Source: a virus
Strand: one strand, 5' to 3'
Virus record (IMG/VR): IMGVR_UViG_3300020404_000192
Span: 1 to 44,321 of that record
Length of the DNA: 44,321 nt
The notes under the pieces are model-generated. The model searched no databases. It was not told the origin of the DNA and saw only the letters and a list, made by a program, of their open reading frames with translations. Position numbers and translations under genes: made by a program. Positions 1-44,321 of the stretch are shown piece by piece. Position 1 is the first letter of the stretch, and the number at the start of each line of letters is the position of its first letter.

Positions 1-1373
1 GTAGAGAAATACTTTCCAACATAAGGATCCATAGCAGCGATGACATTTAATTTCTCTGTCATCATTTCTAAGTTCTTTAGTTCTGTGAAATGATTATCAT
101 AGAGATAGTCATACTGGATATGCTCTTTCATGTCATCCCAGTCTTCTGGTGTGATAACACTCTTGAGTATTAGCTGTGTCTTGAGGGTGTCATGGAATAT
201 GTCACTAAACTTTTTGCGGAGTTTTCCTACAAACTTAGTGAACTTTAATTCATCCCTAGTGATCTCTGCGGATCTACCAAGGTCAAATGATGTGCCACTT
301 TCTAATCTTCCTGCAGGAACATTTAACGCTTTGTAAAGTTTTGTTTGGAAATATTGCACGTCTGTCAATTCTCCAAGGTTCTGACCACCTGGCAATGTAG
401 TAATCTCTGTTCCTCTACCACCTTCTCTACGTGGTAACCAGAAATCTTCCATCATTGACATGTATTTTCTGTCATCTCTGATCTCACCAGTAGCAGCATC
501 GTATACTAACTTGTTACGATACCTACCCATAACCTCACGAAGATATGTTTCCGCTTTTTGTTTTGGTAGATTACCAACGTCAATGTAGAATATTCTTCTT
601 TCTGGTGCTCTTGATATTCTGTAGATAACAAGAGAGTCCTCGATCATACGTAACTGATTGAGAACTTTGATTCCTTTATGCAAGTAAGATAGAATGATAT
701 TTCTATTCGTATCCATCAAACCTGATGTGCAATATGTGATTGCGTCTTTTGCAATTCTGATTCCGCTATTTGCAGATGTATTGTTTAGACCTTTTGGATT
801 GTATAGGAAATACTCTTCGCCTTTACCGAAGTCATACTTCATAAACTCATCTGCAGTTTTTGGTTTTGTTATCTGCCTTACTTTCTTAATCTTGTGTGGA
901 TCTACATAACGCAATTCTTTGATACCATCCGCAGGATTATCTAAGTCAATTACTTTATGATAATATAAACGCCCATCAATATACCATCTACGGAACATCT
1001 CATGAGCTTTGCTATCGAAACCAAATAAATTTTTTATATAATCGAACTCGTCTCTAATAATACTTTTTACTGCATCACTAACTTCAAGGTTATCTAAGTT
1101 AACTTGAACTGGACTATCGTTTTGATCTGCAACTATCGCTTCATGAATTATATCTTCAATCGCTGAATCAACCTCTGGGTGCATCGCCATTTCGCGATAC
1201 TTCTTCACCATGTCATACTCAGTTTTGAAGTTACCGTCTAGGTCAAGATACTGACCGTAGTAACCTCCTGCAATATAACTCGTAGCTCCATCGTCAGAAG
1301 AAGGCTGGATCGGAGACGGAGCACGACTCTTCTCTGCATTCTTCTTAAACGAGAAACCGAATAACTCTGCCAT
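1..1373 (-). CDS. 20: Portal vertex protein gp20 (partial, C-terminus off the left edge)
   Basis: This is the T4 gp20-type portal, the dodecameric ring at the head vertex through which DNA is packaged and to which the neck attaches. The frame opens at an ATG at 1373 (MAELFGFSFKKN) and stays open to base 1, giving about 457 residues; T4 gp20 is about 524, so the C-terminal part is missing. Recognisable portal segments include EVDSAIEDIIHEAIV, the RRWYIDGRLYYHKVID strand region, RYVDPHKIKKVR, EDSLVIYRISRAPERRIFYI with DVGNLPKQKAE following, and the NVPAGRLESG loop. It is the last gene of the 13-20 block, 40 bases after the tail tube gene. The ribosome site is weak (an AAGGAT about 20 bases upstream), and a CTAAATA late-promoter-like motif lies 26 bases before the start. 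The family assignment is confident. Confidence 0.95.
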   Translation of the reverse strand, partial: MAELFGFSFKKNAEKSRAPSPIQPSSDDGATSYIAGGYYGQYLDLDGNFKTEYDMVKKYREMAMHPEVDSAIEDIIHEAIVADQNDSPVQVNLDNLEVSDAVKSIIRDEFDYIKNLFGFDSKAHEMFRRWYIDGRLYYHKVIDLDNPADGIKELRYVDPHKIKKVRQITKPKTADEFMKYDFGKGEEYFLYNPKGLNNTSANSGIRIAKDAITYCTSGLMDTNRNIILSYLHKGIKVLNQLRMIEDSLVIYRISRAPERRIFYIDVGNLPKQKAETYLREVMGRYRNKLVYDAATGEIRDDRKYMSMMEDFWLPRREGGRGTEITTLPGGQNLGELTDVQYFQTKLYKALNVPAGRLESGTSFDLGRSAEITRDELKFTKFVGKLRKKFSDIFHDTLKTQLILKSVITPEDWDDMKEHIQYDYLYDNHFTELKNLEMMTEKLNVIAAMDPYVGKYFS

Positions 1374-1398
1374 AATATCTGTGGTTTCTTATCCTTAT

Positions 1399-1405
1399 TA
1401 TTTAG
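1399..1405 (-). promoter_or_regulatory. Putative late promoter (CTAAATA) upstream of gp20
   Basis: On the minus strand the gap between the tail tube and portal genes reads ACTAAATAATAAGGA. The CTAAATA core resembles the NATAAATA element read by the T4-type late sigma factor gp55, and it lies 26 bases from the portal ATG. The same CTAAATAATA string recurs at 4097 and 17208. No experimental support is available. Confidence 0.45.
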
Positions 1406-1413
1406 TAGGGTTA

Positions 1414-2028
1414 TTAAACGAGACTATCGTTGCTACTGTTTCCTGCATCAACTGATTTTGATGTGTGGAACTGATATGCAAATTCTACGTCAAACTCTTC
1501 AAACGAATCATTGTTGTCATACGCAACTGATACCTGAGATACAGATACAGGGAATGCAGAGAACAATTCGTATTGACGAATAACCTTTAGGTTCTGTCCG
1601 TCACCATCAAATTTGCTTAACTGATCTACCTTGATGTTCTTCAAGATACCATCAGCATCACTACTGATACCAGCTGTTGCTGTGTTTGTTCCTACACCGT
1701 TTGTAAGTTCTATCCATTTCTCATATGCTGCACGCAATTCAAATGCGTCATCCATATAGAATGTTCCTGTCCATGTTTCATAAGTTCTGTCGCCAGGCAC
1801 TTTGAGAACACGACCTCTGAATGGTAATTCAACAGTTCCTACGTTTGTTGCAGGAAGTGCTGCTGCTTTGCACATAAATGTGACTGACTCTTCTGGTTTA
1901 CCAGTTCCATCAATTACAGGATCTGCTACTCCTGATGGGAAACCGTGTTCTACTGAGAACAGGTTAGGGCGGACACCGCCCTTAATTGCTGATTGAAAAG
2001 TAAGTAAACCTAATCCTTTACTTGCCAT
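1414..2028 (-). CDS. 19: Tail tube protein gp19
   Basis: The protein (204 aa) is the T4 gp19-type inner tail tube subunit, which stacks as hexamers inside the sheath and conducts DNA. The key visible signature is the central stretch RGRVLKVPGDRTYETWTGTF followed by an acidic-aromatic helix (AFELRAAYEKWIELTNG), which matches the gp19 fold signature. The N-terminus GLGLLTFQSAIKGGVRPNLF and the strongly acidic C-terminal half fit the marine T4-like versions, which are somewhat longer than T4 gp19 (163 aa). It lies 18 bases after the sheath gene, in the usual 18-19-20 order. A GGAG ribosome site precedes the start. Confidence 0.93.
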   Translation of the reverse strand: MASKGLGLLTFQSAIKGGVRPNLFSVEHGFPSGVADPVIDGTGKPEESVTFMCKAAALPATNVGTVELPFRGRVLKVPGDRTYETWTGTFYMDDAFELRAAYEKWIELTNGVGTNTATAGISSDADGILKNIKVDQLSKFDGDGQNLKVIRQYELFSAFPVSVSQVSVAYDNNDSFEEFDVEFAYQFHTSKSVDAGNSSNDSLV

Positions 2029-2046
2029 TGTTAATTTGCTCCGATG

Positions 2047-4056
2047 TTATCTGCGTGGGATGACTTCTTCAAATGATACACCTGTTCGTGTAGCAATGAA
2101 TGTCAGTGTGATAAAGTTGATTGAACGTGCAGGCTTGATATAGAAATCTGCCTTAAACTCGTTCGCGTCGATGATTGCTCCAGTGTTATTGGACTCATCA
2201 CATACAACTAAGAAATCTGTGATTCCTCTTTCAGCTTGAATGCCTCTAAGGAATGGTTCAACAACATTCTTAAAGTTGTTACGTGTGAACTCATCGTTTA
2301 ATTCAAAAAGGACTCCCTTCGCAGCGTTGCCGATTGTCTTCTCTATCACATTGAAAAGACGTCTAACATTGATGCGATCAAATGCAGATGGTGAAGCGAG
2401 AGCTGTTTTGTCTCCGAATAGGACTATGCCCTGACCAGGTAAACTGGTTACTGGGTTGATCCTTCTTTGATACAGTGTATCTCTTTCGGATTTAGTTGGT
2501 GAGTATGCAAGTTTAACTGCACCTCTGATTGCACCACGGTTTAATCCTGCGGGAGAGAACCATGGAGTTCCGTTAGCGGTAACGCTTGCACATAATCCTG
2601 CAACGTCTCCGTTAAGTGGAACGTAACGATACTTGTCTGCAAATCTGTCGTAGATATACTTCCAACCATTGTCAAACACACCGAATGATGTTGCTTGCAT
2701 GTTATTGTAGAAGTCTACTACATTTTGTGTTTGTGTTGCTGAGGATGTAACTCCAACAACGTCTCCATAGAAAGGAGATATGAAACCAACAGCGTCTTTT
2801 CTGCCAGAAGCAATGGATAGAACCTTTGCTGCTATAGACTGTGTGTTGGATTTACTGCCGATGTCGCCAGGACCCATGAGGATGTAATCAACATCTAATG
2901 TCTCAACATCTGCGAACTCAGTAAGACCAGTCATGATCTCTCCTGATGTTGCACCTAATGTTTCAGCACCCTTTACAAAAGTATAACTTCTGTTAGCAGA
3001 GTCTGATGAGAATAAATCAAATGTAGTTGTGCTAGGACTTCCTGCATTTCCTGTTCCACCAAAGTTTGCACCAGTAGTGATTGCTGCATTACCACTTACG
3101 TCGTATGCATCATTCTCGTGTGAACCCCAGTAAACAAAGTTTGATTTGTCCTGTATTACAGTTGGGTAATAGTTAACTGCACCTGATGAAGTCTTTGCAT
3201 TGTTTGCTTTAGAAACAAATGTAAACTTCTCAAGTAATGTATTTGGTGATCCAGTAATAACTCCTGTTGAGTCAAATACAACAACGTGCATTTCATCATT
3301 AGCACCACCACGTTCTGAAACGTAAGGTGAAGTGCCAGGTCTAGGAGCGATTGAATTCCATTTTACATTGCCATAAGCAACTTGTGAATCATACCAATCT
3401 GACTTTGCTGTGATGTTAAGGTCGGTTACACCGTTTTCAATAACCTCACTACCAGTCCAAGTATCAGAAGTAATTAAGGAAACTATGTTGTTAACAGAAT
3501 CCCACTGATAAATGAAACCAGACTTAGCACCGCCAGGAGATCCAGATGCTGTTTGAACCTGAGTTCCTATTGTGGACGTAGACAAAGCACCATCGAGAGT
3601 TAGTGAAATATCAGCACCTTTATCAATGATGCTAACTTTAATTGCATTTGAATCACTGCCAGGATTTCTCGCTGCCCACTTGAATGGGTTTGCTGTTGCA
3701 ATAGCATAAACTGATTCATATACATCTACTGTTGGAATAGACAGTGTATAAGGAGAAGTTACATTATCGTCTGATGCTGTAAGTTGTCCAGATGTAGCTA
3801 CTCGAACAACATCAAGAACACCACCATACTGGAGGAAACTTGCTGCAGTCCACCATGTCCCTGCATTAGCGTCGGAGGGTTCACCGAACTGTTCAATTAA
3901 CTGAGACTCGTTTGCGATGCGAACTGGTTTAAGAACAGGTCCTTTAGAGAAGGCACCCGCTATTGCTCCTACGTTTACTTCAACCGTCTCAATCGACCCG
4001 ATAGTCAAATCCCTTTCTTGGATTTCGACTCCTGGCGATAGAAGCGTGCTAGCCAT
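2047..4056 (-). CDS. 18: Tail sheath protein gp18
   Basis: At 669 aa this is close to T4 gp18 (659 aa), the contractile sheath subunit. The N-terminus MASTLLSPGVEIQERDLT is the classic sheath opening. The conserved C-terminal domain is complete: GIVLFGDKTALASPSAFDRI, then INVRRLFNVIEKTIGNAAKG, EPFLRGIQAERGITDFLVVC and the final KPARSINFITLTFIATRTG. These C-terminal segments form the inner sheath domain that contacts the tube. The middle (about residues 150-380) is less conserved and is probably the surface-exposed insertion domain. A strong AGGAG ribosome site sits 8 bases before the ATG, and a CTAAATA promoter-like motif lies about 40 bases upstream, so the gene may be made at high level independently of the terminase gene. 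Confidence 0.96.
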   Translation of the reverse strand: MASTLLSPGVEIQERDLTIGSIETVEVNVGAIAGAFSKGPVLKPVRIANESQLIEQFGEPSDANAGTWWTAASFLQYGGVLDVVRVATSGQLTASDDNVTSPYTLSIPTVDVYESVYAIATANPFKWAARNPGSDSNAIKVSIIDKGADISLTLDGALSTSTIGTQVQTASGSPGGAKSGFIYQWDSVNNIVSLITSDTWTGSEVIENGVTDLNITAKSDWYDSQVAYGNVKWNSIAPRPGTSPYVSERGGANDEMHVVVFDSTGVITGSPNTLLEKFTFVSKANNAKTSSGAVNYYPTVIQDKSNFVYWGSHENDAYDVSGNAAITTGANFGGTGNAGSPSTTTFDLFSSDSANRSYTFVKGAETLGATSGEIMTGLTEFADVETLDVDYILMGPGDIGSKSNTQSIAAKVLSIASGRKDAVGFISPFYGDVVGVTSSATQTQNVVDFYNNMQATSFGVFDNGWKYIYDRFADKYRYVPLNGDVAGLCASVTANGTPWFSPAGLNRGAIRGAVKLAYSPTKSERDTLYQRRINPVTSLPGQGIVLFGDKTALASPSAFDRINVRRLFNVIEKTIGNAAKGVLFELNDEFTRNNFKNVVEPFLRGIQAERGITDFLVVCDESNNTGAIIDANEFKADFYIKPARSINFITLTFIATRTGVSFEEVIPRR

Positions 4057-4096
4057 GTATTTTACTCCTGATGTAATAACAATTTTTGTCTAATAT

Positions 4097-4103
4097 TATT
4101 TAG
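4097..4103 (-). promoter_or_regulatory. Putative late promoter (CTAAATA) upstream of gp18
   Basis: The 61-base gap between the terminase stop and the sheath start reads TTCTAAATAATATTAG on the minus strand. The motif is 40 bases before the sheath ATG. A promoter here makes sense because sheath is needed in far larger amounts than terminase. Inferred from motif and position only. Confidence 0.45.
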
Positions 4104-4117
4104 AAAAAGTTGCCTTT

Positions 4118-5800
4118 CTACTTATAGTCCCACATATAACTTACGTCACCATACTCATCTAGCTTCCATTTTTCTTGATTTTCCTCGTTCATATCTATCT
4201 GCCAGATGCTTCCAGACTCATCTACTATAGTGTCATCCTCCAATCCGTCAGATATAAAACCAAATGGTGCCATGTCTTGCTCGATTGCGTTCTTTTGATC
4301 CTCATATATGCGTCTTCTTATGTCCTGATCAGTCATTTCCTTGAAATAATCCTGCTGAACTAACCACGCAAAGATAACTAAACACATCACTAAGTCATCA
4401 TTATACCCTTCGTCCGCTTCAAAGCTCTGCTTATTTTGTATGAACGTAGTCAACTCAGATACAATGTTGTAATCCTTAACAAGTAACTTGTCATCTTCGA
4501 TTAGAGTCTTAAGGTTAGAGCATCCTTGTGCTTTGACAGTCTTGCTCATCTTCACACCCATCTGTGTTTTATTACCTGAGAATCCCTGTCCGACTTGCTG
4601 CCCTGCTCTACCCCGCATCGCACACATAAGAACGTTCTCATACTCTATGTCATAGAATAAACTTCCCGCAACTGCCTCTCCAATATCATTTACCTCTACC
4701 AATACATACGCATTATTATAATTAGTCGCTACATTATAGATGATATTTGGGAATAGCATCGGTCTAACATCATGGTCTCTGTATTTTGCTACTAGTCTCC
4801 ACGGAGCATGCGTAATATCTATGACTACAAATGCGGAATAATCCTGTGCGAGACCACGAGATACGTCAACACATATAATGTAATCATGATTAGATACAGG
4901 ATTTTCATATACGTCGAGAGATCCGTTGGTCGTAATCGGGTCATCGTAAGTTAATACTCTAAGTTTACTTGCTGTTATCAGTGTGTCAACAGATCCTAGA
5001 AACTCGCACTCAAACTCTTGAGTAAACTGTCTCTCTGATGTATTGGCAATAGTTGTTTCTTTCCATTTTGCATCTCGACCTGGCACTTTCGACCAGTGCA
5101 CTTCCGTCCATGCATATCCATTTCTACCTTTTTGTGCATCAACCCACAACTTATAGAAGTGGTTCATACCATTAGGTGTAGATATAATAATTACTTTTGT
5201 TGATGTTCCAGATGTAATAGTAGGATATACAGAACTAAAGAACTGTTCTGCAATATGGTTAGGTATGAATGCAAACTCATCAAGGAATATGATGTTGAAT
5301 GACATACCTCGAACTGCAGATGCAGAGGTAGATGCTGCCAGTATTTTAGATCCGTTTTCTAATTCCATCGAACCTTTGTTATACACAACAATACCTTGCT
5401 GTATCCACAGAGGTAATTGTTCGTATGCTAGTTGTAGTCTACTAAGTAAGTCTCTAGCAGTAGATAGTTTGTTAGCTAGAATACCAACGTTAACGTTATC
5501 ATTGAATAGAATATAGTGTAGCAGATATGATACACAAGTAGTAGACTTACCAGTCTGTCTAGGGAGTTTTGCTATATTAAATCTATGCTCATGAAAAGAT
5601 TCTATGAGTTCTTGTTGGAAATCCCACATCTTAAATGGAACTATACCCTCATCCAACGAGATGATTTTAATATAGTTCATAGCAAAATATACAGGATCCT
5701 CTTTGCACTTGAGGTATTCCTGTATTTGCTCTTTGGTAAATTGTATTTCAGTCCCTACCTTTTTGAGGTTGGGATTACCCAAATAAAAATCTTGACTCAT
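4118..5800 (-). CDS. 17: Terminase large subunit gp17
   Basis: This 560-aa protein is the ATP-driven packaging motor and headful nuclease, docking on the portal during head filling. ATPase signatures: Walker A PRQTGKST (about residues 80-87), Walker B IIFLDEFAF with Asp174-Glu175, and the coupling motif ISTPNG (206-211). The C-terminal RNase H-like nuclease carries CVDVSRG (Asp312), LVEVND (Glu369) and NDDL (Asp468/469), which match the acidic triad of T4 gp17. Length is slightly under T4's 610 aa. The ATG overlaps the stop of the 54-aa gene upstream as ATGA, implying coupled translation. Unlike T4, it is separated from the small subunit by four genes. The last 60 residues are acidic and rich in Trp. 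Confidence 0.97.
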   Translation of the reverse strand: MSQDFYLGNPNLKKVGTEIQFTKEQIQEYLKCKEDPVYFAMNYIKIISLDEGIVPFKMWDFQQELIESFHEHRFNIAKLPRQTGKSTTCVSYLLHYILFNDNVNVGILANKLSTARDLLSRLQLAYEQLPLWIQQGIVVYNKGSMELENGSKILAASTSASAVRGMSFNIIFLDEFAFIPNHIAEQFFSSVYPTITSGTSTKVIIISTPNGMNHFYKLWVDAQKGRNGYAWTEVHWSKVPGRDAKWKETTIANTSERQFTQEFECEFLGSVDTLITASKLRVLTYDDPITTNGSLDVYENPVSNHDYIICVDVSRGLAQDYSAFVVIDITHAPWRLVAKYRDHDVRPMLFPNIIYNVATNYNNAYVLVEVNDIGEAVAGSLFYDIEYENVLMCAMRGRAGQQVGQGFSGNKTQMGVKMSKTVKAQGCSNLKTLIEDDKLLVKDYNIVSELTTFIQNKQSFEADEGYNDDLVMCLVIFAWLVQQDYFKEMTDQDIRRRIYEDQKNAIEQDMAPFGFISDGLEDDTIVDESGSIWQIDMNEENQEKWKLDEYGDVSYMWDYK

Positions 5801-5961
5801 CTAGTCGTTTTCAAATACTGCTCTGCAGATTCCTTCGTGTCAAACCAATGCATATGTCTATGCAATTGAACTGAAAATTTATGTGTAATAGAGTCGTAAC
5901 CTATACGTCCTTCAAAGTCCATCCAATCAGGATCTAGAAGGTCTTCTGATACTGTTGACAT
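5797..5961 (-). CDS. Small hypothetical protein preceding the large terminase (54 aa)
   Basis: I do not recognise this family. The frame could open at 5988, but I place the start at the ATG at 5961 (MSTVSEDLLDPDWMDFEG) because an AGGAG ribosome site lies 10 bases upstream of it and would be inside the gene if the longer start were used. The product is a small mixed alpha/beta protein with an acidic N-terminus, a histidine-rich stretch LHRHMHWF near residues 34-41, and a helical end KESAEQYLKTTR. Its stop overlaps the gp17 start (ATGA), so it is probably translationally coupled to the terminase and may assist packaging; that role is inference from position. Confidence 0.7.
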   Translation of the reverse strand: MSTVSEDLLDPDWMDFEGRIGYDSITHKFSVQLHRHMHWFDTKESAEQYLKTTR

Positions 5962-6085
5962 GAGCGAATTTCTCCTGTTTAATCTCATACTCTAGCATGT
6001 TGCGTAGAATACGAGCTCTGGTTGAATCGTTAAATGCCTCAAGGACTCGTAGTTCTTGTTGCATTTCTTTAACTCTTCTAGACAT
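5927..6085 (-). CDS. Small basic helical protein (52 aa), hypothetical
   Basis: This short frame begins MSRRVKEMQQELRVLEAF and ends SIRRPSRS. It is predicted to be almost wholly helical, with a possible short coiled coil (KEMQQELRVLEAF, then ILRNMLEYEIKQEKF) and a net positive charge. Support for a real gene: an AGGAG ribosome site (6093-6097) 7 bases before the ATG, a start just 15 bases after the preceding gene's stop, and a position that fills an otherwise empty stretch. Its end overlaps the start of the next small gene by 35 bases in a different frame. No function is known to me; as one of the small genes between the terminase subunits it may act in packaging. Confidence 0.6.
   Translation of the reverse strand: MSRRVKEMQQELRVLEAFNDSTRARILRNMLEYEIKQEKFAHVNSIRRPSRS
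5972..5976 (-). promoter_or_regulatory. Ribosome binding site that fixes the start of the 54-aa gene
   Basis: AGGAG on the minus strand, 10 bases before the ATG at 5961. It lies inside the upstream 52-aa gene and downstream of the alternative ATG at 5988, so it argues for the shorter protein. Confidence 0.6.
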
Positions 6086-6092
6086 ATTTAGT

Positions 6093-6097
6093 CTCCT
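6093..6097 (-). promoter_or_regulatory. Ribosome binding site of the 52-aa gene
   Basis: AGGAG on the minus strand, 7 bases before the ATG at 6085, in the 15-base gap after the 410-aa gene. It is the main reason to accept the very short gene. Confidence 0.6.
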
Positions 6098-6100
6098 AAA

Positions 6101-7333
6101 TTAGCATTTCCATTTACGGAGTGACTTGTTTATCCGACTGTCAGGATCCCTAGCAGTCTTCGCACTCGTCAATCTCTTTTTCATACCCTTCATTCTAGCA
6201 CAGAAACTTGCTCTTCGCCCAGCTGCTTTACCACCTTTCTTTACCTTACCTGTAACTGGTGCTTTTAAATCGCTGCCAGGATTCTGTCTCTCATATGATT
6301 TTCTACCTTTTTCATTCAATCCACCAGAGGGACTCTTACCTGATTTCTTTTGCCAATCTTCACTTACCTGATCTTGTGGAAACGTAGGGACATCTGTTGA
6401 TGGAACGACGGATTTTTTCTTCTCTTTATTCTGTTTCTTCTTCATTGCCTTATCTTTAAACTCTTCCTTAGAGTCACCCGCATAGAAATAAGTCTCTCCT
6501 AATCTTCTATCTTGATTCTTATTCTTATGTTTCCATGCTGTAGCATATGCAATTGACTTCTCATCCTTTGTCAATGCACCATCTTTTGCATATGATTTCT
6601 TGATATGCTTTATCATTCTTTCATACTTCTTACCCTTTGGTGCTTCTTCTTTTACTGCTGCTGCACGTAGTCTCTTTGCTTGACTCTTGTGCATTGCAAC
6701 TGCCTTATCTAATTCAGCTGGGATTTTGTTTGCTTCTTTTCCTGCGTCTTTCTTAAATTCTTTTGAGTTCTTCAATCTCTGCGATTGACTTGCATGCATT
6801 TTTACTGCAGCGTCTAGTTCTTTTGGTATCTTATTTACAGCAGCACCATAGTGTTGCTCACTCATACCATCTGCTGCATCTTCACCTGTCTGACCTGATG
6901 GGTTGTCACTTGGAGTGTCATCATATGAACCATATGTGATACAAGGTTTCTTACCACATCCACAGTTTTTATTCTTGTTTACTCCTTCTTTCTGGAGCAT
7001 ACCATCCTTACCAATAGTCATACCATCTGGTAATGGTTTGCATTTCTGTTCGTCAAAGCAATAGTATTTGCCTTCACCACAGTTCTTCTTTGCTTCTAAG
7101 ATAAATTTTTCTCTTGCTTCCTTCACCAATAATACAGGATCAGATGTAGGATCTGATTCATGAAAGTTTATTACCCTTGAGCCAGGATAAACTTTGTCTG
7201 CAATTTTTTGTGCTTGAGGTCTTTGTAGTTTACCTAACTTATCTCTAAACACTGTAACAGTAAACTGCCTACCTCTCCATACAAGAGAGATAACGTAGTA
7301 TCTACCATACATGGTGGGGATGCGTGTTGCCAT
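6101..7333 (-). CDS. Composite basic protein with C-terminal DUF6321-type domain (410 aa)
   Basis: The protein is a string of short modules. Residues 1-65 form a small mixed domain (MYGRYYVISLVWRGRQFTVT). Residues 85-131 carry two cysteine clusters, CGEGKYYCFDEQKC and CGCGKKPC, that could bind metal. Residues about 167-199 and 202-234 are a tandem repeat of the form NKIPxELDxAVxMHxSQxxRL. Residues 236-275 hold a lysine-rich helical motif ending EKSIAYATAWKHKNK. The C-terminus (about 325-410) has SGKSPSGGLNEKGRKSYERQ and GRRASFCARMKGMKKRL, the hallmarks of DUF6321, usually a small stand-alone phage protein of unknown function. The whole is strongly basic, so nucleic acid binding is plausible. 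It abuts the 85-aa gene (TAAATG) and lies between the terminase subunits. Homologues exist in marine T4-like phages as far as I recall; function unknown. Confidence 0.8.
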   Translation of the reverse strand: MATRIPTMYGRYYVISLVWRGRQFTVTVFRDKLGKLQRPQAQKIADKVYPGSRVINFHESDPTSDPVLLVKEAREKFILEAKKNCGEGKYYCFDEQKCKPLPDGMTIGKDGMLQKEGVNKNKNCGCGKKPCITYGSYDDTPSDNPSGQTGEDAADGMSEQHYGAAVNKIPKELDAAVKMHASQSQRLKNSKEFKKDAGKEANKIPAELDKAVAMHKSQAKRLRAAAVKEEAPKGKKYERMIKHIKKSYAKDGALTKDEKSIAYATAWKHKNKNQDRRLGETYFYAGDSKEEFKDKAMKKKQNKEKKKSVVPSTDVPTFPQDQVSEDWQKKSGKSPSGGLNEKGRKSYERQNPGSDLKAPVTGKVKKGGKAAGRRASFCARMKGMKKRLTSAKTARDPDSRINKSLRKWKC

Positions 7334-7591
7334 TTATCTTGTGAATGCTATGCTTGTTACTTTTATAGATGAACCACCCGCTGATGCTTCGAGTGTATCT
7401 GTTGGATCTTTTTCAAATACTTCTACAGTTCCATTAACTACTGTGGCACTACCGATAGTATTACCGCCAGAGTCTTTTCTTGTGATTACTGATACAGCAC
7501 TATGTCCGTTATAAACACGAACTAATCCCGCACGACTCACATTAGTTGCAGAAGATAGATCCGCCTCAGCTGCTAATACTTTGATTACCAT
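7334..7591 (-). CDS. Small beta-rich protein, possible virion structural protein (85 aa)
   Basis: The sequence (MVIKVLAAEADLSSATNVSR at the start, VTSIAFTR at the end) alternates short hydrophobic strands and Gly/Ser turns, suggesting a small beta-barrel or beta-sandwich. No catalytic motif, membrane segment or signal is visible. An AAAGGAAG ribosome site precedes the ATG, and a GATAAATA late-promoter-like element lies 25 bases upstream, overlapping the gp16 stop. It is followed without a gap by the 410-aa gene. Similar small proteins are found next to the terminase genes in marine T4-like phages; a head or tail decoration role is only a guess. Confidence 0.75.
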   Translation of the reverse strand: MVIKVLAAEADLSSATNVSRAGLVRVYNGHSAVSVITRKDSGGNTIGSATVVNGTVEVFEKDPTDTLEASAGGSSIKVTSIAFTR

Positions 7592-7614
7592 GATAGAATA
7601 CTTCCTTTACTATG

Positions 7615-8034
7615 TTATTTATCTTTCTTCTTAGTTGCTTGTTTTAGCATCTTTTGAAGATCAGCAGTGCTACCAATAAACAATGAGTTATTAGTTACTG
7701 TCTGATTTTTAGGACTCTCCTCCTTGATAGATTTTTTGTCCTTTTGTAATGCCATCAGTTTATCTGCGACATCACCGACATTCTTAATTAGATTGCCAGC
7801 TACCTCATATGCACGAGGATGATCAGATGACATAGCAAGGTCAAGTGCACCGTTGACTGCTTCTTGTCCTTTGTCAATCAAAGAATACAAGTTACCTCTT
7901 GTGTATTCATAGTCACTATCAACATCATCACCCTTTGGTTTTAGATGAAGTTTGCTTGTTTTAGGGACTACCTCTGTTTCTGTAGGTTCAGTATTGAACA
8001 CTTCATCCAATCCTGACATGTCTTCTTTACTCAT
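7615..8034 (-). CDS. 16: Terminase small subunit gp16
   Basis: This is the DNA-recognition subunit that works with gp17 during packaging. It aligns with T4 gp16 (164 aa) in the central helices (SDHPRAYEVAGNLIKNVG against the T4 SPRHMEVFATLMG segment) and at the C-terminal NNSLFIGSTADLQKML against T4 NATVFMGSPTELM. I place the start at 8034 (MSKEDMSGLDEVFN), giving 139 aa and an 8-base overlap with the end of gp15. A longer frame reaching 8100 exists but would overlap gp15 by 74 bases and adds residues unlike the family. The centre is an oligomerising helical region and the last residues are lysine-rich. Confidence 0.88.
   Translation of the reverse strand: MSKEDMSGLDEVFNTEPTETEVVPKTSKLHLKPKGDDVDSDYEYTRGNLYSLIDKGQEAVNGALDLAMSSDHPRAYEVAGNLIKNVGDVADKLMALQKDKKSIKEESPKNQTVTNNSLFIGSTADLQKMLKQATKKKDK
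7616..7623 (-). promoter_or_regulatory. Putative late promoter (GATAAATA) containing the gp16 stop codon
   Basis: On the minus strand the end of gp16 reads AAAGATAAATAACATAG: the element fits NATAAATA and the TAA stop is its last two bases plus the next one. It lies 25 bases before the 85-aa gene. The same arrangement is seen at 16685 and 35002. Confidence 0.45.
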
Positions 8035-9031
8035 AATACGATACCGATTCACTGAATCCAAAGTCATCACCACCTGTAAGTAGTGCGTCGTCTTGAACAT
8101 CTATGATGTCAACTGCAGTTCCTGCTGATGCAGCAGCTGCCTTTGTTCCATTCTGTGCTCGTCTAACCGCTAGTTTGTTAGGAGATGTTTTGCTCTTGAC
8201 ATACATGACCTCGTTACCAACCTCAATGTATGACTGAGTTGGTATGTTGACAAAATCAACAACCTCGATGGTAAGATTCCTTGCAGTGATTGCTCCTGCA
8301 AGTTCTGTAGTTCCATCTTTGTTTTGGTCTGTAAGTGCTTTTGGCGTGACTTGATATGCAACCTGTCTTGTAGTTGCAACGTCTTTCATATCTGTGTATA
8401 TGTCTGCCTTTGCTTTCTTGATTGGTGCCTGAGTTCCTACAGGTCCGAAGATGTATGCCTTGACTGTAAAGTTCATAGTAATCAAAGTAATCTTCTTCTC
8501 ATCAAAAGATCCTTCATAGTCATCACTGTAGTTGAGACTATTCAATATGATAGGGACATCTCTGAAGTCTGCCATATCCTCAACCAACTTAAGTGTCATG
8601 GTATATGATGGTTGGAAGACAGGAACAATTTGTTCTACTATTTCTAATGCTTCGTCGTTTGTTTTAGATATTATATTTAATTCAAAATCAATATTATAAG
8701 GAACAGGTGTGAACTGTTTCTTGACTGCGTTTGCTGTATTTGCTTTTAATGTAAGTGTTGTTGGTGCAAGTTTTCTGGCACTGTCATATGAAATACCCGT
8801 CATCTCGAAAGATAAACGGGGAACTGTGATAGCAACCTTCTGGTTGAGATCTGCTTGTTGTTCTAATCTTGCTAAAAATTTCTGTCGAGGACCGTATGCT
8901 AGAGGAACTTTCATCCTACTATAAACAGAACCGTCCTTGTTCTCTTTTCTACATTCTATGTTATTAAACAGGGTGCCGAATCCAATGACACACTTTCTAA
9001 TAATTTTGTTATACGTGTATGCACCTAACAT
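8027..9031 (-). CDS. 15: Tail sheath stabiliser and completion protein gp15
   Basis: gp15 caps the tail tube and sheath end and joins the tail to the head. The N-terminus MLGAYTYNKIIRKCVIGFGT with LFNNIECRK, then VPLAYGPRQKFLARL and AITVPRLSFEMTGISYD follow T4 gp15 closely, as does the central NIDFELNIISKTNDEALEIV. At 334 aa it exceeds T4's 272; the extra length is mostly an apparent beta module at about residues 250-312 (PTQSYIEVGNEVMYVK, then LAVRRAQNGTKAAAASAGTA), of a type common in phage tail proteins. The C-terminus resumes with GGDDFGFSESVSYYE. The ATG overlaps the gp14 stop as TAATG, so translation is coupled. Confidence 0.93.
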   Translation of the reverse strand: MLGAYTYNKIIRKCVIGFGTLFNNIECRKENKDGSVYSRMKVPLAYGPRQKFLARLEQQADLNQKVAITVPRLSFEMTGISYDSARKLAPTTLTLKANTANAVKKQFTPVPYNIDFELNIISKTNDEALEIVEQIVPVFQPSYTMTLKLVEDMADFRDVPIILNSLNYSDDYEGSFDEKKITLITMNFTVKAYIFGPVGTQAPIKKAKADIYTDMKDVATTRQVAYQVTPKALTDQNKDGTTELAGAITARNLTIEVVDFVNIPTQSYIEVGNEVMYVKSKTSPNKLAVRRAQNGTKAAAASAGTAVDIIDVQDDALLTGGDDFGFSESVSYYE

Positions 9032-10359
9032 TATACTAATCCGAATGGGTTGCCTTCACTAAAGTCAATAATATCGTCACCAATAGTTTCAAAGGTCACG
9101 CTCTCTGAATATTTAGGATCAGCAGTTGCTTGCTCATCTCTATTATCCAGAACTATCTGTGCTCCAGACTCTGATCCTACAATTAATTCACCTACTAAGA
9201 ATGTTCCAGTTGGTGTCTTAAGTTTTACAAATCCCTCTTGTGCATTCCATTCTACAAGGTTTGCAGTTGCACCAGTTGATGCACCCGTAACTGTTTCTGG
9301 AACTGTAAAGGCACCTGTAATTCCTGCAGGAGCAGCAGTGAACGATGCAGTTGCAGATGTGTATCCGCTTCCACCGTTAGTAATATCTATAAGTCTTACA
9401 CTCTTGTAACCCGAACCACCACTCAAAATATTGATTGCAGTCAATGTCCCGTTGGTAAAAGTAGGAACTAAAGTTGCTGCTACACCACCACTATCAGGTG
9501 CTGATACATTCAACGTTGCTCTGTCCTCATCATATCCTGCACCACCATCTACTATGTTGACAGATCTTATCTGACCTTCTTTTACCACTGTTCTAATGAC
9601 AGCAGATTTAGTTGGTGATCCACCACTTACAGTTATGTTTACCATAAATGCCTCTGCGGTTGCACCTGTGCCATCGCCAGCTATTGTAATAGCAGGAGTT
9701 TCATTATACTTACTACCATTGTCACTAATAAAGATATTAGTAACTGCACCGTTATCTACTACAGGCGTTCCAGTCGCTGTCGTTCCATTGGTTGTAAGGT
9801 AGAAATGTTTGACAGTGTAACCATAATCAACGAGCTCCTCGTCGCTATCGAAGACATCACCTTTCTCATCACTGTATTCAAATAGTTCTGCTTTGAGTTT
9901 GTATACATAACCTTTACCTAACTGATAGAATGGTTCTTCGTGTTCTACGAATTTTATTTCAAAATAATTACTTGTTAACGGAAGGTATATCAGATCTCCT
10001 TCTTGTGGTCTCTCAGGTGCTTGATAATCTTTATCAAGTAAAAGGAATTGTGATATAAGATCCGAGAATCTTTGCTGAGATATAACCATAGTTATTTCAT
10101 CAGTCTGTGCTACACCAAACTTTGTTAGTAGATCTCCACCACCTTGGAATCCATCAAAGTTCTCCATGTATGCTTCTATAATATATGCATCATTAAACTC
10201 ACCAACCACCTCTTCATTAAAGATGCCATCCTTTATTGCAATTTCTCTAGGACAATAAAGTATATCCATCCCAAACATTTTGAGATGTTCTTCTACTAGG
10301 TTTTGTAATAAGAACTGTTCGTTCCTAGTGCCATGTGTAAAATAGGTGGTTCTTGCCAT
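9031..10359 (-). CDS. 14: Neck protein gp14 with a beta-repeat insertion
   Basis: gp14 is a neck protein that completes the head so that it can accept the tail. Residues 1-185 match T4 gp14: LVEEHLKMFGMDILYCPREI, the NFDGFQGGGDLLTKFG segment, GDLIYLPLTSNYFEIKFVEH and EPFYQLGKGYVYKL. The protein is 442 aa against T4's 256. The excess is at about residues 190-410 and contains several Gly-Tyr-centred beta repeats (NGSKYNETPAITI, GGAGYDEDRATLNV, GGSGYKSVRLIDI, GGSGYTSATASF). The last residues (GDDIIDFSEGNPFG) look again like a conserved gp14 end. The same repeats occur in the large adhesins of this window. It overlaps the gp13 stop and the gp15 start as TAATG on both sides. Confidence 0.93.
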   Translation of the reverse strand: MARTTYFTHGTRNEQFLLQNLVEEHLKMFGMDILYCPREIAIKDGIFNEEVVGEFNDAYIIEAYMENFDGFQGGGDLLTKFGVAQTDEITMVISQQRFSDLISQFLLLDKDYQAPERPQEGDLIYLPLTSNYFEIKFVEHEEPFYQLGKGYVYKLKAELFEYSDEKGDVFDSDEELVDYGYTVKHFYLTTNGTTATGTPVVDNGAVTNIFISDNGSKYNETPAITIAGDGTGATAEAFMVNITVSGGSPTKSAVIRTVVKEGQIRSVNIVDGGAGYDEDRATLNVSAPDSGGVAATLVPTFTNGTLTAINILSGGSGYKSVRLIDITNGGSGYTSATASFTAAPAGITGAFTVPETVTGASTGATANLVEWNAQEGFVKLKTPTGTFLVGELIVGSESGAQIVLDNRDEQATADPKYSESVTFETIGDDIIDFSEGNPFGLV

Positions 10360-11174
10360 TATCCGATCATGTCTAGAGGTGGTGTCTCATAACGACTTAT
10401 CATATCTTCTTCTAACTTTTCTACCTTTGCCTTACCTTCTTCATATATGAATTGACCATTCATTGTAATTCCACCTGGCAACTGTGCTCCTTGGAACTTG
10501 ATTAAGTTTGCACCCCACTGTCTTTGTATAAGTGCAGAAACATATCTCTTTAACCAGATGTCATTATAAACATCAGTAAATTGATTAGGATCAATCGCTC
10601 TATAACATTCTAGAACTAGGAAATCATCTTCGTTTACATCAGTTTTAAAATCTAAGTCAAGATATAATCTGTCACCACGCATCTGATATCTAATCTGTTT
10701 TTGTCCCTCTAACAGATAGTAGATATCTTCTAATCTTCTATTGACCATCTCGTATGTGAGGATCTCTGTTTGTGTAAGATCCCAAAGGTCATTCAATCTC
10801 CACTGATATCTAACGTCAAATAAGTTTGTGACATTCTTAGATACAAAATCAAACACCTTGATCACAGTTGTGACGTATGGTGGCATTTTAATAAAATTAT
10901 TCTGTTCTTTAAATGTAATAGTTTGATTAGATGATGTTCCGTTTGCAACAGTAGTTTCAGTATCTGTTGTCATATCATCTAGCATCAGCTGAGTATACTT
11001 AACTTTTAGATGGGTTCTAATGTAACCATCCATATGCCTCTCATTATAAAATTGAACAGCGTCATCTACTAGATCACTTATCTGATCATCCTCTATGTTT
11101 ATTTCTAGGACTGGTGCACCGTTTTGACGTAATGCATAATCTATAAGTCCTTGTCTGCTATTGGGTGATGCCAT
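10359..11174 (-). CDS. 13: Neck protein gp13
   Basis: gp13 works with gp14 in the neck that connects the filled head to the tail. The opening SRQGLIDYALRQNGAPVLEI followed by NIEDDQISDLVDDAVQFYNE and RHMDGY is characteristic of the T4 gp13 family, as are the conserved centre (YVTTVIKVFDF, YQWRLNDLWDL) and the C-terminal DIWLKRYVSALIQRQWGANL with FQGAQLPGGITMNG. Length, 271 aa, compares with 309 in T4. The start follows the stop of the protease chimera by one base (TAACATG). Gene order 13-14-15 is the T4 order. Confidence 0.92.
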   Translation of the reverse strand: MASPNSRQGLIDYALRQNGAPVLEINIEDDQISDLVDDAVQFYNERHMDGYIRTHLKVKYTQLMLDDMTTDTETTVANGTSSNQTITFKEQNNFIKMPPYVTTVIKVFDFVSKNVTNLFDVRYQWRLNDLWDLTQTEILTYEMVNRRLEDIYYLLEGQKQIRYQMRGDRLYLDLDFKTDVNEDDFLVLECYRAIDPNQFTDVYNDIWLKRYVSALIQRQWGANLIKFQGAQLPGGITMNGQFIYEEGKAKVEKLEEDMISRYETPPLDMIG

Positions 11175-11175
11175 G

Positions 11176-14100
11176 TTAGGTAGGATTGATATTAAATCTA
11201 ATTCTTACATAGTATGTAGTATTAGATGCTAGATTTACAGCACCTGGCAATGTGTAAGAATTTAAGTTTGTTGAGTTACCGAGAGATTGGTGAACGATAG
11301 TTCCAAATGTATTTACAGGAGAGAACTGCCAATCACTAGATGTGTGTTGGTATCCCGCCTTCATTGCGATTGCATCAACATTGATTGTTGGGTTAAACGC
11401 AGGAGTGATAGTTTGGATTTCTGGTTGATCAACTAAAGGTGTTGTAAAGTTGACTGCTGCAGAGTATGCACTCTCTAATCCATTGTTATCTCTAAACTTA
11501 ACTTGAACTGCGTATGCAGTATCAAAGTCTAGTGTTGATACAGGAACTGTAATTGATGTCAAGTTACCAGTATCACCGTTAACAAAGGTTCCAGTTGTAT
11601 CAAAAACAGTTACGTTATCTGCAACTCTTCTTATTCTCCAGAAACTAGAGAAGTGTGTTGACCCTGCATACTCAACAATAAATGGTGATGTATTAATAAC
11701 AGGTTGTCTAGAGAATGTTCTGTTTGTATCTGCATCAATAACTGGTGTTACAGTTGCAGGTCCTGATACAAACTCTGACTCATTTACAGTCAGTGTTGCT
11801 GCATTAGATGTCAGTGTAGTTGCATTGCTGTTTGTCAATACACAACGGAACTGCTCAGATGGAGTTGTTGGATAAACTGTAGCAGGAGTTGTATATGATG
11901 CTGAGTTTGCACCATTTATATTTGTCCATGCTCCTCCACCATTTGTTGATTTCTGCCATTGGTAAGATATGACTCCACTTGTAATAGATGCAACGATAGT
12001 AAATGTTGCAGTATTACCTTCAATAACACCTTGGTTTTGTGGTTGAGTTTGTATTGATATAACACGTAAGACTGTTAGTTCTCCGTGTGTTGATGTGATG
12101 TCTGCTGCCGAACCTACAAGAGATGTAACAACTCTATAACGATCTGCATTATCATTTGCAAACACAAGAGTTGGTGTGGTATATGCTGCATTGGTTGCAC
12201 TACCTACTGTTGTATAGTTAACACCACCGTCATCAGATCTCTCCCACTGATATGTTACAGTTCCGCTACTAGACTGTGTAACGACTGTAAAGGTTCCTGT
12301 TCCTCCTTCGTTTGCAGTAACGTTAGATGGTTGTGATGTAATTGAGAATGTTCTTTGAACTGTAAGAGCAACCGCGTTTGTTGTTGCAGGAGTTGCAGCT
12401 CCTACTGCACTGATAACACAACGATATTGATCAGCATTATCATCTGCATAAGTTGTAAGTCCTGTTGTATAAGATGCTGAGGTTGCTCCACCAAGTGTTG
12501 ACCAACTACCTCCACCATTATCAGATTTTTCCCACTGATATGTAACACTAGGTTCATGTGATGATTGACCTTCGGCACCACCGCCACCTCCTCCAGATGG
12601 TGTATCAAACTGATCTGTCTCGAATGAAGATGTTGCAGCGTTACCACCAACAGGTGCCATTGTCACACCACCGAGTGTAGTAAATGTAGCAGTCTGTCCT
12701 TCATCTACAGTTGCTGCACTTGGTTGAGATGATACAACGACTGTTACAGTTTCTACTTGTAATGTAGCAGCATTAGATGGTGTAGTTGTTGCACCAGCTG
12801 CTGATAACAAACAACGATATTGGTATTCATCGTATGCTTGAGTTAATGTAGGAGTTGTATATGTTGATGTAGTTCCACCAGTTCCTTCTGATACATCAGA
12901 CCATGTAGATCCGTTAGTGATTGACACTTGCCACTGGTATGTGATATCTCCTGCATCATTATCTGATGTAGTAGCAGCAATACCAAACGATGATGTGCCA
13001 CCAACTGCACCAGTGGTATTTACTGGTTGTGATGTAATATTGATTGTTCGTTGAACAAATAATCTTGCTGCATTAGTAATGACCTCAGTAGCACCTGTTG
13101 CATTTAACTTACATCTGTAGTAGTCACCGTAACTGTCATCATAAGTTGTAGAACCTGTAGTATAAGTTGTAGTTTGAGCACCACCTATATCAACGTAGTT
13201 TACACCGTCACCATTTTCTGATTTCTGCCACTGGTATGAAATAGTAGCACCATCTAAGGTAGATCCTCCTGTGCTAAATGCACCAGCTGCAGGAGCAATA
13301 GGTGTTGAGTTGACTGGTTGCTGCGTTACTGTTATAGATCTGAATACTGTAAGTGTTACTGCATTTGTATAATTTGGTGTTACCGCAGTTGATGTATCTA
13401 ATTTACAACGATACTGGAATGAGTTCTTAGCAAAGTCATCATCTACAGTCAGTGTATTAGTAGTTGCTCCACTATATCCACCACCGTTAGAAACTGTTGC
13501 CCAACCTACACCACCGTTAACTGAGAACTCCCATTGGAATGTAATTGTAGATCCGTCAGAACTAATACCCGCTACAGGTCCGAAGTTGACTGTTCCACCT
13601 GATCCCGCTTCTACGCTTCCTGCTGTTGGTTGTTGTGTGATGTTGACTACGACACCTGTTCCAGTTGTAGTAAATGCATATGATTGTGCATTACCCGTTA
13701 CGTTTTCAGTAACTGTGAAGTTGTAAGTCGTGTCAATATAATCTGCAGTTATAGTTCCAGATAAATTACCTGTGCTTGTATCAAATGTTAATCCTGTTGC
13801 ACCGATAGAGTCACCACTCAATGTGTATGCCTCAAAGGTTGGTTCATTAGCAAAGGTAGTTCCAGATAAACCAAGGTCAAGGTTTACACTTGCACCATTA
13901 GCATATGGACTTCCAGAGAATGTTCCAGAGGATGTAGTCCAAGTTACGTTAGTGTCAATGAATGGATAGAACGCACCCCTTGCTGTTGTTAGACTTGCAC
14001 CACTACCATTGTAGTTAAAGTCAACACCTGAGTCTACTGGGTAGTAAACTACAGCAGATGATGTTCCTGCTTGCTCTTGTGTATCAGTCTGAGAAGTTAA

Positions 14101-16656
14101 TGATGTAGATGTAGATACAACACCGTCATAACTCTCATGTGTTTTCTCTTCTGATTTAATCAGTGCGAGATAGTTATTTGATCCGCCACCAGTTGTTCCT
14201 GCAGTTGCAGCGTTTGGTGCTTGAATTGTAATACTGTTATTAACTGCACTCTCTGCCTGTATGTTTAACCAACCAGATTGTGATAATGTCGATAGGTTAA
14301 TACCACCAACAATTACACCACCACTACCGCCAGGTGCACTTTGAACTACAACTTGTCCTATCATTCCAGAGTGAACACCACACTGATAATAATAAGTTCC
14401 TACTGTATTTGGTGTCCATGATACTGTGGCGTTACCAGTAGAACCTTGACCACTAGCAGTTGGCGTAGTTACATTACTACCATTGCTTGATACTCTGATA
14501 TAAAACGGGTGGTTACTTGCAACGTTATTCAAGTTAAAGTTAACTGTATCACCAACGTAACAAGTTACACTAACGTTTGCTCCACTAACACCACCATTTC
14601 TGTCGGTTCCTTGCAGTGTGTATGCACCTGATGAGTATGCATATGTTGTTATGTTATGTGTTGTTGGTGTAGATGAACCAGCTCCTGCTGTTGAACCTGT
14701 AGTTCTTAACTGAACTTTCTTACCAACATTTCCTAAGAAATGTGAAGAGTCAGCTGGATTGAATTTGACTTCGACGAAGGTAGAACCACTTAAAGTGACA
14801 TATGGATTGTCTATAAGTTTCTTATCTACTATGCTGTTTATAGGATAGTTAGTGTGTGTTGCTGTTCTGATGTCACCAGCTGATCCTGTGGTTCTAAACA
14901 AAGATTTTGCTAAACCAGTTAAGTTATTTGTAGTTAATGTATAACCATTTTTACCACACCATGCTGCAACAATACCCGCTACAACAGGTGATGAGAAGGA
15001 TGTTCCGTCTATTGATGTGTAGTTTGTTGTGCTTGTGTATGGTGTATTAGCAGTCCAATCATATAATGGAACGGTTAATTTTTCGCCAGGTGCAACTGTT
15101 GTGCAACCTCCACCATAGTTTGAGAAGAACGCCCATCTATCACTATAAGATGTAGCACCAACTGTAATTTTATTTTGGTTTGTATCTACATTGTTGATAC
15201 CACCATTTGTATTATCAGCGTATCCTGCTGTTCTTGCACCCGCTACACACTTAGTTTGTAAAGGTCCTGCGGTATTATCACTACTATTCTTGAATCCATT
15301 ACCAGCTGATCTAACAATAATGATATTCTTTTGACTTGCAATGGTTCCTTCTATATCATCTAGGATCTCTTCGTCAGTATAAAGGTCATCTCCTGAGTCA
15401 TTTAACTCAATGTTAGGTGAGTTCTGTGTAGGAATTGTAGGTCCGAACGATGCATTGATGACAGCTGGACGATTGTTTCCTTTATAATTGCCGTTTGTAA
15501 CATCATTATGATCTATAACTGCCTGATATGCACCTAGTATTGCACTATAAGTTCCACTTACCTGACTATTAAATGCCTTTAATGCAAATATTTTTGAGTC
15601 TTTTGCTATCCCAGCTGTCCGACCAGCTGAAAGGATTGCACAATATGTGCCATGTCCGTTATCATCTTCATTGTTAGTTCCATATGCACCACTATAGTGA
15701 CTTAGTTGATTGACTCTATAGTTCTGCTGCTCCGCTGTTCCGTTTAAGTCAGTGACAAAATCAGGATCATACAACTCAGGATGTAGTGAAGCGTTGTTAC
15801 CTGTTGGTCTAGATGCACCACGAACACCAGAGTCAATGATATAGATGTCTACGCCATCTCCAGATCCATTAGATGACTGACTAAATGTTCTATTTAAGTA
15901 TTGTCTATCTTGTTTTGTAATTCTATCTAGATGCCAGAAATCATGAATGTTGATAGTTCCAAACCTATCAGGTGAAACTGAATAACGATTCATGCCAGGA
16001 TGATTGACACAATATGGATATAGTATAGATGGTGTTGCTGATGTTACCTGTAAAGTAGTTTGACCATCAGTTCCTGCAGTTCCTGTAACTGTAACACCTG
16101 TGCTGAACGTGCCTGTTCCATTTGTAGTCCAGATACCATCTGGAGTCTCAGAAAATCTTAGACCATGTGTTGCATTTGACGAGTCACTCTGGTCAAATGT
16201 ATAAGTTCCACCTTGTAGGAATCCAAGTTGGTTTGCAAATCTACTATATGTTCCACCCTGTGTCTGAGAATACACGTAAAAGTTTGCACCACCAATGTTT
16301 TGGACTTTTACATATATGGTTCCAGAACCAGTTGTTGTTAGATTTCTTGTATTGCTTGTCGCTTCTCCTTCTGCATTCTGTGTCGTAGATCCAGATGTCT
16401 CTATTGCGAGAGTTGCCTCTTGTGGCATAGGATCTCCTGCATACACCTCTTTATCAAACGTAGCTTTCTTAACTACATTCAGTGCATTTAGTTGACTAAT
16501 GACATTACCTTCATACCTCTCAGGGCATTCAAAAGAAATGATTTGAAATGTTTTAAATGATTCTACAAAGGTTAAGTAACCATATAGTTTCAAGATCGCT
16601 GCTGCTGCTTGATCTATGCTATAGTTATCACTGACCCTTACTATTACCTTCTTCAT
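11176..16656 (-). CDS. Subtilisin-like protease / cupredoxin / Ig-like repeat virion protein (1826 aa)
   Basis: Residues 1-75 resemble an I9-type protease propeptide (MKKVIVRVSDNYS...). Residues about 105-230 look cupredoxin-like, with His164 and the site C216-V-N-H-P-G-M222. An S8 domain (about 235-600) has the full triad: Asp275 in IYIIDSG, His335 in DDNGHGTYCA, Ser553 in GTSFSSPVVAG, plus the oxyanion Asn453 in SAGN. A second cupredoxin-like module (690-775) has His716 and C759-G-V-H-S-G-M765. A putative Ig (He_PIG-like) segment follows near 890-1000, then six Ig-like repeats (about 1005-1627) marked by YQW and YRC, and two Fn3-like ends. No signal peptide is seen, so it probably rides on the virion. 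A likely late promoter lies 29 bases upstream. It may mature itself or other fibres, or attack host surface proteins; this is inference. Confidence 0.88.
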   Translation of the reverse strand: MKKVIVRVSDNYSIDQAAAAILKLYGYLTFVESFKTFQIISFECPERYEGNVISQLNALNVVKKATFDKEVYAGDPMPQEATLAIETSGSTTQNAEGEATSNTRNLTTTGSGTIYVKVQNIGGANFYVYSQTQGGTYSRFANQLGFLQGGTYTFDQSDSSNATHGLRFSETPDGIWTTNGTGTFSTGVTVTGTAGTDGQTTLQVTSATPSILYPYCVNHPGMNRYSVSPDRFGTINIHDFWHLDRITKQDRQYLNRTFSQSSNGSGDGVDIYIIDSGVRGASRPTGNNASLHPELYDPDFVTDLNGTAEQQNYRVNQLSHYSGAYGTNNEDDNGHGTYCAILSAGRTAGIAKDSKIFALKAFNSQVSGTYSAILGAYQAVIDHNDVTNGNYKGNNRPAVINASFGPTIPTQNSPNIELNDSGDDLYTDEEILDDIEGTIASQKNIIIVRSAGNGFKNSSDNTAGPLQTKCVAGARTAGYADNTNGGINNVDTNQNKITVGATSYSDRWAFFSNYGGGCTTVAPGEKLTVPLYDWTANTPYTSTTNYTSIDGTSFSSPVVAGIVAAWCGKNGYTLTTNNLTGLAKSLFRTTGSAGDIRTATHTNYPINSIVDKKLIDNPYVTLSGSTFVEVKFNPADSSHFLGNVGKKVQLRTTGSTAGAGSSTPTTHNITTYAYSSGAYTLQGTDRNGGVSGANVSVTCYVGDTVNFNLNNVASNHPFYIRVSSNGSNVTTPTASGQGSTGNATVSWTPNTVGTYYYQCGVHSGMIGQVVVQSAPGGSGGVIVGGINLSTLSQSGWLNIQAESAVNNSITIQAPNAATAGTTGGGSNNYLALIKSEEKTHESYDGVVSTSTSLTSQTDTQEQAGTSSAVVYYPVDSGVDFNYNGSGASLTTARGAFYPFIDTNVTWTTSSGTFSGSPYANGASVNLDLGLSGTTFANEPTFEAYTLSGDSIGATGLTFDTSTGNLSGTITADYIDTTYNFTVTENVTGNAQSYAFTTTGTGVVVNITQQPTAGSVEAGSGGTVNFGPVAGISSDGSTITFQWEFSVNGGVGWATVSNGGGYSGATTNTLTVDDDFAKNSFQYRCKLDTSTAVTPNYTNAVTLTVFRSITVTQQPVNSTPIAPAAGAFSTGGSTLDGATISYQWQKSENGDGVNYVDIGGAQTTTYTTGSTTYDDSYGDYYRCKLNATGATEVITNAARLFVQRTINITSQPVNTTGAVGGTSSFGIAATTSDNDAGDITYQWQVSITNGSTWSDVSEGTGGTTSTYTTPTLTQAYDEYQYRCLLSAAGATTTPSNAATLQVETVTVVVSSQPSAATVDEGQTATFTTLGGVTMAPVGGNAATSSFETDQFDTPSGGGGGGAEGQSSHEPSVTYQWEKSDNGGGSWSTLGGATSASYTTGLTTYADDNADQYRCVISAVGAATPATTNAVALTVQRTFSITSQPSNVTANEGGTGTFTVVTQSSSGTVTYQWERSDDGGVNYTTVGSATNAAYTTPTLVFANDNADRYRVVTSLVGSAADITSTHGELTVLRVISIQTQPQNQGVIEGNTATFTIVASITSGVISYQWQKSTNGGGAWTNINGANSASYTTPATVYPTTPSEQFRCVLTNSNATTLTSNAATLTVNESEFVSGPATVTPVIDADTNRTFSRQPVINTSPFIVEYAGSTHFSSFWRIRRVADNVTVFDTTGTFVNGDTGNLTSITVPVSTLDFDTAYAVQVKFRDNNGLESAYSAAVNFTTPLVDQPEIQTITPAFNPTINVDAIAMKAGYQHTSSDWQFSPVNTFGTIVHQSLGNSTNLNSYTLPGAVNLASNTTYYVRIRFNINPT

Positions 16657-16684
16657 CCTGATGGTGCAATAAGTCCTTCAGATA

Positions 16685-16692
16685 TATTTATG
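16685..16692 (-). promoter_or_regulatory. Putative late promoter (CATAAATA) upstream of the protease chimera
   Basis: The minus strand reads TACATAAATATATC, matching NATAAATA, 29 bases before the ATG at 16656. The TAA of the motif is also the stop codon of the preceding 111-aa gene. Confidence 0.5.
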
Positions 16693-17023
16693 TATTACCG
16701 TCTCCTGCCTTTGATAATAGTTTCTGAACCTGACCCTCATCTATGGGTTTGATCATTTTTTCTACTGGTTTGCAAAATTTTATGTCATGTTTATCATCAA
16801 ACACAAATTTTGTTCTGAGGTGTGTCTTATCTCTTTCTACAATTAAATGATATGATTGTCCATACAAATTACCAGTAAACCCAACAGCTAGAACTTCTCT
16901 ACCGTCGTATAGGTCTCCAACTTTGTATGGGCATGTTTCAGCAGTCCCATCAAATTTTATGTGGAACTGCCTTGATGCTACATGTTCTAGTTGCCTAAGT
17001 TCACTTGACTTCTTCAGTGGCAT
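16688..17023 (-). CDS. Small hypothetical protein, mixed beta domain (111 aa)
   Basis: I do not recognise a family. The sequence has a basic helical start (MPLKKSSELRQLEHVASRQF), a beta-rich middle (HIKFDGTAETCPYKVGDLYD, REVLAVGFTGNLYGQSYHLI, HLRTKFVFDD) and a short helical tail. No transmembrane segment or catalytic motif is visible. The start overlaps the end of the 61-aa coiled-coil gene by 23 bases and has a GAAGAAG ribosome site inside that gene. It sits just before the protease chimera, so a role with the chimera is possible but unproven. Confidence 0.7.
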   Translation of the reverse strand: MPLKKSSELRQLEHVASRQFHIKFDGTAETCPYKVGDLYDGREVLAVGFTGNLYGQSYHLIVERDKTHLRTKFVFDDKHDIKFCKPVEKMIKPIDEGQVQKLLSKAGDGNT

Positions 17024-17186
17024 CTTCTTCTGGTTTCTTAAGTGTCATGTTAAGTGCTTCGATTGCACCCTCTAATCTCAACGTCTGCTCTTTTCTAGTG
17101 CTTAGTTGTTTTTCAAGTTCGACTATTGTTGCTTTCTGTTCTTTCAGTTGGTCAGTAAACTCTTTGACCATTTGTTCAGCATCCAT
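17001..17186 (-). CDS. Short coiled-coil protein (61 aa)
   Basis: The product is a single predicted coiled coil (EQMVKEFTDQLKEQKATIVE, then LEKQLSTRKEQTLRLEGAIE) with an acidic tail. It resembles in layout the 68-aa protein at 42191-42397: both begin MDA, have one amphipathic helix and end in acidic residues, and both precede or overlap a gene for another structural protein. A CTAAATA promoter-like motif lies 22 bases upstream. It could trimerise or act as a small assembly factor for fibres; function unknown. Confidence 0.7.
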   Translation of the reverse strand: MDAEQMVKEFTDQLKEQKATIVELEKQLSTRKEQTLRLEGAIEALNMTLKKPEEDATEEVK

Positions 17187-17207
17187 GTTTTAGAATCATA
17201 AGTGTAT

Positions 17208-17214
17208 TATTTAG
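17208..17214 (-). promoter_or_regulatory. Putative late promoter (CTAAATA) upstream of the 61-aa coiled-coil gene
   Basis: The 38-base gap reads TACTAAATAATACACTTATG on the minus strand. The motif is 22 bases before the ATG at 17186 and shares the extended CTAAATAATA string with the sites at 1399 and 4097. Confidence 0.45.
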
Positions 17215-17224
17215 TATAGCACAA

Positions 17225-17668
17225 TTACTCTAAATCTGGTAGTGTTTCCCCATTTAGTGTTAGTGTTACGTCATCACTAGCAATATATTTCTGATACTCT
17301 GATGCTAGTTGAGATGTCATGTAATGTAATTTATCAGGATTTGTGGGTGATAAATCTAATGCAGTGATCTCTGCTTGGTAAGTAGCAAGATCTATCTCAC
17401 CTAGTTTCAACTTCTTGGCACTGTTATATGCACCAGTTGCTTTAGTAGCATCTTGACCACTCTCAATAGCATCCTTCTTAACTTTATTAATGTAGTTAAG
17501 GTAAGTGTGCCACTTCTCTCTTTTTGGTTTTAGTAATGTCTCTGAGGTTTTACCCGCTAATCTTAGACCTTTAATGTAGTCTTCCTCTGCTGTTGACAGA
17601 GTTAAAGAACTATCATTACGCATCTGTAAGATAAGTAGATACTCAATAGGTGATAGTTTAATACTCAT
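17225..17668 (-). CDS. Helical hypothetical protein in the fibre cassette (147 aa)
   Basis: The start at 17668 (MSIKLSPIEYLLILQMRNDS) is preferred because its ATG overlaps the stop of the fibrinogen-like fibre gene as ATGA; an in-frame ATG three codons earlier is possible. The protein is mostly helical (EEDYIKGLRLAGKTSETLLK, REKWHTYLNYINKVKKDAIE) with the segment LHYMTSQLASEYQKYI near the end. No known domain is recognised. Coupling to a fibre gene suggests a fibre-assembly or chaperone role, which is inference. Confidence 0.7.
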   Translation of the reverse strand: MSIKLSPIEYLLILQMRNDSSLTLSTAEEDYIKGLRLAGKTSETLLKPKREKWHTYLNYINKVKKDAIESGQDATKATGAYNSAKKLKLGEIDLATYQAEITALDLSPTNPDKLHYMTSQLASEYQKYIASDDVTLTLNGETLPDLE

Positions 17669-18570
17669 TGAACCCAAATCTCCGCACGCATAGTTCTATT
17701 TACACCAGTGGTGCTTTGGCAGCAGTATATAAAGTCTCCTGCAGAAGCATCTGTTCTACGATGACCTATACCACTACAAACGTCATTGGAACTCTCACCA
17801 CCTTCGTTGTTCCAACCAAATCCCCAACGTGTAGCGTTGTTACTTGATCCAGTATAGTTAAATCCATACCATTGGTAACCACCCTGTGCTGAGAATCCAG
17901 ATCCAGACCACATACTTTCTCCACGAGGATTACTGGATAACTGTTGATTAGTTTGGAATCTTTGTAAGCATGTTTGACCGATACCACCTTGTTTCCAAGT
18001 CCAACCATTATAACCAACTGATGATTGTCCACCGTTGTTTATGTCTGGGAATACAGCACCCAATGTTCCTGCAACATAATAATTGAATACATGGTTCTTA
18101 TGGTCACCATCGTTTCTGTTCAACTGAGAGGTTTCATTGTATGTGTTTGTAGATGTCCAATAGTTAGTATCATAATGGAACGTGCTACCTCTTGTGCACT
18201 TCCATGCTAACATCCATCCACCACCACCTAAGTGGTTGGGATCCATCATACAATATACTTGTTTTGCACCTACACTAGGTAATAAGATCCAATATACTCC
18301 ATCAGTTGCTGATGAATTAACCTGTAATATAGCTGATGCATTTGTTGCTGCCTTGTCTGCTGATGAACCATCTGGTTCAGAACCACCACCAATGTCAATC
18401 CATTCAGTTCCAATCCAAGTTTGTAACTTTTCTGTAGTGCTATTATAAATCGTTGCTCCAACATCCACACCACTAGTCGGTCTGCCACCAGTTGAATAAC
18501 TAGGAAAGTTCAAAGCTGCAGCAGCATCTAAAGTGCTTGCGTTGACTCTTCCCACATTAAGCGTTCCCAT
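17665..18570 (-). CDS. Tail fibre protein with fibrinogen-like C-terminal domain (301 aa)
   Basis: The N-terminus (MGTLNVGRVNASTLDAAAAL, then a Gly-Thr segment ending TWIGTEWIDIGGG at about residue 63) resembles that of the 320-aa fibre at 23143. From about residue 90 the protein follows the fibrinogen C-terminal (FReD) pattern: GVYWILLPSVGAKQVYCMMD, GGGGWMLAWKC, and later WNNEGGESSNDVCSGIGHRR and AGDFIYCCQ. FReD domains in animals often bind acetylated sugars; in phage they are likely receptor-binding tips. There are paired cysteines but no signal peptide. An AGGAA ribosome site and a CTAAATA motif precede the start. Confidence 0.8.
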   Translation of the reverse strand: MGTLNVGRVNASTLDAAAALNFPSYSTGGRPTSGVDVGATIYNSTTEKLQTWIGTEWIDIGGGSEPDGSSADKAATNASAILQVNSSATDGVYWILLPSVGAKQVYCMMDPNHLGGGGWMLAWKCTRGSTFHYDTNYWTSTNTYNETSQLNRNDGDHKNHVFNYYVAGTLGAVFPDINNGGQSSVGYNGWTWKQGGIGQTCLQRFQTNQQLSSNPRGESMWSGSGFSAQGGYQWYGFNYTGSSNNATRWGFGWNNEGGESSNDVCSGIGHRRTDASAGDFIYCCQSTTGVNRTMRAEIWVQ

Positions 18571-18595
18571 TATTTCCTGTAATAAGTCCTACGAG

Positions 18596-18602
18596 TATTT
18601 AG
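18596..18602 (-). promoter_or_regulatory. Putative late promoter (CTAAATA) upstream of the fibrinogen-like fibre gene
   Basis: The minus strand reads GTCTAAATACTCG in the 96-base gap, 26 bases before the ATG at 18570. It shares the CTAAATA core with the other sites but not the following ATA. Confidence 0.4.
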
Positions 18603-18630
18603 ACGAAAAAACTTATAGAGTAAAAATTAC

Positions 18631-18656
18631 CCAAAAAATTTTTTCAGTATTTTTGG
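18631..18656. other. AT-rich inverted repeat in the longest intergenic gap
   Basis: In the 96-base gap between the methyltransferase fusion and the fibrinogen-like fibre gene, CCAAAAA (18631-18637) can pair with TTTTTGG (18650-18656) around a 12-base loop. The surroundings are runs of A and T. It might end transcription from the upstream gene, but the stem has only two G-C pairs, so it is not a standard terminator. Confidence 0.25.
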
Positions 18657-18666
18657 AATCAAAAAG

Positions 18667-20406
18667 TTATTTTTGCTTTGACAAAACTGTTACATACAAA
18701 CCGTTCCACCACATAGTATCATCCTCTTGATCGTTGAGTAACTCTCTTTCATATAAAACTTTAAGTCCAGACTCATCAATAAACCTTTTTGTTATAGAAA
18801 CGTTCTCTTCTATGTTTGCATCATCCACAACAAGAGTGAATACATCTTGTGTGAAGGTCATCATATTAAGAAAGAACTCTCTCATCTTTCTCTCTGAGTT
18901 ATCACCATCATAGAATATGATATTGACATCTTGTTTAAAATCTTTTTTACCAAGACTAGAACTGTCACCATTTAAAACTTCTATGTCAAAGTCTAATGTC
19001 TCTGTAGTAATATTCTCCTGTAAATTTTTCACAAAAGTATTTACGGTTACATTCTCCAGTGCTAGTGTGATGTCTTCCCTATAGGGTTGTAGATCTGGTT
19101 GTGACCAGTTATCATTTGCATACGCAGCTACCATATCATTGTTCTGCACTGCAGCACAGAATGTAGATCCTGCAAACACACCTACCTCAAGATATACTGC
19201 ACCCTCCTGTGAACAAAGGTTATTGAGAAAATGTCTGACTCTAGGTGATGTAAGTCCCTCTACATTATAATATGCACTAGGATCGTTAGGATCATAAGTC
19301 CTGTGGTTTGACAGATATTTACCTGAGTTATTGAATGCTTCTATACATGTCTCTACTTGTGGGTGCATGATAAGATCTGACTTCTTCATGTGTGCTTCTA
19401 CTACTTTCTCACAGTAGTTGCAATCCCAACAGTCAAACTTACATGTCTTGATCTTTTCTCTCCACATGACAAATGGAGAATCTTTTATCTTTAATTGGTT
19501 TTGATATTTTTTATACTCTGGAAACATATACTCATCTTCATCTGCCCATCTACGTATGAGATCCATACTTTCCTGTAATCTCATCATACTTTCTCTACCA
19601 TGTAGCTTAAATGTATCAACACCTAGATTGATCATCTCTACCCAATCTTCTCTCCATGGTGGTAGGTTTGCTTGCTTGAGATCTGCCTCTGGATGTTCGA
19701 CATCCCATGTAGAACAAGACACACGACTTATAGGACTAGCAAAGAATATGGGATCATCTTTAGTTCTAGTGCTATTGTATTGATAGTGTTCTGGCATGAT
19801 AGGACAACCACCCCAACATGTCTCATTAACTAATAAAGAAAACATTACGGGTTTGCCAAGATATGCACAATAATCTTTTGCTTTCTGTAATCTTAATAAT
19901 TGATCACGATCTCTCATGAGGTCACGATCTAGATTGATATAATGAAACCCTGCTTCTGCTAGTGATACTATCTCATTTGGTTTTGTTACTTCTCTAAGGA
20001 TAGTATTTTTTATAAAAAGATCTGGAAACGCTGCCTGTATTTGACCAGTAGATACCCATGTAGTATGGGGCAATGTAACTACTCTAACTCCTGCATTGTA
20101 GATAGGAGCAAATTCTTTTATCCACAGATCTAAATTCTTTTGATCTGGTCTAACCCATATATTATTAAACGTTGCTGATAATGGTATATCAGATTGTTGG
20201 GAAATATAACATGCAGACTCCGTTAATACTTCTGGAGACAAAAAAGTATCCCCCATAGCGTCCTGATCAAAGGGAGGGATACGACATGTAAAATAAAGAT
20301 CTAGTATATATTCTCTATACTTTTTTAGGAAAGGTAGAAATGTAGATACTACAAAGTCTTCACTCAGTTTAGGATTGATCGGTAGACTGAAGACTCTTTT
20401 GTTCAT
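18667..20406 (-). CDS. Fusion of a cysteine-rich (U32-like) TIM-barrel domain and a class I SAM methyltransferase (579 aa)
   Basis: Residues 1-320 have alternating strand-helix units ending in short polar motifs (AGVRVVTLPH, EAGFHYINLD, LGVDTFKLHG), as in a TIM barrel. LLVNETCWGGCPIMPEHY (C197, C201) with C231 recalls the iron-sulphur site of the U32 family. A second cluster, C322-x3-C326-x2-C329-x2-C332, joins the halves. Residues 400-579 look like a class I SAM methyltransferase of the Methyltransf_24 type: motif I YLEVGVFAGST (405-415), NDNWS (431-435), FYDGDNS (498-504) and VVDDAN (526-531). The start overlaps the 251-aa gene by 38 bases and lacks a strong ribosome site. It is the only apparent enzyme in the fibre cassette besides the protease. 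Substrate unknown; a radical-SAM enzyme is less likely because no CxxxCxxC is seen in the N-terminal barrel. Confidence 0.7.
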   Translation of the reverse strand: MNKRVFSLPINPKLSEDFVVSTFLPFLKKYREYILDLYFTCRIPPFDQDAMGDTFLSPEVLTESACYISQQSDIPLSATFNNIWVRPDQKNLDLWIKEFAPIYNAGVRVVTLPHTTWVSTGQIQAAFPDLFIKNTILREVTKPNEIVSLAEAGFHYINLDRDLMRDRDQLLRLQKAKDYCAYLGKPVMFSLLVNETCWGGCPIMPEHYQYNSTRTKDDPIFFASPISRVSCSTWDVEHPEADLKQANLPPWREDWVEMINLGVDTFKLHGRESMMRLQESMDLIRRWADEDEYMFPEYKKYQNQLKIKDSPFVMWREKIKTCKFDCWDCNYCEKVVEAHMKKSDLIMHPQVETCIEAFNNSGKYLSNHRTYDPNDPSAYYNVEGLTSPRVRHFLNNLCSQEGAVYLEVGVFAGSTFCAAVQNNDMVAAYANDNWSQPDLQPYREDITLALENVTVNTFVKNLQENITTETLDFDIEVLNGDSSSLGKKDFKQDVNIIFYDGDNSERKMREFFLNMMTFTQDVFTLVVDDANIEENVSITKRFIDESGLKVLYERELLNDQEDDTMWWNGLYVTVLSKQK

Positions 20407-21124
20407 TACCAGTTAATTGCTCAAATAGTTTAAGATCTAAGTTATCTTCTACATTGTCAAATGTAGGAATACGAGGTGCAGATCCATCAACCATCATCTT
20501 GTCAATCTGAGGTTTCAACTCATTCTGTATCTTACCGATACCTGCATTGAGAAGACCAGAATACTGCATTGCTATATTTAGTGTAGCATATTGATCATCT
20601 TCACGCATCATTGCTATCGAATCTAAGTTACCAACGCCTATTCTTCCTGTGCAATAAACATCCATTGCTGCCTGTTTACCCATACGAGCGATCCAATACT
20701 TACGTTCTTCTTCTTCGTTATACTTTGCTGCCTCTTCCAGTTCTTCCATTGTTCCATACTTCTTATGAACCCAATCCATGAACGCTTTTAATTCATTGTC
20801 AGACTGGTGTAGAGTTATTTTAAATCTACCCATATCTAATTTGAATTCTTGGATATCTAGCTCTATCAACTTACGATCATAAGGATCGTCAGTCACTTCA
20901 AGTTTTGCTTCTAATCTGTCTATATTAGTTTGCTTTCTTTCAATGTCTAAGAATAATTTTTTTCTTTCATGACTACGTGTAGATACTTCAGTTAATACTT
21001 GACGAAGTTTCCTCTTGTCAGTTACGTGGGAATTAACAACAAAGTTTTTAATTTGTTCATGTGTCATCCCAAAGTCCATATTGTCCTCTACATAGGACTC
21101 TATGGAATCAGGTGATATTGTCAT
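20369..21124 (-). CDS. Helical hypothetical protein in the fibre cassette (251 aa)
   Basis: No domain is recognised. The protein is largely helical and charged, with a probable coiled coil in the first half (RKLRQVLTEVSTRSHERKKL, LDIERKQTNIDRLEAKLEV, ELDIQEFKLDMGRF). The C-terminal third (GVGNLDSIAMMREDDQYATL, then GLLNAGIGKIQNELKPQIDK) is less charged. It starts three bases after the 274-aa gene (TAAACTATG) and overlaps the barrel-methyltransferase gene by 38 bases, so all three are probably made together. It may be a fibre assembly factor; this is only inferred from its place among fibre genes. Confidence 0.75.
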   Translation of the reverse strand: MTISPDSIESYVEDNMDFGMTHEQIKNFVVNSHVTDKRKLRQVLTEVSTRSHERKKLFLDIERKQTNIDRLEAKLEVTDDPYDRKLIELDIQEFKLDMGRFKITLHQSDNELKAFMDWVHKKYGTMEELEEAAKYNEEEERKYWIARMGKQAAMDVYCTGRIGVGNLDSIAMMREDDQYATLNIAMQYSGLLNAGIGKIQNELKPQIDKMMVDGSAPRIPTFDNVEDNLDLKLFEQLTGNEQKSLQSTDQS

Positions 21125-21127
21125 AGT

Positions 21128-21952
21128 TTAAAATTGCAATCCAGATTTTATAGGTAGTGGTGTCCAACCGTCTGCTTCGGTATTTCCTAGTTCTATTGCC
21201 TGTTGTTGTGGCATTGGAACTCCTAGGTAATCCTCCCAGAGAACGTTGAGTTCTTTTATTGTAGCACAGTCTGTAAATTTTTGCTTAAGAGCAACCATAG
21301 CATCGTATAACGCTAATGCTTTCTCATCGAAAGTTTTCTTTCCTGCAAGGACAGATGCTGCAACATCAGATACCGCAACGCTTTTGGCGGTAGCAATACT
21401 ATTTAGTATGGGTGTTTCACCCTCTAAATTGTTTGCTTCTGTTATTTGTGAATTCCAAAAATACTGTTCTAGCTTAGAATCTTCTGCCTTGAGTGATAAG
21501 AACTTTCTATCATACTCATCCTCAATAATTAATTTTGCAGACACTTTCATAAATGCAATTGCTGCATCAATTCTTTCTTGTGGTAATTCAATTTTTGTCT
21601 TAGGTCCTGTCTGTGATATTGCATACTCATCGCTAGTTGACAGTGGATCTTCATCTGTAACCTTAACTTCTGCACGAATTTCACCAAAGTGTTTGACACC
21701 CCATCTACCAATATCCTCACTAATCTCTTCGTAAGACTTAGTTAATCTATGAACTTCTCTAACCCATTTTTCTTTGATAGAAAATACAACCACACCATAC
21801 ATGTTCCACATGATGTCAACATCATTACTTGCACCACCAGCTGCAATATGATCTAACTCTGGACAACGCCTTGCCAAATAATACTTACGTTTTTCTGTCC
21901 CGTCCAGTATGTCAAGGACTTCTGTATCTAAATTAATTCCTGATGATGTCAT
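21128..21952 (-). CDS. Hypothetical protein in the fibre cassette (274 aa)
   Basis: I do not recognise a family. Visible features are an N-terminal segment KRKYYLARRCPELDHIAAGG, a beta-like stretch WNMYGVVVFSIKEKWVREVH, and long helices (ERIDAAIAFMKVSAKLIIED, FDEKALALYDAMVALKQKF). The end is proline-rich (DYLGVPMPQQQ, then ADGWTPLPIKSG). No signal peptide or membrane segment. It follows the propeller-like fibre gene by two bases and precedes the 251-aa gene by three. The tight linkage suggests a shared function with the fibres. Confidence 0.75.
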   Translation of the reverse strand: MTSSGINLDTEVLDILDGTEKRKYYLARRCPELDHIAAGGASNDVDIMWNMYGVVVFSIKEKWVREVHRLTKSYEEISEDIGRWGVKHFGEIRAEVKVTDEDPLSTSDEYAISQTGPKTKIELPQERIDAAIAFMKVSAKLIIEDEYDRKFLSLKAEDSKLEQYFWNSQITEANNLEGETPILNSIATAKSVAVSDVAASVLAGKKTFDEKALALYDAMVALKQKFTDCATIKELNVLWEDYLGVPMPQQQAIELGNTEADGWTPLPIKSGLQF

Positions 21953-21954
21953 GA

Positions 21955-23130
21955 TTACATTCCTGTGTATCCATATTGTAGAGTTCCAAACTCTACTCCT
22001 GCAGCAGATGCAGATCCACTGATTCCAGATCTATCCATTCTACTGTCTCTTGTGAAACTATGACTTGCATAGGTGAAGAGGTAACCATTATTGTTCTGGT
22101 TTCCATCATACTGTCCACAAATAAATCCAAATTCATTACCTGTGTGCATTGATTCCTCACCAGTAGTTATACCATTCTTACTTACGTTTGCCATACGACC
22201 ACCGTTGTAAGAGTCTCTTAAATGCCAATCACAACTGGTTCTGTATCCTCCACAAGTATTCCAGTATGAGAAACCGTTTCTACTTGATAAGGTTTTGTTA
22301 GAACCGTCAGTGCCAGGTGAGTCTGCCCAGTTAGTATATGATTCTGTAGAGAAGTTGTATGCGTATGCACCACCTTGTCTAATCCATCCTACTGTAGCAC
22401 CTTGTCCACATGAAGGGTTGTTCTGTGATCCACTAGGGTTTGATGTGGAGTTGTTACTTGCTTCTGTAGAAAGGTTGTATCTAACTGTATTACTACTGTT
22501 ACTACCTCCTCCATGAACATAAGCATAAACAAAGTCTCTACCCATAGCAGAACATCTGTTTCTACTAGATGACATGCTAGTAGCAGCACCCGCATTGGAT
22601 TCTGTGTTCATGTTTATCTTAGAAACATAACTTGTTGTAGAGTCCCAACTGTTACCAGTAGCAAATATGTATGCGTTCATATTTGAACTTGGTTTACCAT
22701 CAATATATGCACCTGACTGTGCTGATAAATCTCCTAAGTTTGTTTGTGTAAACGTTGCATGCACAAGTCTATTAACATTTCTCCAAGACTGTGCTCCACG
22801 ATATCCACAACAACTAAATCCTCTTGTTATATTAAATCCTGCTTTATACTTTGATTGTGAAAATCCTGCTACACCAGACGCACCTTCTCCTGTTGTATCC
22901 CAGTATGCTTGGTTTGATGTTCCACCTGATCTTAAAACTGCACCGAGGTTAGCAGCATTCTGTGTCGGTAGTGTGACAAATGGTTGACCATTTTGTAGTA
23001 GTTGACCAGTAAAATCGACGTTACCTGATATGTTGATTGTTCCACTAAACGAAGCACCACCAGTCGGAAACGAGACCTGACCCGATTCCGCTATATTCGT
23101 TACTTCATCAACTTTAATTCTAGATGCCAT
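21955..23130 (-). CDS. Tail fibre protein with propeller-like repeats (391 aa)
   Basis: The N-terminus MASRIKVDEVTNIAESGQVS followed by a Gly/Ser fibre-like region to about residue 90 is an attachment-type segment. From about residue 100 the chain repeats a pattern of aromatic/glycine strand, then a short Asn-Thr-Glu turn: SKINMNTESNAG, VRYNLSTEASN, YAYNFSTESYTNW. Such units with Gly-rich strands (AMGRDFVYAYVHGGG) are typical of kelch-like beta-propellers, though I cannot count blades with certainty. Several cysteines (CCGYRG, CGGYRTSC) may form disulphides or bind metal. It lies between two other fibre-like genes and is probably a receptor-binding tip. Confidence 0.72.
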   Translation of the reverse strand: MASRIKVDEVTNIAESGQVSFPTGGASFSGTINISGNVDFTGQLLQNGQPFVTLPTQNAANLGAVLRSGGTSNQAYWDTTGEGASGVAGFSQSKYKAGFNITRGFSCCGYRGAQSWRNVNRLVHATFTQTNLGDLSAQSGAYIDGKPSSNMNAYIFATGNSWDSTTSYVSKINMNTESNAGAATSMSSSRNRCSAMGRDFVYAYVHGGGSNSSNTVRYNLSTEASNNSTSNPSGSQNNPSCGQGATVGWIRQGGAYAYNFSTESYTNWADSPGTDGSNKTLSSRNGFSYWNTCGGYRTSCDWHLRDSYNGGRMANVSKNGITTGEESMHTGNEFGFICGQYDGNQNNNGYLFTYASHSFTRDSRMDRSGISGSASAAGVEFGTLQYGYTGM

Positions 23131-23142
23131 GTTGTTAGTTAA

Positions 23143-24105
23143 TTAGTGTAGCCAAAGCTCCCAAGAGTTTACATAAACGTATTCTCGGTAGGCGTCTGTT
23201 GTTCCCCATATTATTTGTGGAACTTGACTGGTAGAACCTCTTTCAGTTCCGAATGATAGAACACTAGTGTTGTTACTATATGATCCATTACCACTTCTAA
23301 GGTTGCCAGGATCAAGTATCAACATGTCACTACCAAAGTTACCACTTTGGTTACCAGAGAATAGAACTGCCCAATATCCCTGACCATTGTTTTGATAAGG
23401 AGAGTTATTTACGATACCACTAAAGTTCTGTGTGAAAGATCCAAAGTCAGCAGCATCAGCACCACCCGCTTGCATAGATGCTTGATATTTTGCCTTAGTA
23501 AATCTAGGTAATGAACATCTGATAGTTGATAAAGAGTTACCTCCTGCATGTGATTGTTCTCTTCCAATTCTTAATTTTCCTTGACTTATAGTATCATTAC
23601 TAGTTGATGATGTGCTGTTAGTATTCCATGCAGGAATAATTGTTGATGGACTACCATATTCAACGTGTGCAATTGCAGAGTTGTTTGCTCCAAAAAATGA
23701 AGCGTCATATTTTATCCAACCGTTATCTCCACTTCCATATCTATCAGTTGCGTCGTAAGTAAACTCGAATGCTCCACTGCCAGGTATTGTAACCCAAACT
23801 GTTCCAGATGTTTGTTGCCCATTGTCATAAGCATCTCCACCTGATGTAGCTGGGTTTGATTGAGATCCACCTCTATTTCCTCCACCACAAACTGCCCATC
23901 TGTCACCTGTCCAGACTTCTAGAGTTGCAGTTGTAGTATTGAGAATTAACTCACCTAATTCTGGATTACTCGGTTTTGAGTTGCCAGAATAATTAGGTAA
24001 ACGATATTGACCTCCCGCACAAGATAGTTTATGTCCAGATGGAACTTCTATCTTATTGCTAAAAGTTGATATACCTTGTAGATTGTGAACTGATAGTGTG
24101 CTCAT
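23143..24105 (-). CDS. Tail fibre-like protein (320 aa)
   Basis: The first 75 residues (MSTLSVHNLQGISTFSNKIE, a Pro/Gly segment, then GELILNTTTATLEVWTGDRW) share the layout of the 301-aa fibrinogen-like fibre: a strand-rich anchor ending in a WxGxxW and GGG hinge. The remainder is Gly/Ser/Asn-rich and beta, with a distinct module from about residue 100 to the C-terminus (WVTIPGSGAFEFTYDATDRY, then AHVEYGSPSTIIPAWNT, ending YVYVNSWELWLH). No enzyme motif is visible. It starts four bases after the 3440-aa adhesin gene and may also be served by a TATAAATA inside that gene. Confidence 0.72.
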   Translation of the reverse strand: MSTLSVHNLQGISTFSNKIEVPSGHKLSCAGGQYRLPNYSGNSKPSNPELGELILNTTTATLEVWTGDRWAVCGGGNRGGSQSNPATSGGDAYDNGQQTSGTVWVTIPGSGAFEFTYDATDRYGSGDNGWIKYDASFFGANNSAIAHVEYGSPSTIIPAWNTNSTSSTSNDTISQGKLRIGREQSHAGGNSLSTIRCSLPRFTKAKYQASMQAGGADAADFGSFTQNFSGIVNNSPYQNNGQGYWAVLFSGNQSGNFGSDMLILDPGNLRSGNGSYSNNTSVLSFGTERGSTSQVPQIIWGTTDAYREYVYVNSWELWLH

Positions 24106-24108
24106 AGT

Positions 24109-27100
24109 TTATACGATTGCCCATGAACCGCCATTACTTACAGTGACGGTGCTGCCATTATTTATAGCGATAGGTCCAGCAGTCATACAGTTGTCAGAAC
24201 TGGATATTGTGACACTCTCACTAATTGATTGTCTGTTACGTTTGAATATTCCGTAAGTGTCAATCCATTGCTTGTCACCCGATGCTCTTAGAACTGTGCT
24301 CTTCTGACCACTTGATAGACCTTCTGATGCATTAATGTTTAATCCATTATCACCTGTGACTTGCAATCTGTATGTTGACTGAGTGCTGTTGCCACCTGGT
24401 TCGTGGAAGTGTGTTCTACCGCCAGAATCCCATGATGCAAATGTTTGATCAGAATCATTTCTGAAGTAGAATGCATTACCAGTTCTGAAGTATGTATGTG
24501 AATTGTTCTCGAAGTAGAATCTTTCCTGATTACCCGCATCCTTAATCCATACGTTAACAGTTCCCTGTAAGTATGGTAGGTTAAGTGCAGTGTAACCATC
24601 AAGTAAGTCTGCGTTCAAGTTAGAAACAACTGTAGTAGAATCAACTACAAATGGTGCAGTTCCTTGTGCAACTCTTGATCTGACCTGTCCAAAGAAGTGG
24701 AATGTAGAATCGTTGTAACGATACTTAGCAACTCTTGTATCTGTGCCATTGTCTCTTCTGTAGAATGTGATGTCATCACCTTGCTCAGAACCAAATGCAC
24801 CAGGTGAGTTGTCACCGTTGTATGCAATACCACCACCATATGCAGATGATTGTCCAACGTATAAGTAACCAGTTCCTTGATTGTTACCGAACGCTTCAAA
24901 ACCACACTGATAAGAGTCACCAGCTAATGCTCTAACGTATGTGTTAGCACTTCTACTTGTAGTTCCAAAAGCAGCGTCGCCAGTAGATTGTAATGATATG
25001 CCAGGATTGCTATCACCAATACCTAAACGTCCGTTACGGAAGAATACGTTATTGTATGATAGGTGTGTGCCATTCCAACCAAAGGCATTAGTGTCATTAC
25101 CAAATTTGATGAAACCAACTGATGATGATCCTTTACCTTGTATTGCTAGGATATTTGTTCCACTCTTACCAAGAGTAATACCATTACCATCTGCAAGACT
25201 TAATGTTCCTGCACCGTTGTTAGTAAAGATACCTTGATCACCTGTTAGGTCATTAACTGTTAAGTGTCCTGATGCGTCCCTACGTGCGATTGTATTGCCT
25301 GTAGCAGCAGTAGACTGAACATAACCATCTAAGTAATGAGCGTCTAGCTGAGATGATGCACCATCGTTTCCACTATGCCATACTGTGTTACCGTTAAAGG
25401 TAAAGTCTGCAGCATTAAATCTTATTGTTCCATTGCCATCAGTTGTATTACCACCAGAGACGATCATTTGAACGTCATAATTTGGTGCTTGACCAGATGA
25501 TCTGAAATCTATTGTTGGTGTGGTAGAAGTCGCTGCTTTACCAATTTGCAACTTAGCACCGTTTGGATTATCACGTAATCCAAAGATACTTACAGATCCA
25601 CCAGAAACTTTATTAGATGATGATACAGTCCATTTTGTGCCAGGATTAGGACCGAAGACATATACGTTTGCGTTACTGTTTGCACCAACGAATGCTATCG
25701 TTCCAGTTACAAGTGAGTAAATCTCGCCAGTTGTATGTGTAAGTTCTTGAACACCGTTTGAACTATCAACTACGATAGAACCAATGTTGTTTGTTGCACC
25801 TACGTCGGAGTAGATAGTGTAGGTTCCACCATTATTGATGTTACCACCAACACCACTATTACAATGGAAGTCTGGAATGTATAGTGTAAATTTATTACCT
25901 GTGTCATTAACATACAAGTTCTCAAAGACGATCTTGTCTTGTCCAAGAACTTCTGGTAAGAACATATCACCAATAGGTGCTGTAATACCACCACGTGTAT
26001 CACCTATGTTATAACCTGTTTGATACCATAGACCTTGCTTACCATCTAAGATGTCAGCATCTAATCCACTCGCAGCACCATCGTTAGATGAAGACCAGAT
26101 CTTCTCCCAGTTTGTGTAAACTGCGTTACCACCAGTATTACCTCTAATGTATAGGTTGTTATTGTCAGTAAATCCTAATTGAGTTGATGCAGTTCCAGTT
26201 GCCTGTCTTCTGTATGTAATTACACCGTGTGTAGTTCCACCATCTACAAGACCATCAGCACTATTGTTTCTAAGTGCAGCACCAACACCATTACCAGCCT
26301 GTGCAGGAGATGGGTTAGAGGTTAGAGATGCAGTCTCGTTGAATATTAAGTTTGCAGTATCTGCAGTTCCAGATATTGATATTGCGTATGTGGTATTTGC
26401 AAGTCTTGCGGGATCTAATGTTCCGAAGATTAAACTTCCTGCGTTCTGATAGAATGAACCTTGGTTACCATCTAGTCTGTCAGCATTAAGTTCAGATCCT
26501 GCACCCTGATCAATTGAAACATTACCATTGTTATCAACGATAAATCCACCTTGATCTTGGTTACCAACTGCTTGGTTTGTTACATCTTTTCTAAATCTGA
26601 ATACACCGTAATTACCATAAACAGATGCACTAGAAGTTAAGTTATCACCTTTTCTAATGTCAACTTCAATGTTACCATAGTAACGGTTGATTGTTCCTTT
26701 TGTTGCAGCAAGTATTGCTCCAGAACCACCACCAAGTTCACTTGGTATTACAACTGAGAAATCTCCAGTATATCCTGTTCCTGAGTCAGTAACAGTAGCA
26801 GATGTGATAGTTCCACCAGTTACAATATATGTTGCACGAGCAACGTTGTCACTACTAATGGATATGTTACCACCGTCCATCGGTATGTTCTGGTAAGTTC
26901 CGTTTGTATAATTTGTTCCACCATTTGTAATGGTAATGCTGTCAATGTAACTACTATCTGATAGAGAACCACCAATAACCATGGCGTCTGATGTAGTAGC
27001 TCTAATTGCTTGTAGTGCATACTCCCATGATGAATCACCACGTAAGAAACTGAATGAGTTAGCAGCACCTTTACCAGCTAATCTTTCTGGGTCAATGATA

Positions 27101-30100
27101 CCCGCAACGATGTTAGAAGCATCAATGTTTGTTGATGTTAACTGTGTCCAGTTTGCAGCGTTAGTTGCAGATGTATTGATTGCTCTAGAGAGGTCAATGA
27201 TCCTCTTCCTTGCCATGTTACCACTATTGGTTCCACTAGAAGGTGAGGTTACAGAATACTGGTTACCGTTAATTAATGATATGGTATAGAAACCATCAGA
27301 TGCACCACCACTGGTAAAGTCAATAAACGCTAGTGCAGCGTTAGATAAACCGTGTGAGTTCTCAGTGATAGTAATTGTAGTGCCACTTTGACTGTAGGTT
27401 CCAGTTCCTTCATTTGCATTTGCTTGGTCAAGTATAAAGTCACCCGCATCAAACTTAATGTTATTTGCAATGTCAATACTTACACGTCCTTCTATTTGTG
27501 CAGCAATGACTGCTGTAGTTCCAGATGATACCGCTGCTTGAACTGTTGGTTGGTTGTAGTAACCTTTACCACCATTTGTGATAGTAACTTTAGTTACTGA
27601 TCCGTTAGTTACATTTGCTGTAGCAGATGCTTGAACACCATTTACACCATCATCAGGTGCAGAAATTGTTAGAGCAAAATCTCCAGTGTAACTATCACCA
27701 GCTGTGCTGATAACGAAGTTAAAGATTGTTCCATCGTTATAGTTGGTTACGGTTCCACGAGCAGTTGTAGAACTACCTGCGATGATGTCACCATTAGTAA
27801 ATTGGAATGCACTGTTAGGTGTAAATGCTAAGAACTGACTTTCTAAATCATTCTCAAGAATGTATGATATCGCAACACCCTGTGTCTTAAGTTGATGAGT
27901 TCCAGAACCTTGAGATTGTAAATCTATTGCTTGGTTAGAACTTGCATTAGATGGTGTAGTTGCAAGTTGGATTGTATTATCATCTATCTTGATAACGTAG
28001 TAATCTACGCCAGTTGATAATCCTTGAACCGCAGATGATCCTTGTGTATATGTTAGTAAGTCACCTGTATTAGTTCCATGAGATGCAATTGTAATCTGTT
28101 CATTCGATGTATTGAATGATGCAGATGCAACTTGGAATGTTGTTGCTGTTGTTTCAATCGCAATGTCACCCGCATTTGCGTCTTCAATAGCAAGTCTTTC
28201 TGCTGTAGATGCAACAGATGTAATATTGAATGGACGTAACGCAGGAATCTGGTCAATGTTGATCTTACCAGATGATGTTAACTGAACAAGAGCAGATGGA
28301 ACTGCGTTTGTAGAGTATGGTTGGTTTAGGTATGGTCCTAAGTTGTTTGAAATATAATCTCTAACAGATGCCTGTGTAGGTAGTAAACTATCAGATGCAA
28401 ATGTTCCACCTAAGTTATCATCTTGTGAGAATCCTGTAATTGTGATGTCACCACCAACAATCTTAATAGATGATAGTTCAGAGATACTAACTGTTCCAAC
28501 GAAACTGATAGCACCAGTTCTGTTGAAGATCGTAACAAAGTTACCAACTTTAAAGTCACCAAACTCGTTAGTTCCTGATGTATAAACTTGTCCGAATGAT
28601 TGTTCTGCTGCCTCAAATGCAGTTCCTTGTCCAACACCACCGTTCTGTGGTAACGCAGCGTAGGTATTACCTGATCCTGCATATTCCCAAGTGTGTGATG
28701 ATGAGTTAACAACAGATGGTCTATGGAATCTTACTGTCTTACCAACAAGGTTACTTAGAGGTAAACTTCCTGCAGCAAAACTAGGATCATTAGATGACTG
28801 ATAACGATCAGTGCCATCAGAGTAATCCATCGCACGGTTAGTTGTTATCTTAGCAACAATTTGTGTGCCAGGTGCACCAGAAATTAATTCTGTTTCTAGA
28901 ATTATATGTTCTACAGCAGGGTCAGCAGATGTATAACCATCAATCTTGATGATATAATCTTCAATAGGTATACCTGTTAGTGTTGTTCCAGATACTTGAA
29001 CAACTTGTCTTCCTGTTGGAACTCCATTTCCATCAGTGTCATCTATAATAGAATCAATAACACCGACGTCAAATGAATATGCCTCTGCTCTAAATCCTGT
29101 TGCTCTTAGAGCAAATGTTCCGAAGTTAGATGCTGAGTTAGTAACAGATGCGTAACCACCAGACTGACATAAGATACCATCTTGACAGAAGATAGCAAAC
29201 ACAGAAACCAACTGGGTGTAACCATCGTTAGTAACGTTATATGCAGTTCCACCAAAACATATAATGGTGAATGCGTTCGCAACCATGGACTTACCTTGTG
29301 GGTCGAACTGTGCAACTGTAGCACCCTGTGAGTTCTGTTTTAAGCCAGGTCTAGGAACGTTAGGTGTAGCAACCTTAGCACCGTCAATCTCACAACCAGA
29401 ACCACCAAGGAATGATATAAGAGATGAGTTCTGAATATATGGAGATGCTTCAATAATTGGAAGATCTAAGAATGTTTGAACAAGTGGGAATGAATACTTG
29501 CCTTGATCTTGTTCTGTAATCAGAGGATCAGGATTTGTAACTGTTCCACCATATGCATTACCACTAGACAATACGTTGTCTAAGATACCCCAGTTTGTAG
29601 TCAGTGCGGATACAACGTTAGCACACTCAGGTGCAGATGAATCTACCGTAATAGAACCATTTGATCTAGGTGTGATTTGTGAGAATTGACCACTCTCTAA
29701 ATTATTTCTTATTGCGTCTATTGATAGTTCTTTTGCTGCAGCAAATATTGCACGAGTGTAAGTAACCTCAGTTGCAACGTGTTGAACACCACTAGCACCA
29801 GAGATGTATAAGTTTGCTGCCTCAACAATTTTAGAGTTACCACCATAACGTAAGTCATACTGGAATGCTCTCGTAATCTTCATTACGTCATCAATACATT
29901 GCTGATCGCCAGGTGCAACTGTTCTTGTAACTGATGCTACAGAACCTGGTGTAGTTCCGCTTCCTATTGCTGTTGTAACGATGTCAAAGAAGGTTGTAAT
30001 TGATGAGATAACGTTTGCACAAGAAGGGTTAGTTGCAACCGTTCTAGTGGCATGTGACATGTTATCGTTGGCAATTGCAGTATCAACGATTGTGAAGAAG

Positions 30101-33100
30101 TCATCAATCAATCCTTGCTCTACAGTTGTTCCTTTATTATTGTTATCAAGAACCTGAGTGAATCCATGATTGCCTTCTATAGTTCCGATAGAGTCACTAA
30201 TAGCAACTGTTCTAGCAAGTGTTTTTGCTATTGCAAACACTGCACGTGATTCTGTCTCTTCACCGTCTAGGAATGTAGATGATGTGTATAACGCAGCAGC
30301 ATCATAAACTTGCTCGTTACCACCATATGCTAGGTTGTATACGATAGTTCTTAGTAGATCTAATACGTCATCAATACAGTTTTGATTTCCGCCAGGCACA
30401 TTGTGTGATGGGTTATCAATGTTGTATCTTTGAACTGCCTCAAATGCAATTAGGTTTAGGTTCTTTTGTATAAGAGTTGCAGCGTCACGACGAACTGTTC
30501 CTGCACCTACATCTAAAGTTGCATTATGATAATACTGTAGTTTTGTAGCATGAGGATTTCTGTATAGAGGTAAATTTCTTCCTGCTAAAATACAAGCATC
30601 TTTCGCATATCCGAATACTTCTGCATAACGATCTCTTGTTAATGAGAAGCCAGGATCAATATAGAATTTTGCTTGATCGAATACTCTATCGTTACCACCC
30701 CATTTAAGGTTATGTGCTACACATTTTTGAATGAAGTCTCTAACGTCATCGTAGCATGCTGTGTTACCTGTAGGAATTGTGTAACCACTATTAGCAGCAA
30801 GCATTTTATTGACTGCATAATCTGCAATCATATCTGCGTTACCAAATAGTAACTCAGAAACATCACCGTATTTGTTATCTACTGGTTTGCTGTTTGGAGT
30901 TCTAAATGGTTTTTGTAAATCTGTAAACTCACCTACGGATCCACTCTGTCCATTCTGTGAGTTGTCTGGTAAATCTAGAACAAATTCTCTGTCATCATAA
31001 ATGTCCTTAATACCATAAGTTCCATTGATGTTTGCATTACCAGAGTTTGTAATAGTTACGGTTGTTAATGCTTTCTTAACTGAGTTAGTTCCTGCACTTA
31101 CAAATGCATGTGTTGAAGTGTCAGATGATACACCAACATTAACAGTAAATGTATTTGTTGTCTTTGCAGTAATCCTTAACCACTTATCAAATGCAGGGTC
31201 ACCGCCTCTAGGATATGGATGGTTTGTTGCATTACTATCTGTGGCACAAGTCATTACGATTGCACCCGCATCAAATTTAATTAAATCACCAACACTAAAT
31301 CCATGACCATTGACAGTTACTACAAAGTTACCGTTGCTAGGTGTGTAAGATGCGTTAGTAGGAGTATGCTGACTGAAGTTAGGATATAAGTTATGTCCTT
31401 TCTGAACACGAACTGTTAATGCATCACCACTTGCAGACCAAGAAGTAAGACCTCTTGTTACTGTGTCTGCGGTTTGTCCAAAGTTTGTTCCACCAATAGT
31501 AAGTGCAGAACTACGAGTAGCGGATGATTCATAATAATATTTGACATATGCTGTTGCCTCCTCTGCAATAAATTCTTGGTTGTTTCTGATATTCTCAGCA
31601 CCATCTCTGAATCTATCACTTTGATTGATAGGAGTAAATCCGTAAGGAGAGTTACGTAGAGATGCTAGAACATAGTTGTTAGAACCAACAACAGACTGGT
31701 CACCAGTTGGGTTGAGACTAGCACTAATTTGTGATAGGTTTGCTCTTACAACAAACTGTAGTGAGAAACCATCAGCACGTTCTATACGATGTGTAATATA
31801 TTTTCTACCGTTAAGATCTTCTAAGTTATCAAGAATAGAAACGCCAGTTCCAGATGATGATGTAACATCACTAGCAGTTTCAATATTTGCTTGCTTTAAT
31901 ACAAATGTAACTGTAGTGTTAGAACTATTATAACGACCATAACCTAGACCTAAATCAGAGTTTGATGGAAGTGTAGGAGTTCCAGCTCCTAGATCAAATT
32001 GTCCAATATGATATGTCTTACTAAATCTTGCATCAGCGTTAGGGAAGTTAAATGTAATACCAGCTTGACCTAATGATATTAGATTAGCAAATAAAGCACT
32101 TGTTAATGTATTGTCTACACCTGTGACTGTAACAGTAATTAAACCACCACTAATAGTGTAACTTGTGTTTGGTGATGCACCAAATCCTAATGCAGTATTC
32201 TGGAAACCATAGATGTTAACTTCTTGTCCAACTTCATAATCGTGGAAGTCAGATGATGCAGCAGAAGTCGCTAGATTGAATATAGGACCGTTGTAGGTTG
32301 ATATAGTGCTTAGAGATGAATCAATTGTTGTAATTGATAATACCTTAGTCTGTAATTCAAATCTTTGGAAACCTAATCCTGCAGATGTTAGAGGTAGTGT
32401 TATTGGATTATCAGCACCCGATGCATCCTTCTGTGTTGCGTTAGCAGCAGATGCAGCAAGTCTAAACCAGTTAGGACTTTCTACATAAACAAAATATGCA
32501 GTGCCATCAACAAGACCACCGATACCGCCCATCTTACCTTGACGATATACAACACCATCTCCAGTTGTAAATTGATGATTTGTAACATAAATGTGATTGT
32601 CTTCAAACATCACATTACCAGTTGTTAACTGATGGAACTTATCATCAGGAGATACACCTGTAATATCTTTTCTACCCTGAGTTATCGTTGTGTTAGCAAT
32701 TGCATTTGCTTCAAGGTCATATAATTCGATAGTATTATCATCTACCTTTCTTACCCAATAACGTGTGCCATCAATTAAACCTGGCAATGGGTTTGTATTC
32801 TCATCTTTTTCATACAATACGTTATCACCAGTTACAAAACCGTGTCCAGTAATTGTAATTCTATCAGTGGTAGTATTGATAAAGTTAGTGCTTCCTCTAA
32901 ATGCTACTGTTTCTCTCTCAGTATCAATAGTATGCTGATAAATTTGGTTAGAGATTGTCTCTAATTCTGGTCTTAATGACTCAGCATCTACAACGTCAAA
33001 TCTATCTGATACACTTGGGTTATTAATATCAGTAATAATATTAGCAAGTGCTGTTGCATCATAAAATACTTTTTCAGCGTCTTGGAATACGTCGGTAATG

Positions 33101-34431
33101 CCTGACGTAATCAATACTGTTACAGTTCCAGTAGAGTATGGTGATGCTACAGGACCTGTGAAGTTAATAGCTTGAACTACACCCTGTGTTCCTGATGATC
33201 CACCTTGTAGGAAATAACCAACTTGTAAAGTTACATTGTCACCTGTATGGTTGTTAAATGTAATACTGAAGATGTTATCACCACGGAATTTATCGCCAGG
33301 TATTGCAGGAATCTGCTCAACTTCTGGTTCATAGTATAATCTTTGTTTGTCATCAAATACAAACGCAAATTTCCATGTATGGATTACTGTGCTTTGTGGA
33401 TCTGATGCGTTCTGTAATGCGTCTCTGAATACAACACCGAAGATGTATGTTTCGTTAGACGCCTTGATCATGTGACGATCTTGGTTAGCTGGTCTAAGAA
33501 TTACTCGTCTTAAGTTGTCACCAACAAGTGAACAGTTTCTAGGTAGTGATATTGGGTTATCTTCTAGATACTCACCACCAGATACAATAATTGTTACGTA
33601 TTCATCACTTGCATCGGGTGTTGCTTTCTGCAAACCATAAGCAATTTGTGCTGCTTTCTTAACAGTTTGGACTGGTCTAGCAGCTGAACGACCATCGTTT
33701 AGATCACTACCAATGGTTTGTGATACGTATACACGACCACCAGTGTCATTAGTAGCAACTTTATATACAAAGTCAGTGGTAGCAACCCTTCTGGACTGAT
33801 CACTTAGAGGAGGTGTGTCAGCAGTTGGGAAGAATGTTGTGCCAAAAGTAGGACTTGTAACGTCTGTATCTTCAAAGTTAACTAAGTTTGGAGCACGAAG
33901 ATTCAACGCAGGGTTGATGATAGTGTCAATATCAAGGTTTGTAACCTGTGCAGTATCAGAAATGATAGAACGAGTCGTTCTAATCTGTCCCTCAACGTCT
34001 AGCTCAAACTGAGGATCGTTAGTATTGATACCAACCCTAACGTTTTCCTGTGCATTTTTGTCAATATATATTGCATCTTTCTCTAGAGCACCAGTTCCTA
34101 CTGAGATTTCTAGTGACTCATCTCCTTGAATACTTAATGAACGAACTCTTTTATATGCTAGAGTCGCACCCGCTGTAATTACACTATTTGCTGAACCTAC
34201 AAAACTTAAATTATCGTCATCTACCTTAGTTACTATAAACTCTCCATCTACCTCACCACCACTTGTGAAGTCAATGTATAATTTTTCTGTCCCTATGATA
34301 CCGTGTGCAACAGTAACTATATTACCAACACCCGCAGAAGTTCGACTGTAGGTGGCGTTGACCCAATTCCCCGTCGCTTTAGACCCAGATGCTTCAATCC
34401 TTTGTTGGTCGGTATTAATCTGAAAACTCAT
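24109..34431 (-). CDS. Giant modular adhesin / tail fibre protein (3440 aa)
   Basis: The largest gene here. Residues 20-95 hold a module with HGIIGTEKLYIDFTSGGEVD. A beta-helix begins at about 229 (VYVSQTIGSDLNDGRSAARP; SLVGDNLRRVILRP) but breaks near 340. Beta modules HGFVTGDNVLYEKD (about 530) and HQFTTGDGVVYRQG (about 617) follow. Three helical repeats start at Cys1226, Cys1352 and Cys1512 (CxDDV with YGGN). Beta-helix-like sequence resumes near 1658 (EASPYIQNSSLISFLGGSGC; FCQDGILCQSGGYASVTNSA). More beta modules occupy 2000-2500. The C-terminal third holds repeated fibre motifs (LDGYVQS, LDGKQG, LDGNQG). The last residues, AGPIAINNGSTVTVSNGGSW, are a C-terminal motif common in marine phage fibres. 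No signal peptide or catalytic motif. Probably a long host-binding fibre. Confidence 0.85.
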   Translation of the reverse strand: MSFQINTDQQRIEASGSKATGNWVNATYSRTSAGVGNIVTVAHGIIGTEKLYIDFTSGGEVDGEFIVTKVDDDNLSFVGSANSVITAGATLAYKRVRSLSIQGDESLEISVGTGALEKDAIYIDKNAQENVRVGINTNDPQFELDVEGQIRTTRSIISDTAQVTNLDIDTIINPALNLRAPNLVNFEDTDVTSPTFGTTFFPTADTPPLSDQSRRVATTDFVYKVATNDTGGRVYVSQTIGSDLNDGRSAARPVQTVKKAAQIAYGLQKATPDASDEYVTIIVSGGEYLEDNPISLPRNCSLVGDNLRRVILRPANQDRHMIKASNETYIFGVVFRDALQNASDPQSTVIHTWKFAFVFDDKQRLYYEPEVEQIPAIPGDKFRGDNIFSITFNNHTGDNVTLQVGYFLQGGSSGTQGVVQAINFTGPVASPYSTGTVTVLITSGITDVFQDAEKVFYDATALANIITDINNPSVSDRFDVVDAESLRPELETISNQIYQHTIDTERETVAFRGSTNFINTTTDRITITGHGFVTGDNVLYEKDENTNPLPGLIDGTRYWVRKVDDNTIELYDLEANAIANTTITQGRKDITGVSPDDKFHQLTTGNVMFEDNHIYVTNHQFTTGDGVVYRQGKMGGIGGLVDGTAYFVYVESPNWFRLAASAANATQKDASGADNPITLPLTSAGLGFQRFELQTKVLSITTIDSSLSTISTYNGPIFNLATSAASSDFHDYEVGQEVNIYGFQNTALGFGASPNTSYTISGGLITVTVTGVDNTLTSALFANLISLGQAGITFNFPNADARFSKTYHIGQFDLGAGTPTLPSNSDLGLGYGRYNSSNTTVTFVLKQANIETASDVTSSSGTGVSILDNLEDLNGRKYITHRIERADGFSLQFVVRANLSQISASLNPTGDQSVVGSNNYVLASLRNSPYGFTPINQSDRFRDGAENIRNNQEFIAEEATAYVKYYYESSATRSSALTIGGTNFGQTADTVTRGLTSWSASGDALTVRVQKGHNLYPNFSQHTPTNASYTPSNGNFVVTVNGHGFSVGDLIKFDAGAIVMTCATDSNATNHPYPRGGDPAFDKWLRITAKTTNTFTVNVGVSSDTSTHAFVSAGTNSVKKALTTVTITNSGNANINGTYGIKDIYDDREFVLDLPDNSQNGQSGSVGEFTDLQKPFRTPNSKPVDNKYGDVSELLFGNADMIADYAVNKMLAANSGYTIPTGNTACYDDVRDFIQKCVAHNLKWGGNDRVFDQAKFYIDPGFSLTRDRYAEVFGYAKDACILAGRNLPLYRNPHATKLQYYHNATLDVGAGTVRRDAATLIQKNLNLIAFEAVQRYNIDNPSHNVPGGNQNCIDDVLDLLRTIVYNLAYGGNEQVYDAAALYTSSTFLDGEETESRAVFAIAKTLARTVAISDSIGTIEGNHGFTQVLDNNNKGTTVEQGLIDDFFTIVDTAIANDNMSHATRTVATNPSCANVISSITTFFDIVTTAIGSGTTPGSVASVTRTVAPGDQQCIDDVMKITRAFQYDLRYGGNSKIVEAANLYISGASGVQHVATEVTYTRAIFAAAKELSIDAIRNNLESGQFSQITPRSNGSITVDSSAPECANVVSALTTNWGILDNVLSSGNAYGGTVTNPDPLITEQDQGKYSFPLVQTFLDLPIIEASPYIQNSSLISFLGGSGCEIDGAKVATPNVPRPGLKQNSQGATVAQFDPQGKSMVANAFTIICFGGTAYNVTNDGYTQLVSVFAIFCQDGILCQSGGYASVTNSASNFGTFALRATGFRAEAYSFDVGVIDSIIDDTDGNGVPTGRQVVQVSGTTLTGIPIEDYIIKIDGYTSADPAVEHIILETELISGAPGTQIVAKITTNRAMDYSDGTDRYQSSNDPSFAAGSLPLSNLVGKTVRFHRPSVVNSSSHTWEYAGSGNTYAALPQNGGVGQGTAFEAAEQSFGQVYTSGTNEFGDFKVGNFVTIFNRTGAISFVGTVSISELSSIKIVGGDITITGFSQDDNLGGTFASDSLLPTQASVRDYISNNLGPYLNQPYSTNAVPSALVQLTSSGKINIDQIPALRPFNITSVASTAERLAIEDANAGDIAIETTATTFQVASASFNTSNEQITIASHGTNTGDLLTYTQGSSAVQGLSTGVDYYVIKIDDNTIQLATTPSNASSNQAIDLQSQGSGTHQLKTQGVAISYILENDLESQFLAFTPNSAFQFTNGDIIAGSSTTARGTVTNYNDGTIFNFVISTAGDSYTGDFALTISAPDDGVNGVQASATANVTNGSVTKVTITNGGKGYYNQPTVQAAVSSGTTAVIAAQIEGRVSIDIANNIKFDAGDFILDQANANEGTGTYSQSGTTITITENSHGLSNAALAFIDFTSGGASDGFYTISLINGNQYSVTSPSSGTNSGNMARKRIIDLSRAINTSATNAANWTQLTSTNIDASNIVAGIIDPERLAGKGAANSFSFLRGDSSWEYALQAIRATTSDAMVIGGSLSDSSYIDSITITNGGTNYTNGTYQNIPMDGGNISISSDNVARATYIVTGGTITSATVTDSGTGYTGDFSVVIPSELGGGSGAILAATKGTINRYYGNIEVDIRKGDNLTSSASVYGNYGVFRFRKDVTNQAVGNQDQGGFIVDNNGNVSIDQGAGSELNADRLDGNQGSFYQNAGSLIFGTLDPARLANTTYAISISGTADTANLIFNETASLTSNPSPAQAGNGVGAALRNNSADGLVDGGTTHGVITYRRQATGTASTQLGFTDNNNLYIRGNTGGNAVYTNWEKIWSSSNDGAASGLDADILDGKQGLWYQTGYNIGDTRGGITAPIGDMFLPEVLGQDKIVFENLYVNDTGNKFTLYIPDFHCNSGVGGNINNGGTYTIYSDVGATNNIGSIVVDSSNGVQELTHTTGEIYSLVTGTIAFVGANSNANVYVFGPNPGTKWTVSSSNKVSGGSVSIFGLRDNPNGAKLQIGKAATSTTPTIDFRSSGQAPNYDVQMIVSGGNTTDGNGTIRFNAADFTFNGNTVWHSGNDGASSQLDAHYLDGYVQSTAATGNTIARRDASGHLTVNDLTGDQGIFTNNGAGTLSLADGNGITLGKSGTNILAIQGKGSSSVGFIKFGNDTNAFGWNGTHLSYNNVFFRNGRLGIGDSNPGISLQSTGDAAFGTTSRSANTYVRALAGDSYQCGFEAFGNNQGTGYLYVGQSSAYGGGIAYNGDNSPGAFGSEQGDDITFYRRDNGTDTRVAKYRYNDSTFHFFGQVRSRVAQGTAPFVVDSTTVVSNLNADLLDGYTALNLPYLQGTVNVWIKDAGNQERFYFENNSHTYFRTGNAFYFRNDSDQTFASWDSGGRTHFHEPGGNSTQSTYRLQVTGDNGLNINASEGLSSGQKSTVLRASGDKQWIDTYGIFKRNRQSISESVTISSSDNCMTAGPIAINNGSTVTVSNGGSWAIV
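24159..24166 (-). promoter_or_regulatory. Possible late promoter (TATAAATA) inside the 3' end of the giant adhesin gene
   Basis: The minus strand reads GCTATAAATAATGGC, an exact TATAAATA, 54 bases before the 320-aa fibre start. It encodes the conserved Ala-Ile-Asn-Asn-Gly of the adhesin end, with Ile as ATA. It could drive the fibre cassette separately from the very long upstream gene. Confidence 0.35.
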
Positions 34432-34446
34432 TTCGTTCCTATAAGG

Positions 34447-34980
34447 TTATGATACGACTGTTAATTCTAAGTTTCCTATCCACAAAACAGTGGATGAGGT
34501 TGTCACACTTGAGACTTGGAATGTAAAGAATGGTGCTGCCCCAATTTGTGTGGCAAATGGCACTACATTCCATGTTTCCTGACCTGGTGGATTGTTTCTA
34601 ACGATGATCTTCCTTTCAGAAGCAACGGTAGGAATACCTCCAGCTGTCGTAGTAATTACAAGGTCAAATTTTGCTGCATAAACATATATATTTGTCGTCG
34701 TCTCTTGTCCAAAAACTGTAGCACTAGCAAAGGCAACAGAGTCGTTTGCTAATGGTGGTGTGTTTCCTGCAAGAGGTGTGGTTCCATCTAATGATAGTTG
34801 CTGTGTGTTATTAGCAGCATCTGTTTGTCTTTTAAGAATGAATATATCTTTGTTTGCATCAGTAAAGTGATTGCTCACCATGTGCATTGCTGATATGTTT
34901 TTCAGAGCTTTAGAAGTGTCTAATACTTCAGTAGCATCTACTGCGTATCCTCCTATAGATGAAAAATTCTTTACGGGCAT
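34447..34980 (-). CDS. Beta-rich structural protein (177 aa)
   Basis: The sequence starts MPVKNFSSIGGYAVDATEVL and is rich in Thr, Ala and Val strands (NIYVYAAKFDLVITTTAGG, APFFTFQVSSVTTSSTVLWI). No Cys, membrane segment or catalytic motif is evident. It is preceded by a perfect TATAAATA 22 bases upstream and followed by the giant adhesin 16 bases on, so it may be a connector or accessory part of that fibre. Family not recognised. Confidence 0.72.
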   Translation of the reverse strand: MPVKNFSSIGGYAVDATEVLDTSKALKNISAMHMVSNHFTDANKDIFILKRQTDAANNTQQLSLDGTTPLAGNTPPLANDSVAFASATVFGQETTTNIYVYAAKFDLVITTTAGGIPTVASERKIIVRNNPPGQETWNVVPFATQIGAAPFFTFQVSSVTTSSTVLWIGNLELTVVS

Positions 34981-35001
34981 TGTCTTAGATTACCTAGAGG
35001 T

Positions 35002-35009
35002 TATTTATA
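35002..35009 (-). promoter_or_regulatory. Putative late promoter (TATAAATA) before the 177-aa and 3440-aa genes
   Basis: The minus strand reads GGTATAAATAACCTC, an exact match to the T4 late consensus TATAAATA, 22 bases before the ATG at 34980. The stop codon of the 2415-aa gene lies inside it. This is the best promoter candidate in the window. Confidence 0.55.
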
Positions 35010-38000
35010 CCTTCACCTTTGTAGTTGTGAACCTACCAGTGAAGTTTGATGATGATGTCGCAGCACTAGATTTGTTTAGTGAGATAGTAACGTTACTACC
35101 AACAACACTAATAGATGCATCCACCAAATTATTGTCAGAAGTTACTGAGTTAGTAACTGTTGCATGTGCAGTTGTCCCTGCTGCAGCACAGACGACTGTA
35201 ACCTCAAGCATGTGGACTTTACCGTCATCACTCTCAATAGTTACAAGTGTTTTTGCACCTTTAAATGCAGTCTTATCAAATGCAACTATACTTGCAGATG
35301 ATGGGAATGATGATAATTGACCACCTTCCACACGACAGTCATCTAATTCCACAAATGTTGCTGTAGAATCAAATATAGTCAAGTAGTCTGTTGTTCCTCC
35401 GTTCCAACCACGGTTGATTTTAAATCCTGCTTCAGAACCATTTGCATCAAGGTCAAGGAATGGTTTTGAATCTAATTGTGTAACATAGTCTTGTTGCAAG
35501 ACATCCATACGAGCAAGAGCAGGAGTTGTGCTACTCAATGATGCAACCTTGAATGAAACGTCATTTGCAGGAGATGTTCCACCGAGATCACCACCGTTAA
35601 TGATTATTGTCTCATCAACTTCGTAGTTTGTGCCTCCGTTCGCAATAGAAATACTAGACACATTGCCAGATCCATCTATGACAACATCAAATGTTGCTCC
35701 AGTTCCTTCAATTGTTGATGTAGATGATGTTCCACTATAAGTTTGTGATGCTGTATATGCTCCACTACTTGATGTGATAGTTCCAATACTTGCAATTGTT
35801 CCTCTAACACCTACATTTCTTAGTCTAAGACCGCCTGTAATTTCTAAATCTTTTTGTGATCTAACTTTTGCAATAGATGCATCAGATGCTTTAAAGTCAA
35901 CAGTATCTTGTCCAATGATTGTTCCATTGATATTCAATACCCCGTTAACATCAATTATTCTAGTTGTCTTAAGAGTAAATCTGTCTTTGTCTATTGATAA
36001 GGAATTAAATCCTGCATTATAGAATTCAAATGTATCTTCATCAGCTGCAGGAGCAGACTCAGTTAATATGTAAGTATCTTGGTCAACGTCACGAACACCA
36101 CCAAGAGAAACAAAGTCATTTCCGTTGAAACCTTCAAACTGCAACTGTGTAGAGTTGAATCTGATAGCACCTGTAACACGGTCTAATACATTAGGACGTT
36201 GGTTTGTAGTTCCAGATGGAATTACAAGAGATCCAGTAGAGTCAACTAAGACACTAGATCCTGTTGATGGTTTCAATACTACACCTTGACCATCAATATC
36301 TGATATGGTGATTGATCTACCACTACCACCACCTACTGCAGCAACTGTGACAGTATCACCGACTGCGTAGTTTTGACCTTTATCAACAATAGTTGCAGCA
36401 GAGAAGTCTCCTCCAGATACTGTAATTGTTAATGTAAGTCCAGTTCCACCACCAGTTGATGATGTTGCTGTTGCTGTATAAGTTCCGTTTGTATATCCTG
36501 ATCCACTTCCTGTGATTGTTACTGCAACAACTTCACCAAATGCTCTAACTGCACCTGTGCTATTGTTTTGTATTACATTTTGTCTAATACGTAATTTACC
36601 CGCATCTAAGTTTCCACTGAATAATGCAGTTCCTGTAGCAGTGTCAACTGATACAACATTAGATGTGCCATCAGTAATGTTAAATGCTTTATCAGTTCCA
36701 CCTTTAAATACAAAATCTCCACCACCCTTAGTTTCAAAGTTTAGTGGGATATCAATATTTGATCCTAGAGATTTTAATGTATTTGTATTGTCTAAAGATA
36801 ATTGATTTGTTGCAGGACCTATTACTACACTATTTGCTGATGGGTCAACCTTAAAGAATGGGTCTGTATTTCCTACAGTGCCATCTACTTGTAATGTTGG
36901 TGTATCAAATCCATTTGCATCTAATCTAAATTTCTCAACTCCTGCTACTGATATTCCGATGGAGTCAGCTCCTTGTCTGAATAAACCAGTTTGAGTTGAG
37001 TTATCAAATGCTAATGTAGGTGCAGCTGCAGTTCCATCTGCAAGTTTTGCAGTTGTCTGAACTAATGTTGTTGCTCCTACAGTTGTAAGACCACCATTGA
37101 ATGTTGCTAATCCAGTAAATCCAGATGTAGATTGAGCAGAAAATACTCCAGTAAATGTTGCAACGGTTCCTTGAACACCAGTAAATGTTGCGTTACCAGA
37201 TGATGCTATTGTATAAGAAGCAGCACCGATACCACCATCAGGATTTAATATTAATTGACTTTGACCAGCTTGACCTAATGTTAGAATACCTTCTTGGTTC
37301 ATTTCTAACTGTTTGACGCTAGAAATAGATCCAATCGTTACGGTTAAACCAGATCCTTGTGCTACACCCGCACCACCAACATCACCTAATATTAGTGTGT
37401 CAGATGCCTCAAAAGCAGATCCTCCAGATGTTACAGTAACTGCTGTGCAGAAACCTACCTTAGTGATTGTGTATTGGAAACCAGATCCACCTCCACCACC
37501 AACTGTTGAATCATCAACACTAAGAACATCACCGACATTATATCCAGATCCTGTTAATGATATGTTATTTACCGCAGTGATACCAGTGGTATTTGCATTA
37601 AGAGTGTATTGGAATCCAGATCCACCACTACTTACTCCAAGATCATCTGCGTCTATTAATAATACATCACCTAGTGCATAGTTTGTTCCTTGTGTCACGA
37701 CTGTGACTGAAGTTACTGAACCACCAGAGATGACTATGGTTCCAGTCATCTGATCACCCGCATCACCTAATGCACCAGCTGCAATGGTAATTGTAGAGTC
37801 CTCGGACATCTGTATACCATGAACAGAGCAAGTATATGTTGTTGATGTTGAGTTTGATGATGCAGATCCAACAACTACCTCGAAGTAAGATCCTGCAGTT
37901 CCTGCTGTTCTATATTGTCTTGTTGCTATACCAACAACAGGTGTAATTACTAGTGGGTGGTTAGCGTTTGAAGCATCACTAGTATCAAAACGATATGTAT

Positions 38001-41000
38001 TGTTATCTAATAATGTGAATGATGGTGCTTCTTCTGCAGATCCACTTGTGTCTATTACATATCTGTTAACGCCACCTTGTAAAGTATCTAATACTGCTGA
38101 CGCACCAGCTCCATTTGTTACAGTATCTGTTTGAGCATCTTGGAATGTTCCAGATACGCCACTAAGATATAAGAAACTATTGTCACTTGCAACGTATGTT
38201 ATGGTTCCAGTTGCACCAGAAACAGAACCAGTTACAGTGTTTCCTACAGCAAATGTTCCAGTAACACTAGAGATTGATAATCTATCTCTCTGAACAACTG
38301 TTACTGTGTAAGTTGCAGTTGGTGTGTTTCTAAAACTGAGTGTGTAAGTTCCGTTTGTATATCCAGATCCACCGCTTGTTATAGTTCCAGTAAAACCAGG
38401 AATTACGAAATCAGCAGTAGCAGTAACTGATGGACTTCCTCCAGTAAATGCAATGTTGTTATATGTCCCTGCTGTATATCCTGATCCAGAGGCAGTTATG
38501 TTTCCAGTAAGTGATTGGATGTCAGCTTGTAATGTTCCACCGATTCCACCACCACCTGTAAATGTAAGAGTTGGTGCAGATGTATATCCTAATCCAACGT
38601 CTGTAACAGAAAGAGATGATATTCTACCTTCTTGCTCATTTAAGACTGCAACAAATTGTGCATCTTGTGTAGCATCTCCTGTTGATGGAACGACTGATGG
38701 TAAGTTTCTATATCCTAAACCTTGACCAGTTAAGGTTACTGTGTCTATTGAGAATCCAATAGTTGCATTAGCAGCAGCATTTTGTCCTGTGGTATCTCCC
38801 TGCACATTTGTTAATGTTACACTTGGGTTAGATGTGTATTCTCCACCGCCACCAACTACAATTGAATCTACAGAGAATGATAAGTCAGTTGCTACGACAC
38901 AACCAGTTCCTGCTCCTGAGTCTGTAATAGTGATAATTGGAGAGTTTTGATAACCAGATCCTGCATCAGTGATTGTAAATCCATCAACAACACCACCTGT
39001 TTGTGAGACGTTGACGGTTGCAGTTCTACCTTGGAAGAACATTTGTCCAGATCCAACGGCAGATAATCCCTGAGCAGTTCCGTTATTAGCATTCGATAAA
39101 CTTGTTGCAACTTTTAGCAAATCTTTGTCTACACGAATTGCATAGTATGTTGTTGCAGTTGTAAGACCAGTAGGTGCGACTGCAGCTGCATCTAACGTTG
39201 TAGCGTCAAATGTCATCTCCATACCAGTTTCAAAACTATGGTTTGGAATGTAGATTGTATTATTTGCTGTAGATACTACGGGTTGAGAAACGCTATTTGC
39301 ATCTGTGTAAGATGCATCTGCTTGGAACTGGTTTTGTTGAGGAGCAGCTACAGTTCCTGTAGGTCCTGCATATCCTGATCCACCCGCTTGTATAGTAATT
39401 GATTGTAGAACACCCGCTTGTCCTAGTGTTGCGGTTGCTGTTCCTGCAGAAACCTCACCACCACCAGTAAATGATACAGTAGGTGCAATTGTATATAAAT
39501 TTCCTCTATTTGATAATGTAATTTCTTTCAATGCACCTGTTGTTGTCAGTGTGCAAGTTGCTGTAGCAATTTGGAATGGGTTGGTTGTTACCTCTACTGG
39601 TTGTGCACCACCTGTATATCCAGATCCTTCTCCTGTTAAGTTTACAGTTCCTAAACCGTTCTTAAGAACAACGAATGATCTAGTAGAGAAGTTAGCAGCT
39701 TCTGATGATCCAAATACTGTAGATCCACCAAATCCTGCAATTTTTAGAGCACCTTGAACATTACTACCAAATGATATTGATTTGTTAACGTCAAAGTAAA
39801 CTGCCTCTTTAACGATTGTTTCAGCGTTAACAACAAAGTCTTCTTCACCAGAGGGGTCAACGATTACCTGACCTGTAGTAGATGTAATACTGTTACCCGC
39901 AATTCTTAAATTACCAGTCTCAATAAACGCAGGGAATATGTTAGTTGTTCCAGTTGAGTCACTTAATGTGATGTTTGCAGCAGACTGAGCTGTTGATGTA
40001 GCAGCAAATGATACATTACCTGTCTCTTGGTCTACCGAGAATGCATCTCCAACACGGAAGTCACCGTCTTGGTCTGTTGATGAATATAATACTCTACCAC
40101 TATTAAGTTCTTCTACCTCATTATTCTGAATTGCAAGTGATGGGTCATTTGTAAAGTCTTGTCCAGAACCAACATAACCAAAGTTATGTGCTGTCAATAT
40201 AAGTTTTACACCAGAACCATCCGCTTGAACACCCTTCTGTCCGTATACACATGCAGATGCAACTGAACGCATCTCAGCACCGAACTGAGAATAGTCAGCA
40301 GTGATAACAGATGTAGCAGTATCACCACCATTAGATCTAATATCAGATGTTCCACCAGAGACGTCTGTAAAGGTCGTAGAGGCGTCTGTTCCATTAGCAT
40401 GGAGTAATAGCACTGTATTGATATCTGAACCATATTCGGTTGTAGTCGGAGTAAATCCTGCAGTAAAACGAGCAGATGCTTTACTTACTCTTACTTCATC
40501 AATATGTCCGTTAAATGCTTGTGTAGGAGATGCTTGATAATCAGAACCTATAATTAATGGTTTTGTTGATCCGTAGTCATTAGCATCTGTATATGTGCCT
40601 AACTCAGTTCCATCTAAAAATAGTTTTGTTGTGCCACCACTTCTTGCTACTGCAACATGATAGAATGTGTTTGTTGCTAATGTTCCACCATTAATTTGTG
40701 ATGTATTTCCTACTGCATAATGTAATGTAGTTCCATCAAGATACATTGTAGGTGCTGTATCTGTAGCAGAATTATCTCTAAGGTCAAATATTCTTTGTGT
40801 TCCTGTTACACTGCCAGGTCTTATGAATGCTTCTAGGCAGAAGTTTGCAGAACCAAATCCAAAGTCTTCATCAGTAGCAACTTTTACGTTATCTTCCGTT
40901 CCGTCTAATAATATAGATGCTGTTCCAAATTTCTTTTGTGCTGTATCTAACTGTGAGTCACCAAATCTACTTGTTACTTTAGCTGATTTGTTTACAGTTA

Positions 41001-42252
41001 CAAATTCTCCAGTTCCCTTTCCAGTAATGAATACATATGTGCCATCGTTACTCGCAACTACACCACGTGCAACTGCTTTCTTATAAGTGACGTTACCAGA
41101 TGTTGTGCCAGATGCAGAACTATCTGTATATGTAAAACTATTATTATCTACCTTTGTAATCTGATAGAAGTTATCAGTTCCTGCACCACTAATATGATCT
41201 GCATAGATGTAGTCATTAGTTGATAAACCATGTGCAGTTCTTGTCAGTGTGATTGTAGCACTAGATCTTGCATAAGTTCCTGACTGAAAACTATTCTCTA
41301 ACTGGTATGTGACCTCTGATGTAGAGAATGTTCCTGATGTTCCACCTAATTTTAATCTTGTTTGACCTGTGCCAGATCTACCAGTAGCACCTTGGATACC
41401 TTGTATACCGATAGATGCAAAATAGTTGAAGCAATTCAACCACTCTACACGCATACCATTAGTGACCTTTACACCAACCTGATTAGGTGTAATGAATGTG
41501 CACTCATTAAACAACACAGAACCGTGTTGTGATGCAGATGCTAAGTTTGCACCATCTAATTTAGCACCACGTCCTGCATCTCCTTGTGCATATCCATAAG
41601 GATCAGATCCAGATACTACACTACCTTTTGTTAATACTGTTATTCTTTCTAGATATGGACTTTGTGTAGAGTCCATGTTTGATACTACAACAAATGCATA
41701 TCCTTCATCAGCACCACTGTTGTAGAAAAAATCTTTGATTGTTAAGTCGGAAACATGACAGTCTCCAGATAATATAAATGCGTTATTATCGTTAGTTCCG
41801 CTTGTTGGTTTTACAGATGTTGATCTTAAATTAGTTCCACGCAATGTTACACCGTCACCAACGGTCATTGGGAATGCCTCTTGGTATTCGCCAGGTGCAA
41901 CGATGACTGTATCACCAGATGTAGCAACTGATAATGCCTTTGTTATAGTAAGGAATGGTGTGTCTGGGTGTTTACCATTACCACCACCATTGGCAAGATT
42001 ATCATTATTAGAACCTACTGTAGCAACATAGAAAGTATTCCCCTGACCATTCGTTATGTCAGTGGAAAGCATGGTAGTAACCACCTCACCCGTATTGGGT
42101 TTCTGGTTTGCCACCTCTATTATATTCGATCCGTTTCTAGCGTATAATTTTTTATCCGCTATATTAAGAGCGACCTCACCATCTTCTAGGTTAGAAGTCG
42201 TCGGGACTGCTGCTGCTGTCGTCGATCTCTTTAGCTTGATTCTCGTTGCCAT
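35005..42252 (-). CDS. Giant modular adhesin with beta-helix, LamG-like and cupredoxin-like modules (2415 aa)
   Basis: Residues 1-45 (MATRIKLKRSTTAAAVPTTS, then LEDGEVALNIADKKLYAR) are a fibre N-terminal module also seen in the 561-aa protein. A beta-helix spans about 74-290 (FYVATVGSNNDN; GVTLRGTNLRSTSVKPTSG; DLTIKDFFYNSGADEGYAFV). A beta module HGLSTNDYIYADHIS follows near 341. A LamG/concanavalin-like domain is at about 439-605 (FGTASILLDG, FCLEAFIRPG, YHVAVARSGGTTKLFLDGTE, FNGHIDEVRVSKA). Many Gly-Tyr repeats (GLGYTSAPTLTFTGGG and like) fill about 830-1700. A cupredoxin-like module at about 1410-1500 has His1432 and C1475-S-V-H-G-I-Q-M1482. The C-terminus carries fibre-type segments. The start overlaps the 68-aa gene by 62 bases. 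Probably a host-binding fibre or whisker. Confidence 0.85.
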   Translation of the reverse strand: MATRIKLKRSTTAAAVPTTSNLEDGEVALNIADKKLYARNGSNIIEVANQKPNTGEVVTTMLSTDITNGQGNTFYVATVGSNNDNLANGGGNGKHPDTPFLTITKALSVATSGDTVIVAPGEYQEAFPMTVGDGVTLRGTNLRSTSVKPTSGTNDNNAFILSGDCHVSDLTIKDFFYNSGADEGYAFVVVSNMDSTQSPYLERITVLTKGSVVSGSDPYGYAQGDAGRGAKLDGANLASASQHGSVLFNECTFITPNQVGVKVTNGMRVEWLNCFNYFASIGIQGIQGATGRSGTGQTRLKLGGTSGTFSTSEVTYQLENSFQSGTYARSSATITLTRTAHGLSTNDYIYADHISGAGTDNFYQITKVDNNSFTYTDSSASGTTSGNVTYKKAVARGVVASNDGTYVFITGKGTGEFVTVNKSAKVTSRFGDSQLDTAQKKFGTASILLDGTEDNVKVATDEDFGFGSANFCLEAFIRPGSVTGTQRIFDLRDNSATDTAPTMYLDGTTLHYAVGNTSQINGGTLATNTFYHVAVARSGGTTKLFLDGTELGTYTDANDYGSTKPLIIGSDYQASPTQAFNGHIDEVRVSKASARFTAGFTPTTTEYGSDINTVLLLHANGTDASTTFTDVSGGTSDIRSNGGDTATSVITADYSQFGAEMRSVASACVYGQKGVQADGSGVKLILTAHNFGYVGSGQDFTNDPSLAIQNNEVEELNSGRVLYSSTDQDGDFRVGDAFSVDQETGNVSFAATSTAQSAANITLSDSTGTTNIFPAFIETGNLRIAGNSITSTTGQVIVDPSGEEDFVVNAETIVKEAVYFDVNKSISFGSNVQGALKIAGFGGSTVFGSSEAANFSTRSFVVLKNGLGTVNLTGEGSGYTGGAQPVEVTTNPFQIATATCTLTTTGALKEITLSNRGNLYTIAPTVSFTGGGEVSAGTATATLGQAGVLQSITIQAGGSGYAGPTGTVAAPQQNQFQADASYTDANSVSQPVVSTANNTIYIPNHSFETGMEMTFDATTLDAAAVAPTGLTTATTYYAIRVDKDLLKVATSLSNANNGTAQGLSAVGSGQMFFQGRTATVNVSQTGGVVDGFTITDAGSGYQNSPIITITDSGAGTGCVVATDLSFSVDSIVVGGGGEYTSNPSVTLTNVQGDTTGQNAAANATIGFSIDTVTLTGQGLGYRNLPSVVPSTGDATQDAQFVAVLNEQEGRISSLSVTDVGLGYTSAPTLTFTGGGGIGGTLQADIQSLTGNITASGSGYTAGTYNNIAFTGGSPSVTATADFVIPGFTGTITSGGSGYTNGTYTLSFRNTPTATYTVTVVQRDRLSISSVTGTFAVGNTVTGSVSGATGTITYVASDNSFLYLSGVSGTFQDAQTDTVTNGAGASAVLDTLQGGVNRYVIDTSGSAEEAPSFTLLDNNTYRFDTSDASNANHPLVITPVVGIATRQYRTAGTAGSYFEVVVGSASSNSTSTTYTCSVHGIQMSEDSTITIAAGALGDAGDQMTGTIVISGGSVTSVTVVTQGTNYALGDVLLIDADDLGVSSGGSGFQYTLNANTTGITAVNNISLTGSGYNVGDVLSVDDSTVGGGGGSGFQYTITKVGFCTAVTVTSGGSAFEASDTLILGDVGGAGVAQGSGLTVTIGSISSVKQLEMNQEGILTLGQAGQSQLILNPDGGIGAASYTIASSGNATFTGVQGTVATFTGVFSAQSTSGFTGLATFNGGLTTVGATTLVQTTAKLADGTAAAPTLAFDNSTQTGLFRQGADSIGISVAGVEKFRLDANGFDTPTLQVDGTVGNTDPFFKVDPSANSVVIGPATNQLSLDNTNTLKSLGSNIDIPLNFETKGGGDFVFKGGTDKAFNITDGTSNVVSVDTATGTALFSGNLDAGKLRIRQNVIQNNSTGAVRAFGEVVAVTITGSGSGYTNGTYTATATSSTGGGTGLTLTITVSGGDFSAATIVDKGQNYAVGDTVTVAAVGGGSGRSITISDIDGQGVVLKPSTGSSVLVDSTGSLVIPSGTTNQRPNVLDRVTGAIRFNSTQLQFEGFNGNDFVSLGGVRDVDQDTYILTESAPAADEDTFEFYNAGFNSLSIDKDRFTLKTTRIIDVNGVLNINGTIIGQDTVDFKASDASIAKVRSQKDLEITGGLRLRNVGVRGTIASIGTITSSSGAYTASQTYSGTSSTSTIEGTGATFDVVIDGSGNVSSISIANGGTNYEVDETIIINGGDLGGTSPANDVSFKVASLSSTTPALARMDVLQQDYVTQLDSKPFLDLDANGSEAGFKINRGWNGGTTDYLTIFDSTATFVELDDCRVEGGQLSSFPSSASIVAFDKTAFKGAKTLVTIESDDGKVHMLEVTVVCAAAGTTAHATVTNSVTSDNNLVDASISVVGSNVTISLNKSSAATSSSNFTGRFTTTKVKV

Positions 42253-42397
42253 CTAGAGCATTCTCAGATTGTTGGTCAGTATTCATACTATTTAACTGAG
42301 TTTGTAAATCTTGGATTTGTGCCTCCATCATTACATTTATCAGTGTCAATTCAGAAATTTTCTTTTGTAGTATAGAAATAACAATTTTTGCGTCCAT
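42191..42397 (-). CDS. Short coiled-coil protein (68 aa)
   Basis: The N-terminal half is a single predicted coiled coil (MDAKIVISILQKKISELTLI, then VMMEAQIQDLQTQLNSM) and the rest is an acidic, Asn/Ser-rich tail ending SSSSPDDF. It begins 14 bases after the 561-aa gene and its last 62 bases overlap the start of the 2415-aa gene in another frame. The layout resembles the 61-aa protein at 17001. A small assembly or trimerisation factor is possible; unproven. Confidence 0.7.
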   Translation of the reverse strand: MDAKIVISILQKKISELTLINVMMEAQIQDLQTQLNSMNTDQQSENALDGNENQAKEIDDSSSSPDDF

Positions 42398-42411
42398 AAT
42401 TCAAATAAGTT

Positions 42412-44097
42412 TTAGAACGTTCCCCCGTCGATAGTGTCAGTCCATACAGGAACGCCTCCTGCAGTTACCGTCAATACTTGGAAAGATGTTGTTGCATCAG
42501 ATCCTGTGCCAGGTGATGCCATGTTTGCCTCTGCAGTTACCTGTAAAGGACTTGTTCCTGCACCATAGACAATACCATTTGAGGTAAATGTCCCTACTCC
42601 AGTTCCACCATACTGAACCTCAAGGTCAGTATCAAGTTCTAAATCACCTAGTAATACGGTTCCACGGTTACCTGTGACACCGAATACAGTGTTTGTATCT
42701 GTTGCATCTTCAATGAATGTCCATGCACCTAATCCATCAGCACCACCTGTGCGGTCATAACCGAAGAATCCGAACTTGTTAGTTCCAGAAGCATTGTAGT
42801 GAACCTTAACACCACGATCTAATTGATCATCTGCACCACTCACAGTAACAAGAACAGAGTCATCTGCCATTGTTTGTGAAAGGTTATTACTTAAAGTAAG
42901 TGTTTTTGTTCCTACGTTAATAGCAGAAATTGTTGTGTTACTAGGAATACCAGTTACTGAGGAGGTAACTGTGTCACCAACTTGTAATTGATCTACAACA
43001 TCCACAACAACTTGGTTTTGTCCACCAGCTGCAGATGCAGTCAGTGTGACAGGAGTTGTTGGATCTCCTAATTCAATTGTAGGATCGTTAACTGACATTG
43101 AAGCAGAGTTCACTGTAGTTGTAGTTCCATCAATTTGGAGGTCACCTTTAATAATAACAAGACCACCCGCATCAGTTGTAGGGTCAGGGTCAAGTATTAA
43201 TTCTGTAACAGAGTTGATAGTTGTAATTGAGTTACCATCTAATTTAAGATTGTCAATCTCAATAGAACCAGTCTGTTGTGTATTACCAGAAATGTTTGTT
43301 TGACCATTAAAGGTTACACCATTCTGGAATGTAGTTGTTGAGTTAACTGTAAGTGAGTCACCAGCTGCAGTTCCGATTGTTGCATTGTCGTCAACTTGTA
43401 GATCTTTGATCCATGCTGTTGCTGCAACACCGATACCACCTGCAAATGTAACACCCGCAGTTGCTACGTTAGAAGCATCTGTGGTATTTGCAAAGTTTAC
43501 CTTACTTGTTGATGTGGTTCCGACTTCAATGTCTGCACCATCAATCTTTAGTTTATCACTTGTTGTCTCGTCATATACTATAGAAGCATCTTTGTTATTA
43601 CCAAAGATTAGTTTCATATCGTCAGCGATACGCAAGTCGGGAGTTCCCGCGACACGCTTGACGTCTAAAACTGCATCTGAGTCATTAAATGAGAGTTCTA
43701 TGTCTCCTGTAGTTCCAAACTCTACTTCCTGTCCATCTTCAACTACAATCTTACCTGTGCCATTTGCACGAAGAATAAGATCAGCGTCTGTTGTAGAAGT
43801 TGTGATTACGTTAGCATTTAACTCAATGTCATCTACTAACCATTGGTCTATCTTCGAGTTACTATCTACAATAACTGAAGAACTACCTGTAAGTGTGCCA
43901 TGCACATGATCCAGTAGATCTGTAAAGTATCTACCACCTACAATCTGTGCAGCACCATTGTTATCTCCAACAAATAGTCTGTCACCCGCATTTGCTTGCG
44001 TTCCATTTGCACCAGTAGTAACGGCTAACTCACCGAACGTAATAGTGCCAGGTGCTGTAGAACCTGTGCTCCTTTTTATCAGGATATTCGATGCCAT
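42412..44097 (-). CDS. Virion fibre / baseplate-type structural protein (561 aa)
   Basis: The N-terminus MASNILIKRSTGSTAPGTIT, then FGELAVTTGANG and DRLFVGDNNGAAQIVGG, is the phage fibre attachment module also opening the 2415-aa protein. The middle is a series of fibre repeats (ILRANGTGKIVVEDGQEVEF, GVTFAGGIGVAATAWIKDLQ). Near residues 330-460 the common marine phage motif DPTIELGDP ... LDRGVKVHYNASG ... KFGFFGYDRTGG ... FIEDATDTNTVFG appears, but with about 60 extra residues between its first two parts. It ends WTDTIDGGTF, like the NDITINGGSF end of the gene before it. The ATG overlaps that gene's stop as TAATG. Probably part of the tail fibre network or baseplate; not equated with a T4 gene. 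Confidence 0.8.
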   Translation of the reverse strand: MASNILIKRSTGSTAPGTITFGELAVTTGANGTQANAGDRLFVGDNNGAAQIVGGRYFTDLLDHVHGTLTGSSSVIVDSNSKIDQWLVDDIELNANVITTSTTDADLILRANGTGKIVVEDGQEVEFGTTGDIELSFNDSDAVLDVKRVAGTPDLRIADDMKLIFGNNKDASIVYDETTSDKLKIDGADIEVGTTSTSKVNFANTTDASNVATAGVTFAGGIGVAATAWIKDLQVDDNATIGTAAGDSLTVNSTTTFQNGVTFNGQTNISGNTQQTGSIEIDNLKLDGNSITTINSVTELILDPDPTTDAGGLVIIKGDLQIDGTTTTVNSASMSVNDPTIELGDPTTPVTLTASAAGGQNQVVVDVVDQLQVGDTVTSSVTGIPSNTTISAINVGTKTLTLSNNLSQTMADDSVLVTVSGADDQLDRGVKVHYNASGTNKFGFFGYDRTGGADGLGAWTFIEDATDTNTVFGVTGNRGTVLLGDLELDTDLEVQYGGTGVGTFTSNGIVYGAGTSPLQVTAEANMASPGTGSDATTSFQVLTVTAGGVPVWTDTIDGGTF

Positions 44098-44318
44098 TAG
44101 AAGCTACCCCCATTAATTGTTATGTCGTTTAATACGTTTGTAGCGATGAATCTTGTGCTTGTCGCGTCATACACGAGCACTGATCCGTTTGCTAGTCCAC
44201 CTTGTGATGTGTCTGTCAAATCTACGTCTGACATTCCGCCAATTGTGCCACCGCCACCACCTGTAGCGACACGTGTGACTCTTGGAACTGATTGGTCTCC
44301 AAATCTTAGTCTTGCCAT
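44097..44318 (-). CDS. Small fibre-type structural protein (73 aa)
   Basis: The frame starts at an ATG three bases from the right edge (MARLRFGDQSVPRVTRVATG) and appears complete, though the upstream region is outside the window. A Gly-rich hinge is followed by MSDVDLTDTSQGGLANGSVL and VYDATSTRFIATN, a short motif seen in many phage fibres, and it ends NDITINGGSF. The following gene starts on its stop codon (TAATG) and ends with the similar DTIDGGTF. It may be a small connector of the fibre or baseplate; function inferred only from the motif. Confidence 0.65.
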   Translation of the reverse strand: MARLRFGDQSVPRVTRVATGGGGGTIGGMSDVDLTDTSQGGLANGSVLVYDATSTRFIATNVLNDITINGGSF

Positions 44319-44321
44319 TTA

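Follow-up and report, generated by a model that had tools for sequence, protein, structure and literature searches.

Many marine cyanophages carry GC354, a previously unstudied two-part enzyme in which a U32-like barrel is, almost certainly, joined to a methyltransferase. In sequenced phages GC354 accompanies a propeller-shaped fibre protein and its partner gene, and so it may well modify that fibre. The reading of GC354 as an Fe-S/SAM two-step modifying enzyme dedicated to the tail-adhesin module is put forward tentatively.

The gene lies in a 44.3-kb stretch of viral DNA (the window; 44,321 nucleotides), which is collinear with the part of Prochlorococcus phage P-HM2 that holds the structural genes. 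The ORF at 18667-20406 (minus strand), to which an earlier note had drawn attention, is genuine and encodes 579 amino acids plus a stop, and the plus strand of this interval is riddled with stops. It is the cyanomyovirus protein T4-GC 354 (GC354), whose counterpart in P-HM2, PHM2_101, has 86% identity. The protein falls into phrog_1458 of the PHROGs collection (E 4e-234), which has no assigned function, and the family is labelled 'hypothetical protein' in the annotated cyanophage genomes examined. The features of GC354 and its upstream neighbours are as follows.

18667..20406, minus strand: whole GC354, with U32-like barrel, Cys4 linker and O-methyltransferase-like domain
19537..20406, minus strand: (beta/alpha)8 barrel, U32-like, residues 1-290 (AlphaFold2, hhalign, Foldseek)
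19837..19839, minus strand: S190, which alignment places where U32 proteins have the essential Glu (EcS1 E189; TrhP E162)
19714..19818, minus strand: C197-x3-C201-x29-C231, putative first metal/Fe-S site, conserved 56/56
19591..19611, minus strand: FKLHGRE (266-272), U32-type KxxGR motif; K267, G270 and R271 in 56/56
19411..19443, minus strand: CKFDCWDCNYC (322-332), second Cys4 site, conserved 56/56
18676..19260, minus strand: class I SAM methyltransferase, Methyltransf_24 type, residues 383-577 (Pfam, Foldseek)
18907..18909, minus strand: D500, first residue of a putative cation triad, 56/56; aligns with an Asp of TrmR/YrrM
18820..18825, minus strand: D528-D529, the two other residues of the putative cation triad, 56/56; aligns with Asp-Asn of TrmR/YrrM
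20369..21124, minus strand: GC353 (phrog_1409), coiled-coil-like, possible partner or chaperone; overlaps the beginning of GC354 by 38 nt
21128..21952, minus strand: GC352 (phrog_1604), fast-evolving module member, in 91/102 loci
21955..23130, minus strand: GC351 ('sericin-like'), candidate substrate; predicted kelch six-bladed beta-propeller with an N-terminal fibre segment

Conservation was assessed in an alignment of 56 family members from viral contigs, termed A3, with approximately 41-88% identity to the window copy. Counted by the simple Nei-Gojobori method, with seven relatives for comparison, dN/dS is about 0.05-0.1, which indicates strong purifying selection on GC354. A genome scan for cellular homologues gave only two MAG contigs, one assigned to Dehalococcoidia and one to Euryarchaeota (L084 = PBPE01000072.1; L085), and both are probably phage contamination introduced by binning. 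No homologues were found in the plasmids searched. Two existing records deserve comment. The annotated start of PSSM4_035 in P-SSM4 is about 40 codons late, as homology extends upstream into the GC353 overlap (L086 15001-15127). In P-SSM3 (NC_021559.1), the GC354 match at 114207-115894 is in two pieces, possibly due to a frameshift or a sequencing error.

An AlphaFold2 model built on A3 (56 sequences; mean pLDDT 88.7) predicts a (βα)8 barrel, a helical linker carrying the Cys4 site and a Rossmann methyltransferase. Eight alternating strand/helix units extend to residue 290, with barrel strands at 6-9, 34-40, 76-79, 109-112, 131-134, 156-159, 188-193 and 265-268, and the Rossmann domain begins at about residue 388. 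The N-terminal region had been described earlier as a TIM barrel, and a check for another fold left that description in place. Foldseek places a U32 structure, 5D88, among the TIM-barrel matches to the model (E 2.3e-5, TMt 0.63), and the nearest viral model with a functional name is a 'Peptidase' of Escherichia phage OLB35 (E 3e-9).

Searched directly against Pfam, NCBIfam and PDB sequences, neither the window protein nor the family profile matched U32; PF01136 likewise did not match the window protein and is absent from the listed families (25 of 38) of the 56 members. The U32 kinship is revealed only through an intermediate phage family and the fold comparison. A weak tblastn match (E 5) to Escherichia phage EcS1 provided the lead to a phage U32 protein, and the EcS1-type protein passes Pfam PF01136 (E 6e-11). 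Profile-profile comparison by hhalign aligns the GC354 barrel with the EcS1-type family over residues 33-348 (E 1e-7), and this match spans both cysteine clusters and the KxxGR motif. The EcS1-type family in turn matches bacterial U32 proteins, including UbiU, TrhP and RlhA, with E 6e-8. The GC354 family matches them directly with E 0.0024, or 9e-5 with EcS1 sequences added. Among 145 ORFs compared, those outside the GC354, EcS1-type and U32 families, which serve as controls, did no better than E 0.012, and a reversed EcS1 alignment gave 0.19. The ancestry of the barrel as a distant and divergent relative of the U32 superfamily is regarded as established.

Known U32 enzymes carry out O2-independent hydroxylation of quinone precursors and RNA pyrimidines, with a [4Fe-4S] cluster and prephenate (PMC6747719, PMC11574389, PMC6599085), by a mechanism that is still unresolved (PMC11574389). 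The EcS1-type U32 'peptidase' (phrog_5757, enteric T4-like phages) resembles GC354 throughout the domain, and the two share N-E-x-C, KxxGR and a C-terminal cysteine cluster (FDC...C.YCE). Near the last strand, K267, G270 and R271 of GC354 align with K271, G274 and R275 of EcS1. The EcS1 type differs in that it has no methyltransferase, has four barrel cysteines and retains the U32 Glu. It differs also in setting, as its gene lies near nucleotide and sugar genes and GC354 lies near fibres. The neighbours of EcS1 ORF039 (arabinose-5-phosphate isomerase, phosphoheptose isomerase, thymidylate synthase and thymidylate kinase) raise the question of whether GC354 modifies DNA bases, as this nearest phage U32 relative might. 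Such genes are not found beside GC354 in the annotated phages examined, and the distribution of GC354 tracks adhesin genes; DNA-base modification is highly improbable. The EcS1-type gene itself (L083 5476-6651), with its isomerase and thymidylate-enzyme neighbours, might encode a base hydroxylase of DNA hypermodification.

The canonical U32 Fe-S motif is CX6CX15CX3/4C (PMC6747719). It is found in 0/56 members of the GC354 family, which have instead CX3CX29C and an optional C41. The Glu that is essential in TrhP and RlhA (TrhP E162; PMC6599085) is replaced as well: residue 190 is Ser in 54/56 and Ala in 2/56, whereas EcS1-type proteins keep Glu in 7/7. TrhP and RlhA, which form ho5U34 and ho5C2501, show distant barrel homology but have both the CX6CX15CX3C motif and the Glu that GC354 lacks. 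TrhP is partly in register (hhalign E 0.004-0.009), although in single-sequence profile comparison it reaches only E 0.009, and UbiU and UbiV give nothing significant. UbiU/UbiV, O2-independent ubiquinone hydroxylases, share the barrel and the Fe-S principle; they differ in forming a heterodimer, in having no fused methyltransferase and in their motifs, CX6CX16CX38C (UbiU) and CXnCX12CX3C (UbiV). Accordingly, the U32 relationship suggested earlier stands in its profile and fold matches, but the canonical cysteine motif and the essential Glu do not go with it, and to judge by these residues the barrel is not a canonical U32 hydroxylase.

The cysteines reported previously at 197, 201 and 231 and in CKFDCWDCNYC at 322-332 are exactly so placed. 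C197, C201, C231, C322, C326, C329 and C332 are invariant (56/56), the first three being barrel residues and the rest linker residues, and the conservation expected of them is borne out; the remaining cysteines (66, 180, 354, 398 and 417) vary among the 56 homologues. C197/C201/C231 align with C196/C207/C237 of the EcS1 U32 protein. The description of these residues as U32-like holds as regards conservation, but they make up only part of a U32 signature. UbiV uses a far-upstream cysteine, C39, and C41 of GC354 is similarly placed in sequence order. C41 is Cys in 51/56 and Ser in 5/56, and it is Thr in P-SSM4. An essential, UbiV-like role is weakened because Ser or Thr replaces C41 in some homologues, and C41 may be regarded as a possible, not obligatory, fourth ligand.

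GC354 probably binds a metal or Fe-S cluster, and we infer Fe-S. The metal centre of the barrel would most likely be a [4Fe-4S] cluster bound by C197/C201/C231, whose fourth ligand could be C41 or another residue, or the position could be open. At the second site, C322-C332, a further Fe-S cluster or Zn is probably bound. Three cysteines of this site align with C344/C353/C356 of EcS1, and in the AlphaFold2 model it is carried on helices between the barrel and the Rossmann domain. Conservation and this helical linker bear out the earlier view that a second cluster connects barrel and methyltransferase. Formally, C322-x3-C326-x2-C329, conserved in 56/56, fits the CX3CX2C motif of radical-SAM enzymes. 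However, the motif follows the eighth predicted strand, not strand 1, its spacing differs in the EcS1 relatives, and there is no significant radical-SAM family or fold among the matches listed. A radical-SAM-like enzyme is therefore extremely unlikely, and the position of the motif was the ground for rejecting it.

The C-terminal domain is a class I SAM methyltransferase, as had been proposed: Methyltransf_24 is matched by 54/56 homologues (Pfam, best E 5e-11), with the window copy at 24.0 bits, slightly below the 26.3 cut-off. Foldseek matches of the domain are to cation-dependent or related O-methyltransferases (3CBG, 5LOG, 5N5D) and MeT1. A type III effector matched by the methyltransferase profile looks like a composition artefact and was set aside. 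In A3 the SAM motif is invariant, and little or no variation is seen at E407, G409, G413, D432, D500, D528, D529 and N531. The metal site of COMT-like cation-dependent O-methyltransferases consists of two Asp and one Asn (PMC6543040), and D500 and D528-D529 of GC354 align with this Asp...Asp-Asn site. D500 and D528 are invariant and the third triad residue is Asp529, not Asn. The domain shares with TrmR/YrrM, COMT-like and Methyltransf_24 enzymes the Rossmann fold, the SAM motif and a putative Asp...Asp-Asp/Asn cation triad, and differs from them in its fusion to a U32-like barrel, in DD for DN and in the absence of the general-base Lys. Residue 503, three after D500 and at the position of the proposed general-base Lys of COMT-type enzymes, is Asn in 13/56 (the window lineage) and His in 40/56, which counts against the two-step reading of GC354.

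The fusion of barrel and methyltransferase suggests, by analogy, a two-step modification, oxidation followed by O-methylation. The barrel would carry out an oxidative step, most likely hydroxylation, and the fused, putatively cation-dependent SAM methyltransferase would methylate the new hydroxyl, as U32 TrhP and then TrmR act on tRNA. That GC354 hydroxylates and then O-methylates in this order is a reading that we hold with some reserve. With the Glu missing and the cysteine set changed, the barrel may carry out an oxidation other than hydroxylation.

The same analogy admits a tRNA enzyme, a single chain that would combine a TrhP-like with a TrmR-like step and take wobble uridine of phage or host tRNA through ho5U to mo5U34. 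U32 enzymes of known RNA role hydroxylate pyrimidines; TrmR methylates the hydroxyl of ho5U formed by a hydroxylase, so that TrhP and TrmR together make mo5U34, and natural TrhO-TrmR fusions of the eukaryotes Phytophthora/Phaeodactylum also join a hydroxylase to an O-methyltransferase (PMC6599085). The TrhO hydroxylase is rhodanese-type and O2-dependent, whereas the GC354 barrel is U32-like. The best PDB sequence match of the methyltransferase profile, B. subtilis YrrM = TrmR, is weak (E 0.0036) and may be taken as a lead rather than proof. Against a tRNA substrate, GC354 lacks the Glu and cysteine motif of the RNA-hydroxylating U32 enzymes, it travels with adhesin genes and not with tRNA genes, and there are no tRNA genes in the window. 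A tRNA enzyme is considered unlikely.

The genomic setting points elsewhere. Among 102 contigs with enough flank around GC354, GC353 is upstream in 100/102 loci, GC351 in 94/102 and GC352 in 91/102, and in about two thirds of loci GC353 and GC354 share an overlap of 22-58 nt. The placement in a fibre cassette, noted before, is thus confirmed by conserved neighbours as well as by collinearity with P-HM2. GC352 was found by tblastn in only 26 phage records. GC351, GC353 and GC354 are each found in 123 isolated-phage records, compared as totals and by genus breakdown, which is the same for all three (77 Synechococcus, 38 Cyanophage, 8 Prochlorococcus); gp17, by comparison, is found in at least 438 cyanophages. 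In S-ShM2 all three are kept although GC354 is approximately 6 kb from GC353. This co-occurrence can reflect co-inheritance of a cassette and not an enzyme-substrate pair. Also in S-ShM2, three 2OG-Fe(II) oxygenase genes adjoin GC353 (L088 6239-8915), a further hint at hydroxylation in the fibre region. Within the window, a gene at 17665-18570 (minus strand) has a fibrinogen-like GGGWT domain (NF040941, E 3.7e-9) and is likely another receptor-binding gene.

GC351 has been named 'sericin 1 precursor-like', which is misleading. Its AlphaFold2 model has a pLDDT of 78 overall, higher in the propeller part, with a low-confidence N-terminal segment, and it matches Keap1-type kelch domains with TMt ~0.8 (Foldseek). 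The prediction is an adhesin whose kelch beta-propeller has six blades and stands on a fibre base. Residues Y110, Y142, E325, N347 and S375 of GC351 are invariant. With the terms used, a literature search for U32 or sericin-like genes in cyanophages returned no paper.

Position among structural genes and the overlap with GC353 could also mean that GC354 is a non-catalytic structural or assembly protein, a fibre chaperone or virion component that re-uses enzyme folds. Invariant cysteine sets, SAM motif and Asp triad argue against this. So does the rate of change: the barrel averages approximately 65% identity, and neighbouring genes fall to 20-35%, the opposite of what is expected of a fibre part. 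A structural role is quite improbable, and the far better conservation of GC354 fits an enzyme acting on variable fibre proteins. Perhaps the substrate is instead a small molecule or sugar, such as a host surface or phage glycan. UbiU/UbiV hydroxylate a quinone precursor (PMC6747719), and the structure matches of GC354 include Macrocin-type O-methyltransferases from other viruses. However, the conserved partners in the neighbourhood are GC351 and GC353, and neither biosynthetic nor glycosyltransferase genes were seen beside them; this alternative is rather doubtful.

Of the targets suggested in the earlier note, fibres, tRNA or host surface molecules, synteny and phylogenetic profile favour the fibre module. 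From the genomic context, a fibre-module component is a credible substrate, if somewhat short of an even chance. Given the strict association with the adhesin module, the product is expected on GC351 or GC353; the substrate would most likely lie within this co-inherited module and would above all be the kelch-propeller GC351. We know of no U32 enzyme that acts on a protein. The fullest form of the proposal, that GC354 is the first protein-acting U32-superfamily Fe-S enzyme and places a hydroxyl and then a methyl group on the kelch-propeller receptor-binding protein of cyanophages during infection, so that adhesin function would depend on the modification, is a long shot.

If modification of the fibre module by GC354 is correct, an Fe-S/SAM enzyme chemically alters the adhesins of marine cyanophages. 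In this abundant group of ocean viruses, iron supply and recognition of the host would then be connected. U32 chemistry would reach beyond RNA and quinones, with a defined and testable enzyme-substrate pair. Whatever the substrate, a U32 clade that departs from the canonical type, has an extra Cys4 site and is fused to a methyltransferase represents a new architecture in which to study the U32 mechanism.
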